From Rhodanobacter sp. B04 (GTDB lineage Bacteria > Pseudomonadota > Gammaproteobacteria > Xanthomonadales > Rhodanobacteraceae), in NCBI RefSeq assembly GCF_002001125.1, contig NZ_MUNV01000020.1, forward strand, positions 1 to 56,323: 56,323 nucleotides of DNA, read 5' to 3'. The translations under genes were made by a program, and so were the position numbers. A model generated the notes under the pieces. It was given only the letters and a program-made list of their open reading frames with translations. It did no database searches and had not been told where the DNA came from. Shown one piece after another: positions 1 through 56,323 of this stretch. Within the stretch, counting starts at the first letter, position 1; the number at the start of each line of letters is the position of its first letter.

Positions 1-59
1 AAACGGTGGGGGTTTTTTCTTGGCCGGCTCTACCGGCGCCGATCGACCGCTCGCTAGCA

Positions 60-236
60 GCAACAGATCTCTGTCACGCAACTCATCCACGAAGGCCTTC
101 CCACCCGGACAGGCCTTCGTCTTGGCGGTGTTTGAGAAACGGTGACCGTCACGAGCGCGGATGGCAGGCGCCAACGCGGCGACGCCAAGTGCTTTATCTC
201 CCAAACCTCCATCAGAAACGATGGAGGTTTTTCTTT
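60..236 (+). ncRNA. possible small RNA or 5'/3' structured leader ending in a terminator
   Basis: The 423 bases before the first gene hold no convincing coding frame. They begin with a G-run followed by a T-tract (about 9-19), which looks like the tail of a terminator whose left arm lies outside the window. Two hairpins follow: a perfect 9-bp stem at 90-98/111-119, and the terminator described separately at 204-236. A short independent transcript ending at about 236 would fit, but I see no family motif and no clear promoter. Bases 237-423 show nothing recognisable. Confidence 0.2.
204..236 (+). terminator. Rho-independent terminator
   Basis: A perfect 10-bp stem (AACCTCCATC at 204-213, GATGGAGGTT at 220-229) with a 6-base loop is followed by a T-rich tract at 228-236. 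It ends whatever is transcribed rightward before the pagL-like gene. Confidence 0.65.
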
Positions 237-423
237 GAGGTCTTCTTGCAAGGTCGGGTTGAGGCCATGCACCCGATGGCTTACTGCACATGTCGCCGAA
301 TGATCCACGAGATGAAACACAACGTTCACTCCGCGTGCCCATGGGGTTCACCTGAGCACCACGCCATCTTAGTAAACTGTATGGTACATAAATACATCAT
401 GGCCCTGTTCCCGTAGGTTCTTC

Positions 424-951
424 ATGCATTTGCCTGCCAGGTCACTCCGTGTTGCTCTCGCATTTCCGCTGGTGCTGTTTGCCTTGCCCGCCGCAGCCGC
501 GCACCTGGAAATCCAGGCTGGGCGCAGTTACATGGACAGCTCCGCAGTGAACACGCTTTTTGTGGAAAGTGTGCTCAATGAATACCGCATCGGTGGCAGC
601 GGTTTGAGCTGGTCGCCGGATGTCTCGCTGGGCTGGCTGGATGGCCGCGACATCGCTAGCTTTGACCGTAATCGTTACTCGACGCGTGACCAGGTCTGGC
701 TCGTGGCGGGCGGGGCCCGGTTTCGCTATGGCGACGCCGGTGACTGGTACCGATCGCTGTTCTTCAGTTTCCAGCCGGCCTTGCACACGGGCCGCACACA
801 GGCGCTCAGCTCTCCGTACGAATTCGTCAGCACGCTGGGCTGGCAGGGACGACGCTTCAGCGTGCAGATACGGCACATTTCCAACGGCGATCTGCATAGC
901 CCCAACCGTGGCGAAACCATGGCCTTGCTGGGTATGGGCTTCGATCTGTAA
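424..951 (+). CDS. pagL: PagL-type lipid A 3-O-deacylase (outer membrane)
   Basis: Predicted to remove the 3-O-linked acyl chain of lipid A from within the outer membrane, tuning endotoxin structure. The 175-residue protein has a signal peptide (hydrophobic to about residue 25, AAAA cleavage region) and then alternating short strands as in an 8-stranded barrel. The decisive evidence is the HISNG motif with His151 and Ser153 followed by Glu165. Their spacing (H-x-S, then 12 residues to E) is the same as the His/Ser/Glu triad described for Pseudomonas PagL. Length also fits the family. It is transcribed alone and converges on the efflux operon, sharing a terminator with it. The start at 424 has only a weak ribosome site. 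Confidence 0.85.
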   Translation: MHLPARSLRVALAFPLVLFALPAAAAHLEIQAGRSYMDSSAVNTLFVESVLNEYRIGGSGLSWSPDVSLGWLDGRDIASFDRNRYSTRDQVWLVAGGARFRYGDAGDWYRSLFFSFQPALHTGRTQALSSPYEFVSTLGWQGRRFSVQIRHISNGDLHSPNRGETMALLGMGFDL

Positions 952-980
952 CTGCAGGTTTTGAAGACGTGCCGGGCAGA

Positions 981-1015
981 CACAAAACCGGCGGGTCATG
1001 CCCGCCGGTTTTGTG
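981..1015. terminator. bidirectional Rho-independent terminator
   Basis: A perfect 15-bp stem (981-995 with 1001-1015) around loop TCATG. Its outer part is AAAA on one side and TTTT on the other, so it can end transcripts from both the pagL-like gene and the convergent efflux operon. Confidence 0.85.
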
Positions 1016-1042
1016 GTGTGCGAATGAGATCGCTGGCGTTGC

Positions 1043-2563
1043 TCAATGCCCGCCAGATGCGGCAGCAGCCTTCGCGGTGAACGGCGGCCGCGCCAGCCAC
1101 ACCACGAAGATGAGTGCCACGAACACCCAGCCCAGCATGTAGAACACTTCGTTGAACGAAATCTGGAAACCCTGCTGGGTGATCATCTGGTTCACCAAGC
1201 TGGCCGCGGTCTGCGGATCGCCAAGCTGGCCCATGGTCGCCTGGGTGGCCGGGTCGTAGACCGTGATGTGTTCGGTCAGCTGGGCGTGATGCACGATCGC
1301 GCGGTGCTCCCACATGAAAGTGGTCAGCGAGGCCGAGAAGCTGGCGCCGAGCGTGCGCAGGAAGGTGGCCAGACCACCGCCGGCGGCGATCTCGTTCGGC
1401 TTCAGGTCCGACAACAGGATGGTGGTCACCGGCATGAAGAACAGCGCGACGCCAAGACCCTGCAGCAACTGCACCAGGGCAACATGGGTGTAGTCGATGT
1501 CGAGGAAGAAGTCCGAGCGCATGAAGCAGGTGACGCCCATCACCACGAACGAGAACGACGCCACCATGCGCAGGTCGAAACGCGCTGCGTACTTGCCGAC
1601 GAACACGGTCAACAGCACCGGCAGGATGCCGATCGGCGCCGCGGCGAAGCCGGCCCAGGTCGAGGTGTAACCGAGATTGCGCTGCAGCCATTGCGGCAGC
1701 AGCAGGCCGATCGCGAAGAACGCCGCATACGCCAGCACCAGCGCCAGCGTGCCGTAGCGGAAATTGCGATGGCGCAGCAGCTTCAGGTCGACGATCGGAT
1801 CCTTGTCGGTGAGTTCCCAGATCAGGAACACCGCGATGCTGATCGCCGAGACGATGCTGGTGATGACGATGAAGGTGGAATTGAACCAGTCCTCGTCATT
1901 GCCCTTGTCCAGCACCACCTGCAGCGCGCCCACGCCGATGATCAGGGTGATCAGGCCGACATAGTCGATCTTCGGCCGCTGGGTGACGTCGTTGCGGCCC
2001 TTCATCTGGTTGCCGACCACCATGCTGGCGAAGATGCCGATCGGCACGTTGATGAAGAAGATCCACGGCCACGAATAGTTGTCGGTGATCCAGCCGCCAA
2101 GGATCGGGCCGGCGATCGGCGCCACCACCGTGACCATCGCCAGCAGGGCCAGCGCCATGCCACGTTTGGCTGGTGGATAGATCGAGATCAGCAGCGCCTG
2201 GGTGACCGGATACATCGGTCCGGCCACCGCACCCTGGATCGCGCGGAACACGATCAGCATGCCCATGCTCTGCGCGATGCCGCACAGGAACGAGGCGACC
2301 GAGAACAGCAGGGTCGACCAGATGAACATCTTCACTTCGCCGAAGCGACGGGTGAGGAAGCCGGTGAGCGGCAGCGAGATCGCCATGCTCACCGCGAACG
2401 AGGTGATCACCCAGGTGCTCTGGTTCACGCTGACGCCGAGGTTGCCGGCGATGGTCGGCAACGACACGTTGGCGATCGTGGTGTCCAGCACCTGCATGAA
2501 GGTCGCCAGCGACAGGCCGATCGTGGTGAGCGCCATGTTGGGTGGACGGAAGGATGTGCTCAT
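1043..2563 (-). CDS. emrB: EmrB-type DHA2 family MFS drug/H+ antiporter
   Basis: Inner-membrane proton-driven pump of the DHA2 (14-helix) major facilitator group. The 506-residue length is typical. Residues 26-36 (LDTTIANVSLP) are the DHA2 signature in the first helix, and a GPILGGW motif near residue 160 is the antiporter motif C. About 14 hydrophobic segments can be traced. It is the last gene of a four-gene operon transcribed leftward: marR, outer-membrane factor, emrA, emrB. This supplies all three parts of an EmrAB-TolC-like pump plus its regulator. Likely substrates are hydrophobic toxicants such as uncouplers or phenolics; the sequence cannot say which. Confidence 0.93.
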   Translation of the reverse strand: MSTSFRPPNMALTTIGLSLATFMQVLDTTIANVSLPTIAGNLGVSVNQSTWVITSFAVSMAISLPLTGFLTRRFGEVKMFIWSTLLFSVASFLCGIAQSMGMLIVFRAIQGAVAGPMYPVTQALLISIYPPAKRGMALALLAMVTVVAPIAGPILGGWITDNYSWPWIFFINVPIGIFASMVVGNQMKGRNDVTQRPKIDYVGLITLIIGVGALQVVLDKGNDEDWFNSTFIVITSIVSAISIAVFLIWELTDKDPIVDLKLLRHRNFRYGTLALVLAYAAFFAIGLLLPQWLQRNLGYTSTWAGFAAAPIGILPVLLTVFVGKYAARFDLRMVASFSFVVMGVTCFMRSDFFLDIDYTHVALVQLLQGLGVALFFMPVTTILLSDLKPNEIAAGGGLATFLRTLGASFSASLTTFMWEHRAIVHHAQLTEHITVYDPATQATMGQLGDPQTAASLVNQMITQQGFQISFNEVFYMLGWVFVALIFVVWLARPPFTAKAAAASGGH

Positions 2564-2623
2564 GGATGTTCGCGTGGGTTGCGGGAGTTTGCCTGCGCCC
2601 GTAAGCCGGGCGCAGGCGACGTG

Positions 2624-3814
2624 TCACTTGCCGCCGCCGGCCATGTTGGCGTGGATGATCTGAGCGATCATTCCATCCGCCTGAGCCAGCTGCTTCTCGT
2701 AGACGTCGGTGCTGAAGGCCGGTGCGGTCGGTGGCTGCTGCGCCAGCATCGGGCCGTTCTGGTCGTGCAGGCTCACGTCCACGTCGGTGGACAGGCCGAT
2801 GCGCAGCGGATGCTGGTCCAGCTGCTTCGGATCGGTGAACACGATGCGTACCGGTACACGCTGCACGATCTTGATCCAGTTGCCGGTGGCGTTCTGCGCG
2901 GGCAGCAGGGCGAACGCACTACCGGTGCCGACACCTAGGCTCTCGACCTTGCCCTTGTAAGTCACCGCACTGCCGTACACATCGCTACGGATGTCCACCG
3001 GCTGGCCGATGCGCATGTGGGTGAGCTGGGTTTCCTTGAAGTTCGCGTCGATCCACACCTGGTGCAGCGGCACCACCGCCATCAACGCCAGGCCCGGAGC
3101 GATGCGCTGGCCGAGCTGCACCGAACGCTTCGCCACGTAGCCGTCGACCGGCGCCACGATGGTGGTGCGCAGGTTGTCCAGGTAAGCCGCGCGCAGGTTC
3201 GCCGCGGCCGCCTGGACGTCCGGATGCGAGGCGACCACGGTGTCGTCGACCAGCACCTTGCTGGTCTGGTACTGCTGCTGCGCGGTGATCAGAGCGCTTT
3301 CGGCGGCGGTCAGCGCGTCCTGTGCATGCGCCAGTTCCTCGGCGGAGATCGCGCCGGACTTGGCCAGATCGCGCCGGCGGTTGTAGTCGGCACGCGCCTT
3401 GTCCACCGCCACCTGACGTGCGGCCACATCGGCCTGCGCGCCGCTGACGCTGCTGTACAGGCCACGCACCTTGCGCACCGTGTTGGCGAGATTCGCCCTG
3501 GCCGAGGCCAGCGCCACTTCGGTATTGCTGTCGTCGAGTTTCACCAGCACGTCGCCGGCATGCACGAGGTCGCCGTCATCGGCACCGATCGTGACCACGG
3601 TGCCGGACAGTTGCGGGGTCACCTGCACCACATTGCCGGAGACGTAGGCATCGTCGGTGCCTTCGTACCAGCGCCCGTCGAGGAAGTACCACAGCGTCCA
3701 GGCGATCAGGGCAAGCAGCACGACCACGCCGAGCAGGCGCAGCAGGAATCCGCGGCGGTTCTTTTCCGGCGGCTGGGCGACCGGGGCGGTCGCGGTAGGG
3801 GTCTGGCTGGACAT
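2624..3814 (-). CDS. emrA: EmrA-type HlyD family periplasmic adaptor
   Basis: Membrane fusion protein linking the EmrB pump to the outer-membrane channel. It has 396 residues. A cytoplasmic Pro/Ala/Thr-rich tail is followed by one membrane anchor (about residues 23-45), then a barrel-sandwich/lipoyl half at about 60-95 (PQLSGTV, VKLDDSN). A long Ala-rich alpha-helical hairpin covers about 100-200, and the second lipoyl half (VDGYVAKRSV) and beta-barrel domain follow. It sits 60 bp upstream of emrB and 10 bp downstream of the outer-membrane factor gene, so the three are cotranscribed. Confidence 0.93.
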   Translation of the reverse strand: MSSQTPTATAPVAQPPEKNRRGFLLRLLGVVVLLALIAWTLWYFLDGRWYEGTDDAYVSGNVVQVTPQLSGTVVTIGADDGDLVHAGDVLVKLDDSNTEVALASARANLANTVRKVRGLYSSVSGAQADVAARQVAVDKARADYNRRRDLAKSGAISAEELAHAQDALTAAESALITAQQQYQTSKVLVDDTVVASHPDVQAAAANLRAAYLDNLRTTIVAPVDGYVAKRSVQLGQRIAPGLALMAVVPLHQVWIDANFKETQLTHMRIGQPVDIRSDVYGSAVTYKGKVESLGVGTGSAFALLPAQNATGNWIKIVQRVPVRIVFTDPKQLDQHPLRIGLSTDVDVSLHDQNGPMLAQQPPTAPAFSTDVYEKQLAQADGMIAQIIHANMAGGGK

Positions 3815-3824
3815 GAGGGGTGCC

Positions 3825-5279
3825 TCAGGAATGCGAAGAGGAAGGGGAAGAAGGAGTCATGTCGCCGGCTTGCGGCATATAGCCGCCGCCGAGCGCCTGA
3901 ATGAGCTGGATCGAGATGTCGATGTGCTGCGCCTGCAGCGCCGCCAAGCCCTGTTCGGCGACCAGCAGCTGCTGGCGCACGCTGAGTGCTTCCAGATAGC
4001 TGCCGACACCGGCCTGGTAACGCTGCTGGGCGAGATCCCAGGCCTGCCGGGCGGCATCCAGTGCGCGCTGCTGCGCGGCGAGCTGCTGGTCCAGCGACTG
4101 CTGTGCGGTGATGTCGTCGGAGACCTGGTTCAGTGCACCGACAAGAGTCTGGTTGTACTGCGCCACGGCGATGTCGTACTGCGCATCCTTGCCGGAAAGA
4201 TTGGCGCGCAGGCGGCCACCGTCGAAGATCGGCAGGCTCAGCGTGGGGCCGAATTCGTAGAAGCGGGACGAGGCCTGGAACAGGTTGCCGCCGCCGATAT
4301 TGAGCAGGCCGGCCATCGCACCGAGGTTCACGTTCGGCAGAAACTCGGTCTTGGCGACCTTGATGTCCTTGCCGGCCGCCTCGACACGCCAGCGTGCGGC
4401 GACCAGGTCGGCACGATGGCCGATCAGTTCAACCGGCAGGTCGGTTGGCACGGTCAGCACGGCCGATGCCAGCGTCTGCGGACGACCGATGTCCAGGCCG
4501 CGATCCGGGCCCTTGCCGAGCAGCACCGACAGCGCCGAACGGGCGGCATCAATTGCGCGGTTCGCCACGGCCTGTTCGCGCTCGGCGCTGGCCACTTCCG
4601 CATCGTCCTGCTTCAACTGCAGCTGGCTGTCGATGCCGGCGGCCACGCGCTGGCGGGTCAGCTGACGCGCCTTGCCGGCGCGCTCCAGTTCGGCCTTCGC
4701 CAGATCCTGCTGGGTGTATGCATAGCCGAGTTGCACATAGGCGCGTGCCACGTTGCCGGACAGTTCGATGCGCGCCGCACGTGCCTCGATATCGGCGGCG
4801 CGTGCCTGGCCCAGTGCGGCCTGCCACGCGGCACGCTTGCCGCCCCACAGGTCGAGGCCCCAGTTGAAGCTGGCATAGCCGTACTTGGCGGCGGCGAAAT
4901 GCGACTCTGGGCTGAGCAGGCCATCGGGCAGGCGCGCGCCGGCAACACTGGCGCCGCCGTTGACGGTCGGGCCACGCGCAGCGTCGGCGACGCCGACTTC
5001 CGCCTGCGCCTGACGTGCACGCGCATCGGCGATCGCCAGGCCGGGGTTGTCCTTGAGTGCTTCGCCGATCAGGTCAGAGAGCTGCGGATCACCGAGCCCG
5101 CTCCACCAGTCCTGTGTCGGCCATGCGGCGGGTGAAAGGGTGATTCCGGCTAGGCTGCGCTCGGCCTTGAGCGTGGATGGATCGATCGGGGTGCCGTCGG
5201 GATGCAGACCGCCGCTGCTGGCGCAGCCGGCCAGGGCAAGAGTCAGTGCGGTCGCAGCCGCAAATAAGTGCAGACGCAT
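3825..5279 (-). CDS. NodT/OprM-family outer-membrane efflux lipoprotein
   Basis: Trimeric outer-membrane channel of the tripartite pump. The 484-residue protein has a lipoprotein signal peptide with lipobox LAGC (Cys19). Two related halves rich in Ala/Gln heptads follow, as in the TolC/OprM alpha-barrel, for example the repeated AxARxQAQAEVGVADAA-like and QQRYQAGVGSYLEAL-like segments. Gene order (marR, this gene, emrA, emrB) and 10-22 bp spacings indicate one transcript. It is named by family only, because NodT-type channels serve many pumps. Confidence 0.92.
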   Translation of the reverse strand: MRLHLFAAATALTLALAGCASSGGLHPDGTPIDPSTLKAERSLAGITLSPAAWPTQDWWSGLGDPQLSDLIGEALKDNPGLAIADARARQAQAEVGVADAARGPTVNGGASVAGARLPDGLLSPESHFAAAKYGYASFNWGLDLWGGKRAAWQAALGQARAADIEARAARIELSGNVARAYVQLGYAYTQQDLAKAELERAGKARQLTRQRVAAGIDSQLQLKQDDAEVASAEREQAVANRAIDAARSALSVLLGKGPDRGLDIGRPQTLASAVLTVPTDLPVELIGHRADLVAARWRVEAAGKDIKVAKTEFLPNVNLGAMAGLLNIGGGNLFQASSRFYEFGPTLSLPIFDGGRLRANLSGKDAQYDIAVAQYNQTLVGALNQVSDDITAQQSLDQQLAAQQRALDAARQAWDLAQQRYQAGVGSYLEALSVRQQLLVAEQGLAALQAQHIDISIQLIQALGGGYMPQAGDMTPSSPSSSHS

Positions 5280-5301
5280 GGGTGGTGTCCAGGTAAACGA
5301 A

Positions 5302-5781
5302 TCAGTTCTTGTCGCGCAGTGCCTGCAGCACGCGTTCCAGGTAGTTGTGCAGCTGCTCGCTTTCGAGCTGGCTCAGCGAGCGCTGCGACGCGGTCATCAC
5401 GCGCTCGCTGCATACGGAGGCGGTGTTCTGCCATACGGCCACGCCGGCGTCGGTCAGCTCGATGCGAAGAGCCCGGCGATCCTGTTCATGCGGGGAGCGG
5501 CGCAGGTAACCCTTGCGCTCCAGCTGGTCGAGCTGGCGGGTCATTGCGCCACCATCGAGTTCTACGGCGCGGGCCAATTCGGTAGCCGAGACCGCACCCA
5601 GCTGCTGCGCCTTCTTCAGGATCAGATACTGGGTAAAGCTCAGGTCCACGCCCTGGCTGGACAGTTCCGCCTCGATCGCACGCACCATTTCGGAGCGCAC
5701 CATGGTCAGCAGCATGCCGAGGCTGGCCGTATGTGGATCAGGCGTGCCGGAGAGTTCGTGGGAGGGCGTGTTTGGCTTCAT
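5302..5781 (-). CDS. MarR-family repressor of the efflux operon
   Basis: Dimeric winged-helix regulator, 159 residues from the ATG at 5781. A TTG 36 bases further upstream would also be open but lies inside the operator, so I prefer the ATG. The helix-turn-helix spans about residues 55-85 (SATELARAVELDGGAMTRQL) and the wing carries the family Asp-Arg-Arg (DRRALRI). It is the first gene of the efflux operon, 22 bp before the outer-membrane factor gene. A perfect inverted repeat overlapping its own promoter implies autoregulation, with release by pump substrates as is usual for MarR/EmrR proteins. Confidence 0.9.
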   Translation of the reverse strand: MKPNTPSHELSGTPDPHTASLGMLLTMVRSEMVRAIEAELSSQGVDLSFTQYLILKKAQQLGAVSATELARAVELDGGAMTRQLDQLERKGYLRRSPHEQDRRALRIELTDAGVAVWQNTASVCSERVMTASQRSLSQLESEQLHNYLERVLQALRDKN

Positions 5782-5789
5782 GCCGCGGC

Positions 5790-5827
5790 ATTCTATTGCC
5801 GAAAGTATATTTGTCAAGGCAAATATA
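5790..5827 (-). promoter_or_regulatory. marR-efflux operon promoter with MarR operator
   Basis: A perfect inverted repeat, TATATTTG-6 bp-CAAATATA (5806-5827), is the likely MarR site. On the minus strand it contains TTGACA (5812-5817), 16 bp before TAGAAT (5790-5795). This gives a good sigma-70 promoter that a bound dimer would block. An overlapping alternative is CTGACA-18 bp-TATACT. With TAGAAT the transcript would start only 1-3 bases before the ATG at 5781. Confidence 0.8.
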
Positions 5828-5834
5828 TGTCAGT

Positions 5835-6107
5835 TTATGTTTGTTTCAGCAAAATTTCGCGTCGGCCAGGCAATTCGGCCAGCTCGTCGGCCAGCCACGC
5901 ACGCAGGGCCGGGTCGCGGATCTCGAAAAGCTCGAACACGCCCAGTGCCCGCAGGGCGGGCAACTGGGCCAGCAGCCGTGGCTCCATGGCGCGGCGCACG
6001 GCCTCGGGCGTCACGGGATCAAGCATCTGGTGAGCACAGGCGATGAAGGCTTCCACCGGCGATGCGGCGGCCCGGGATTTGACGGAAATCAGTTCAATGG
6101 GCGACAT
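5835..6107 (-). CDS. small protein of unknown function
   Basis: A 90-residue protein (starts MSPIELISVKS, ends REILLKQT), rich in Ala, Leu and Glu and predicted mostly alpha-helical, with no signal peptide or membrane segment. The ATG at 6107 is supported by GAGG six bases upstream. The frame stays open to 6293, but that extension has no ribosome site and reads poorly. It ends just before the marR promoter and points the same way, while the AraC regulator gene is divergent. Two hairpins sit directly before its ribosome site. I do not recognise the family; it may be a target of the AraC regulator or of MarR read-through. Confidence 0.6.
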   Translation of the reverse strand: MSPIELISVKSRAAASPVEAFIACAHQMLDPVTPEAVRRAMEPRLLAQLPALRALGVFELFEIRDPALRAWLADELAELPGRREILLKQT

Positions 6108-6121
6108 GGCATCCTCGACGT

Positions 6122-6173
6122 GGGATGTCGCGACACGGCGACATCCCTGATCAGGACGGGCGAATCCCGCCCG
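6122..6173 (-). promoter_or_regulatory. two tandem hairpins/operators before the 90-residue gene
   Basis: A perfect 9-bp inverted repeat (GGGATGTCG 6122-6130, CGACATCCC 6139-6147) lies 15 bases before the start codon at 6107. A second 6-bp stem (CGGGCG/CGCCCG, 6157-6173) is beside it. Either an RNA structure in the leader or a regulator site is possible. No T-tract makes it a clear terminator. Confidence 0.4.
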
Positions 6174-6334
6174 ATGTGACACTGTTCGGTGCAGGCATTT
6201 GTCCGCATGGATGAAACCGCGAGCGGCGGCAGCGGCATCTGTCCCGGCCGGTAGGCGGTCGGGAAGGTCACAGCTTAGGCAGACTCGCTGCAATCTGATA
6301 ACGTTATTTGGTCAATTTATATCGAGAATCGGCC

Positions 6335-7150
6335 ATGCCACCTTCCAAGGAGCAGGTCCACGAACTGATCGAGCAGGTCGGCGGCCCTGCACTGATCGCC
6401 TACCGGATCGAGCGTGAAGCCGCCAGCGAATACGGCGAGGACACCCAGACCTACGACTGGCATCGTCACCTGCGCGGGCAATTCTTCTGCGTCGAGAGCG
6501 GGCTGGTCCACGTGCACACCGAACACGGTTCGTGGATGCTGCCGCCGCATCGTGCCGGGTGGATGCCGCCGGGCGAGCTGCATACGGTCAGCATCAGCGG
6601 AGTGATGAGCGGCTGGGGCGTGTTCATCACGCCGGACATCGACCATGGCCTGCCTGCGCGTCCCTGCGTGATCGGCATCACCGAGCTGCTGCGGGCGCTG
6701 GTACATCGCGCCAGCTCGTGGACCTGGCACGAGCGGCTCGACGCGGAGCAGGAACGGGTGATGTCGGTGCTGCTGGATGAAATGCGCCGCGCACCACACG
6801 AACCCTTGCACCTGCCGATGCCGTTCGACCGCCGGCTGTTGCGTATCGCCCAAGCCGTGCTCGAACAGCCGCATGACAACCGCAGCCTGGAGGACTGGGC
6901 CACCTGCGCCGGGCTGTCCGCGCGCAGCCTCAGCCGGCTGTTCCGTGTCGAGACCGCGCTGAGCTTCGCGCAATGGCGCCAGCAGGCACGCCTCAGCCGC
7001 GGCCTGGAACAACTGGCGGAAGGTACACCGGTGGCGGTTGTCGCCGACGCGCTGGGCTACGTCAGCGTCAGTGCCTTCGTGGCGATGTTCCGGCGCAATT
7101 TCGGCCAGCCGCCGGCACGCTATTTCGCGCGCAAGCCGGCGCCAGCCTGA
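6335..7150 (+). CDS. AraC-family regulator with N-terminal cupin domain
   Basis: 271 residues from the ATG at 6335; an in-frame TTG at 6308 is the alternative. The N-terminal half is a cupin sensor with YDWHRHLRGQ and a WMLPPHRAGWMPPGELH motif, the pattern of the NimR/YeaM type of AraC regulators that often control a nearby exporter. The C-terminal ~100 residues carry the double helix-turn-helix (LEDWATCAGLSARSLSRLF; VADALGYVSVSAFVAMFRR). It is divergent from the 90-residue gene, and a perfect 10-bp palindrome ATAACGTTAT (6298-6307) lies just upstream. Its inducer is unknown; control of the neighbouring small gene or efflux operon is only an inference. Confidence 0.88.
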   Translation: MPPSKEQVHELIEQVGGPALIAYRIEREAASEYGEDTQTYDWHRHLRGQFFCVESGLVHVHTEHGSWMLPPHRAGWMPPGELHTVSISGVMSGWGVFITPDIDHGLPARPCVIGITELLRALVHRASSWTWHERLDAEQERVMSVLLDEMRRAPHEPLHLPMPFDRRLLRIAQAVLEQPHDNRSLEDWATCAGLSARSLSRLFRVETALSFAQWRQQARLSRGLEQLAEGTPVAVVADALGYVSVSAFVAMFRRNFGQPPARYFARKPAPA

Positions 7151-7170
7151 TCGCGGCAGCGTTAAGGAAC

Positions 7171-7218
7171 ATAAGCGGCGCTTATCGCCACGATCACTAA
7201 AACCGCATTGGCTTATCG
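7171..7218 (+). promoter_or_regulatory. inverted and direct repeats before the sulfur-oxidation operon
   Basis: A perfect inverted repeat ATAAGC-GGC-GCTTAT (7171-7185) is followed by a second copy of its right half. GCTTATCG occurs at 7180-7187 and again at 7211-7218, 31 bp apart (about three helical turns). It lies 65-110 bp before the first gene. The arrangement fits a regulator with one strong and one weak site, but no regulator gene is adjacent except the AraC gene. Confidence 0.4.
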
Positions 7219-7282
7219 GATGGGCCGGACTTAGCATGCGCCAACGCCATTCCCGCGTTGTCGAGAAACCTGCGAGGTCGTC

Positions 7283-7828
7283 ATGCTCCGTCCCTTCGTC
7301 ACGATGCTGCTTGCCCTCACCCTGCTGCCCGCCGCGGCATTCGCCGGCGACAATTTCTGGCAGACGCCCACCATCAATGGCGCCGGCAAGATCCACGGGT
7401 TGCCGCAGGCGGCGTACCAGCCTGATCGCAACGCCACCTACAAGGTGGTGTTCAGCCTGAGCAAGGCCGGCGACAAGCCTGACGAGGTGAGTCCATCACT
7501 TGATCACGTGGCACGCGCGGTGAATCTGTATGTCAGCGCCGGCGTGCCGCTCGACCATCTGAAATTCGTGGCGATCGCCTCCGGCGGTGCCACGCCCATC
7601 GTGCTGAACGATGCGCAGTACAAGAAAGCGTATGGCGTGGCCAATCCGAACCTGCCGTTGATCGAACAGCTGCGCAAGGCCGGTGTCGATATCGCGGTGT
7701 GCGGCCAGGCCGTCGCGGAACACAAGTTCCAGTACGACTGGGTGGATTCGCACGTCACGCTGGCGTTGTCCGCGCTGACCACGATCACCGTGCTCGAGCA
7801 GCAGGGTTACGCCCTGATGCCGCTGTGA
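7283..7828 (+). CDS. exported DsrE-family protein
   Basis: 181 residues with a clear signal peptide (cleavage near AFA-G, residue 21), then a DsrE/DsrF-like domain (YKVVFSLSKAG, LKFVAIASGGAT). Cytoplasmic DsrE proteins carry sulfane sulfur on a Cys; here the single Cys after the signal is Cys140 (DIAVCGQA), in the position typical of the active loop. As first gene of an operon with a thiosulfate-dehydrogenase-like protein, it may bind or relay sulfur in the periplasm. That role is inferred; exported DsrE-like proteins are mostly uncharacterised. Confidence 0.8.
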   Translation: MLRPFVTMLLALTLLPAAAFAGDNFWQTPTINGAGKIHGLPQAAYQPDRNATYKVVFSLSKAGDKPDEVSPSLDHVARAVNLYVSAGVPLDHLKFVAIASGGATPIVLNDAQYKKAYGVANPNLPLIEQLRKAGVDIAVCGQAVAEHKFQYDWVDSHVTLALSALTTITVLEQQGYALMPL

Positions 7829-7854
7829 TCCACGCGTTGCCAGGGAAACATGTG

Positions 7855-8775
7855 ATGCGCCATTTCGTCATGGGCCTGTTGCTGGCGGCCAGCTTCGTCG
7901 CCAACGCGGCCGACAGGACCGACTACCTGCCACCGTGGAATCCGCCACCGGCGGGCCTGCAGTTCAGCGTGCCGCCGGTGGATGCGATCGCCGACCTGCA
8001 CGGCGATATCGTCGATCCGCAACTGGTGTTGTTCTTCGCCGGCAACCAGTTCATGGTGGTGCATGACTTGCTGGAAGCGTTCAAGCAGGCACATCCCCAG
8101 TACCAGCGGATCTATGCCGAAACCTTGCCGCCGGGCATTCTCGCCAAACAGATCCAGAGCGGCACGCTGGTGATGGGCAACCTGCGCATTACGCTGAAGC
8201 CAGACATCTATACGGCCGGCAAGGATGCGATCGCCGACAACCAGCAGAAGCACGGCTGGTTCGCCGACAGCTACGACTACGCGCGCAATCCGCTGGCGAT
8301 CCTGGTGGCGAGGGGCAATCCGAAACACATCACCGGGCTGACTGATCTTGGCCGTAGCGATGTGCGCGTGAGCATGCCGAACCCGGCGTGGGAGGGCATC
8401 GCGAAGCAGATCGAAGCGAGCTATCGCAGGGCCGGTGGCGATGCGCTCGACCGCACCATCATGGATACCAAGGCGAAGGACGGCAGCACCTTCCTCACCC
8501 GCATCCACCACCGCCAGTCGCCGCTGCGCGTGCTGCAGGGCGAGTCGGACGCGGCGCCGGTGTGGTCGACCGAGGCGTATTTCCAGCAGCAGATCATGCA
8601 TTTCCCGGTCGAGACGGTGACGATTCCGGCGAGCCAGAATGTCACGGCCACCTATACCGCCGCACGCATGAAGGATGCGCCGCACGAGCAGGCCGCAAAG
8701 GATTTCCTGGCCTTCATGCAGAGCCCCGCGGCGCAGGCGGTGTATCGCAAGTACGGCTTCCTGCCGGCGCATTGA
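7855..8775 (+). CDS. periplasmic solute-binding protein (ModA/PBP-like), without a transporter
   Basis: 306 residues from the ATG at 7855, with a signal peptide ending near VANA-ADRT. The rest follows the type-II periplasmic binding fold: LVLFFAGNQF near the start, QSGTLVMGNLRI, PLAILVARGNPKHITGLTDLG (hinge region), and a C-terminal KDFLAFMQSPAAQAVYRKYGF typical of ModA-like proteins. No ABC permease or ATPase gene is nearby. It is sandwiched between a DsrE-like gene and two cytochrome genes. It may therefore bind a sulfur oxyanion or a cofactor for oxidation rather than uptake. The ligand cannot be read from sequence. Confidence 0.75.
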   Translation: MRHFVMGLLLAASFVANAADRTDYLPPWNPPPAGLQFSVPPVDAIADLHGDIVDPQLVLFFAGNQFMVVHDLLEAFKQAHPQYQRIYAETLPPGILAKQIQSGTLVMGNLRITLKPDIYTAGKDAIADNQQKHGWFADSYDYARNPLAILVARGNPKHITGLTDLGRSDVRVSMPNPAWEGIAKQIEASYRRAGGDALDRTIMDTKAKDGSTFLTRIHHRQSPLRVLQGESDAAPVWSTEAYFQQQIMHFPVETVTIPASQNVTATYTAARMKDAPHEQAAKDFLAFMQSPAAQAVYRKYGFLPAH

Positions 8776-8786
8776 GGATGGGCAGA

Positions 8787-9464
8787 ATGCAGCACGTCGG
8801 CTCACGAATGTGGTTGCTTGGTTTCGGTCTGGCCGCCGCGACGGCGCTGCCGGTCGGTGCGGCGCATGCCGTCGACGCGGCGGCGATCACGACGCAAGGC
8901 AACGGCAAGGGTGCGGCACCGTGCATGGCCTGTCACGGTGTCGACGGAGGCGGTCAGGCCAGCACCGGCAACCCGCGGCTGGCCGGACTCGACGCGGCCT
9001 ATCTGCAAAAGCAGCTGGATGACTTTGCCGGCGGCGCACGTACGAGCCCGGTCATGCAGGCCACCGCCATGGCGCTCAGTGAAGACGAGCGCGCGGCACT
9101 GGCGGCGTACTACAGCAAGCTGCCGATTCCGCCCGCGCTAATGGAGCCGGCCACGCCGATGCCCGCGACGGATAGCGTCGGTGCCGTACTCGCCACGCGT
9201 GGTCGTTGGGACAAGCAGGTACCCGCATGCGTGCAATGCCACGGCCCCTCCGGTATCGGTGTGGGTGCGCATTTCCCGCCGTTGGCCGGGCAGCCGGCCG
9301 CGTATATCGATGCGCAGCTCAAGGCATGGCAGCAGGGCACGCGACACAACGATCCGCTGCAGCTGATGCAGCATCTGTCGAATGCGCTCAGTGCGCAGGA
9401 CATCAATGCCGTGGCCGGCTGGTTTGCCGCGCAACCGCTCGATGCGAAAGGGGCCACGCCATGA
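8787..9464 (+). CDS. dihaem cytochrome c4-like protein (TsdB-like electron carrier)
   Basis: 225 residues with a signal peptide (VGAAHA) and two CxxCH haem sites: Cys46-Cys49-His50 and Cys148-Cys151-His152. Each half shows the c4/c-553 pattern, including PRLAGLDAAYLQKQL and FPPLAGQPAAYIDAQL, in which Tyr follows the haem domain. It probably accepts electrons from the next gene's product, as TsdB does for TsdA. A start at 8778 is also possible, but 8787 has GAGG nine bases upstream. The stop codon overlaps the next start (ATGA), which implies translational coupling. Confidence 0.85.
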   Translation: MQHVGSRMWLLGFGLAAATALPVGAAHAVDAAAITTQGNGKGAAPCMACHGVDGGGQASTGNPRLAGLDAAYLQKQLDDFAGGARTSPVMQATAMALSEDERAALAAYYSKLPIPPALMEPATPMPATDSVGAVLATRGRWDKQVPACVQCHGPSGIGVGAHFPPLAGQPAAYIDAQLKAWQQGTRHNDPLQLMQHLSNALSAQDINAVAGWFAAQPLDAKGATP

Positions 9465-10414
9465 AACCCCTGCTCGCCTTGCTGGCGGCGACCGTCGCGA
9501 TAGGCGCGTTGAATGCCTGCTCGCAGAAAACACCGACAACGGCAGCCGCCAGTGCAGCGCCCGCTGCTTCAAGCACGGTGACAAACAGCGTCGTCACCAA
9601 GCCGTCATCGCCGGCATTCACGCCGCCATCGGAAACAGACATTCCCGGCGGCCCGCTGGGCGATGTGATCCGCCAGGGTCGCGACATCTTCACCGACACG
9701 CCGGCGCATGCCAGTGCGTATGCCGGCAACACGCTCAGCTGCAGCAACTGCCATCTGGATGCCGGCCGGCTGGCCAATTCGGCGCCGTTGTGGGGCGCCT
9801 ACGGCATGTATCCGCAATACCGCAAGAAGAATGGCCACGTGAACACGTTCGGCGAACGCTTGCAGGGCTGTTTCCGCTTCAGCATGAACGGCAAGGCACC
9901 GCCGCTGGACAGTGCCGAGATGGTGGCGCTGGAAACCTACGCGTGGTGGATGGCAAAGGGCGCGCCGGTCGGCGTCAAGTTGCAGGGCGCCGGTTATCCG
10001 AAGCAGGGTTTCAAACCGCCGCAACCCGCGGATTACGCGCGCGGTGAAAAGGTCTACGCGGCGAACTGCGCGCTGTGCCACGGTGCCGACGGGCAGGGCC
10101 AGCAGGTGGCCGGGCGCAACGTGTTCCCGCCGCTGTGGGGGCCGCAATCGTTCAACTGGGGCGCCGGCATGCACGAGCTGGACAACGCCGCCGCCTTCAT
10201 CAAGGCGAACATGCCGCTGAGTCGCGGCGGCAGCCTGAGCGACCAGGACGCGTGGGACGTGGCGATGTTCATGGATGCGCACGAGCGTCCGCAGGATCCG
10301 CGCTATACCGGCAACCTGGCCGAGACACGCGCGAAATATCACGACACGCCGCAGTCGCTGTACGACACCGAAGTGAACGGCCACCTGCTCGGTTCGCAGC
10401 CCGCGCAAAAATAA
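9461..10414 (+). CDS. tsdA: TsdA-like thiosulfate dehydrogenase (dihaem cytochrome c)
   Basis: 317 residues. An N-terminal signal with LNAC at residues 17-20 could make it a lipoprotein, followed by a ~45-residue Ala/Thr/Pro linker. Haem sites are Cys94-Cys97-His98 (CSNCHLDAG) and Cys193-Cys196-His197 (CALCHGADG). The segment GERLQGCFRFSMNGK holds Cys127, placed like the cysteine ligand of the active haem in TsdA enzymes. TsdA joins two thiosulfates to tetrathionate and passes two electrons on, here presumably to the upstream cytochrome. The gene is last in its operon. Assignment to TsdA rather than another SoxA/TsdA-related cytochrome rests on the CFxxSMNG region and haem spacing. Confidence 0.8.
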   Translation: MKPLLALLAATVAIGALNACSQKTPTTAAASAAPAASSTVTNSVVTKPSSPAFTPPSETDIPGGPLGDVIRQGRDIFTDTPAHASAYAGNTLSCSNCHLDAGRLANSAPLWGAYGMYPQYRKKNGHVNTFGERLQGCFRFSMNGKAPPLDSAEMVALETYAWWMAKGAPVGVKLQGAGYPKQGFKPPQPADYARGEKVYAANCALCHGADGQGQQVAGRNVFPPLWGPQSFNWGAGMHELDNAAAFIKANMPLSRGGSLSDQDAWDVAMFMDAHERPQDPRYTGNLAETRAKYHDTPQSLYDTEVNGHLLGSQPAQK

Positions 10415-10466
10415 GCGGAACGTGGCGCGCCGCCGCGTCGAGTCCGGATCGCCGCGGTGCTCCGGC

Positions 10467-10486
10467 GGATTCGAACCACCGAATCC
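10467..10486. terminator. hairpin between convergent genes
   Basis: A perfect 7-bp inverted repeat (GGATTCG, CGAATCC) with a 6-base loop lies between tsdA and the convergent tlpA-like gene. There is no strong T-tract, so it is only a probable two-way transcript end. Confidence 0.4.
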
Positions 10487-10497
10487 ATGGCCACGCG

Positions 10498-11031
10498 TCA
10501 GTGCGCGCGATCCAGCAAAGGCGTGACGATTTGTTCCAGTTGCTGGCTGGTCCATGCCGGCTCACGGTCTTTCCATCCGTTGTCGACCAGTCGGCCGTCG
10601 CGGTCGATCGTGAAGCTGACCGGCAGGTGCCAGATGCGTCCGTAGCCGGGCACATGCGGATCGCCCAGCAACCCCACGGGGAAGCTCAGGCTGCGTGCAA
10701 CAGCGCGTACCTGTTCGATGTCATCCGGACTGTCGAGGCTGAAGCCGAGTACGGCCAGGCCATCGCCAGCGTGCGCTTGCGCATATCGCGAAAGCACGGG
10801 CAGCTCGTCCCGGCATGGCACGCACCAGGTGGCCCAGAACGTCACGATGACCACCTTGCCGCGCAGGTCTTGCAGGCTGATCTGCTTGCCGTCGAGCGTA
10901 TGCAGCGTGATGGGTGGCGCCATTCGGCCCACTTCCAGCTCGTTGGCGGACGCAACTTGCGCGATGACGCTCAGCGCAAGACACGCCATCGCTTTGCAGA
11001 GGTTGAGCGTGACGCGATGAAGGATAGGCAT
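10498..11031 (-). CDS. TlpA-like exported thioredoxin-family protein
   Basis: 177 residues from the ATG at 11031, with a signal peptide (VIAQVASA-N) and a TlpA/ResA fold. APPITLHTLDGKQISLQDLRGK is followed by FWATWCVPCRDEL with the redox pair Cys70-Cys73, then PVSFTIDRDGRL containing the cis-Pro. Such proteins keep cysteines reduced in the periplasm, often for metal-site or cytochrome assembly. It is the last gene of a leftward operon after a Cys-rich outer-membrane protein and a DUF2946 protein. It could therefore reduce the CxxCxC cluster of its neighbour, which is an inference. Confidence 0.87.
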   Translation of the reverse strand: MPILHRVTLNLCKAMACLALSVIAQVASANELEVGRMAPPITLHTLDGKQISLQDLRGKVVIVTFWATWCVPCRDELPVLSRYAQAHAGDGLAVLGFSLDSPDDIEQVRAVARSLSFPVGLLGDPHVPGYGRIWHLPVSFTIDRDGRLVDNGWKDREPAWTSQQLEQIVTPLLDRAH

Positions 11032-11098
11032 GCTCGGATGATCTCGCGGAGCGCTGCCGGACCATGCCGGCAACACTCATTCCATGGGACGTTCGTGC

Positions 11099-12247
11099 TC
11101 AGAGTTTCATGCTGATGCCGACGGTGCCCGTCCATCCCGGAAACAGCTGATAGCCCTGCAGGTGGCTATACACCGGGACCTGCACGAAGGCATACATCTG
11201 CACGTTCTTGGTCAGGCTGCCGCTGATGCCCGGACTCAGGTAGGCCACGGTGCCTTCGGTGTCGGGTGCGTCGGCCAGGAAGCCCTGGTCGGCCATCTTG
11301 TGGAACCAATTGATCTGCACCTGCGGCACCCAGTTCGCGTGCGCCTCGTAGCGCAGGCCAAAACTGATCGAGGCAAGGTTGCCGGGGCGATAATCCGCGC
11401 CAGGCTGATCGAGGCTCTCCTTGACGGCGGCCTGGAACTGCCCGTTGACGAAGGCATCGAAGTTCTGGCTCACCGGCTGGAAGTAATACGCGCCGATGAT
11501 GAGATCGGTACTGCCGGTGCCCGCCTGCAGGCTGGTATCCAGCGACTGTCCCAAGCCAGGACCGTTCCGGAACGTCACCGGATGACCGACCAGGTTGCCA
11601 TCCTCGGCCTGGCCGCCGTCATTGCCGGTCGGCAGCTTCACGCCGAACTGCACGCCGAAATTGTGGGTTGGCAGAAAGCCCTGGTAGCTGGCCAGGATCT
11701 TGGCATCGCCGATGCCGGCGACATGGGCGCTGCTGACCTGGTCCGGTGCGCTCTCGGCAAGCGTATAGGGCTGCAGCTGCGTGCCGTAGGTCTCGTGATC
11801 GCGCAATACGTACGGCACCACGAAGGTCACGCCCCAATCCGCATTGAAACGATAGGTCGCGGCGAAATTGATATAGCGGTTGATGGTGCCCTTTTCGATT
11901 TCACCGCCGCCGAGCGATGGATCGGAAGGCTGGTTGACCACTTGAGCTGGCGTCGCCTTGCTGCTTCCGTGACGAAGCTGATCCTGGTCGATGAAGGTGT
12001 AATCCACATTGAGGCGCCAACCGGAGGCGGTGGAGTAACCGGTGGCGGCATCGGTGCTCAAGGTGCAGCCGCAGGTCGCGCAGGCTTGCGCCACTTGCGG
12101 AAGCAGCCCGAGTGCGAGCAGACCCGCCGACATCATCCCTGTGTTGCGCAGCCCCGACCTGGTGGAGAAATGGAGCGTGGTTCGTACAGCCGGTGCACGA
12201 CGCCTGCCCAGAGGCATGGACGTGCGAAGAAGATTCACGATACGCAT
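11099..12247 (-). CDS. outer-membrane beta-barrel protein with N-terminal Cys cluster
   Basis: 382 residues from the ATG at 12247; the frame continues upstream without a ribosome site. A signal peptide (LLPQVAQA) is followed at once by CATCGC, a possible metal-binding or redox cluster. The remainder is a run of amphipathic strands ending in Leu (GTVGISMKL), typical of an outer-membrane barrel of the "transporter" type related to the phenol MetA-pathway family. It lies between a DUF2946 gene (190 bp upstream) and a TlpA-like gene (67 bp downstream). Metal export or uptake is suggested by this company; no substrate can be proven. Confidence 0.72.
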   Translation of the reverse strand: MRIVNLLRTSMPLGRRRAPAVRTTLHFSTRSGLRNTGMMSAGLLALGLLPQVAQACATCGCTLSTDAATGYSTASGWRLNVDYTFIDQDQLRHGSSKATPAQVVNQPSDPSLGGGEIEKGTINRYINFAATYRFNADWGVTFVVPYVLRDHETYGTQLQPYTLAESAPDQVSSAHVAGIGDAKILASYQGFLPTHNFGVQFGVKLPTGNDGGQAEDGNLVGHPVTFRNGPGLGQSLDTSLQAGTGSTDLIIGAYYFQPVSQNFDAFVNGQFQAAVKESLDQPGADYRPGNLASISFGLRYEAHANWVPQVQINWFHKMADQGFLADAPDTEGTVAYLSPGISGSLTKNVQMYAFVQVPVYSHLQGYQLFPGWTGTVGISMKL

Positions 12248-12436
12248 GAATGGAGTTCCCGATGAATTGAGCGAGACCAGCGTGTGGCTCGCAAAGGCTG
12301 GGGATTGCCGGGGGCACCAACCGGACAGCCACGAAACACGGCGCGATGCAGCGCAGTGGGGCGTCGGGAAAGTCAGCGGCAAAGGTCGAATGGCACGCGC
12401 TTGCCGCCATCGTGGCGGCCCGCATGCGCCCATGAA

Positions 12437-12796
12437 TCAGCCGATGCGCGGTGGCCCGCGTGGATCCGCACTCAACCGTGGGGTCGCATCCATGCGGCGC
12501 ACCCGGAGGGGTGTCGACTCGGCCACGCCAGGCGCTGCGGGCAACAGGTGGAGCACCTGGCTCGAGGCGAGTATCGATTGATGGCCAAGCAGGACGCAGT
12601 AGCCGCATCGATCGGTCGGGTCGGCGGGCGCCGGATGCTTCTCTCCGGCCATCCGCTGCGGACACGTGTCACCCATGCCTGGCATGGATGCCGTCATCGG
12701 CATGACGCGGGAAATCACCGGCATCACGACAATAAGCGCCATGGCCAGCAGAGCCAGCCATGAAACTATCTGTCGGGAAGCCTTACGTCGGAACAC
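12437..12796 (-). CDS. DUF2946 family exported/membrane protein
   Basis: 119 residues read from a GTG at 12796 that lacks an obvious ribosome site; the true start could differ slightly. A hydrophobic N-terminal segment (WLALLAMALIVVMPVISRV) is followed by a Met-rich stretch with MPGM. Next comes the family motif CGYCVLLGH, in which Cys and His could bind a metal, then a basic tail. DUF2946 genes commonly neighbour copper-linked TonB receptors. A second DUF2946 gene faces it across the 431-bp divergent region. Confidence 0.78.
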   Translation of the reverse strand: MFRRKASRQIVSWLALLAMALIVVMPVISRVMPMTASMPGMGDTCPQRMAGEKHPAPADPTDRCGYCVLLGHQSILASSQVLHLLPAAPGVAESTPLRVRRMDATPRLSADPRGPPRIG

Positions 12797-13227
12797 GCGT
12801 ATTACCGGATCGAGGGTGCACGCTCAATGGATCAATTTAACATGACCTGGAGTGTGGTCCGGATGTCGTTGATGCCGCACCCTGGCGCAAGAACTTGAAT
12901 TTCTTCAAGCCATTCCAGACTGTGCGACGCAGGGTGGAACGGGGCGAATGCCACCAAGTCAGCAGAACCTGGGGCGAGCTTGATCCATAGCGCGTGTCCG
13001 GATTTTTTCACGCACACGGTATGGCGTTGTATCGATCAGATCACCGCGATATGAGGGCGTAGCTCAGATATTGGGATGGATCGGTGACGCGCGATCATTG
13101 CCTTTTTGCGCCCGTCGGCATGTCGCCCAACAAGCCCGTATCGAACAACCGCGGGCAGCATCCTATCCAGGCTGTGACGTTTCGCCACGGCCCGTTTTTT
13201 TTTGCGAACCGCGCGGGGCATGGCATC
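12797..13227. promoter_or_regulatory. divergent promoter region between two DUF2946 operons
   Basis: This 431-bp gap must hold the promoters of both metal-related operons. An inverted repeat CTTGAA-TTTC-TTCAAG lies at 12894-12909. A run of nine T's at about 13194-13202 precedes the rightward gene. I cannot identify a Fur, CueR or CsoR box with confidence. Short open frames here (for example 12832-13017 on the minus strand) do not look coding. Confidence 0.45.
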
Positions 13228-13641
13228 ATGTCTGGATCAGGGTCAAAGGTTGGCCCCGCCGGGGTCCTCTTGATTCGTCAGCGCGTTCAACGTGGATTTG
13301 TCACTTGGCTGGCGGGCTTCGCGCTGGCGTTGATCCTCTTTGCGCCTTCGATTTCCCGGACCCTGGCCCATGCAGCACCGGGACAGATGCCTGGCATGGA
13401 CTGCCCAGGGTCGGGCGTCCACGCGCATCATCCCGACGCGCCTGGACACCCGGACACACCGAATGCGGACGAGGCATGCGGTTACTGCACCTTGATGTGC
13501 CACAGCCCGGTTCTGACATCGGGCATCGTCCTCACCGTGCCGGCACTTCCTGCCGCCTCCTGGTCGGCTCCTGGTTCACGGCAGGATTCACCGCAGCCTG
13601 CGCTGCTTGAACGGCGCTCGCGCGGGCCACCGGCCGTCTGA
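13228..13641 (+). CDS. second DUF2946 family protein, Met/His-rich
   Basis: 137 residues from the ATG at 13228 (GGGG upstream); the frame is open from 13084 but the earlier part reads poorly. A hydrophobic segment (LAGFALALILFAPSISRTL) leads to a Met/His-rich stretch with MPGMDCPG and several HxH-like pairs, then the DUF2946 motif CGYCTLMCHSP. The MPGM and CGYC motifs match the mirror-image gene at 12437-12796. It is first in an operon with a TonB-dependent receptor and a PepSY membrane protein, the set found around copper receptors of the OprC kind, so periplasmic copper binding is the best guess. Confidence 0.78.
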   Translation: MSGSGSKVGPAGVLLIRQRVQRGFVTWLAGFALALILFAPSISRTLAHAAPGQMPGMDCPGSGVHAHHPDAPGHPDTPNADEACGYCTLMCHSPVLTSGIVLTVPALPAASWSAPGSRQDSPQPALLERRSRGPPAV

Positions 13642-13754
13642 TCCACCAACGAACGTCGGAACGTCACATCACCTGTCCCTGCCGATCCATGCGGGGAGAG
13701 TTGCTGTTGCGTGCCGCACCACCTGCCTCCCTACGTTCACCGGATTTGACGACC

Positions 13755-16031
13755 ATGTCCTGCTCCTCTTCCCGCCGCGCGCCGGTCGCGCTGGCGTTGA
13801 CCCTGCTTGCCTCGTCCATCACGCACGCCCAAGACGCTCCATCATCGACGGCCCAGAAACCCACCACGCTCGCGGGCGTCGAAGTATCGGCGCCGTCGAG
13901 TTCAAGAACAAAGCCGGATTTCCCGGCCACGCAGGCGTCCATTCCCGCGGAAAAAATCCAGGCGACCGTCAACGCGGTGGACGTGGAGGATGCCGCGAAA
14001 TATCTGCCCAGCATTTTCATCCGCAAGCGCAACTACGGGGACACCCAGCCCGTGCTGGCGACCCGGAACTGGGGCGTCAATTCGAGTGCGCGCACCCTCG
14101 TCTACGTCGATGACATTCCCATCTCGGCGTTGATCGCCAACAACAACACGATGGGGGCACCGCGCTGGGGCATGGCCTCGCCTGAAACCATCGACCACAT
14201 CGACATGCTCTACGGCCCGTTTTCGGCGGCGTATTCGGGCAACTCGATGGGTGGCGTGATGCGCATCGTGACCAAGCTGCCGGATAAGCCCCAGGTCACG
14301 ATCAAGCAGACGGAGGCCGTGCAGGACTTCGATCTCTACGGCACGCACGATCGCTTCTCCACCAGCCAGACCAGCGTCACCGCCGGTGCACAAAGTGGCC
14401 CGTGGGGCTGGTTCGTTTCCGCCAATGCGCTGAACAGTTTCAGTCAGCCGTTGTCCTACATCACCGGCGCGGGCTTCCCCAACAACACCAGCGGCGCCAT
14501 TCCTGCCCGCAATAAAACAGGCCAGGTGGCCAATGTGCTGGGCGCCGGAGGCCTGCTCCACACCCGGATGCTGGGTCTGAACGGCAAGCTCAGTTACGAC
14601 ATCACCCCCTGGCTGCAAGCCAGCTACATGGCGGGGTTCTGGAGCAACCACGGGCAATCGAATGCCGACACGTTCCTGACCGATGGCGCCGGCAATCCGA
14701 CCTACGGCAAGACCGCAGGCTTCGCCAGCAGCATCTATGGACTGAGCGCGCATCACCTGATGCAGGCTGCCTCACTGAAAACCGATACCAAAGGTGATTT
14801 CGACGGCGAACTGGTGATCACGCATTACGCCTTCCTCAAGGACAGTCAGTGGAATCCGGCCGGCGTCACCACCGGCACCGACGTCACCACGAATGGTCGG
14901 CTGGCCAGCTATGCGGGCACCAACTGGTCCACCGTCGATCTGCGCGGGGTGTGGCGGCCGCAGGGGTATGGCGGTGCCCAGGAAGTCTCCGCGGGCGCGC
15001 ATGCCGACCGCTATGAACTGGCCAACACGACGACCAATCTGACGAATTGGCAGGTTCCCCCCAGCACCACCACGCTCTATTCCGCCGGCAGCGGCAAGAC
15101 CGCCACCGATGCGGTGTGGGTGCAGGATGCCTGGCGCCTGGATCCCGCGTGGCTGCTCACCGTCGGCGGACGCTATGAATGGTGGAAGGCCAGCGACGGT
15201 TTCAATTTCAGCGGCCAGGCCGCAGTCCATCAGCCGTCTGAAACGAGCAACGCCTTTTCGCCCAAGGCCAGCCTGCAATGGAGCGTGGCACCCGACTGGC
15301 TGATCACCGGCTCGCTGGCCAAGAGCGTGCGCTTTCCGACCGTCGGCGAGCTTTACCAATTGGTCTCCACCGGATCGACGTACACGTCGCCCAACCCGAA
15401 CTTGAAACCGGAGCGCTCGCGCGATGGCGAACTCGCGTTCGAGCATTCAACCGGCCAAGGCTCGGTGCGCCTGTCGCTGTTCCAGGAGAACACCCGCGAT
15501 GCGCTGATCCAACAAACCGCCTTCTTGTCCCAATACCCCGTGCCGGTCAACTACGTCGTCAATGTCGGCGAGGTGCGCAACCGTGGCGTCGAACTCGCCG
15601 CGCAGCAGGACAACGTGCTGGTGCGTGGCCTGGAGCTGTCCGGCAGCATTACCTTCGTGGATTCCACCATCTTGTCCGACGACACGTTCGCCAGCACGAC
15701 CGGCACGACGGCCAAGGGCCAACACGCGCCATATGTGCCGCGCTTGCGGGCCACCGCGGTGGCGACGTATCGCCCGAACGAAGCGTGGTCCTTCACCCTG
15801 GCGGGGCGATACAGCGGGCGGCAATATTCCACGTTGGACAACACGGACAACACGCCGCACGTGTTCGGCGCGTTCGACAAGTTCACCGTCTTCGATGCGC
15901 GAGTGCAGTATCAGATCGATGAACACCTGAGCCTGGCGGTGGGCGTGGACAACCTCACCAACGAAAAATATTTCCTCTATCACCCGTTCCAGCAGCGTAC
16001 CTACGTGGCTGACCTGAAACTCACCCTTTGA
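13755..16031 (+). CDS. TonB-dependent outer-membrane receptor, probably for copper or a metal complex
   Basis: 758 residues from the ATG at 13755, with a signal peptide (SSITHA-QD). The plug domain covers about 40-165 (IQATVNAVDVEDAAKYLP, then IDHIDMLYGPFSAAYSGNSMGGV, the usual end of the plug). A 22-strand barrel ends in a family-type YVADLKLTL with a hydrophobic last residue. It is energised by TonB and imports a ligand across the outer membrane. Neighbouring DUF2946 and PepSY genes suggest copper; an iron chelate cannot be excluded. No TonB box is obvious to me, and no ExbB/ExbD genes lie in the window. Confidence 0.88.
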   Translation: MSCSSSRRAPVALALTLLASSITHAQDAPSSTAQKPTTLAGVEVSAPSSSRTKPDFPATQASIPAEKIQATVNAVDVEDAAKYLPSIFIRKRNYGDTQPVLATRNWGVNSSARTLVYVDDIPISALIANNNTMGAPRWGMASPETIDHIDMLYGPFSAAYSGNSMGGVMRIVTKLPDKPQVTIKQTEAVQDFDLYGTHDRFSTSQTSVTAGAQSGPWGWFVSANALNSFSQPLSYITGAGFPNNTSGAIPARNKTGQVANVLGAGGLLHTRMLGLNGKLSYDITPWLQASYMAGFWSNHGQSNADTFLTDGAGNPTYGKTAGFASSIYGLSAHHLMQAASLKTDTKGDFDGELVITHYAFLKDSQWNPAGVTTGTDVTTNGRLASYAGTNWSTVDLRGVWRPQGYGGAQEVSAGAHADRYELANTTTNLTNWQVPPSTTTLYSAGSGKTATDAVWVQDAWRLDPAWLLTVGGRYEWWKASDGFNFSGQAAVHQPSETSNAFSPKASLQWSVAPDWLITGSLAKSVRFPTVGELYQLVSTGSTYTSPNPNLKPERSRDGELAFEHSTGQGSVRLSLFQENTRDALIQQTAFLSQYPVPVNYVVNVGEVRNRGVELAAQQDNVLVRGLELSGSITFVDSTILSDDTFASTTGTTAKGQHAPYVPRLRATAVATYRPNEAWSFTLAGRYSGRQYSTLDNTDNTPHVFGAFDKFTVFDARVQYQIDEHLSLAVGVDNLTNEKYFLYHPFQQRTYVADLKLTL

Positions 16032-16059
16032 GGCGAACTGCGTGAAGCGAGGAATGCCC

Positions 16060-16119
16060 ATGAATGACCGGCCTGACTGCCCGACCCCGACCGTCGCCGC
16101 GATGGGGGTGCGCGCATGA
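16060..16119 (+). CDS. 19-residue open frame coupled to the PepSY gene
   Basis: An ATG at 16060, with GCGAGG nine bases upstream, opens a frame MNDRPDCPTPTVAAMGVRA that ends at a TGA overlapping the ATG of the PepSY gene (ATGA, 16116-16119). The good ribosome site and exact stop-start overlap argue for real translation, either as a tiny protein or as a leader that couples translation of the next gene. No similarity is known to me. Confidence 0.5.
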   Translation: MNDRPDCPTPTVAAMGVRA

Positions 16120-17501
16120 AACACGCACATCCTTCGGCGCACGGGCTGGAACCGCGAAACAGCTCAGCAGGTGCATATCGGCTGCTGTGGCGGTGGCACT
16201 TTTACGCGGGCGTGTTCTGCCTGCCGTTCGTGCTATGGCTGGCCTGCACGGGGTTGATCTACCTGTTCAAGCCGCAGATCGAACCGTTGCTCGAACGACG
16301 CTACGCCCAGGTTGCCGAAGCGCCACGACAGTTGGCTTCAGCCCAGGTGGCCGCGGCCCTGGCGGCCGTGCCGGGCACCGTGCTCAATGCCTATCGGGTT
16401 CCGCAGGCGCCGACGGCCGCAGCACAGGTGCTGCTTGGGCGTGGCAGCGAGATCGTACGCGTGTATGTGGATCCGTCCTCGCTTCGGGTCCTGCATGTCG
16501 TGCGTGACAATGACCGTTTCATGCGTGTGATTTTCTACCTGCATGGCGAACTCATGCTGGGCAGCGCGGGCTCGATGGTGGTCGAGCTGGCGGCCTCATG
16601 GACCATTCTTTTGCTGCTTACCGGCCTCTATCTGTGGTGGCCGCGTGGACGCCGCATCGGAGGGGTGTTGTACCCACGGCTGCGGCAGGGTGGCCGGGTT
16701 TTCTGGCGTGATCTGCATGCAGTCACCGCGGTATGGGTGTCGATGCTGGCGCTGTTCCTGCTGTTCTCCGGCTTGCCCTGGGCCAAGTCGTGGGGCGGGC
16801 TCCTGCGCGATGCGCGTCAACATTGGGCGCACGCCCATAGGGTGCAGGACTGGACCATCGGCAGCGCGGATGAACGCACCGCCATCGCCGCCGCCAACAC
16901 GCCTCCCGATGAACATGCCAACCATCACGGCATGGCGGCGACATCCCCAGGCGCCATCGACGACACCGCCCTGGACCGGGTGTTGCCCGCAGTGGAGGCC
17001 GAGCACCTGGCTGCCCCGGTACTCATCGCGCCGCCATCACTCAAACATGCCGGTTGGACAGCCCGTTCGGATGCCGACGACCGCTCTCGACGCGCCGACC
17101 TGATCCTGGATCCTGTCGGCGGAAAGGTGATACGGCGGATCGACTTTGCCGAGCGTCCCTGGCTTGATCGCATGCTCGGTTACGGTGTAGCCATCCATGA
17201 GGGCGTGCTGTTTCCACCGTTGAACCAGATCCTTAGTGCCTTGACGGCTTTGGGTCTGATCACGGCGTGCATCAGCGCCGCCGTCCTGTGGTGGCGACGC
17301 CGGCCTTCGGGCACGCTCGGCGCGCCGACCTCTCATGAATACGCTCGATACCCCACGGGATTCATCGCGCTGCTTGTGTTGCTCGGCTTGTTCCTGCCGC
17401 TGCTTGGTCTCTCGATGCTGGTCGTGCTGGTGCTGGAACGGCTGGCGCTGCGGCGGCTGCCCGCCATCCGCCGTTTTCTTGGACTGAGTGCGCTGCCGTG
17501 A
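16116..17501 (+). CDS. PepSY-associated TM helix protein (PepSY_TM)
   Basis: 461 residues. Helix 1 (YAGVFCLPFVLWLACTGLIY), two periplasmic PepSY-like portions, paired central helices (SMVVELAASWTILLLLTGLY; VTAVWVSMLALFLLFSGLPW), and two C-terminal helices, the last near 425-450. The His in RLLWRWHFYAGV and the HGELMLG and IHEGVLF motifs are typical of PepSY_TM proteins, which sit in the inner membrane beside TonB receptors and are thought to act as metal or haem reductases. A loop with DEHANHHGM could bind metal. It is the last gene of the DUF2946-receptor operon. Its start lies within the stop of the 19-residue frame. Confidence 0.88.
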   Translation: MKHAHPSAHGLEPRNSSAGAYRLLWRWHFYAGVFCLPFVLWLACTGLIYLFKPQIEPLLERRYAQVAEAPRQLASAQVAAALAAVPGTVLNAYRVPQAPTAAAQVLLGRGSEIVRVYVDPSSLRVLHVVRDNDRFMRVIFYLHGELMLGSAGSMVVELAASWTILLLLTGLYLWWPRGRRIGGVLYPRLRQGGRVFWRDLHAVTAVWVSMLALFLLFSGLPWAKSWGGLLRDARQHWAHAHRVQDWTIGSADERTAIAAANTPPDEHANHHGMAATSPGAIDDTALDRVLPAVEAEHLAAPVLIAPPSLKHAGWTARSDADDRSRRADLILDPVGGKVIRRIDFAERPWLDRMLGYGVAIHEGVLFPPLNQILSALTALGLITACISAAVLWWRRRPSGTLGAPTSHEYARYPTGFIALLVLLGLFLPLLGLSMLVVLVLERLALRRLPAIRRFLGLSALP

Positions 17502-17618
17502 GTGAGGGCAACGTCGCCGCATCATCTGCAAATCGTCTTGCCGTGGGTATCGCCTAGAGACTGCGCAGTCGAATCGTTCGGACCAACTAGCGTTGTTTGA
17601 CTGCTTGCGATGATGTCG

Positions 17619-17635
17619 TGCAAGAGACTCTTGCA
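17619..17635. promoter_or_regulatory. 17-bp perfect palindrome upstream of the persulfide operon
   Basis: TGCAAGAG-A-CTCTTGCA (17619-17635) is perfectly symmetric and lies 55-71 bp before the first YeeE/YedE gene. Its right half includes TTGCAT, a weak -35 with TATATT 18 bp downstream. It could be an operator separate from the AT-rich one at 17654. Confidence 0.45.
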
Positions 17636-17653
17636 TGGTGGTACTGTTGCAGA

Positions 17654-17677
17654 ATATATTCATACCTTCGAATATAT
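17654..17677. promoter_or_regulatory. AT-rich operator, probable BigR/SqrR box
   Basis: Inverted repeat ATATATTC-8 bp-GAATATAT (17654-17677) overlaps a second symmetric pair TTCATA/TATGAA (17659-17664, 17675-17680) and a direct repeat GAATATAT. It is 12-36 bp before the operon start and covers the likely -10 region. AT-rich palindromes of this kind are the targets of ArsR-type BigR/SqrR repressors, one of which is encoded in the operon (19890-20240). Confidence 0.65.
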
Positions 17678-17689
17678 GAAGCAACGTCC

Positions 17690-18112
17690 ATGCACCCTTA
17701 TGTGTACGCAACACTCGGCGGTGCGCTGATCGGCGGCGCGGCCGTGCTGCTGATGGCCGGGCTTGGCCGGATTGCCGGCATCAGCGGCATCGCCGGCGGC
17801 CTCATCCAGCACCATCCCGGTGATCGCGCCTGGCGGCTGGCATTCATGCTTGGCCTGTTGCTCGCTCCGTTGCTGCTTCTGCTGGTACGCGGCGACAGCG
17901 GCATCGGCTTGCCGCAGGTGGGGTTGCCGTGGATGGCGCTGGCCGGCGTGCTGGTTGGGTTCGGTACCGGCATGGGCAGCGGTTGCACCAGCGGTCACGG
18001 TGTTTGCGGCATCGCCCGCTTGTCGCCGCGTTCGCTGCTGGCCACGGCGGTCTTCATGGCTTGCGGCATGGCCACGGTCTATGTGTCGCGCCATGGGCTC
18101 GGAGGCCTCTGA
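17690..18112 (+). CDS. YeeE/YedE-family membrane protein, first half-transporter
   Basis: 140 residues from the ATG at 17690; the frame is open from 17597, but that part overlaps the operators. About four membrane helices. GMGSGCTSGHGVCG holds the Gly/Cys signature of the sulfur-compound channel family to which thiosulfate importer TsuA belongs. In BigR-type operons two such half-length proteins occur together and probably pair. Likely role is movement of thiosulfate or another reduced sulfur species across the inner membrane. Confidence 0.85.
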   Translation: MHPYVYATLGGALIGGAAVLLMAGLGRIAGISGIAGGLIQHHPGDRAWRLAFMLGLLLAPLLLLLVRGDSGIGLPQVGLPWMALAGVLVGFGTGMGSGCTSGHGVCGIARLSPRSLLATAVFMACGMATVYVSRHGLGGL

Positions 18113-18113
18113 C

Positions 18114-18530
18114 ATGAAAGTTATCGTCGCGCTCCTGTCCGGACTGTTGTTCGGGGTCGGCCTCAGCCTCGGCGGCATGACCCAGCCGGCGGTGGTGCTG
18201 GGATTCCTCGACATCTTCGGCCAGTGGGATCCGCGCCTGCTCTTTGTCATGGCCGGCGCGGTACCGATCACCGCGCTCGGCTACCGCGTGTTGCGGCGAC
18301 GCCCGCGCCCGCTGCTGGAAGATCGTTTCCGCTGGCCCACGAGCCGCCGCCTCGATGTGCGGCTGGTCGGTGGCGCCGCATTGTTCGGTATCGGCTGGGG
18401 CATGGCCGGTTACTGTCCCGGCCCCGCACTGGCGGCGTTGAGCGGCGGTGCGCCCGCGCTGCTGGTGCTGGTCGCCAGCATGTTCGCGGGCTGGTGGCTG
18501 GCCGCCCGTTTGCCGGCCACCAAGGCCTGA
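18114..18530 (+). CDS. YeeE/YedE-family membrane protein, second half-transporter
   Basis: 138 residues starting one base after the preceding stop. About four helices, with LGGMTQPAVVLGFLDI and GWGMAGYCPGPAL, the second Cys-containing signature of this family. It presumably forms a heteromer with the product of 17690-18112, equivalent to one full-length YeeE protein. Confidence 0.85.
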   Translation: MKVIVALLSGLLFGVGLSLGGMTQPAVVLGFLDIFGQWDPRLLFVMAGAVPITALGYRVLRRRPRPLLEDRFRWPTSRRLDVRLVGGAALFGIGWGMAGYCPGPALAALSGGAPALLVLVASMFAGWWLAARLPATKA

Positions 18531-18554
18531 CCGCGGAAGCGCGAGGAATACACC

Positions 18555-19421
18555 ATGCAACGTCCCGCAGTGAAAGCGTTCTTCGACGAGTCCAGCCACA
18601 CCTTCAGCTATGTGGTGTGGGATCCGGCCACGATGAAGGCGGCGGTGCTCGACAGCGTGCTCGATTACGATGCGGCGGCAGGGCGTATCCGCCATGCGTC
18701 GGCCGATGCCCTAATCGCCTTCGTGCAATCCGAAAGACTCGTCGTGGAGTGGGTGATCGATACGCACGTACACGCCGACCATCTGTCGGCGGCGCCGTAT
18801 GTGCAAGCCAGGCTGGGCGGCAGGCTGGGCATCGGCGAGCACATCCGCACGGTGCAGGACACCTTCGGCAAGCTGTTCAATGCGGGTGACGAATTCCGGC
18901 GCGACGGCAGCCAGTTCGACCACCTGTTCAGCGACGGCGAACGCTACATGGTCGGCAGCATCGAGGCGACGGCCATCCACACGCCGGGCCATACGCCAGC
19001 GTGCATGACCCATCTGGTCGGCGACGCGGCCTTCGTCGGCGACACGCTGTTCATGCCCGACTACGGCACCGCCCGCTGCGACTTCCCCGGCGGCGATGCC
19101 GGCTGCTTGTACCGCTCGATCCAGAGAATCTTTGCGTTGCCCGATGACACCCGGATCTTCGTGTGCCACGACTACAAACCTGCCGGGCGCGATGTGTTCG
19201 CCCATGAAACCAGCGTGGCGGCGGAACGCCAGAACAATATCCATGTGCGTGGCGGCGTGGACGAAGCCGAGTTCGTGGCGATGCGCACGCAACGTGATGC
19301 CACCTTGTCGATGCCGCAGCTGATCCTGCCCGCGGTGCAGGTGAACATGCGCGCCGGCCAGTTGCCACCGGCCGAGGACAACGGCGTGCGTTATCTGAAG
19401 ATTCCGCTGGACGCAATCTGA
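18555..19421 (+). CDS. ETHE1/Blh-like persulfide dioxygenase (metallo-beta-lactamase fold)
   Basis: 288 residues of metallo-beta-lactamase fold. HVHADH at 71-76 is the iron-binding motif, followed by HTPGHTPACM, VGDTLFMPDYGTARCDFPGG and a late CHDYKP His. This order and the Asp-rich DTLFMPDYGTARCDF region are typical of ETHE1-type and Blh enzymes, which oxidise glutathione persulfide to sulfite with O2. In Xylella and Agrobacterium, Blh is one chain with a DUF442 sulfurtransferase domain; here that domain is the separate next gene. Sulfite made here could leave through the TauE/SafE protein downstream. Confidence 0.9.
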   Translation: MQRPAVKAFFDESSHTFSYVVWDPATMKAAVLDSVLDYDAAAGRIRHASADALIAFVQSERLVVEWVIDTHVHADHLSAAPYVQARLGGRLGIGEHIRTVQDTFGKLFNAGDEFRRDGSQFDHLFSDGERYMVGSIEATAIHTPGHTPACMTHLVGDAAFVGDTLFMPDYGTARCDFPGGDAGCLYRSIQRIFALPDDTRIFVCHDYKPAGRDVFAHETSVAAERQNNIHVRGGVDEAEFVAMRTQRDATLSMPQLILPAVQVNMRAGQLPPAEDNGVRYLKIPLDAI

Positions 19422-19470
19422 AAGACGCGATCCGAGCCAGCCGCGCGCTTCATCACCGAGGAGAACCCGT

Positions 19471-19893
19471 GTGCAGATCCATCCGCTAGCCGACCAGCTC
19501 AGCGTCGCCGCGCAGATCGATGTCGCCGACATCGCGACACTGGCCGCGCAGGGTTTTCGCAGCGTCATCAACAATCGGCCTGATGGCGAAGCGGCGGGCC
19601 AGCCTGCCAGCGCATGGCTGGAAGCGGCAGCGCGAAAGGCCGGGCTGGTCTATCGGCATATCCCGGTGGTGTCCGGCCAGTTGTCCGATGCGCAAGTACA
19701 GGATTTCGCCGCTGCGCTCGACGCGTTGCCCCGACCGACGTTGGCGTTCTGCCGCACCGGAACGCGCTCGGCCATGCTGTGGGCGCTGCAGGCCCATGGC
19801 CCGGCCGATGCCATTCTGCAGATCGCCCATGCGGCCGGCTATGACCTCGCGGCGCTTCGCCCGCGGCTGTCCACCGATGGCCGCGGGCGATGA
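19471..19893 (+). CDS. DUF442/TIGR01244-type sulfurtransferase
   Basis: 140 residues from a GTG at 19471, supported by GAGGAG eight bases upstream. The protein-tyrosine-phosphatase-like fold carries FCRTGTRS with nucleophile Cys94, preceded by RPDGEAAGQP. Family members attached to persulfide dioxygenases transfer sulfane sulfur, for example between thiosulfate and glutathione. The stop overlaps the start of the regulator gene (ATGA). It supplies the N-terminal half of a Blh protein as a separate chain. Confidence 0.85.
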   Translation: MQIHPLADQLSVAAQIDVADIATLAAQGFRSVINNRPDGEAAGQPASAWLEAAARKAGLVYRHIPVVSGQLSDAQVQDFAAALDALPRPTLAFCRTGTRSAMLWALQAHGPADAILQIAHAAGYDLAALRPRLSTDGRGR

Positions 19894-20240
19894 GCGCGAC
19901 CGGCAAGCGCAACGCACAAGCGGGCAAGCTCACCCGAAACCTGTCCGCCGGACAGATGCATCAACACGCCGACGAGGCGGTCGCCGTGCTCAAGGCGATG
20001 GCCAGTCACAACCGCCTGCTGCTGCTGTGCCAGCTGGTGCAGGGCGAGCGCTCGGTCGGCGCGCTGGCGCAGTCGCTGGAGCTGGCGCAAAGCGTGGTGT
20101 CGCAGCATCTGTCGCTGCTGCGACGCGACGGCGTAGTCAGCGCTCGACGCGAGGCGCAGACGATCTACTACCGGATCAGCGACGAGCGTGTGCAGGCCTT
20201 GATGACCACCTTGTTCGAGCAGTTCTGCAGCAACGACTGA
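19890..20240 (+). CDS. bigR: BigR/SqrR-type ArsR-family persulfide sensor
   Basis: 116-residue winged-helix repressor with recognition helix around SLELAQSVVSQHLSLLRRDG. It has exactly two Cys, at 47 (LLLLCQLV) and 113 (EQFCSND). The 66-residue spacing equals that of the redox pairs of BigR (42/108) and SqrR (41/107) as I recall them. Persulfides link the pair by sulfur bridges and release DNA. It lies inside the operon it should control; the AT-rich palindrome at 17654-17677 is its probable site. Confidence 0.9.
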   Translation: MSATGKRNAQAGKLTRNLSAGQMHQHADEAVAVLKAMASHNRLLLLCQLVQGERSVGALAQSLELAQSVVSQHLSLLRRDGVVSARREAQTIYYRISDERVQALMTTLFEQFCSND

Positions 20241-20265
20241 ACCGCGCCTCCATCCGGGAACATCC

Positions 20266-21045
20266 ATGAATGATCTGGTTACCTTGGCCGACCTGCTGGC
20301 GATCCTCTGCGGCTTGCTGGTCGGTTTCTCGCTGGCGCTGATCGGTGGCGGCGGTTCGATCCTGGCCACGCCGCTGCTGCTGTACGTGGTCGGCGTGCGC
20401 GATCCGCACCTGGCGATCGGCACCAGCGCGGTGGCCGTGGCGGCGAATGCGTTCGCGAACCTGATCCCGCACGCGCGTGCCGGCCACGTGCGCTGGAAGG
20501 CGGCCTTCATGTTCGCCGCGACCGGGGTGACCGGTGCTTTCGTCGGTTCGAGCTTCGGCAAGCTGGTCGATGGGCAGCGCCTGCTGGTGCTGTTTGCCGT
20601 GCTGATGCTGGTGGTCGCGGCCTTGATGCTGCGCGGCCGACGCGGTGGCGGTGCGGATCGCTATCCACGACCGCACCTGTTTCCGCGGCTGGGAGCGGTG
20701 GGTTTCGCCGCGGGCGGCCTGTCCGGCTTCTTCGGCATCGGCGGCGGCTTCCTGATCGTGCCGGGACTGATATTCGCCAGCGGCATGGCGATCATCGAGG
20801 CGATCGGCACGTCGCTGTTTTCGGTGGGCGCGTTCGCCACCACCACGGCACTCAACTACGCTGCCTCGGGCCTGGTCGACTGGCGTGCGGCAGCCGGCTT
20901 CATCGCTGGCGGCATCCTTGGCGGCTGGCTCGGGGCGCTGGGCGCACATCGGCTGGCGAAAACGCGCGGCACGCTGCACGTGGTCTTCGCGCTGGCGATC
21001 ATTGCCGTCGCCGTGTTCATGTTGGTCAAGAATCTGCGCGGGTGA
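20266..21045 (+). CDS. TauE/SafE-family sulfite/anion exporter
   Basis: 259 residues, about eight helices in two repeats. Each repeat carries the family motif: LIGGGGSILATPLLLYVVGV near residue 27 and FFGIGGGFLIVPGLIF near 158. It probably exports sulfite formed by the persulfide dioxygenase two genes upstream, as in BigR operons. It starts 25 bp after the regulator gene and closes the operon. Confidence 0.88.
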   Translation: MNDLVTLADLLAILCGLLVGFSLALIGGGGSILATPLLLYVVGVRDPHLAIGTSAVAVAANAFANLIPHARAGHVRWKAAFMFAATGVTGAFVGSSFGKLVDGQRLLVLFAVLMLVVAALMLRGRRGGGADRYPRPHLFPRLGAVGFAAGGLSGFFGIGGGFLIVPGLIFASGMAIIEAIGTSLFSVGAFATTTALNYAASGLVDWRAAAGFIAGGILGGWLGALGAHRLAKTRGTLHVVFALAIIAVAVFMLVKNLRG

Positions 21046-21069
21046 CCGACGCATGACGGGAGTGTCGGG

Positions 21070-21927
21070 GTGATCTACGTATTGCTGAGTGTCATCTGCA
21101 GCGTGCTGGTGTCGGTGCTGCTGAAGCTGGCGCGGCGTTTCGAAGTCGATGTGGGCCAGGCGATCGCCTGGAACTACGTCGTGGCCAGTGCGCTCACCGC
21201 GCTGCTGCTGCAACCTTCGCTGGCGAGCATGCGCGAGCCGGGTGCGCCATGGTTCGCCCTGGCCGGGCTGGGCGTGTTGCTGCCGACGATCTTTCTGGTG
21301 CTGGGCGCCTCGGTGCGGCATGCCGGCATCGTGCGCAGCGATGCGGCGCAGCGGCTGTCGTTGCTGCTGTCGCTGCTGGCGGCGTTCCTGTGGTTTGGTG
21401 AGACGCTGACGCTGGCCAAGGGGCTGGGTGTCGCGCTGGGACTGCTCGCCCTGGGCGCGATGGTCTGGCGCCACGAACGCGGCACGCAGCGCGATGCGGC
21501 GGCCGGATGGCTTTATCCGCTGCTGGTGTTTGCCGGCTTCGGCACGATCGACGTCCTGCTCAAGCGGGTTGCCGCGGCCGGCGTGCCGCTGGGAACCTCG
21601 CTGCAGGTGATGTTTGCACTATCGCTGCTGGTGGCATTCGCCCTGCAGCTCGGGCGCGTGGCGCTGGGGCGCGCCCGTTTCACGCTGCGCAGCCTGTTTG
21701 GCGGCGTGCTGCTTGGCCTGTGCAACTTCGCCAACATCCTGTTCTACCTGCGCGGTCATCGGGCATTGCCGCAGCATCCGGCGCTGGTGTTCGCCAGCAT
21801 GAATCTCGGCGTGGTGGCGCTGGGCGCGCTGGTCGGCTTGCTGTTGTTCCGCGAACGCCTGAGCCGGCTGAATCTTGGCGGCGTGCTGCTTGCGTTGGCG
21901 GCCATCGTGCTGATTGCGGGCGGCTGA
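21070..21927 (+). CDS. DMT-superfamily (EamA-type) inner-membrane transporter
   Basis: 285 residues from a GTG at 21070 (GGGAG upstream), ten predicted helices in two EamA halves (about 3-125 and 145-283). The substrate is unknown; relatives export amino acids or metabolites. It follows the TauE/SafE gene by 24 bp, so it may be on the same transcript, but nothing ties it to sulfur chemistry. Confidence 0.82.
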   Translation: MIYVLLSVICSVLVSVLLKLARRFEVDVGQAIAWNYVVASALTALLLQPSLASMREPGAPWFALAGLGVLLPTIFLVLGASVRHAGIVRSDAAQRLSLLLSLLAAFLWFGETLTLAKGLGVALGLLALGAMVWRHERGTQRDAAAGWLYPLLVFAGFGTIDVLLKRVAAAGVPLGTSLQVMFALSLLVAFALQLGRVALGRARFTLRSLFGGVLLGLCNFANILFYLRGHRALPQHPALVFASMNLGVVALGALVGLLLFRERLSRLNLGGVLLALAAIVLIAGG

Positions 21928-22015
21928 GCGGCGGCCCGGTACTTGCCGGTGGCGGTCGCACCGGCGCATGCTGGACGCCGTTGTGCTTCGCGCGTACCGC
22001 GCACCGAGATGCCGC

Positions 22016-23296
22016 ATGTCCTCGATCACCACGATCCTGGCCAGCCAGCAGGCGACGTCGGCCTGGCAGGAGGATTTCTACAAGCACCTGCATGCCCATC
22101 CCGAGCTGAGTTTCCAGGAGGCGGAAACCGCACGCCTGGTGGCGGAAAAGCTGCAGGCCTTCGGCTACGAGGTGCATGGCGGCATCGGCAAGACCGGCGT
22201 GGTGGGCATCCTGCGCAATGGTGCCGGTGCAACCCTGCTCGCCCGCGCCGACATGGATGCGCTGCCAGTGACCGAGGCGACCGGCCTGCCATACGCCTCG
22301 ACGGTGCAGGCCACCGACGCCGGCGGCAATACGGTCGGTGTCAGTCATGCCTGCGGCCATGACGTGCACGTCACCTGCCTGTTGGGCGCGGCCGAACTGC
22401 TGGCTGGGCATCGCGACGCCTGGAGCGGTACCTATATCGTGTTGTTCCAGCCGGCCGAGGAAGTCGCCGGCGGTGCCAAGGCGATGGTCGACGATGGGCT
22501 CGCCCGACTGATTCCCAAGCCCGATGTCGCCTTGGCGCAGCATGTGCTGGCGTTCCCGGCGGGCCGGCTCGGCACCCGGATCGGTGCGGTGCTGTCGGCC
22601 GGCGACAGCATCCACATCACGCTTCACGGCAAGGGTGCGCATGGCTCGATGCCGCAAAGCAGCGTCGATCCCGTGGTGCTGGCGGCGTTGATCGTGGTGC
22701 GCCTGCAGACCATCGTCTCGCGCGAGACGCAGCCGGGCGAATTCGGCGTGCTGACCATCGGCAGCAACCGCGCCGGCAGCAAGAGCAACATCATCGCCGA
22801 CCGCGCCGACCTGCTGCTCAATCTGCGCACCTATGACCGCAACGTGCGCAGCAGGATCATTGCCGCGATCGAGCGCATGGTGAACGCCGAGTGCGTGGCG
22901 TCGGGTTCGCCGCAACCGCCGGAGTTCGCCTACTACGACCAGTACCCGCTGACCGAGAACGATGCCGAAGTCACCGCCGTGGTCACCGCCGCGTTCCAGC
23001 AACATTTTGGCGTGGACTGGGTGTTCGACCTGGGCCGGCTGACTGCCAGCGAGGACTTCAGCCACCTGCCCGATGCGTTGGGCACGCCATACACCTTCTG
23101 GGGTCTGGGTGGCACCGATCCCGAGCTGTATGCGCAGGCGGCCAAGGCCGGCCGCATCGCCGAAGACATCCCGGTCAACCACTCCAAGTATTACGCGCCG
23201 GTGCTCGAGCCCACCCTCGACCATGGCACCCAGGCGATGGTGGTGGCCGCGATGGCGTGGCTGGGTCACGAGGCGTTGAAGCCGGTTTCGCGCTGA
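22016..23296 (+). CDS. M20-family amidohydrolase (hippurate hydrolase/N-acyl amino acid deacylase type)
   Basis: 426 residues from the ATG at 22016. Metal-binding motifs are in order: HAHPELS, ARADMDALPV, SHACGHDVHV, FQPAEEVAGGAKAMVDDG (catalytic Glu pair), and a late ASEDFSHL. The lid domain starts near HITLHGKGAHGSMP. Such cytoplasmic enzymes split the amide bond of N-acylated amino acids. No signal peptide. It is followed by a secreted peptidase but not clearly in one operon with it (142 bp gap). Confidence 0.9.
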   Translation: MSSITTILASQQATSAWQEDFYKHLHAHPELSFQEAETARLVAEKLQAFGYEVHGGIGKTGVVGILRNGAGATLLARADMDALPVTEATGLPYASTVQATDAGGNTVGVSHACGHDVHVTCLLGAAELLAGHRDAWSGTYIVLFQPAEEVAGGAKAMVDDGLARLIPKPDVALAQHVLAFPAGRLGTRIGAVLSAGDSIHITLHGKGAHGSMPQSSVDPVVLAALIVVRLQTIVSRETQPGEFGVLTIGSNRAGSKSNIIADRADLLLNLRTYDRNVRSRIIAAIERMVNAECVASGSPQPPEFAYYDQYPLTENDAEVTAVVTAAFQQHFGVDWVFDLGRLTASEDFSHLPDALGTPYTFWGLGGTDPELYAQAAKAGRIAEDIPVNHSKYYAPVLEPTLDHGTQAMVVAAMAWLGHEALKPVSR

Positions 23297-23438
23297 CTGA
23301 GGCACGCGCGATCCGCAAAAACATGCGCCAGACGTGGTGCCGTCGACAATGACTTCCGGCATCTGAAACCACCTGCGCTGCGACCTAGACTGGTGGCATC
23401 CCGATGCATCCGCATCGCTGGTTCAAGGAAATCTCCCG

Positions 23439-25049
23439 ATGCGCAAACTCCCCCTCGCGGCAGCCCTGGCTGCCTTGCTGCTCAGCGCGGTCGCCATCGC
23501 CGGCCCGGACGACAAGAAGGACGACAAGGCCAAGCCTGAAACGAAGCCGGATGCCGCCCTGCTGCAGCCGCAATCGTCGAGCAGCGAGGGCTCGGTGTCG
23601 GTGGAAGGACATCGCATCGACTACAAGGCCGTGGCCGGCACGCTGGTACTGCACGGCAGCGGCGACAAAGAGAACGAGCCGCAGGTCAGCATGTTCTACG
23701 TCGCCTATTTCAAGAAGGGTGCGGAAGCCACCAAGCGGCCGGTCACCTTCATCTACAACGGCGGCCCCGGCTCGGCCACGGTGTGGCTGCACATGGGTGC
23801 GTTCGGGCCGAAGCGGGTGGTGACCGCCGACGACACGCATACGCCGGCCGCGCCGTATGGCCTGGTCAACAACGACTACAGCCTGCTGGATGCTTCCGAC
23901 GTGGTGTTCATCGACGCACCGGGCGCCGGCTTCAGCCGGCTGATCGCGGACGATGCCGACAAGTCCAAGCGCGACGAGCAGATGAAGGACCGGCGCAAGG
24001 CGATCTACGGCGTCGACGGCGACGGTCACGCGTTCGCCCAGTTCATCACCCAGTTCCTGTCGAAGTACGGTCGCTGGAATTCGCCGAAATACCTGTTTGG
24101 AGAAAGCTACGGCACCACCCGCTCGGCGGTGCTGGCGAACATCCTGGAGAACGAGAACAGCGTCGATCTCAACGGCGTGATCCTGCTCTCGCAGATCCTC
24201 AATTTCGACACCAGCATCGACGGCCCCGAATTCAATCCGGGCATCGACCTGCCGTACGAACTGGCCTTGCCGACGTTCGCCGCCACTGCGTTCTACCACC
24301 ACAAGCTGCCGCAGCAGCCGGCGGCGCTGGAGCCGTTCCTCGATGAGGTGAAGCAGTACGCGCTGGGTGATTACACGCAGGCGCTGATGGCCGGCTCGCG
24401 GCTCAGCGATACGCAGAAGCAGGCGGTGGCGGAGAAGCTGCACCAGTACACCGGCCTGTCGGTGGCCTATCTGCTGAAGGCGAACCTGCGGGTCAGCGGC
24501 GGCATGTTCGAACACGAGCTGCAGACCGGCGAGGACACCACCACCGGCCGGCTGGACAGCCGCTTTGCGGGGCCGTCGATCGATCCGCTGAGCAAGGAGT
24601 CCGACTACGACCCGCAGTCCTCGGCGATCGGCTCGGCCTATATCGCCGCGTTCAACGACTACGTGCGGCGCGACCTGAAGTTCGGCGACGGCCAGCAGTA
24701 CCGCGAGTTTGCCGACATCGATCACTGGGATTTCGCGCACAAGGCGCCGGGCGTGCAGGGCGAGGCACTGCAGTCCTCGACCAACGTGATGCCGGACCTG
24801 GCCACCGCGATGAAGACCAACCCCAACCTCAAGGTGTACTTGAACGGCGGCTATTACGATCTGGCCACGCCGTTCTTCGCCGCCGACTACGAGATGCACC
24901 ACCTGCCGATCCCGGCCAGCCTCGAGAGCAACATCAGCTACTCGTGGTATCCGTCCGGCCACATGGTGTATGCGCACGAGGCGTCCTTGAAACAGTTGCA
25001 CGACAACGTGGCCCGCTTCATCGAGCAGACCGACAACGTCAAGCGTTGA
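23439..25049 (+). CDS. exported S10 serine carboxypeptidase-like peptidase
   Basis: 536 residues with signal peptide (AVAIA-GPDD) and a Lys/Asp-rich linker. Hallmarks are YNGGPGSAT (oxyanion/substrate-carboxylate site), FGESYGTTR with nucleophile Ser223, NGGYYDLATPF (Asp) and YPSGHMVY (His) near the C-terminus. S10 enzymes remove C-terminal residues from peptides at acid pH; bacterial members like this are periplasmic or secreted. ATG at 23439 has AAGGAAA upstream. Confidence 0.92.
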   Translation: MRKLPLAAALAALLLSAVAIAGPDDKKDDKAKPETKPDAALLQPQSSSSEGSVSVEGHRIDYKAVAGTLVLHGSGDKENEPQVSMFYVAYFKKGAEATKRPVTFIYNGGPGSATVWLHMGAFGPKRVVTADDTHTPAAPYGLVNNDYSLLDASDVVFIDAPGAGFSRLIADDADKSKRDEQMKDRRKAIYGVDGDGHAFAQFITQFLSKYGRWNSPKYLFGESYGTTRSAVLANILENENSVDLNGVILLSQILNFDTSIDGPEFNPGIDLPYELALPTFAATAFYHHKLPQQPAALEPFLDEVKQYALGDYTQALMAGSRLSDTQKQAVAEKLHQYTGLSVAYLLKANLRVSGGMFEHELQTGEDTTTGRLDSRFAGPSIDPLSKESDYDPQSSAIGSAYIAAFNDYVRRDLKFGDGQQYREFADIDHWDFAHKAPGVQGEALQSSTNVMPDLATAMKTNPNLKVYLNGGYYDLATPFFAADYEMHHLPIPASLESNISYSWYPSGHMVYAHEASLKQLHDNVARFIEQTDNVKR

Positions 25050-25217
25050 AGGTATCCGGAGTGGCGATAACTCGCTTCGGCGGCTCCTCGGGACTTGCAC
25101 GGGGGCCCACGCGTTTGTCCTCATCCCGGCGCAGGCTGGAGGTGCGTCACGACAGCGAAGCCGGTCATCGCTCTGAAATGGCGAAATGGGTTGAGGATGA
25201 CCTGAATAAGTCTTTGC

Positions 25218-25247
25218 CCGTCATTCCAGCCTTCGCTGGGATGACGG
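25218..25247. repeat. REP-like palindromic repeat
   Basis: An imperfect hairpin with arms CCGTCATTCCAGC and GCTGGGATGACGG, of the type scattered between genes in Xanthomonadales and related bacteria. The rest of the 277-bp gap (25050-25326) holds a possible degenerate copy near 25115-25140 and nothing else I can name. It separates convergent transcripts and may stop both. Confidence 0.6.
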
Positions 25248-25326
25248 CATGAAGAGTCTCGGATTCCCCATGGCGACAGGACTGGTCGCTACATGAGTGC
25301 CTGACGTGTGGCGCGCCGCCATTCGC

Positions 25327-26376
25327 TCAGCGTTTGGCCGGCGGATTGTGCCGCGGTGCGGTCGATCCGCGCACTACCAGTTCCGGGCTGAAGCCTTCAT
25401 TGGCATGGCTGATCGGCTCGCCGTTGGCTTCGCGCTGCAGGTCGTCGATCAATCGCTGCGCGGCGTGGCGGGCGATCTCCTCGGTGGCCTGCCGCGCGGT
25501 GGTCAGCGCGGGCCACGACTGCTTGGAGAACGGGCTGTCCTCGAAACCGGCGATCGACAGGTCATACGGCACGTTGATGCCGTCGGAATGTGCCGCCGCC
25601 AGCACGCCGGCAGCGATCTCGTCATTCGAGCCGAAGATCGCGCTGGGCCGATCCTTCAGCGCCAGCAGCTTGCGCGCGCCGCGGAAACCGTCGTCGAAGG
25701 TGTAGTCGCCGGGCACGATCAGCTTGCGATCGAGCGCGATGCCATAATCCTTCAATGCATCCTCGTAACCCTGATAGCGCTCGGGACTGGAGCGGTGCTC
25801 GCGACCGCCCCATAGAAAACCGATGCGCTGATGACCGAGCTGGATCAGGTGCTCGGTGATCGCATAGGCCGCATCGCGATCGTCGACGTAGACGCAGGGG
25901 TAACCGTCCTGCGGGTCCCGGCGCGCCGAGATGATACGCATGAACGGGATCTTCGCTTCGCTGAGCGTGCGGATCAGTTCCACCTGCTCCGACATCGGCG
26001 GCGCCAGCACCAGGCCGGCCAGGCGCGAGCGGCGCACCAGTTCGCACAACTCGTCGGCAAGCTTCGGCGAGGACGAATCGCAGGGGTGAATCTGCAGGCC
26101 GAAGCCGCTGCTGCGGCATACCGAAAGCACGCCATGCTGCAGGTTGATGACGTAATGCGCGTTCGGGTTGTCGTAGACCAGGCCGATCGCGTAGGCGCGC
26201 GTGCTGCGCAGGCTGCGTGCGGAAGGATCGGGTTGGTAGCCGAGCGCGTCGATTTCGCGCTGCACTTTCGCGCGGGTGCGTGCATGCACCGAAGGCTCAT
26301 TGTTGATGACCCGCGAAACCGTCTTCAGCGAGACGCCGGCCCGTTCTGCGACATCCTTGATGGTGGCACTGCGCAC
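25327..26376 (-). CDS. LacI-family regulator of the sugar uptake genes
   Basis: 349 residues from a GTG at 26376, chosen because AAGAGG lies nine bases upstream and the protein then opens with ATIKDVAERAGVS, as LacI proteins do; an ATG at 26427 is the alternative. Helix-turn-helix and hinge cover residues 1-60 (VSLKTVSRVIN; YQPDPSARSLR), followed by a periplasmic-binding-protein-like sensor with FGSNDEIAAGVLAAA. It lies 87 bp downstream of the permease gene and may be cotranscribed. The palindrome TGACAACGTTGTCA near the divergent start sites is its likely operator. Confidence 0.9.
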   Translation of the reverse strand: MRSATIKDVAERAGVSLKTVSRVINNEPSVHARTRAKVQREIDALGYQPDPSARSLRSTRAYAIGLVYDNPNAHYVINLQHGVLSVCRSSGFGLQIHPCDSSSPKLADELCELVRRSRLAGLVLAPPMSEQVELIRTLSEAKIPFMRIISARRDPQDGYPCVYVDDRDAAYAITEHLIQLGHQRIGFLWGGREHRSSPERYQGYEDALKDYGIALDRKLIVPGDYTFDDGFRGARKLLALKDRPSAIFGSNDEIAAGVLAAAHSDGINVPYDLSIAGFEDSPFSKQSWPALTTARQATEEIARHAAQRLIDDLQREANGEPISHANEGFSPELVVRGSTAPRHNPPAKR

Positions 26377-26437
26377 CCGCGAAACCTCTTGTATCGGAAA
26401 TATGGGCGCGCACAGCGCCTCGCACATCCTAGCGTAT

Positions 26438-26447
26438 GGTCATGACC
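26438..26447. promoter_or_regulatory. palindrome before the lacI-type gene
   Basis: GGTCATGACC (26438-26447) is a perfect 10-bp palindrome within the broader TATGGTCATGACCGTA, in the 87-bp gap between permease and regulator genes. It could be an operator for the regulator's own promoter, but differs from the CAACGTTG-type sites upstream. Confidence 0.25.
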
Positions 26448-26463
26448 GTAGCGAATGCATGCG

Positions 26464-27747
26464 TCACGCGGCAGGCTCCTGGCCGACCCGGTGGCCGCGC
26501 ATGCCGTAATACAGGATGTACAGGTAGCACGGCAGCATCAGCAGCGCGAACGCGACCTGGAAATCAATGTGCTCCTTCAGGTGCACGAATACCTGCGGAA
26601 TCAACGCGCCGCCCACGATGCCCATGATCAACAGCGCAGAAGCGGCTTCGGTATGCCGGCCGAGCCCCTTGATCGCCAGCGGAAAGATCGCCGGCCACAT
26701 CATCGCGTTGGCGAAGCCCAGTGCGGCGACGAACATCACCGAGGCGTAACCGTGGGTGATATAGGCGCCGAGCGTGAACAACACACCGAGCACCGCCGAC
26801 ACCGCCAGGTAGCGCTGTTGCGAGACGAAGCGCGGGATCACCAGGAGGCCCACGACATAGCCCAACAGCATTGCGCCCAACGTGAATGCGGTGAAGAACT
26901 TGGTCTGGTCCAGCGGCAACCCGAAGCCCTGGCCATAGGTGCCGATCGCGTCGCCCGCCATCACTTCCACGCCCACGTACAGGAACAGGCACAGCACGCC
27001 CAGCCACAGGTGCGGAAAGCTGAAGATGCTGCGTCCGCTGTGGCCGATCGCGCGTTCGTCGTTGGCGCCGGCCGGCTTGATCTCGGGCAGCGAGGAGCGC
27101 ACCACCCAGACCGCCAGCAGCACCAGTGCGCCGGCCATGATCATGTAGGGCAGGTGGATCTTGGCGGCGAAAGTGTCGAGCAGCATGGTGCGCGTCGCCG
27201 GGTCGGCGGCCTTCACCTGCTGGTCGAGATCGCCGATGCCGTGCAACACCAGCGCGCCGATCAGCAGCGGCGCCAGGATGCCGGCGAACTTGTTGCAGAT
27301 GCCCATGAACGCGATGCGCTGCGCGGCGCTGTCGATCGGCCCCAGGATGCTGATGTACGGGTTGGAGGCGGTCTGCAGCAACGACAAGCCGGCACCGATC
27401 ACGAACAATCCCGTCAGCGCGCCGAAAAACACGCGCATGGTGGCGAATTGACCGAACATCATCGCGCCGATCGCCATCACGAACAGGCCCAGTGCCATGC
27501 CGTTCTTCATGCCGGTGCGGCGCAGCACCATCGAGGCGGGCAGCGAGAACACGAAATAGGAAATGTAGAACGCGAACGGCACCAGGAACGCATAGGCGTC
27601 CTGCACCTGGAACGCCAGCTTGACGAAGGTGATCAGCGGCCCGTTCAACCAGGTCACGAAACCGAAGATGAAGAACAGCACGCCGATGATCATCATCGGC
27701 CCCATGTTCGTGCGGTCAGACGGTGTCGCCACCTGCGTTATTGCCAT
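26464..27747 (-). CDS. MFS sugar/H+ symporter of the GluP/NagP (FHS) type
   Basis: 427 residues from the ATG at 27747, preceded by GGGGGAG. Twelve helices. FFIFGFVTWLNGPLITFVKLAFQ in helix 1, LLQTASNPYISILGP and FMGICNKFAGILAPLL are hallmarks of the glucose/galactose (FucP/GluP) family to which NagP, the GlcNAc permease of Xanthomonas and Shewanella, belongs. It carries the sugar taken up by the TonB receptor across the inner membrane. The promoter side holds TTGACA fused to the CAACGTTG operator core. Confidence 0.9.
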   Translation of the reverse strand: MAITQVATPSDRTNMGPMMIIGVLFFIFGFVTWLNGPLITFVKLAFQVQDAYAFLVPFAFYISYFVFSLPASMVLRRTGMKNGMALGLFVMAIGAMMFGQFATMRVFFGALTGLFVIGAGLSLLQTASNPYISILGPIDSAAQRIAFMGICNKFAGILAPLLIGALVLHGIGDLDQQVKAADPATRTMLLDTFAAKIHLPYMIMAGALVLLAVWVVRSSLPEIKPAGANDERAIGHSGRSIFSFPHLWLGVLCLFLYVGVEVMAGDAIGTYGQGFGLPLDQTKFFTAFTLGAMLLGYVVGLLVIPRFVSQQRYLAVSAVLGVLFTLGAYITHGYASVMFVAALGFANAMMWPAIFPLAIKGLGRHTEAASALLIMGIVGGALIPQVFVHLKEHIDFQVAFALLMLPCYLYILYYGMRGHRVGQEPAA

Positions 27748-27828
27748 GAATTGCTCCCCCGAGGGTCGGTCGTGCGGGCGTCGGTCGAGCGACCGCGACA
27801 GCCGGAATGTCTCCTTAATCGCCGGAAA

Positions 27829-27843
27829 GTGCAACGTTGTCAA
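27829..27843 (-). promoter_or_regulatory. operator/-35 of the permease gene
   Basis: Read on the minus strand, TTGACAACGTTG (27843-27832) is the same 12-mer as in front of glk. Here only one outer arm is kept (the other side reads CACT). TTGACA can serve as the -35, with a weak GATTAA 17 bp further on. It lies about 90 bp before the permease start. Confidence 0.55.
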
Positions 27844-28070
27844 TACGCACCCTGCCAAGGTAGGGCCTCTGACGCCTTGGCCGAGCCGTAAAGAAGGCCA
27901 TATCGGGCTGCATGTGCGGCGCTGCAGAATGGCTGTCCGGTTCCGCAATAACCTGATGAGATGCCATATGGCAAGCCATTTTATGGGCTTGTTAAAGTGA
28001 TTTCTTGGAGTGTCCGGGCAGCTGTGCTGCGCTGCCGTATCGAGCGGGCAAGAAATTTTCAGCGCCCTAG

Positions 28071-28086
28071 TTGACAACGTTGTCAT
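28071..28086 (+). promoter_or_regulatory. operator/-35 of the glk-receptor operon
   Basis: TGACAACGTTGTCA (28072-28085) is a perfect 14-bp palindrome with the central CG usual in LacI-family operators. It overlaps TTGACA (28071-28076), a probable -35. It resembles the NagQ box reported for Xanthomonas GlcNAc genes as I remember it. The remaining 434-bp gap also holds a palindrome TGCCATATGGCA (27962-27973) of unknown use. Confidence 0.65.
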
Positions 28087-28181
28087 TTTGTCGACAGACT
28101 CCACCGGAATCAGGCCAATGCCGGTCGCAGGCAATCCATCGCTGCGCGGTCAGGCCATGCAGGTCACGGGGAGAGCACGAA

Positions 28182-29255
28182 GTGGGGGAAGTCGCCAACC
28201 AGCGTCATGCAGCGAAGTCGTCGGCGACGGCTCAGGCGAATGCGCCGGTTTCCGGCGAACCGTTCCTGGCCGCCGATGTCGGCGGCACGCATGCGCGCAT
28301 CGGACTGGTTGCAGGTAGCGTCGATGGCCGCCGCCCGATCAGCGTGCTGCACTACCACCGCTACAGCTGTGCCGACTGGTCGGGCCTTGCGGCGATGCTG
28401 CAGGACTTTGTCGGCCAGTTGGCCGGTACACCGCATGCCGCGATGCGCGGAAATCTTCGTCACTGCGCGATCGCCTGTGCCGGCTATGTGCTGGACGACG
28501 CGATCGTCAACGAGAACCTGCCCTGGCCGGTGTCGATCCACGAGATCCGCGAAGGCCTCGGCATCCAGAAGCTGGCGGTGATCAACGATTTCGAGGCGGT
28601 GGCCTATGCCACCCAGTTCATCGGCGCTGCCGAGACCCGCTCGATCATCGATGCCACGCAACCGGCGGCCAACGGGCCGGTACTGGTGATGGGGCCGGGC
28701 ACCGGGCTGGGTTCGGCGGTGCTGTTGCCGGGCAAGCCGCGGGCCCAGGTGCTGGCCACCGAGGCCGGACAGGTATCGCTGGCCCCTGGTACCGAACGGG
28801 AGATCGAGATCCTGCGCGTACTCGGGCGCGGACGCCCATACGTGTCGTTCGAGGATGCGCTGTCCGGACCTGGCCTGCTCAAGCTCTATGGCGCGTTGTG
28901 CGAGTTGCGCGCCTGTCCGGCGCGGCTGTTGACGCCGGCCGAGATCACCGGTGCGGCACTGGCCGGCAACGATGCCGCCGCGGTGGAGGCACTGCAGGTG
29001 TTTTGCGGCTTGCTCGGCAGCTTCGTCGGCGATCTGGTGCTGCTGTACGGCGCGCGCGGCGGGGTTTACCTGGCCGGCGGCATCCTGCCGCAGATCCAGC
29101 CGTTCCTGCAGGCCAGCACGTTCACGGCGCGCTTCTTCAACAAGGGCGTGATGCGCGCCTATCTGCAACAGGTTCCGGTACGACTGATTGAGCACGGCCA
29201 GCTTGGTGTCATGGGCGCCGCAGGCTGGTTTCTGGACGGACAGCAGGGAGAGTGA
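28182..29255 (+). CDS. glk: glucokinase-family sugar kinase
   Basis: 357 residues from a GTG at 28182, chosen because GGGGAGAG lies six bases upstream; the frame is open further upstream but passes through the operator. Phosphate-1 motif AADVGGTHARIGLV, substrate region INDFEAVAYA, ATP motif VMGPGTGLGSAVL and GGVYLAGGILPQ. It is of the bacterial Glk class (not ROK). The ATP-dependent kinase phosphorylates the incoming sugar at C6; in this setting that may be GlcNAc (a NagK role) rather than only glucose. About 40 residues longer at the N-terminus than E. coli Glk. Confidence 0.9.
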   Translation: MGEVANQRHAAKSSATAQANAPVSGEPFLAADVGGTHARIGLVAGSVDGRRPISVLHYHRYSCADWSGLAAMLQDFVGQLAGTPHAAMRGNLRHCAIACAGYVLDDAIVNENLPWPVSIHEIREGLGIQKLAVINDFEAVAYATQFIGAAETRSIIDATQPAANGPVLVMGPGTGLGSAVLLPGKPRAQVLATEAGQVSLAPGTEREIEILRVLGRGRPYVSFEDALSGPGLLKLYGALCELRACPARLLTPAEITGAALAGNDAAAVEALQVFCGLLGSFVGDLVLLYGARGGVYLAGGILPQIQPFLQASTFTARFFNKGVMRAYLQQVPVRLIEHGQLGVMGAAGWFLDGQQGE

Positions 29256-29308
29256 GATGAGCCCGATCCAGTGACACGGCGCCAAGCCAACCGCCACAAA
29301 AAATCCAC

Positions 29309-29327
29309 GACCGGCGTCATGCCGGTC
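29309..29327 (+). other. intercistronic hairpin between glk and the receptor gene
   Basis: GACCGGC-GTCAT-GCCGGTC forms a 7-bp stem in the 105-bp gap, with no T-tract after it. It may stabilise or separate the messages of the kinase and the highly expressed receptor. Confidence 0.4.
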
Positions 29328-29360
29328 CTGATTCGAGCCAGCCTCTGAGGGGAGGACATC

Positions 29361-32312
29361 ATGAATTACCGCAAGACATTGCTAGCCGCCAGCATCATCA
29401 CGGGTCTGTGCGTCTCCGGCACCTTGTTCGCGCAAGACAGCGATCAGGCAAGCAGCAGCACTAGCGCCACCAGCCAGAGCAAGCTGGATCAGGCCAAGGC
29501 CAGACAGCAGGCCAAGACGCTGGGCACGGTGATGGTCACCGGCCTTCGCGAGAGCCAGGCGCTGTCGCTGGACACCAAGAAGGATGCCGACTCGCACGTC
29601 GAGGTGGTGTCCGCCGTGGACATCGGCAAGCTGCCGGCCAAGAACGTGGCAGACACCATCGCGCAGCTGCCGGGCGTGAACATCTCCGATGCGGCGGGCT
29701 CCGAAGGCGGCTTCGACGAAGCCGACCGCGCCAGCCTGCGCGGCAGCGCGCCTTCGCTCACCCTGACCACGGTGGACGGCCACAACATCGGCTCGGGCGA
29801 CTGGTTCATCACCGGTGGCGGCGGCACCCGCAGCGTCAGCTATGCCATGCTGCCGTCGGAAATCGTCAGCCAGGTGGTGGTGCACAAGACCTCCGAGGCC
29901 AGCCTGCTCGAAGGCGGCGCCGCCGGCACCATCGATATCATCACGCGCAAGCCGCTGGAGTTCTCCAAGCCGTTCTCCGCCGAAGCCAGCGTGGGTGGCG
30001 TGTACTCCAGCCTGCCCGGCACCACCAAGCCGCAATTCAACGGCCTGGTCAACTGGAAGAACGACGACAACACCTTCGGCATCCTGGCCCAGGGCTTCTA
30101 CGAGGTCCGCGAGTTGCAGCGCGATGGCCAGGAAATGCTGGGCTACTCGTACATCCCCACCGGTTCGGCAGCCGCCACGCAGCTGGGCCTGCCCAACCAT
30201 GCCTCGGGCAGCACCGGCGTGTTCTACCCGAACCTGCCGGGCTCCGTGCTGTTCACCCAGGAGCGCAAGCGCAAGGGCGGCTCGATCGACCTCGAGTGGA
30301 AGCCGCTGGACAACCTGACCTTCAACCTCGATGGCTTCTATTCCCACATGGACGCCAGCGACTACAACCGCAACTACATGCTGCGCCTGCGCGACCGCGT
30401 GCCGACCAGCACGCTGTCCAACTACACGATCGACGGCAACATCCTCACCGGCGCCACGTTGGCCGGTGCGCCGGGCCTGTCGCAGGGCATCTACGACATG
30501 ATCTCGCGTCCGGGCGAGAGCGAGTCCAGCCAGTACTTCACGCTGAATGCCGACTGGCAGGCCACGCGGAACCTGAACTTCAAGTTCCAGCTCGGCACCA
30601 CCAAGGGCACCGGCAACACCCCGGTGCAGGACATCATGGAGATGGACACCGGCTACGGCGAGTCCTCCAGCTATTCGATGCATGGCCTGAACTCGCCGCT
30701 GGGCGTGTCGCTGGGCGGCAACAACGGCGTCTACAACCCGGCCACCGTGGGTCTGGACTGGATCTTCGGCGACCAGGGCATCCACGTGGTGGACAAGGAA
30801 AACTGGTTCACGGCTGACGGCGAGTACGACTTCGACGATGCCGGCGCGCTGTCCTCGCTGCAGTTCGGCATCCGCGATTCGCGCCACACGCACGACAGCC
30901 TGTTTGCGATCAGCCAAGGCCCCAACTGGGCCTCGGCCATCAATTTCAGCCCGAACTCGACCCTGTGGCCGGCCAGCACCCAGAGCTACACCAATCCCTT
31001 GGCCAGCGGCCTCGGCAGTGTCTGGTACTGGACGCCGGCCCAGTTGGCCCAGCTGGATGCCACCTACGCCAACCGCGCCAGCAGCGGGCCCGCCTCGCGT
31101 TTCTATCCGAACGACATCTACCAGATGACGGAGACGAACAAGGCGGCGTACCTGCAGGTCAACTTCGCCGGCACCAACTGGAGCGGCAACGCGGGCGTCC
31201 GCCTGGTGGGTACGAATGAGGACATCGGCTACACCGCCGGTTCGATCCAGGAACCCGACAATACCGGCCCCTACTGCAATTCGCCGTGGTATCCATGCGG
31301 CACGGATGGCTCCGGCGGCTGGTACTGGAACTTCTACAAGGCCCACTACACCAAGGCGCTGCCGAGCTTCAACCTGAAGTTCAACCTCAACGACGATGGC
31401 AGCCTGCTGGCGCGCTTCGCCGCCTCGCAGACGCTGACCCGCCAGGATTACGGCCAGCTGGCCGGCTTCCTGACGCTCAGCGATCCGGAGGTCGCGGGTT
31501 CCATGGGCGCGGGCCTCGGCCCGAACCCGGAACTGAAGCCGCTGGTGTCCACCAACTTCGATGCGTCGCTGGAGTGGTACTTCGCGCCGCGTGGCCTGTT
31601 GTCGGCCAGCGTGTATGCGATGGATCTCAACAACTACTACGACTACGGCACGGTCACCCGCACCTACCTCAACAGTTACCTGACCTTCAACCAGACCAAC
31701 AATCCCACTGGCGCGCCGATCTACAGCCAGTACCTGATCAGCCAGCCGGTGAACGTCAACGGCACCCTGAAGGGCGTGGAGCTGAACTGGGTGCAGCCGA
31801 TCGGCGAGCACTTCGGCACGCAGGTCAGCTACACCTATGCCAACGGCCATTCGTCGGGCGGCACCTACCTGTACAACGCCGACGGCACCTTCGCCAACAA
31901 CGTGGCGGCCGGCAGCCGTCCGCTGTATGGCACCTCGAAGAGCACCGCCAACGTGTCGGCGTTCTACGAAGACAAGCATTGGAACGCGCGCATCAACTAC
32001 ACGTACCGCTCCTCGTTCTACGACGGCATGATGCCGGTCCAGGCCGGCACCCTGTCCAACGCGGTCACGGGGCAGAGCAATACCATGCCGCTGCTGCCGT
32101 ACTACCAGGCCGGCACGGGCTACCTGTCGCTCTCCGCCGGCTACACGCTCAACGACCACGTGAGCTTCTCGTTCGATGCGATGAACCTCAACAACCCGAA
32201 GCTGCACTACTACGTCTACGGCTACCAGGCCGGTCTGGGCTTCGGCAAGGCACCCGAGGCGTTCTACCAGAACGGTCGCCAGTACTACCTCAGCGTGAAC
32301 TTCAAGCTCTGA
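29361..32312 (+). CDS. TonB-dependent receptor of the Xanthomonas/Caulobacter (TIGR01782) class, sugar-linked
   Basis: 983 residues, preceded by a strong GAGGGGAGGA ribosome site. Signal peptide (GTLFA-QD), a Ser/Thr/Gln-rich spacer, then the plug with the class hallmark LPAKNVADTIAQLPGVNIS (about 92-110) and RGSAPSLTLTTVDG. A large barrel ends in YYLSVNFKL with a final hydrophobic residue. This class imports glycans or plant/chitin sugars. Position between a sugar kinase and a GH20 hexosaminidase suggests chitin-derived GlcNAc or chitooligosaccharides. Confidence 0.9.
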   Translation: MNYRKTLLAASIITGLCVSGTLFAQDSDQASSSTSATSQSKLDQAKARQQAKTLGTVMVTGLRESQALSLDTKKDADSHVEVVSAVDIGKLPAKNVADTIAQLPGVNISDAAGSEGGFDEADRASLRGSAPSLTLTTVDGHNIGSGDWFITGGGGTRSVSYAMLPSEIVSQVVVHKTSEASLLEGGAAGTIDIITRKPLEFSKPFSAEASVGGVYSSLPGTTKPQFNGLVNWKNDDNTFGILAQGFYEVRELQRDGQEMLGYSYIPTGSAAATQLGLPNHASGSTGVFYPNLPGSVLFTQERKRKGGSIDLEWKPLDNLTFNLDGFYSHMDASDYNRNYMLRLRDRVPTSTLSNYTIDGNILTGATLAGAPGLSQGIYDMISRPGESESSQYFTLNADWQATRNLNFKFQLGTTKGTGNTPVQDIMEMDTGYGESSSYSMHGLNSPLGVSLGGNNGVYNPATVGLDWIFGDQGIHVVDKENWFTADGEYDFDDAGALSSLQFGIRDSRHTHDSLFAISQGPNWASAINFSPNSTLWPASTQSYTNPLASGLGSVWYWTPAQLAQLDATYANRASSGPASRFYPNDIYQMTETNKAAYLQVNFAGTNWSGNAGVRLVGTNEDIGYTAGSIQEPDNTGPYCNSPWYPCGTDGSGGWYWNFYKAHYTKALPSFNLKFNLNDDGSLLARFAASQTLTRQDYGQLAGFLTLSDPEVAGSMGAGLGPNPELKPLVSTNFDASLEWYFAPRGLLSASVYAMDLNNYYDYGTVTRTYLNSYLTFNQTNNPTGAPIYSQYLISQPVNVNGTLKGVELNWVQPIGEHFGTQVSYTYANGHSSGGTYLYNADGTFANNVAAGSRPLYGTSKSTANVSAFYEDKHWNARINYTYRSSFYDGMMPVQAGTLSNAVTGQSNTMPLLPYYQAGTGYLSLSAGYTLNDHVSFSFDAMNLNNPKLHYYVYGYQAGLGFGKAPEAFYQNGRQYYLSVNFKL

Positions 32313-32361
32313 TCCGCTAGCGCATCACCGCGGGCCATGGACGGCTTCGCATCCTCCCCGA

Positions 32362-32399
32362 ACGGGCCCTGTGACACTTTCCGGGCCCGTCTTTTTTTT
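32362..32399 (+). terminator. Rho-independent terminator after the receptor gene
   Basis: A perfect 8-bp stem (ACGGGCCC 32362-32369, GGGCCCGT 32383-32390) is followed by C and eight T's. It should end the glk-receptor transcript, so the hexosaminidase gene downstream needs read-through or its own promoter. Confidence 0.88.
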
Positions 32400-32455
32400 G
32401 AGGCGTCTGCGCAGTCGCGCATGGCATGCTGCGACGCCTGCGCTGGAGACTGCCG

Positions 32456-34792
32456 ATGACACGCCGCCCGTTCCTGCCACTGTGCGGATACCTGCTGTTG
32501 ACGACAGCCGCCCTGCTGGCGGGGCCTGCATGCGCCACGCATGCGGACGAGGCGGCACCGCATCCACTGATTCCGTTGCCGGCGCAGATCGCTGCCGGCG
32601 AGGGTCGTTTCACCGTCGATGAGCACACCCCGATCGTGGCCGCCGACCGTAGCGGCTCGACCCGGCATGCCGCGGACTATCTCGCCGGCCTGCTCGCGCG
32701 CATGCGTGGCCTGCAGCTGCCGGTGCATCGCGGCGAGGCTGTCGAGCACGCCATCGTATTGCGACTGGATCCGCACGCGCCGGTGGCCGATCGCGAAGGC
32801 TACGCACTGGACGTCACGCCACAGCGCATCGAGATCAGCGCGCGGGGTGACGCCGGGTTGTTCTATGGCGCCGTGACGCTGTGGCAACTGCTCACCCCCG
32901 ATGCGCAGCATGGCGCGGTGCAATTGCCGGGCATGCATATCCGCGACCGGCCACGTTTCGGCTGGCGTGGCCTGATGCTGGATTCGGCGCGGCACTTCCA
33001 GTCGGTGGCAGAGATCGAGCGGCTGCTCGACCAGATGGCCCAGCACAAGCTCAACGTCTTTCATTGGCACCTCACCGACGACCAGGGCTGGCGCATCCAG
33101 ATCAAGCGTTATCCCGAGCTCACCCGCGTCGGCGGCTGGCGCACGCCGCCGGATGCCGGGCGCGACGGCGAGCCGATGCGCTATGGCGGTTTCTACACGC
33201 AGGATCAGATTCGCCAGGTCGTCGCTTATGCCGCGTCGCGCTACATCACGGTGGTACCGGAGATCGACATGCCGGGGCATGCGCAGGCCGCGGTGGCGGC
33301 GTACCCGCAGATAGGCGTGACCGGCAAGCGACCTGCGGTCTCGGTCGACTGGGGCGTCAATCCCTACTTGTACAACGTGGACGACGGCAGCTTCGATTTC
33401 ATCGACCACGTGCTCGACGAGGTGATGGCGCTGTTCCCGTCGAAGTACATCCATGTCGGCGGCGACGAGGCGGTCAAGGACCAGTGGCAGGCTTCGCCCG
33501 CGGTGCAGGCGAAGATGCACGCGCTGGGCTTGAAGGACGAGGACGCGCTGCAAGGCTGGTTCATCAACCGCATCGGCCAGTACCTCGCCGCGCACGGCCG
33601 GCGGCTGGTGGGCTGGGACGAGATCCTCGACGGCGGCGTGCCGGCCGATGCCACGGTGATGTCGTGGCGCGGCAGCAAGGGCGCGATCAAGGCGGCGCAG
33701 CAGGGGCATGACGTGGTGCTGTCGCCCGCGCCCGACCTGTATTTCGACCAGCTGCAAAGCGATCGTGTCGACGAGACCGCCGGGCGCATGCCCGTGCGCG
33801 ATCTGGCCAGCGTGTACGCGTTCGAGCCGGTGCCGAAGGAGCTCGACGCGGCGCAGGCGCGGCATGTGCTGGGCGCGCAGGCGAACATGTGGACCGAGCA
33901 CATGCCGACGATGAAGCATGTCGAGCATGCGGTGTTCCCGCGGCTGGACGCGTTGAGCGAAGTGGATTGGTCGCCAGCCGCCTCGCGCGACTGGCATGGG
34001 TTCCTCGGCCGGCTGCAGGCGCAGTTCGCGCGCTATCGCGCGCAGGACATCGGCTATGCCGACAGTGCGTTCGCACCGGACATCAAGATAGATCGCGCTG
34101 CCGCGTTGGCCAGCGGAACGACGCGAGTCACGCTATCCAATCAGGCTGGTTTCGGTGAGCTGCATTACACCCTGGACGGCCGCGCGCCCGACCGGCATGC
34201 GCCGACTTACCAGGCACCTTTCGAAGTGACCTTGCCGGTGACGGTACGTGCAGCGACGCTCGCCAGCGACGGCACGGTGCTGGCCACGCCAAGCCAGCGT
34301 GTGCTGGATCGGGCCGGCCTGCTCAGCGTCGACGGCAACCAGATGCCGAACTGCCCGGGCAGCGATTTCCGCCTGCGCGTGCAGCCGATGCCCGACGCCA
34401 CTTCGCTGGCGCCGGTGTACAGCATCAATGTGTTCAACAGCTGCCAGCTGTATCCGGCCACGCCTATGGATGGCGTCGCGACGATCCACGTCGAGGCCGT
34501 GCGGCTTGAGCGCAACTACGCGCTGGCGCATGAGGCGAAGCTGGTGGTGTCGCGTCCGCACGGCACGCCGTTCGGCGAACTGGTGGTGCATCAGGATCAG
34601 TGTGACGGGCCGGTGCTGGCCACGCTGCCGCTGCCGGATCCGGCGCACGTCGCACGTCGCTTCACGCTCGATGCGGCCATGCCCGCGCAGCAGGGCGAGC
34701 ACGCGCTGTGCCTGATCTTCACCGCGCCGATCGACGGCCCGCTGTACGCACTGGACCGGGTGGCCCCGATGCCGGGCACGCCGAAGTCGTGA
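32456..34792 (+). CDS. GH20 beta-N-acetylhexosaminidase, exported
   Basis: 778 residues from the ATG at 32456 (GGAG seven bases upstream; an ATG at 32426 is less likely). Signal peptide (AGPACA), a GH20b domain to about 150, the catalytic barrel with FRWR-like GWRGLMLDSARHF, WHLTDDQGWRIQIKRYP, and the catalytic pair Asp337-Glu338 in HVGGDEAVKDQW. A C-terminal beta-sandwich of the CHB_HEX_C/FN3 kind follows (LHYTLDGRAPDRHAP). It releases terminal GlcNAc from chitooligosaccharides or glycans for the uptake genes upstream. A second C-terminal domain (about 620-778) is unassigned. Confidence 0.92.
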   Translation: MTRRPFLPLCGYLLLTTAALLAGPACATHADEAAPHPLIPLPAQIAAGEGRFTVDEHTPIVAADRSGSTRHAADYLAGLLARMRGLQLPVHRGEAVEHAIVLRLDPHAPVADREGYALDVTPQRIEISARGDAGLFYGAVTLWQLLTPDAQHGAVQLPGMHIRDRPRFGWRGLMLDSARHFQSVAEIERLLDQMAQHKLNVFHWHLTDDQGWRIQIKRYPELTRVGGWRTPPDAGRDGEPMRYGGFYTQDQIRQVVAYAASRYITVVPEIDMPGHAQAAVAAYPQIGVTGKRPAVSVDWGVNPYLYNVDDGSFDFIDHVLDEVMALFPSKYIHVGGDEAVKDQWQASPAVQAKMHALGLKDEDALQGWFINRIGQYLAAHGRRLVGWDEILDGGVPADATVMSWRGSKGAIKAAQQGHDVVLSPAPDLYFDQLQSDRVDETAGRMPVRDLASVYAFEPVPKELDAAQARHVLGAQANMWTEHMPTMKHVEHAVFPRLDALSEVDWSPAASRDWHGFLGRLQAQFARYRAQDIGYADSAFAPDIKIDRAAALASGTTRVTLSNQAGFGELHYTLDGRAPDRHAPTYQAPFEVTLPVTVRAATLASDGTVLATPSQRVLDRAGLLSVDGNQMPNCPGSDFRLRVQPMPDATSLAPVYSINVFNSCQLYPATPMDGVATIHVEAVRLERNYALAHEAKLVVSRPHGTPFGELVVHQDQCDGPVLATLPLPDPAHVARRFTLDAAMPAQQGEHALCLIFTAPIDGPLYALDRVAPMPGTPKS

Positions 34793-34928
34793 ACACATCC
34801 TCGCGCCGGCTGGATGGCGCCGCAGTCTGCGCATGCGCGCCGTTGGCCTATGCGGTGGTGTGAATGGCGCTGTGGTGGCCGATCGTCCACGCGCTGGATC
34901 GGCAGTGCATCCATCTCGAGCTTCGACG

Positions 34929-35090
34929 TCACTGGCGCCGGCCGCGCAGTGCCTTGATGAACAGGCCCATCGCCAGCAGGCCGAGCAGAAACCCGACGCC
35001 GGCGCCCCACAAGGCGCCGGCGTGGCCGGCGATCGCATAGCCCACGCCGAAGCCCAGCGGAAACAAAAGCAGCAAAGGCAGGCAGCCCAT
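34929..35090 (-). CDS. small two-helix membrane protein downstream of lhr
   Basis: A 53-residue frame starting MGCLPLLLLFPLGFGVGY and ending LFIKALRGRRQ, with two membrane helices joined by a short Gly/Ala/His turn and a basic tail. Its ATG at 35090 is 13 bases after the lhr stop, with GAGAGG about nine bases upstream, so it is translated from the lhr message. No family recognised. The region 34793-34928 between its end and the GH20 gene contains nothing else visible. Confidence 0.75.
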   Translation of the reverse strand: MGCLPLLLLFPLGFGVGYAIAGHAGALWGAGVGFLLGLLAMGLFIKALRGRRQ

Positions 35091-35103
35091 CGGACCGATC
35101 CTC

Positions 35104-39612
<4,509 letters not shown>

Positions 39613-39809
39613 AGGTGACTATTCGCGCTGCGGCAGGGGTGGGTCGACGGATCATATATGGGGCCCATCTCAGATCCTGCAATTCGCCACGAAATCCGCC
39701 GCAGGCAGCGGTGCAAGCGCCGTCGCGGCATGTCAATATTCACGCTCGGCCGTCGCAGGTCAGGGGCCCCGTCGGGGAATCCGGCGCGGCCTTCATGCGA
39801 AGGACTCTC

Positions 39810-41834
39810 ATGTACGTACTGCAAATGATTCTGCGCAAGCCCGGTTCACGGGTGCTGGCGCTGGGCTGCCTGGCATGGCTTGCGCTGGCGGTACTGTGCG
39901 GCGGGGTGGCCCATGCCGCCAGCCTCGATCCGGCCGTGCTGCCGAAGATCCAGGCGGCCACGTTCGAAGTGGTGGCGGCCAAGCCGGTCAACGATCCGCT
40001 GACCTACGAAAAGGCGCTGCCGATGGAGTTGCTGCCGTTCCAGGAACGCAACGACAAGTATTACTCGATTGGTACAGCTTTCGCGCTGGGCAACAACCGC
40101 TATGTCACTGCGGCGCACGTGCTGCAGATCGGTATCGACAGCCTGTGGGGCGAGCCCGCGCTGCGCGACGCCAGCGGCCATGTCTATGCCATAGACAAGA
40201 TCGAGAAATTTTCGCTGCAGCAGGATTTCATGGTGTTCTCGCTCGTGGAGCAGCCTGCGGCGGCCACCGCGTTCGAGGTCAACGTGAAGCCGGCGTTGAA
40301 CGAGGTGGTCTACGCCGTCGGCAATGCGCTGGGCACGGGCGTGGTGATCCGCGACGGCCTCTATACATCCGATACGCCGGAGGACCAGGACGGCCGCTGG
40401 AAGTGGATGCGCTTCTCGGCGGCGGCCTCGCCCGGCAACAGCGGCGGCCCGCTGCTCGACAAGGACGGCAAGGTCATCGGCATCGTGTTGATGAAGTCGG
40501 CGAACGAGAACCTCAACTATGCCCTGCCGATCGGCATGGTGTTGAATGCGCCGGATCATCTGGCTGTCGCGGACACCCGCGTGGCCTACCAGCTCGACCT
40601 GTTCGAGGCGCCGCAGAACGGCGTGTTCAAGATGCAGTTCGCGCTGCCGATGAACCTGCACGATTTCTACCGCGAGTACCAGGCGCGCTTCGATGCCTAC
40701 GAGGATGCGCAGCAGAAGGCGCTGCTCGCCAGGGAATCCGCCAATTTGTTCCCGCACGGCGCGGGCTCCGCGCGCCTGCTGTACCGGAGGGCGCGGCTCG
40801 ACGGCTTTCCTTCGCTGATCGCGCGCGGCAGCGATGGCGAATGGGGATTTGCAGGTGGCCGGGCGCAGCACTACGTGCTGGACGGCAACGGTTACGTGGA
40901 TATCGGCGCGGTGGCCCACGACGGGTTGTTCCGCCTGCGCCGGCCGGACGGTGTCGATGCGGCGAAGTTCTATGGCGACGCGAAGCTGCGCATGGATCTG
41001 CTGGTCAAGACCGGCATCTTCCAGCGCGATTTCGCCGGCGAGAAGATCAAGGTCACTTCGCTCGGCAAACCGAGATCCGAAGCGGTGCACATCGATCGCT
41101 GGCAGCGCCCTTGGAGCGTCGAGGTCTGGCCGTTGCCCTACGCCAATGCGCTGGTCGTGGTGTATTCCCTGCCCACGCCGGACGGCTGCGTGATGTTGTC
41201 GCGGCTGGTGCAGGCCTCCAACGAGCACGACGCGAGGCTGGACATGGACCAGCTCAGCAGCTTCATCTATCTCACCTACCAGGGGAACCTGGCGCAGTGG
41301 AAGGATTTCCTGAAACTGCCCGCGCTGCAGCCGGCCGCGTTCAAGAACATCCATATCGACTTCGACTACGGCCACCGCTTCAGCTACGCGTCGCAGCGGG
41401 TAGCCTTTTCTTACACCCCCGAGGTGCAGACCATCGCGCCGGACAGCCTGCTGTGGCTCGGCTTCAGCTTCATGATGGACAAGGACCAGCCGGTCTGGGA
41501 CGTGGCGGACGTGAATGTCTGGAAAACGACGGCTTCCGACGACCATGACAACGTCAACATCCAGCGCTACGTGGCGCCGCCGGCCGGGTTGGACGAGGAT
41601 CTGGCCAGCCGCTGGCAGAAGCTGTCGCAGCGCCAGTATCCCTACAACGGCCAGGCACGCCAGGAAGACGACTTGATGAAGATCAATGCCGTGATGACCC
41701 CGGGCAGCTCCGGCGACAAGTCGGGGGCGCTGCTGTACACCGCCTTCTACGGCGCTGCCGGCACGCATCCGCAGCCGGAAATGAAAAGCAGGCTCGACCT
41801 GTTGATGAAGGACATGCGGGTCGTGGAGCATTGA
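39810..41834 (+). CDS. exported trypsin-like serine protease with large C-terminal region
   Basis: 674 residues from the ATG at 39810 (AAGGA five bases upstream; an ATG at 39795 is also in frame). Signal peptide ends near VAHA-ASLD. Chymotrypsin-fold triad: His103 (TAAHV), Asp139 (QQDFMVFSL), Ser211 (SPGNSGGPL), so the protease domain spans about 30-255. The following ~420 residues have no motif I know; they may be a substrate-binding or regulatory domain. No PDZ domain is evident, unlike DegP. Divergent from lhr across a 197-bp gap with no obvious operator. Confidence 0.82.
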   Translation: MYVLQMILRKPGSRVLALGCLAWLALAVLCGGVAHAASLDPAVLPKIQAATFEVVAAKPVNDPLTYEKALPMELLPFQERNDKYYSIGTAFALGNNRYVTAAHVLQIGIDSLWGEPALRDASGHVYAIDKIEKFSLQQDFMVFSLVEQPAAATAFEVNVKPALNEVVYAVGNALGTGVVIRDGLYTSDTPEDQDGRWKWMRFSAAASPGNSGGPLLDKDGKVIGIVLMKSANENLNYALPIGMVLNAPDHLAVADTRVAYQLDLFEAPQNGVFKMQFALPMNLHDFYREYQARFDAYEDAQQKALLARESANLFPHGAGSARLLYRRARLDGFPSLIARGSDGEWGFAGGRAQHYVLDGNGYVDIGAVAHDGLFRLRRPDGVDAAKFYGDAKLRMDLLVKTGIFQRDFAGEKIKVTSLGKPRSEAVHIDRWQRPWSVEVWPLPYANALVVVYSLPTPDGCVMLSRLVQASNEHDARLDMDQLSSFIYLTYQGNLAQWKDFLKLPALQPAAFKNIHIDFDYGHRFSYASQRVAFSYTPEVQTIAPDSLLWLGFSFMMDKDQPVWDVADVNVWKTTASDDHDNVNIQRYVAPPAGLDEDLASRWQKLSQRQYPYNGQARQEDDLMKINAVMTPGSSGDKSGALLYTAFYGAAGTHPQPEMKSRLDLLMKDMRVVEH

Positions 41835-41930
41835 GCGGACGCCGGTGGCGGTCACGGCGGTCGTGCCGACACCGGCAGCTTGTGGGCGATCTCGGCAGGT
41901 AACGCGCGGACATTCGGAGCAGGTGCAGAC

Positions 41931-42806
41931 GTGCAATGGCGGGAACCATCGGTGCAACACGGGCAGGCGGCAGTTGACGGCGGTGAAGAGGCCTGGCTGA
42001 CGATGGCCGATGGCCAGCAGCTGTTCCTGCGCGACTGGCCGAAACCGCAGGCGCGCGGCGCGGTATTGGTCGTGCACGGGCTGGGCGAGCACAGCGGCCG
42101 CTATCGACAACTCGCGCAATGGTTCAACCAGCGCGGTTACGCGGTGCGCAGCTACGACCAGCGCGGCCACGGGAAAACGCCAGGCCAGCGCGGGGCACTG
42201 CGCCATGCCGACGACCTGCTGGAGGACCTGGCCACGGTCTACAACGATTACGCCAACAGCCTGCCGCATGCGCCGCTGCTGCTCGGCCACAGCATGGGCG
42301 GCCTGGTGGCCGCGCGTACCGTGCTGGATGGCCGCGTCACGCCACCGGCGCTGCTGTTGTCCTCGCCGGCGCTGCGCAGTTGGGAATCCGCAGCGATGGT
42401 GCGCCTGGCCCGGCTGCTGAGTCGCCTGCTGCCCGGACTGCCGCTGCGCAACGGGTTGAAGTTCGACCAGCTGTCGCATGATCCACAAGTGGCGGCGGCC
42501 TACCGCGACGATCCGCTGCGCACCGGCTGGATCACGCCGCGGCTGGCCGACTTCATCTTCCGCGCCGGTGCCGCTTGCATCGCCGATGCAGCCACGCTGG
42601 CGGTGCCGACCCTGCTGCTGGTGGCCGACAGCGACACGCTGGTCGACCCATCCGGCAGTCGCGCCTTTGCCAGAAAGGCGGCATCGAGCGGAAAGCTGAC
42701 CACCCGGTTTTTCTCCACGCTCTACCACGAGCTGTTCAACGAAGCCGAGCCCGGGCGCAGCCAGGTATTGATGCAACTGGGCGACTGGCTGGGACGGCAG
42801 GTGTGA
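41931..42806 (+). CDS. alpha/beta hydrolase, monoacylglycerol lipase-like
   Basis: 291 residues from a GTG at 41931; an upstream TTG at 41880 and an ATG at 42003 are alternatives, so the start is uncertain. HGLGEHSGRY (oxyanion loop) and GHSMGG (nucleophile Ser121), then VADSDTLVDP (Asp) and LYHELFNE (His), match the Hydrolase_4/monoglyceride lipase group. It should hydrolyse acylglycerols or lysophospholipids. No signal peptide. Confidence 0.86.
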   Translation: MQWREPSVQHGQAAVDGGEEAWLTMADGQQLFLRDWPKPQARGAVLVVHGLGEHSGRYRQLAQWFNQRGYAVRSYDQRGHGKTPGQRGALRHADDLLEDLATVYNDYANSLPHAPLLLGHSMGGLVAARTVLDGRVTPPALLLSSPALRSWESAAMVRLARLLSRLLPGLPLRNGLKFDQLSHDPQVAAAYRDDPLRTGWITPRLADFIFRAGAACIADAATLAVPTLLLVADSDTLVDPSGSRAFARKAASSGKLTTRFFSTLYHELFNEAEPGRSQVLMQLGDWLGRQV

Positions 42807-42927
42807 GGAGACGCGGCTGCCGCTGTCGTGATGACGCCCCGATTCTGAAATGACGCTGCCCTGCCGGCGCCTCGTCGTTGCCATGAATAGCGGCGATACT
42901 GTTGTGCAAGCCTAGGGAGAGGTTTCC

Positions 42928-45900
42928 ATGTCACGTTCGTCGATCGAGTGCTTTTCGCGCAGCGCGATGCTGCGCGTCTTCGTTGTGTGTGGGCTGTGCA
43001 TGTCGATCGCGGCCTGTCACCGCGGTCAGGAACAAGGCAAGCCGGCCTTGCAGGGCGTACCGGCCAGCAGCGCCTCGGTGCACCAGCCGACGAAGGCCGA
43101 CTTCACGCTGGTCTCTGCCGGTTCGGAGTCGCGCGATTCGCGCATTGCGCTGACCTTGCGCTTCAATGCCATGCTGGTTGCCGCGCAGTCCTTCGACCAG
43201 CAGCTTGCGGTCACCGGCCCGAATGGCGAGGTGGTCGCCGGCAGCTGGAGCCTGCAGGACGACGGCAAGACGCTGAGCTTTCCATTCGTGCAGGCGAACC
43301 AGCACTACGCGGTGCAGTTGCACGCCGGCCTGCTGGCGGCGGATGGCCGCAGCTTCGGCCATGAGCTGAAACGTGACGTCTATTCGGGCAGCATGCCACC
43401 GGCGGTCGGCTTCGCCTCGCGCGGCAACGTGCTGCCGGCGCACGGTACGCGCGGGTTGCCGCTGGTCTCGGTGAACGTGCATGACGCCGATGTCGAATTC
43501 TTCCGCGTGCACGACGATGCCCTGTCGGACTTCTTCTGCGCCTATCCGCTCAACGGGCAGCGCGGCAACTACGAGCTGGACCACGAGGAAAGTCCCTACG
43601 ACCTGTGCGACCGGAAGAACGATGCGCGCATCAAGCGCCCGTTGACCGAACTGGCCGACTCGGTCTACGCCAACCATTACACGCTGGGCGGCGACGACAA
43701 CGAGCGCACCGTGACCTACCTGCCGGTGCAGAACGTGCAGCAGCTGTCCGAGCCCGGCGTCTACATGGCGGTGATCAAGGCCGGCGGCACGTTCAAGGGC
43801 TCCTACGACACCGCGATCTTCTTCGTCAGCGACCTGGGCCTGCACCTGCGCGTCTACCGCGACAACGCGCTGCTGCTTGTCGCCTCGCTGCGCGATGGTT
43901 CGCCGATCGGCGGCGTCGACATCGAGATCCGCGATGCGGCGGGCCAGAGCAAGTTGAAGGCCAGCACCGACGCGAATGGCAATGCGCTGATCGCCTACAA
44001 GGTCGCCTCGTCCGACGTGCTGGTGGCACGTCATGGCAAGGACGTCTCGGTATTGCCGTTCAACCGGCCCGCGCTGGACGTGTCCAATTTCGACATCACC
44101 GGGCGCAAGCAGGCGCCATTCGAGGTGTTCGCCTGGTCCGGACGCGATCTGTATCGCCCCGGCGAGACGCTACGCGCGTCGGCATTGCTGCGCGACTACG
44201 ACGGCAAGCCGATGAAGGCGCAACCGCTGTTCGTGCGGCTGAAGCAGCCGGACGGCCGCAGCCTGGTCGACAAGCGGCTGGAGCCGCGCGAACTCAACTA
44301 TTTCGAGCTGAGCCAGGCGATCCCGGCCGATGCGCCGACCGGACTGTGGCAGCTGGAATTCCGCCTCGACCCGGGCAGCAAGGAAGCGGTGCAGGCGTTC
44401 CCGTTCCACGTCGAGGAGTTCCTGCCCGAACGCCTCAAGGTGGATCTGTCCAGCCCGCAGGCGCGGCTATTGCCGGACGAGCCGTTCAAGTTGAAGGTGG
44501 CTTCCAGCTACCTGTACGGTGCCCCGGCCGACGGCAACCGCTTCACCGCCAAGTTGCTGGTGGCGCCCGAGGTGCATCCGCTCGCCGCACTGCCGGACAC
44601 GTTCTTCGGTGATCCGCTGGTCGACTTGCCGAAGAGCGCCGACGACGTGGTTGACGCGAAGCTGGATGCGCAGGGCCAGCTCGAGCAGGAGGTCAAGCTG
44701 CCGGATGACGTGAAGCCGGTGGCGCCACTCGCCGCCACGCTTTCCGGCAGCGTGTACGAGAGCGGTGGCCGCGCGGTCACCCGCCTGCTTAAGCGGGTGT
44801 ACTGGCCGGCGCCGCAACTGGTCGGCGTGCGCCCGCTGTTCGATCCGAAGCAGGGTGCCGAGAGCGAAGGTCGCGCCGGCTTCGAGATCCTGCGCGCCGA
44901 TGTCGACGGCAAGCTGGTGGCCGGCGCGCACCTCAAGGTGCGCCTGCAGCGCGAGTTGCGCGATTTCTACTGGCTGTACGAGCACGGCGACGACTGGAAG
45001 TCGAACGCGGACGTGCGCCTGCAGCTGATCGAGGAGAAGGACGTCGACGTGGCCGCGGGCCAGCGCGCGCAGGTCGATTTCCCGGTCGAGTGGGGCGGCT
45101 ACCGGCTCGAGGTATACGACCCGGAGACCAAGCTGACCACGGTGTTCCCGTTCTTCGCCGGCTACAGCTGGGACGACGAGAACCTGGGCAAGGAGGCGCG
45201 ACCGGACAAGGTCAAGCTGGCGCTGGACAAGGCGCGCTACCGCGCCGGCGACACCATGAAGGTCACGGTGACGCCGCCGCACGACGGCCCCGGCGTGCTG
45301 CTGGTGGAATCCGACCACTTGCTCTACACCAGGAACATCGATGCCAAGGCCGGCGCCACGTTCGAGATTCCGGTGACCAAGGAATGGGAGCGCCATGACG
45401 TCTACGTGGTGGCGCTGGTGTTCCGCGGCGGCGAGGCGGACGAGCACACCACGCCGGCGCGCGCGATGGGCGTCGAATACGTGACGATGGATCGCAACGA
45501 TCGGCGCATTCCGCTGAAGCTCAGCGCGCCGGCGATGATGCGTCCGGGCAATCCGCTCAAGGTCACGGTGCAGGCGAGCGGACTGGCCGGCAAGCAGGCC
45601 TACGTCACGCTGTCGGCGGTCGACCAGGGCGTGCTCAACATCACCAATTACCCAGTGCCCGACGCGTGGGCGTGGATGTTCGCCAAGCGCGCGCTCGGCA
45701 TCGATGCCTACGATCTGTACAGCCGCATCATCGAGGCGATGGACGGCGCCGAGGCGAAGCTGCGCTACGGCGGCGACCTGAGCGGCAAGGCCCTGCCGCA
45801 TGGCGCGCGACTCAATCCGAAGGTGCAGATCGTCGACCTGTTCACCGGTCCGGTCGCGTTCGATGCGCACGGCAACGCCGCGCTGCAGGTCGACGTGCCG

Positions 45901-47928
45901 GATTTCAACGGCAGCCTGCGCCTGGCCGCGCTGGCCTATACTGACGAGCGCTTCGGCAATGCGGACGGGGCGGTCACCGTGCGCGCGCCGCTGGTGGTGG
46001 AACCGAGCACGCCGCGGGTGATGGCCGCGGGCGACAAGGCGCAGATCAGCCTGGACCTGAAGAACCTGTCCGGCAAGGACGGTGTGGCCAAGGTCACCGT
46101 CACCGGCGATGGCCTGATCAAGATCGACAACGCCAGCCGCAGCGTGCCGTTGAAGGACGGCGCCGGCACCACGCTGATCCTGCCGGTCACCGCGGCCGGC
46201 GGCGTCGCGGTGGCGAAGGTGGACATCCACGCCGAGCTCAACGACTACAAGGTCGACCGCCACTTCGAGTTCACCGTGCGGCCGGCGTGGCCCGAGCTGA
46301 TCCGCACGCTGCCGATGGCGATCGAAGGCGGCAAGCCGGCGCATCTGGATGCGGCGGCCACGGCGGGGCTGTTGCCGACTACCGTGCGCGCCCAGCTCAC
46401 CCTGAGTACCTTGCCCCCGTTGCCGTACAACAGCGCGTTGCGCGCACTGCTGCTGTATCCCTACGGGTGCATCGAACAGACCACCAGCAAGGGTTATGCT
46501 GCCCTGATCCTGGACGGCCAGACGGCCAAGGCGCTGGGTGCGCAGGTGCAGAGCGACGACGCGCGCAACGCGGCGGTGGAGAGCGCGCTGGCGCGGATCG
46601 CCTCGTTCCAGGCCGCCAACGGCCACTTCAGCTTCTGGGGCGGCACCAGCCCGATCGAGACCTTCATGACGCCGTACGTGGTCGACTTCATGCTCGACGC
46701 GCGCGACGCCGGTTTCGCGGTGCCGCAGGACGTGCTGCAGAAATCGCTGCAACGGCTCAGCGACGACCTGCTCGCCGGCGGTCACCCGTACTACAGCTAC
46801 GAGCAGCACGACCACCTGCGCATCGCCGACGAGGCCTATTCCGGCTTCGTGCTGGCACGCGTCAACCGCGCCCCGCTGGGCACGTTGCGCGCGATCTTCG
46901 ACAACGACCGGCAGAAGCTGGTCGGCCCGCTGCCGCTGGTGCATCTGGGCATCGCGCTGAAGCTGATGGGCGACAACGAGCGCGCGCAGAAGGCGGTGGC
47001 CGAGGCGTTCGCCTGGACCAAGGAGCGGCCGTGGTACGTCGGCGACTACGGTTCCGACCTGCGCGACCTGGCGACGATGGTCGCGCTCACGCACAGCTAC
47101 GGCATGAGCAGGCCCGAGTACGATGCCAAGCTGATCGACTGGGCGCGCAACGCCATCGCGCGCGAGCACGCGACCCAGCAGCAGGTGCCCTACTACCACT
47201 GGTCGTGGTCGTACCTCAGCACGCAGGAGCAGGTGGCGATCGCCCGCGTCGCGCGCGCCTTCGATGCGGCCAGCGACCAGCCGCTGGCGGTGAGCGTCAG
47301 CGCCGGCGGCAAGAGCGAACCGGCACCCGCCGGCAAGCACCTCTGGACACGCGATCTGAGTGCGGCCGAACTTGCCGGCGGCGTCACCGTGCAGCCGAGC
47401 GGCACGGCCACGGTGTTCGCCACGCTCGACGTGGCCGGCATCCCGCAGAAGGCACCCGAGCCGGATGCCAGCCAGGTCGACGTGCGCCGCAGCTACTTCA
47501 CCACCGACGGCAAGCCGTGGGACGGCGACAAGCTCAAGGAGGGCGACACTTTGATCGTCGAGCTGACCATCGAGGCGCGCATGGACATGCCCGATGCGCT
47601 GGTCACCGACCTGTTGCCCGGCGGGCTGGAAGTGGAGAACCTCAACCTCGGCGGCGCGCAGCAGTGGGCAGGCGTGGTGATCGACGGCATCGATCTCGAC
47701 CAGCACACCGACGCGGCCGACATCGTGCACGAGGAATACCGCGACGACCGCTACGCCGCCGCACTCAAGCTGCGCCGCGGCGATGCCGCCCACGTGTTCT
47801 ACCTGGTGCGTGCGGTGACGCCCGGCACCTACACCGTGCCGCCGCCGCTGGTGGAGGACATGTACCGGCCGGCGGTGCGCGGCATCGGCAAGGTCACGCC
47901 GGCGCAGCTCACGGTGGTCGAGCCGTAA
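42928..47928 (+). CDS. yfhM: bacterial alpha-2-macroglobulin, thioester type (YfhM-like lipoprotein)
   Basis: 1666 residues with a lipoprotein signal (SIAAC, Cys about 30), so anchored in the periplasm. Repeated MG domains of beta-sandwich character fill the first two thirds. The thioester motif Cys1181-Ile-Glu-Gln1184 (YPYGCIEQTTSK) lies in an alpha/alpha thioester domain, followed by a C-terminal receptor-like domain. The protein traps attacking proteases when cut in its bait region. It is paired with the PBP1C gene directly downstream, the conserved arrangement in which the trap protects a periplasm whose wall is being repaired. Strong GGGAGAGG ribosome site at 42913-42921. Confidence 0.93.
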   Translation: MSRSSIECFSRSAMLRVFVVCGLCMSIAACHRGQEQGKPALQGVPASSASVHQPTKADFTLVSAGSESRDSRIALTLRFNAMLVAAQSFDQQLAVTGPNGEVVAGSWSLQDDGKTLSFPFVQANQHYAVQLHAGLLAADGRSFGHELKRDVYSGSMPPAVGFASRGNVLPAHGTRGLPLVSVNVHDADVEFFRVHDDALSDFFCAYPLNGQRGNYELDHEESPYDLCDRKNDARIKRPLTELADSVYANHYTLGGDDNERTVTYLPVQNVQQLSEPGVYMAVIKAGGTFKGSYDTAIFFVSDLGLHLRVYRDNALLLVASLRDGSPIGGVDIEIRDAAGQSKLKASTDANGNALIAYKVASSDVLVARHGKDVSVLPFNRPALDVSNFDITGRKQAPFEVFAWSGRDLYRPGETLRASALLRDYDGKPMKAQPLFVRLKQPDGRSLVDKRLEPRELNYFELSQAIPADAPTGLWQLEFRLDPGSKEAVQAFPFHVEEFLPERLKVDLSSPQARLLPDEPFKLKVASSYLYGAPADGNRFTAKLLVAPEVHPLAALPDTFFGDPLVDLPKSADDVVDAKLDAQGQLEQEVKLPDDVKPVAPLAATLSGSVYESGGRAVTRLLKRVYWPAPQLVGVRPLFDPKQGAESEGRAGFEILRADVDGKLVAGAHLKVRLQRELRDFYWLYEHGDDWKSNADVRLQLIEEKDVDVAAGQRAQVDFPVEWGGYRLEVYDPETKLTTVFPFFAGYSWDDENLGKEARPDKVKLALDKARYRAGDTMKVTVTPPHDGPGVLLVESDHLLYTRNIDAKAGATFEIPVTKEWERHDVYVVALVFRGGEADEHTTPARAMGVEYVTMDRNDRRIPLKLSAPAMMRPGNPLKVTVQASGLAGKQAYVTLSAVDQGVLNITNYPVPDAWAWMFAKRALGIDAYDLYSRIIEAMDGAEAKLRYGGDLSGKALPHGARLNPKVQIVDLFTGPVAFDAHGNAALQVDVPDFNGSLRLAALAYTDERFGNADGAVTVRAPLVVEPSTPRVMAAGDKAQISLDLKNLSGKDGVAKVTVTGDGLIKIDNASRSVPLKDGAGTTLILPVTAAGGVAVAKVDIHAELNDYKVDRHFEFTVRPAWPELIRTLPMAIEGGKPAHLDAAATAGLLPTTVRAQLTLSTLPPLPYNSALRALLLYPYGCIEQTTSKGYAALILDGQTAKALGAQVQSDDARNAAVESALARIASFQAANGHFSFWGGTSPIETFMTPYVVDFMLDARDAGFAVPQDVLQKSLQRLSDDLLAGGHPYYSYEQHDHLRIADEAYSGFVLARVNRAPLGTLRAIFDNDRQKLVGPLPLVHLGIALKLMGDNERAQKAVAEAFAWTKERPWYVGDYGSDLRDLATMVALTHSYGMSRPEYDAKLIDWARNAIAREHATQQQVPYYHWSWSYLSTQEQVAIARVARAFDAASDQPLAVSVSAGGKSEPAPAGKHLWTRDLSAAELAGGVTVQPSGTATVFATLDVAGIPQKAPEPDASQVDVRRSYFTTDGKPWDGDKLKEGDTLIVELTIEARMDMPDALVTDLLPGGLEVENLNLGGAQQWAGVVIDGIDLDQHTDAADIVHEEYRDDRYAAALKLRRGDAAHVFYLVRAVTPGTYTVPPPLVEDMYRPAVRGIGKVTPAQLTVVEP

Positions 47929-47936
47929 TCCGAATC

Positions 47937-47965
47937 GTGCCACGCGGCATCACGCCGCGTGGCAC
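47937..47965 (+). other. strong intercistronic hairpin between yfhM and pbpC
   Basis: A perfect 12-bp stem (GTGCCACGCGGC, loop ATCAC, GCCGCGTGGCAC) lies in the 54-bp gap and ends 17 bases before the pbpC start. Without a T-tract it is not a classical terminator. It could attenuate pbpC or protect the yfhM message. Confidence 0.6.
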
Positions 47966-47982
47966 ATCGGGATGTCGCCCGC

Positions 47983-50385
47983 ATGAGCTCGATCGTTCCC
48001 ACCGCCATGCCACCCCCCGATCCGCCTGCGTTCGTGCGACGTGGGCGCGCCTGGCGTTGGTCGCGTGGTGCGACGATCGCAGTCGCCATGTTGCTGCTGG
48101 CGGCGTTCGTACTCGACCGCCTGTTTCCGTTGCGGCTGCCGCCGCCCGACACCGGCAGCACGGTGGTCTTGGCGCGCGATGGCACGCCGCTGCGCGCGTT
48201 CGCCGACAGCGATGGCGTGTGGCGTTATCCGACCAGCGCGCAACAGGTGTCGCCGCTGTACCTGAAGGCCTTGCTGGCCTACGAGGACCGCTGGTTTCCA
48301 CGGCACCCCGGCGTCAATCCGTATGCGCTGGTGCGCGGCCTCGGCGGCCTGCTGCGGCATGGCCACGTGGTGTCTGGCGGCTCCACATTGACCATGCAGG
48401 TGGCGCGGATCATTCAACCTATTCCGCACACGTTCCGCGGCAAACTGCTGCAGATCTTCCGCGCGCTGCAACTGGAAGCGCACCTGAGCAAGGCGCAGAT
48501 CCTCGACCTGTACCTCAACCACGCGCCGTTCGGCGGGCCGATCGAAGGCGTGCAGGCGGCTTCGTGGGCCTACCTGGGCAAGCCGGCCAGCCAGCTGTCG
48601 CGTGCCGAAGCGGCACTGCTCACGGTGCTGCCGCAGGCGCCGAGCCGGTGGCGCCCGGATCGCCATCCCGATGCGGCCCGCCGCGCTCGCGACAAGGTGC
48701 TCCAGCGCATGCGCGACGAAGGGGTATGGAGCGAGGCCGAGGTGCGTGAGGCGACGATCGAGCCGGTGGTCGCGCGTTCGCTGCGTGCACCGCTGGAAGC
48801 GGCCTTGCTCGCCGAGCGACTGCACCAGCAACAGCCGCAGGCGCGGCGCATCGTCACCACCATCGACGCCGACCTGCAGCGCGCCGCCGAGGACCGGGTC
48901 AGCGAATACCTGGCGCGGCTGCCCGCGCGCACCTCGGCCGCGGTGCTGGTGGTCGACAACACCACGCTGGAAGCGAGTGTCTATGTGGGCACCGCGGAAT
49001 TCGCCGATCCGCTGCGGCTGGGCCATGTCGACATGGTGCGTGCGCCGCGCTCGCCCGGCTCCACCTTGAAGCCATTCCTGTACGGGCTGGCGCTGGACGA
49101 TGGCCTGATCGATTCGCAGAGCCTGCTGGTCGATGCACCGCAGGATTTCGGCGGCTACCGGCCGGGCAATTTCGACGAGGCGTTCAGCGGCCCGGTCAGC
49201 GTGGCCGAGGCCTTGCAGCGCTCGCTCAACGTGCCGGCGGTGGACGTGCTGGATCGCGTCGGCCCCAACCGCTTCGTGGCGCGGCTGGCCAATGGCGGCG
49301 TCGACCTCGGCCTGCCCGACGGTGCGCAGCCGAATCTCTCGATCATCCTCGGCGGCACCGCCACCCGGCTGGAAAACCTGGTCGGCGCCTATACCGCGTT
49401 CGCCAACGGCGGCATCGCTGGCACGCCGCGCTACACGCCACAACAACCGATGCAGTCACGGCGCCTGCTGTCACCGGGCGCGGCATGGATCATCCGCGAC
49501 ATCCTGGAACACAACCCGGCCGACGTCGAAGGCGCCCCGCTGGAAGGCGCGATCAACCGGCACGCCGCGGTGGCGTGGAAGACCGGCACCAGTTACGGCT
49601 ATCGCGATGCATGGTCGATCGGCGTCACCGACCGCTGGACCGTCGGCGTGTGGATCGGCCGTCCGGACGGCACGCCCTCGCCCGGCCAGTACGGCGCGGT
49701 GACCGCGTTGCCGCTGCTGTTCCAGCTCACCGACATGCTGCCCGGCCGGGGCGGCAGCCACGCCGCGCAACCGGCCAGCGTACGTGCCGTGGACATCTGC
49801 TGGCCGCTCGGCGCCGCCGCGGGTGCCACGCCGGGAAAACTGTGCCGGCAGCGCCGCACGGCGTGGGTACTCGACGATGCCCTGCCACCCACGTTCGCCG
49901 AGCGCGACCTCGGCGCATGGACATCGGGCCTGCTCACGTTGCGCGTGAATGACAAGGGCCAGCGCCTCAGCGGTGCCTGCCACGCCCGTCATGAAAGCAC
50001 GATCCAGCTGGCTCGCTGGCCGACACTCGTTACGCCTTGGCTGAGCGTGGATGACCGCAGCAGTTCGGCATTGCCGCCACTGGCGCCGGGCTGTGCGGCC
50101 GATTCACTCGAAGTGGCCATGCCGATTCGCATTGCGGGATTGAGCGACGGAGCCACCTTGCGTCAGGCGCCAAACAGCAACAAACCGCTGCGCGTGATCT
50201 TGCAGGCGCTCGGTGCGCAGGGCACCGTGCAATGGCTGCTCGACGGTCGACTGCAGGGCAGCAGCGAAGGCGATGCCAAGTTGCCGCTTACGCTGGCGCA
50301 GGCCGGCGAATCCCGTGTAACCGCACTGGCCAATGATGGCGCGTTCGCAACGATCACGCTTCATGTGGTGGCTACGCAGCGTTGA
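47983..50385 (+). CDS. pbpC: penicillin-binding protein 1C (transglycosylase/transpeptidase)
   Basis: 800 residues from the ATG at 47983 (a GTG at 47959 falls in the hairpin). One membrane anchor at about 28-48. The GT51 domain shows YEDRWFPRHPGVNP and SGGSTLTMQVAR. The transpeptidase has Ser360-Thr-Leu-Lys363, Ser414-Leu-Asn416 and Lys533-Thr-Gly-Thr-Ser. A C-terminal biPBP_C beta domain follows (about 700-800). It builds or repairs peptidoglycan in the periplasm and works beside the alpha-2-macroglobulin encoded upstream. Confidence 0.95.
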   Translation: MSSIVPTAMPPPDPPAFVRRGRAWRWSRGATIAVAMLLLAAFVLDRLFPLRLPPPDTGSTVVLARDGTPLRAFADSDGVWRYPTSAQQVSPLYLKALLAYEDRWFPRHPGVNPYALVRGLGGLLRHGHVVSGGSTLTMQVARIIQPIPHTFRGKLLQIFRALQLEAHLSKAQILDLYLNHAPFGGPIEGVQAASWAYLGKPASQLSRAEAALLTVLPQAPSRWRPDRHPDAARRARDKVLQRMRDEGVWSEAEVREATIEPVVARSLRAPLEAALLAERLHQQQPQARRIVTTIDADLQRAAEDRVSEYLARLPARTSAAVLVVDNTTLEASVYVGTAEFADPLRLGHVDMVRAPRSPGSTLKPFLYGLALDDGLIDSQSLLVDAPQDFGGYRPGNFDEAFSGPVSVAEALQRSLNVPAVDVLDRVGPNRFVARLANGGVDLGLPDGAQPNLSIILGGTATRLENLVGAYTAFANGGIAGTPRYTPQQPMQSRRLLSPGAAWIIRDILEHNPADVEGAPLEGAINRHAAVAWKTGTSYGYRDAWSIGVTDRWTVGVWIGRPDGTPSPGQYGAVTALPLLFQLTDMLPGRGGSHAAQPASVRAVDICWPLGAAAGATPGKLCRQRRTAWVLDDALPPTFAERDLGAWTSGLLTLRVNDKGQRLSGACHARHESTIQLARWPTLVTPWLSVDDRSSSALPPLAPGCAADSLEVAMPIRIAGLSDGATLRQAPNSNKPLRVILQALGAQGTVQWLLDGRLQGSSEGDAKLPLTLAQAGESRVTALANDGAFATITLHVVATQR

Positions 50386-50682
50386 GGCCGTGCCGTTTCC
50401 AGTCCATAGCAGTACCCGCTCCGATAGGCTGGCCTCGGCTGCCGTCCGCCGTTGATCGGGATCTCATCGTATTCGCAAGCGCCGGATGCGCTCCCCGAAT
50501 TCCAACCGCAACTCCTCGGCGCTCTTCGCGGATGACTTGGCTATACGATAGTTTCGCTGGGCCGAGTGAAAGCGCACTTCAACCCAATGGCGTGGTATCA
50601 CGCACAGCGGCCATGAAATTGAGAAACATCAATTCGAACTGCGTTATAAGCACTCTCCACCTTCACCCACGTTGAGCACCTG
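50386..50682. other. intergenic region, nothing recognised
   Basis: 297 bases between pbpC and the oxygenase gene. An open frame across it on the plus strand has irregular composition and no ribosome site, so I do not call it. The AT-richer last 80 bases probably contain the promoter of the oxygenase gene. Confidence 0.4.
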
Positions 50683-51390
50683 ATGCAGGCCCAGATGCAG
50701 TCCGATTTCATCGAGATTTTCGACAACGCGCTGGCGCCCGAGCAATGCGCTGCACTGATCGAACGCTTCAAGCTTAGTGGGCAATCAAGGCCGGGACAGG
50801 TCGGTAGCGGGGTGTATCCGGAACTCAAGGACAGTGCCGACATCACCATCACCGGCAAGCCGGAGTGGCGTGACGCTGAAACCGCGTTGAACCTGGCAAT
50901 GCTGGCGGGGCTTACCCGTTACCTGCGCCGCTACCCCTACACTCTCATTGCGCCGTTGATGCTCAAGGTTCCCGACGCCACGGGCCAGTCGCGCCAGTTG
51001 ACCGAGGATGATCTGGCCGCGATGGACGATGCCGCCCTGAGCTCGCTGGCCCGCACCGTGTTCACGCCAGGCAGCATCAATCTGCAGCGCTATCGCGCTG
51101 ACACGGGCGGCTACCCTTACTGGCATTGCGAACTGTTTCCCAAGGATGCCACTGCGCAGACCCTGCACCGCCACCTGCTATGGACGGTCTACCTCAATGA
51201 TGGCTTTGCCGAAGGCGAGACCGAGTTTTTCCATCAGCAGCGAAAGATCAAACCCCGCACAGGCAGCCTGTTGATCGCACCGGCTGCGTTCACCCACACC
51301 CATCGCGGCAACCGTCCGCAGGGCGGCGACAAGTTCATCGCTACTAGTTGGGTGTTGTTCCAGCGCGCGGAGGCGCTCTATGGCAGTTGA
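50683..51390 (+). CDS. 2OG-Fe(II) oxygenase (prolyl-4-hydroxylase-like)
   Basis: 235 residues with a double-stranded beta-helix oxygenase core: LQRYRADTGGYPYWHCE, then LLWTVYLNDGFAEGETEFFHQQ, IKPRTGSLLIAPAAFTHTHRG and GGDKFIATSWVLF. The order (first His, YLN, GET.F, late His) matches P4H-type enzymes. The usual His-x-Asp iron motif reads His-Cys-Glu here, if aligned correctly. Substrate unknown. It is the last gene with the host-like composition before the lower-GC segment. Confidence 0.82.
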   Translation: MQAQMQSDFIEIFDNALAPEQCAALIERFKLSGQSRPGQVGSGVYPELKDSADITITGKPEWRDAETALNLAMLAGLTRYLRRYPYTLIAPLMLKVPDATGQSRQLTEDDLAAMDDAALSSLARTVFTPGSINLQRYRADTGGYPYWHCELFPKDATAQTLHRHLLWTVYLNDGFAEGETEFFHQQRKIKPRTGSLLIAPAAFTHTHRGNRPQGGDKFIATSWVLFQRAEALYGS

Positions 51391-51699
51391 GCAAAGCTCA
51401 TGTGGTGGGCCCACCAACCCCCATGTATGGCCTTTGAGGCCATCAACAGAGCCAAACAAGGCAGCGTCAAAGTTTTTGGTATCCCGTTCCGTATCCCGCA
51501 AATCAATGCACTACTCCAGAATGGTTCGACTGGTGCGCTGACTTTTGGGTACCGGCGCCTTCGTGTCTCGAATTTCGGCTGCAATCGTTCATACTTTAGC
51601 TATGGGGAATATCCGCAGGAAGCTAAATGGCGCCGGGCCATAAGCTCTGCCGTACCAAAATGTCGATCGACGGAAGAGCGACGCACCTAAGGAGGGAGC
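51391..51699. other. intergenic junction before the lower-GC segment
   Basis: 309 bases with no convincing gene. A perfect palindrome TGGTGGGCCCACCA lies at 51403-51416, and a direct repeat GTATCCCG at 51479-51486 and 51491-51498. Base composition shifts from GC-rich to mixed across this stretch. The final AAGGAGGG is the kinase gene's ribosome site. It may be the edge of acquired DNA, but no integrase or tRNA is visible. Confidence 0.4.
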
Positions 51700-53130
51700 A
51701 TGCCTGACATATCGGATGCGGTTCGCGAGGATATCGAGGTTCGCCTCGGCCGATTCCTAAAGGCTAAGGATAAGTACTCGCATCCGACGTTCATCGGATC
51801 AGGAGGGTCCGCTGCGATCTACAAAGTGGACACCGACTCAGGCCCACGAGCCATCAAGGTGTATGACCCCAAGTTCTTAACAGGAGACCATGCAAAAGCC
51901 GAAGCACGGCGCCTTGATTTGCAGCGATCGCTCATTGGCCATGACTGTTCAACGCTCGTAAAGGTGTTCAGGGTCGAAGAAGCTGAAGGCACCGCATTCA
52001 TTGAGATGGAATTCGTACCGTGGCCGCAGCTAAAGAGAGTGCTTGCAGATGTTCCGGATGAAAAAGTCTCCGGCCTCGTGAAGCAGCTTGTAGAGGCGGT
52101 TGTCTTTCTTGAAAAGCTAGACATCGCTCATCGCGACGTAAAGCCAGAGAATATTCATGTCTCTGAAGACTTCTCCCAACTAAAACTCATCGACTTGGGT
52201 GTGTCGCGCACCATGTCACCGAGAGACGAAGAGGGGAACGATGCGACGGATCATGGGCAGAAGAGGCCATTCATTGCGACGGCTCAGTACAGCTCGCCCG
52301 AATACCTATTCCGGCTCGATGCGCCCTCGCCAAACCTCTGGAAGGCGCTCAACATTTATCAGGTAGGAGCAGTTCTTCATGATCTGATAAATAAAAAACC
52401 GCTGTTCGATGATGAGGTGAATCTAGATAACCGATGGCTCGTAGCCCGAGCCGTTCTTACAAAAATTCCGAACTTCCCTGATGCTGATCCAACTCGCCTA
52501 GTGGCGCAAAAAGCTTTAGCTATCCGTTGCCTTACTAAAGACGTGGACACGAGGTTGAGGATCGTCAGCTGGAGCGACTTCACTTTTGAGGCGTCGACTG
52601 ACGGTCTATCGACGCTCAAGAGTCGATTGGCGAAAGGGAAAGGACTTGCGGGCAGTCAGGGCGCAGCTGCGGTGGATGAAAGGCTCCGCTTCGAACGCGA
52701 GCAATTTGCAAAAAGGTTCTGTGAAGTGGTGCGAACAGAGCTCATCGCTGCTTGTGACCGAAAGGTACACGTGACCATGGTGGTAAATGCGTCAGGGGGG
52801 GCTTCGGGGTATGAATTCGAACTAGAGATAGGCCCAAGAGTGACCGTTTTGGCTAGCGTTCGGCTCGACTGGTTCGATGACATGAACTGCAACTCAGCCC
52901 GAGTCTCAATTGCCGCAGCTCTGAGCTGTGGGTCAAGCGCGGCCCCAAACCCAGAGCCACAAGTTGTCGCGGTGGCCACGATAAGTGAGTCGGAGGAGAC
53001 TATCGCCCTAGATGTCGCGCGTTGCTTAGCCGATATACTCGTTCGTGTACTCGATCTACTTGAGTCCACCGATGATGTAACGGTGTTGCACGGAACGGAT
53101 ATTGGCCAGCTTGTTCTCGACACGGACTAA
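51700..53130 (+). CDS. Hanks-type Ser/Thr protein kinase, first gene of putative defence operon
   Basis: 476 residues, cytoplasmic (no signal or membrane segment). Kinase domain about 28-300: Gly loop FIGSGGSAAIYK (31-42), ATP Lys53 in AIKVY, catalytic loop HRDVKPEN with Asp136 and Asn141, Asp155 in DLG (instead of DFG), and SPEYL (189-193) as the APE motif, so all catalytic residues are present. The last ~150 residues are a separate alpha/beta-looking domain I cannot name. Start is supported by AAGGAGGG. It ends 5 bp before the helicase gene. Codon use is clearly less GC-rich than genes to the left. Confidence 0.88.
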   Translation: MPDISDAVREDIEVRLGRFLKAKDKYSHPTFIGSGGSAAIYKVDTDSGPRAIKVYDPKFLTGDHAKAEARRLDLQRSLIGHDCSTLVKVFRVEEAEGTAFIEMEFVPWPQLKRVLADVPDEKVSGLVKQLVEAVVFLEKLDIAHRDVKPENIHVSEDFSQLKLIDLGVSRTMSPRDEEGNDATDHGQKRPFIATAQYSSPEYLFRLDAPSPNLWKALNIYQVGAVLHDLINKKPLFDDEVNLDNRWLVARAVLTKIPNFPDADPTRLVAQKALAIRCLTKDVDTRLRIVSWSDFTFEASTDGLSTLKSRLAKGKGLAGSQGAAAVDERLRFEREQFAKRFCEVVRTELIAACDRKVHVTMVVNASGGASGYEFELEIGPRVTVLASVRLDWFDDMNCNSARVSIAAALSCGSSAAPNPEPQVVAVATISESEETIALDVARCLADILVRVLDLLESTDDVTVLHGTDIGQLVLDTD

Positions 53131-53135
53131 GGTTA

Positions 53136-54293
53136 ATGGACACAAGTTGGTGGGTTTCAAAGGATGATCTTGACCCCGCGCAGCAGGCATTCATTAAATT
53201 GCCCGCACACGGCAAGTATCAGTTAGAGGGTCCAGCTGGATCAGGTAAAACAAATCTCTTACTCCTTCGCGCACAATTTGTTGCAGGCCAAGGCGAGAAG
53301 AACGTTTTGGTGGTTACCTATACCAACGCCCTCTGTGACTTTCTGAGAAGCGGCCTTGTCGGGACTGGCCTGATCGAGGGTGATCAGGTGCGAACTTTTC
53401 ATTCATGGGCGGTGGGCCATATAGGGCGCTATCTGAAAGTACCCTTGATCGAACAGGGTGCAGACTTTGATGAAGAGACCAGAGCACGGGCGGTCGAGTT
53501 GTTGAAGCAGGCCAATGAATGTCTACCAGCAAAGAAGATCTATAGCTCAATATTCGTGGATGAGGCTCAAGATCTAACGGTAGATGAGCTTCGTTGCCTC
53601 CTCTCTCTTTCAGACAACGTTTGCGTTTGTGGAGATCTGAAGCAAGGAATTTACCAGCGAGACGGTTTAGACATAGCCACCGACATGGGCTTGGAAAAGC
53701 ACACTTTAACCAAGCATTACAGAATCGGTCAGAGGATCGCCCAAGTGGCAGATCGGCTCTTAGCCGCAGAGAACCCCGGACAGTCACTGGAAGCGACATC
53801 CAACTACAATCCGAAGATCCAAGGGACGCCCAGTGCAGAAATTCATAGATGCGCTGACCGCGATGAGCAATTCGCCAAACTATGCGAATTACTTAGCGTC
53901 CAGCTCGTCGCATTCCCGGGCGAGAAGATCGGTATCTTCTGTGGCAAGCGAAGCACTGCAGCTGAATTGGCTGAGCGGTTTGAGGGCACAGAGTTTGAGC
54001 AAAACGTGTGCTATCACGTTGCGGATACGGACGGATTTGCAAGCGACGCCCTTATTCATATCATGACGATGCACTCGGCGAAGGGTGTCGAGTTTCGAGC
54101 TGTACACCTCTTCGGTGTCGAAGAACTGCGACGCGGCCCGTTGTCACGAAATACTCTGGCGTACACAGCAATTACACGCGCTAAAACAGCGCTCAACGCA
54201 TACTGTACCGGCAAGACCAATCCGGCGCTTGAGGAGGCCTTTGCACAGCCCAAGCACATGGAAATCGAAGACCTCTTTCCGAGCAAAAAATGA
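53136..54293 (+). CDS. compact UvrD/Rep-like superfamily 1 helicase/ATPase
   Basis: 385 residues. Motif I GPAGSGKT (32-39), Ia VVTYTN, motif II VDEAQDL (141-147), motif III GDLKQGIY, motif IV KHYRIGQRI, motif V TMHSAKGVEF, motif VI AYTAITRAKTAL: a complete set of SF1A motifs. It is far shorter than UvrD, Rep or RecB (over 600), because the 1B/2B insertions are largely missing. It may therefore act as an ATP-driven switch or translocase rather than a processive helicase. The start is 5 bp after the kinase gene; the stop overlaps the next start (ATGA at 54290). Confidence 0.87.
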   Translation: MDTSWWVSKDDLDPAQQAFIKLPAHGKYQLEGPAGSGKTNLLLLRAQFVAGQGEKNVLVVTYTNALCDFLRSGLVGTGLIEGDQVRTFHSWAVGHIGRYLKVPLIEQGADFDEETRARAVELLKQANECLPAKKIYSSIFVDEAQDLTVDELRCLLSLSDNVCVCGDLKQGIYQRDGLDIATDMGLEKHTLTKHYRIGQRIAQVADRLLAAENPGQSLEATSNYNPKIQGTPSAEIHRCADRDEQFAKLCELLSVQLVAFPGEKIGIFCGKRSTAAELAERFEGTEFEQNVCYHVADTDGFASDALIHIMTMHSAKGVEFRAVHLFGVEELRRGPLSRNTLAYTAITRAKTALNAYCTGKTNPALEEAFAQPKHMEIEDLFPSKK

Positions 54294-55705
54294 ACACCGA
54301 GAACTTAGTTTGGTATGCCGCTGAGAGAGAGGAACTTCCGGAGGTAGCCTTCGGAATCGGAGACTTCCGTGAGCGAAGCTCTCCGTTTTTCCCCGGGTCA
54401 TTCGCCGGAAGTAAGGGCGTCAGGGTGGCATTTACCCGCGAATCTGTCGGGTCATTGGATTATCAGCCCCCTTCTATGTTTGTGCTGGAGAAGAAATCAG
54501 CACCCGAGACTCTCTCGTGGCTACGTGTGTACGCACGAGGCGCATTTCCATTGAGCCAGTTTGCACGAGTTGTTACCGAGGCTGATTGGGCTTTGCTTTC
54601 GTCTGAGGAGACTGATGGTCAAGCGACCCGTAGCGATAAGTGGTCCAGCGTCATTCTCGGGGAAATCTTGGCTCAGGCCGATTTTGAGGGCGAACTTGAC
54701 GCACTTCCTGTATCAAGAGCGACCGCCTGCTTCTCATCGTCGGTCGCGCGTACCGTGCTTCTTCATGACTCATACGCTGTAACGAGATTGTGCACGGAGC
54801 GCCTGAGAGACGCTTCAAGAGACGAGAGATTCGGAAAGCGCGTCGTGTCTGTAGATATGCTTGTGCCGATATGGGCAGCGTTGTCAGCGAACATTGCTGA
54901 TGTGTCTGACATGTCTGAGTTGGTGGATCTTTTTCTGCATGCTGCAGATATGGCCAATGACACGCGGGCAGCTCAGTATGGGCAACGCGAATTGTTCAAA
55001 TACCACCGCCAAATATTCAGCGATTCAGTGGAAGAGCGTGTTGTTGCCTTTCAGCGGATATCCAGTGACATCGTTTCTGGGGGCGGCCGTACACCCACGG
55101 TATCTCCGTATTCTGCTGCGGTGTTGGCTCTGGCTGCCTTCCTTGTTGGGAGAGGGACGAGTCATGCATTCTTACTTCGGAAGTTCCCTGCTTTCGCGCC
55201 GTTGGCATTTGCGTGGTTTGGACTAGCCGCAGCCTTGCGTGGACCGCGAGGATGGGACCAGTCTTGGGCGAGAGTAACCAAAGCAATCGAGCGTCAAGTT
55301 CGATCCGCTTTTCACTGGAGTGATCCACCGTCGGCCGATATCTGCTGGGCAGAATATAAGTGGCTTGCAGATACTTTCTCAGGCAACCAAGCTCTTGCAG
55401 AGCTTAGCCGCATGACGCCTCGTTCCCTATCTATCGAGATAGTGCCCGGTGCGGTATGTCAGTTTCGAACATCAGAGCAGAAACTTCCTCAAGAGTATGT
55501 GGTCAGAGCAACCCAAGTCGCTCTACCCCGCGATCAAGAAATACGTGCGACCCTCGAATCGCTCATTGACCTGTCTAACAAGGCTAGGCAATTGCTTGGC
55601 CGAGCCGAAACAAAAGTAGGGGAGCAGCAAGGCCTTCCACTTGAGGCGTCGAATCCCGCTTCTGGGTCGAAAGCGAAACGGAATTATAAGAAGCCTATTA
55701 AGTAG
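54290..55705 (+). CDS. unknown protein, third gene of kinase-helicase operon
   Basis: 471 residues with no similarity I recognise. It starts MNTENLVWYAAEREELPEV. The middle (about 270-320) contains a hydrophobic Ala/Leu/Phe stretch (SAAVLALAAFLVG, LAFAWFGLAAALRG) that could be buried helices or weak membrane segments. The C-terminal ~40 residues are polar and end in a basic tail (SKAKRNYKKPIK) suited to nucleic-acid binding. Trp-rich short motifs (WDQSW, CWAEYKW) recur. The ATGA overlap with the helicase gene implies coupled translation and a functional partnership. It could be the effector or target-recognition part of the system. Confidence 0.75.
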   Translation: MNTENLVWYAAEREELPEVAFGIGDFRERSSPFFPGSFAGSKGVRVAFTRESVGSLDYQPPSMFVLEKKSAPETLSWLRVYARGAFPLSQFARVVTEADWALLSSEETDGQATRSDKWSSVILGEILAQADFEGELDALPVSRATACFSSSVARTVLLHDSYAVTRLCTERLRDASRDERFGKRVVSVDMLVPIWAALSANIADVSDMSELVDLFLHAADMANDTRAAQYGQRELFKYHRQIFSDSVEERVVAFQRISSDIVSGGGRTPTVSPYSAAVLALAAFLVGRGTSHAFLLRKFPAFAPLAFAWFGLAAALRGPRGWDQSWARVTKAIERQVRSAFHWSDPPSADICWAEYKWLADTFSGNQALAELSRMTPRSLSIEIVPGAVCQFRTSEQKLPQEYVVRATQVALPRDQEIRATLESLIDLSNKARQLLGRAETKVGEQQGLPLEASNPASGSKAKRNYKKPIK

Positions 55706-55858
55706 GCCAATTCCATGGCTACGCGCTCTCCATATAGTGCAAGAGAGGCCTAGGCAAGCCACGTGGGCCGAACGGTAAATGGCTGAAACTTGTTTAGCCG
55801 ATGCAGCACTGCAGAAGTGGGAAAGCGAGAAGGGACAGCACGGGGGCGAGAAGTGGGG

Positions 55859-56182
55859 TCATGGTAAATACAAGAGGTAGGCATACACTACAAACGTGGC
55901 GATCAGACCGAAAGATACGATGATGCAGATCGCCTGCAATATGCGCTTCTGCCAGCCAAGACGTTTTCGAAGTGCGTTGAAGCTTCCCTCAAAGAGGTCT
56001 TTTACCTTCTCGTGATCCTTTGCGATCGTCTGCTCACGTCGATCAATTTCTTCCCCGAGAACCTCCATCGTCTGCCGCTGGTTGGTGACCAATATCCACG
56101 TCAATATGGCGAAGATGAAGCTGCCGATTGCTACGCCGGTGTTTATCCAAAACTGGCTGCCAATTCCTTCCGCGTGCTTCAT
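55859..56182 (-). CDS. two-helix coiled-coil membrane protein, possibly 5'-disrupted
   Basis: 107 residues from the ATG at 56182 (MKHAEGIGSQFWINTG). Membrane helix 1 at about 15-33 (GVAIGSFIFAILTWILV), a charged heptad region about 38-70 (coiled coil, EEIDRREQTIAKDHEKVKDLF), and helix 2 at the C-terminus (AICIIVSFGLIATFVVYAYLL). The frame stays open to 56224, but those codons belong to the insertion-sequence end. The ATG at 56182 lacks a ribosome site, so the native promoter or N-terminus may have been lost. It converges on the kinase operon across a 153-bp gap; it may be unrelated or a membrane-acting component. Confidence 0.6.
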   Translation of the reverse strand: MKHAEGIGSQFWINTGVAIGSFIFAILTWILVTNQRQTMEVLGEEIDRREQTIAKDHEKVKDLFEGSFNALRKRLGWQKRILQAICIIVSFGLIATFVVYAYLLYLP

Positions 56183-56196
56183 TTGGGTGGCAACAA

Positions 56197-56323
56197 TGTT
56201 GAGTTCCATCCAAAACTGAGCCACTTCGCCGGGTGATTTTCGTCGAAATTTGAGCCACCTCCTACCACCCTCCGCTCACAGCACGAGCGGGAGCAACAGG
56301 AGTGATCGACGTGGCCCTATTGA
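56197..56323 (+). mobile_element. left end of an IS21-family element (partial)
   Basis: The segment starts with TGTTGAGTTCC, as IS21 ends begin with TG. It has two copies of TGAGCCAC (56217-56224, 56251-56258) as in the multiple terminal repeats of this family, and leads to a start codon reading like an IstA N-terminus. The element runs off the window, so the right end, target duplication and istB cannot be seen. Confidence 0.5.
56302..56323 (+). CDS. istA: IstA-like transposase, first codons only
   Basis: A GTG preceded by ACAGGA opens a frame reading V-I-D-V-A-L-L before the window ends. This agrees with the usual beginning of some IS21 IstA transposases, as I remember them, but seven residues are too few for certainty. 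Confidence 0.4.

Follow-up and report, generated by a model that had tools for sequence, protein, structure and literature searches.

PD-T4-6 and Stk2 are single-gene defence kinases, and Gabija comprises the UvrD-like helicase GajB together with GajA. Mokosh type I is described as joining a Ser/Thr kinase domain to a helicase (PMC11672841); this is an RNA helicase of the COG1112 type, and a PLD nuclease also belongs to the system. ARG-centred host systems are predicted to counter viral ADP-ribosylation and are built around a catalytic ARG, which is joined by phosphatases, chaperones and regulators of the Nudix or WYL kind (PMC9503650).

The window, that is, the whole stretch of 56,323 nucleotides of Rhodanobacter sp. 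B04 DNA analysed here, carries a three-gene operon for a kinase (K), a helicase (H) and a further protein (T). A Ser/Thr kinase domain and a helicase occur together here as in Mokosh type I, but H is UvrD-like by Pfam and none of the three proteins has a PLD-type Pfam match up to E 1. The best PADLOC models for K are those of PD-T4-6, which its kinase domain matches, but K is part of a conserved three-gene operon and has a C-terminal region of its own. GajB resembles H weakly; however, H has 385 amino acids, the trio includes a kinase, and GajA is not among the PADLOC matches of the operon proteins (best 25 for K and for H; T has none). Residues 114-341 of T are predicted to share the fold of ARH/DraG hydrolases (PF03747), but T lacks a match to this family as well as conserved aspartates for the two metals, and has additional N- and C-terminal parts. 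As in ARG-centred systems, a protein of the ARG/ARH fold would be encoded in a predicted conflict operon without ART, but the accessible part of that paper describes no trio with a kinase and a small SF1 helicase (PMC9503650). No described defence system with the K-H-T trio was found in PADLOC (2023 release) or in the defence literature searched, in agreement with the preliminary description, which knew of no described system of exactly this composition. On balance we consider it probable that K-H-T is a co-inherited, sporadic operon and an anti-phage system that has not been described, in which H would read DNA, T would tether and K would provide the output.

Organisation of the locus

All three genes are on the forward strand: K at 51700..53130 (476 aa), H at 53136..54293 and T at 54290..55705 (471 aa). 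In the list of open reading frames of the window, K and H are separated by a gap of 5 bp and H and T overlap by 4 bp (ATGA), as the preliminary description had it; a Shine-Dalgarno-like AAGGAGG, read from the sequence, lies 5' of K (51689..51695, forward strand). The lower GC content that it had noted is also real, with 0.51-0.53 per kb at 52001-56000 versus 0.59-0.71 at 1-51000. Its IS-like end nearby holds insofar as the last 127 bp of the window (56197-56323) are repeated exactly in contigs C8 and C11 of the same assembly, and the window end is also repeated in contig C27 of that assembly (132 bp, 98%). The window is the whole of contig C3 (1-56323) and the longest T-bearing contig has 56323 bases, thus the contig ends there. 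Predictions of promoters and terminators in the operon region did not exceed those in shuffled sequence, and no tRNA genes or Rfam families were found within the 56,323 nucleotides.

The kinase and the helicase

K is a Hanks-type Ser/Thr protein kinase (Pfam Pkinase, 3.3e-24, residues 30-288). The catalytic domain, at about residues 30-288, is followed by a variable C-terminal region: the K proteins of loci L004 and L158 agree at 88% over residues 1-290 and at 58% from residue 300 to the end. In an alignment of 18 rows (one of them, L012, without N-terminus) the HRDxKPEN residues and D165 are invariant and K53 is nearly so; the earlier assignment as a Hanks kinase with all catalytic motifs therefore stands for an intact and conserved domain, except that the motif reads DLG and not DFG. 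Pfam, NCBIfam, PADLOC and PHROGs return generic kinase models only; the best PADLOC models are those of PD-T4-6 (8.1e-25), and MkoA models match through the kinase domain only (3.1e-10).

H is a short SF1 UvrD-like helicase (Pfam UvrD-helicase, 5.9e-13, and UvrD_C_2). Across 19 aligned rows, no variation is seen at the key residues of DEAQD, GDxxQ and motifs V and VI, and Walker A is nearly invariant (row L017 has no Walker A), confirming the SF1 helicase of 385 residues that had been read from the translation. The same four collections contain only generic helicase models for H: the GajB model of PADLOC matches at 1.7e-18, and MkoA and MkoB are absent from the best 25 of its 53 PADLOC families.

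Distribution and co-inheritance of the trio

Complete K-H-T trios were found at 21 or more loci including the window, with the same order and strand in each, in Gamma-, Beta- and Alphaproteobacteria and in one Verrucomicrobium. Where a locus is incomplete, the contig breaks off within it, and at loci found via K, T is present wherever the contig continues (3/3). The three proteins have co-diverged (r 0.90-0.95) and their genes are under purifying selection. The 21 complete loci of identical order, together with the co-divergence, indicate that the trio is more than a chance neighbourhood, and the homologues are indeed neighbours elsewhere, a point that the preliminary description had proposed to check. 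The numbers of homologues given here are minimum values, with 7998 and 7996 candidates scored in the protein searches and two peptide patterns applied in scanning the genomes.

This co-inheritance bears on another explanation, namely that T is a mere bystander gene beside a kinase or helicase system already known from defence, such as PD-T4-6, Mokosh or Gabija. The matches of K to PD-T4-6 (8.1e-25) and of H to GajB (1.7e-18) fit this explanation, but at the loci found via K, T accompanies K wherever the contig continues (3/3), T co-diverges with both K and H, and neither GajA nor a PLD nuclease is among the matches listed for the operon proteins; we consider it very improbable.

The trio is rare, with 2 of 233 genomes in the family of the window and 3 of 348 in a sample of the genus Pseudomonas; its genes are thus accessory and not core, and their spread is patchy. 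No match was found among 50,697 phage records or 72,556 plasmid records. Scanning IMG/VR with the second clade of T (see below) returned only the already-known locus, and for the scan with H the matches listed are a lower bound.

Defence and mobile genes near the trio

Some copies of the trio lie at most 4.5 kb from Qat, Pycsar, GajA, DRT or RT_UG17 genes; matches to E2, PD-Lambda-5_A, GajB, QatB, QatC and PycTIR near trios were pooled over loci. Control stretches from the same genomes, for which 111 of 115 open reading frames were scanned (the four largest were dropped) and matches were likewise pooled over stretches, gave defence matches too. Against this control the enrichment of defence genes around the trio is only suggestive. 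Of the expected enrichment near defence genes, what stands is that such genes and integrases are found near several loci; the wider claim of an undescribed defence system is partly supported, the trio being conserved, accessory and unmatched to named systems, and none of the refuting conditions set in the preliminary description applied.

In L004 an integrase gene precedes K by about 180 bp, and another integrase is present in L014. L019 and L020 are trios in IMG/VR records, each of which carries a terminal integrase, but at a distance of some 60-70 kb from the trio; at the remaining loci no integrase was seen within the stretch analysed. These integrases would fit an element-borne module for competition with, or exclusion of, other phages, plasmids and ICEs that serves its carrier prophage or ICE and not the host. 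However, the stretches analysed show no integrase at the other loci and the phage and plasmid records contain no match, and we regard such a module as improbable. It overlaps with defence, and sequence separates the two poorly.

The third protein has a predicted ARH/DraG-like fold

T belongs to no known sequence family: profile searches gave nothing over the cut-off in Pfam, including PF03747, and no match in NCBIfam, PADLOC or PHROGs. At least 88 homologous proteins, T included, were found, as well as a second, very diverged clade of at least 35; the two clades are homologous across 422 columns (hhalign 99.5%). The profile of T against PDB sequences yielded only chance-level matches to Nup93, with E 0.25 or worse.

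The full-length model of T has no match in PDB or BFVD at E <= 0.001 (Foldseek). An ARH signal first appeared in a second look (VIA), in which the top 32 were ARH proteins and, at ranks 20 and 21, chains of larger complexes, and was then tested with the domain of T alone: ranks 1-37 are ARH and, at 15, 26 and 37 (8xks_Q, 8xqw_G and 6sga_FP), again chains of larger complexes. The middle of T (residues 114-341; 54629..55312, forward strand) is therefore predicted to adopt the all-helical ADP-ribosylhydrolase (ARH/DraG) fold. An hhalign comparison with seven PF03747 sequences (7 of 8 extracted ARH proteins; the truncated L051 was left out) was not significant, although its sole local alignment lies close to where the ARH domain ends.

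ARH metal ligands are found in Thr-Asp-Asp and Asp-x-Asp-Thr motifs. Within residues 114-341, E125 and E248 are the sole positions that are acidic in at least 80% of 117 full-length rows of T, suggesting that T lacks the conserved metal-ligand aspartates and has lost the binuclear metal site described for ARH/DraG hydrolases (PMC9503650). The three operon genes include no ADP-ribosyltransferase partner.

The tail of T resembles a sliding-clamp-binding motif

Tail comparison identified QQGLPL at residues 446-451 (55625..55642, forward strand), a motif like those that bind the sliding clamp, in a stretch (residues 442-471) with pLDDT below 50 that is likely disordered. The pattern Gln-x-x-Leu-x-Leu/Phe is present in 51 of 87 tails (one of the 88 was too short), a post hoc count as the pattern was picked after viewing a 38-row alignment of clade 1; in the second clade, scored with the pattern fixed beforehand, 14 of 35 tails have it. 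The clamp-binding motif is given as Q-phi-x-[LM]-[FL] or Q-phi-x-[LM]-x-[FL] with phi aliphatic (PMC13254535). Its Q, L/M and F/L positions fit 47 of 88 tails, and 18 of 35 in the second clade, but the second residue is aliphatic in only 5 of 88 and 0 of 35. T closes with a Lys/Arg-rich end, SKAKRNYKKPIK (55667..55702, forward strand): on average over the 88 proteins, Lys and Arg make up 41% of the last 15 residues versus 10% elsewhere. The predicted ARH/DraG-fold middle without metal-ligand aspartates and the clamp-motif-like tail are the new features of T.

The C-termini of H close with a D-L-F-like stretch without Gln; as a second clamp motif it was rejected, fitting the pattern in 0 of 19.

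The tail and basic end of T, together with the UvrD-like H, are also what a mobile module for DNA repair or replication stress might have, with H and T acting at damaged or stalled forks via the clamp, K signalling damage and defence being secondary. Repair genes are usually kept more widely, so the rarity and patchiness of the trio count against such a module, as do the integrases near some loci and the several defence systems nearby. In its favour, a motif of this kind is reported to mediate clamp binding by RecB, which is also an SF1 helicase subunit (PMC13254535). Overall, we judge a repair module to be unlikely.

A proposed mechanism

In the anti-phage system that we favour, the SF1 ATPase core of H would serve as a motor or sensor that reads abnormal or phage DNA. 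T may be a non-hydrolytic sensor or scaffold whose Q-x-x-L-x-[LF] tail and basic end hold it near clamp-loaded DNA; it would thereby anchor the complex on DNA, perhaps via the replication clamp. An effector role, the part that the preliminary description had given to T, is not favoured over that of a tether or sensor, because T resembles an ARH-fold protein of non-canonical type whose tail looks suited to docking. H or T would activate K, which may phosphorylate host or phage proteins and so stop phage production; a review offers the Stk2 kinase as a precedent for phosphorylation with this outcome (PMC12926258).

A more specific and rather doubtful version is replisome-docked immunity: the metal-less ARH-fold T, hooked to the clamp, would sense ADP-ribose marks or phage forks together with H and trigger a shutdown by K. 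The marks would be phage-made, the forks clamp-loaded phage forks, and the infected cell would be shut down.

Kept together from Gamma- to Alphaproteobacteria and with T absent from PADLOC, the trio would represent an immune system of new composition. Should T prove to be a clamp-docked ARH-fold non-enzyme, the replication fork would become a testable trigger for kinase-based defence in bacteria, and the ARH fold would be extended to a non-hydrolytic role in immunity.

The K-H-T operon and its surroundings in the contig

The genes of the Hanks-type Ser/Thr kinase K (476 aa), the short UvrD-like SF1 helicase H (385 aa) and the third protein T (471 aa) lie on the forward strand at 51700-55705, separated by a 5-bp gap and then joined by a 4-bp ATGA overlap, with an AAGGAGG site immediately 5' of K. 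GC content in 1-kb bins is 0.51-0.53 over 52001-56000, compared with 0.59-0.71 over 1-51000. The nearest gene to the left (50683-51390), which resembles a 2OG-Fe(II) oxygenase by eye, was compared with 43 other genomes of its genus: five have it at 70-73% DNA identity, and three more gave matches of only 33-35 bp. The DNA match breaks off about 18 bp ahead of the stop codon and the trio is thus outside the shared stretch. To the right, a 121-aa ORF on the reverse strand (55859-56224) matches phrog_5023, a family of unknown function (1.8e-18, positions 295-400 of 412 only); it is apparently what is left of a phage-type gene that the contig-end repeat, into which the ORF extends, has cut. The last 127 bp of this repeat (56197-56323) have exact copies at C8:1-127 and C11:633021-633147 and a 98% copy in C27, all contigs of the same assembly. 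The window is the entire contig and ends in the repeat, which may be the reason for the contig end at this position.

K, H and T are conserved as one unit

Scanning 84,980 species genomes with a T profile identified 16 loci, and IMG/VR yielded three more. The complete trio, with order and strand kept, is present in 16 of these 19 loci; the remaining three (L013, L017 and L018) are interrupted by contig ends, and in L017 the H frame begins late, without Walker A. Genome searches added three more complete trios (L059, L157, L158), and a scan with K found a very diverged one (L147), with a T only 16% identical to that of the window. None of the 21 complete trios, the window included, has stop codons. 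Two loci, L002 and L157, are near-identical (94-97%) and thus not independent; dN/dS in this close pair is 0.12-0.14. The short contig of L006 comes from a MAG assigned to Bacillota, in which it may have been binned wrongly.

When IMG/VR was scanned with K, loci with at least 229 bits had H in four of four cases and T in all three cases where the contig continued; the nine loci with at most 88 bits had neither. In the scan with H, among the 80 loci listed, the top locus reached 638 bits and the next 74. The distance matrices correlate at 0.95 (K-H), 0.90 (H-T) and 0.93 (K-T), with maxima of 0.58, 0.54 and 0.53, respectively, in 1000 permutations each.

Kinase K and helicase H

K retains the catalytic residues of Hanks kinases (18 aligned rows); its C-terminal part is variable (58% versus 88% for the kinase part, two loci compared). 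H retains the motifs of UvrD-like SF1 helicases (19 rows) and its structure matches are topped by solved chains of PcrA, UvrD and Rep and also include GajB. Compared with those of PcrA, UvrD and Rep, the H chain is about half as long, from which we infer that it is without the extra subdomains of UvrD. That the trio is a repair module is an unlikely reading which, together with element-borne exclusion, is the main rival to defence. The C-terminus of H (54260-54290) carries a conserved D-L-F-like stretch, found in the aligned loci and in the diverged L147, which may serve as a separate docking motif.

Third protein T and its tail

No Pfam (over cut-off), NCBIfam, PADLOC or PHROGs family matches T. 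Among 5.8 billion proteins searched, 88 members were found including T itself (clade 1), and there is a second, deep clade of 35 members (clade 2); homology between the two extends over almost their whole length (hhalign 99.5%, E 7.9e-23, 422 columns). C-terminally, a long helix leads into a variable linker; a short motif comes next, and the end is basic. Of 87 clade 1 tails, 51 contain the pattern Q-x-x-[LMF]-x-[LF] or Q-x-[SD]-[LM]-[FL] (2000 shuffles: mean 1.3, maximum 6), a post hoc count, as the pattern was picked with those tails already viewed. Fixed beforehand, it was found in 14 of 35 clade 2 tails, in all 14 as QRDLF (1000 shuffles: mean 2.3, maximum 8); shuffles ignore kinship among the sequences. 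Moreover, hhalign aligns the pattern Gln of both clades. The background is 5/111 and 2/108 in unrelated ORFs, 0/18 in K and 0/19 in H, and the T clade with Pseudomonas proteins lacks the pattern.

In sequence, the pattern resembles the clamp-binding motif, given as QL[S/D]LF in PMC3716654 and revised to Q-phi-x-[LM]-(x)-[FL] in PMC13254535. However, T mostly has a polar residue at the second position, contrary to the clamp-binding motif, and only 5/88 clade 1 and 0/35 clade 2 tails strictly fit the revised motif. Alternatively, the tail could dock to H or K.

Two same-genus genomes (L047, L048) encode a protein of 515 aa that matches PF03747, with metal motifs that look partly lost and a second half that looks phosphatase-like by eye, reminiscent of the ARG-phosphatase systems in PMC9503650.

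Defence genes in the neighbourhood

The 108 neighbour ORFs (at least 150 aa, at most 4.5 kb from the trio, 18 loci) gave 90 PADLOC families at 1e-15, and 40 of these ORFs, picked by size and position, were scanned singly. Matches were QatA and PycC (L011), GajA (L010), Drt1a (L015), RT_UG17 (L020), a partial Dsr1 (L003) and a NERD-UvrD protein of a PADLOC candidate model (L005); six of the 18 loci have a neighbour match above 200 bits. At three further loci, one of ten scanned neighbours matched (RTasNERD-Hel, 125 bits, L059). The control set was drawn from 20 arbitrary 12-kb stretches in these genomes; its 111 ORFs matched 28 families, including ZorA, ZorB, ZorE, RT_UG29, mad2, mad3, DolB, PDC-M37B and the seemingly housekeeping DinG, RtcR and GlgB. 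Control matches can be counted only as a pool and not by stretch, hence the enrichment of defence genes near the trio has no p-value and is suggestive only.

Caspase-like proteins (PADLOC caspase model) are encoded beside GajA (L010:12108-14000, E-value 2.8e-12) and upstream of K (L015:5057-6442, 1.3e-14). Neighbour set A2 has one match each to DNA gyrase B and beta clamp (DNA_pol3_beta_2); some trio may thus be near an origin region.

Rarity and mobility

Within the window's family, T is present in two of 233 genomes, the second being a cut-up MAG that holds L013 and L017, and within the class sample in one of 369, the window's own. It was found in 3/348 genomes of the genus of Pseudomonas citri and in 4/345 of the family of Xanthomonas codiaei, and is absent from 72,556 plasmid and 50,697 phage records. 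By distances converted from contig coordinates, an integrase gene lies about 180 bp (L004) or 1.9 kb (L014) upstream of K, about 11 kb from T (L010) or, in the IMG/VR records L019 and L020, at one record end some 60-70 kb from the trio; the other loci have no integrase close by in the stretches looked at. That the trio serves element-borne exclusion appears rather improbable.

Comparison with described systems and proposed mechanism

The preliminary description proposed a candidate undescribed defence system. Among the open-access papers listed by text searches on defence, none has a title or abstract describing the trio, subscription papers and preprints being outside this scope; the PADLOC release was that of 2023. 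In Mokosh type I a kinase is likewise found together with a helicase, but there the helicase is of the COG1112 kind and a PLD nuclease is also part of the system (PMC11672841). CapK is a GHKL kinase activated by DNA damage and shows that a kinase encoded next to immune operons can respond to single-stranded DNA (PMC13373217), but its kinase family is not that of K. The nearest idea to an ARH-fold protein in conflict operons is the ARG-centred host systems of PMC9503650.

We lean slightly towards the trio being a defence system. For this trio, with its anatomy demonstrated, we infer the following sequence of events: abnormal or phage DNA would be engaged by H acting as a minimal SF1 motor; T would either keep the complex on DNA, with the clamp as a conceivable site, or act as a sensor of ADP-ribose-like ligands; and K, once switched on, would phosphorylate targets and thereby halt phage production.
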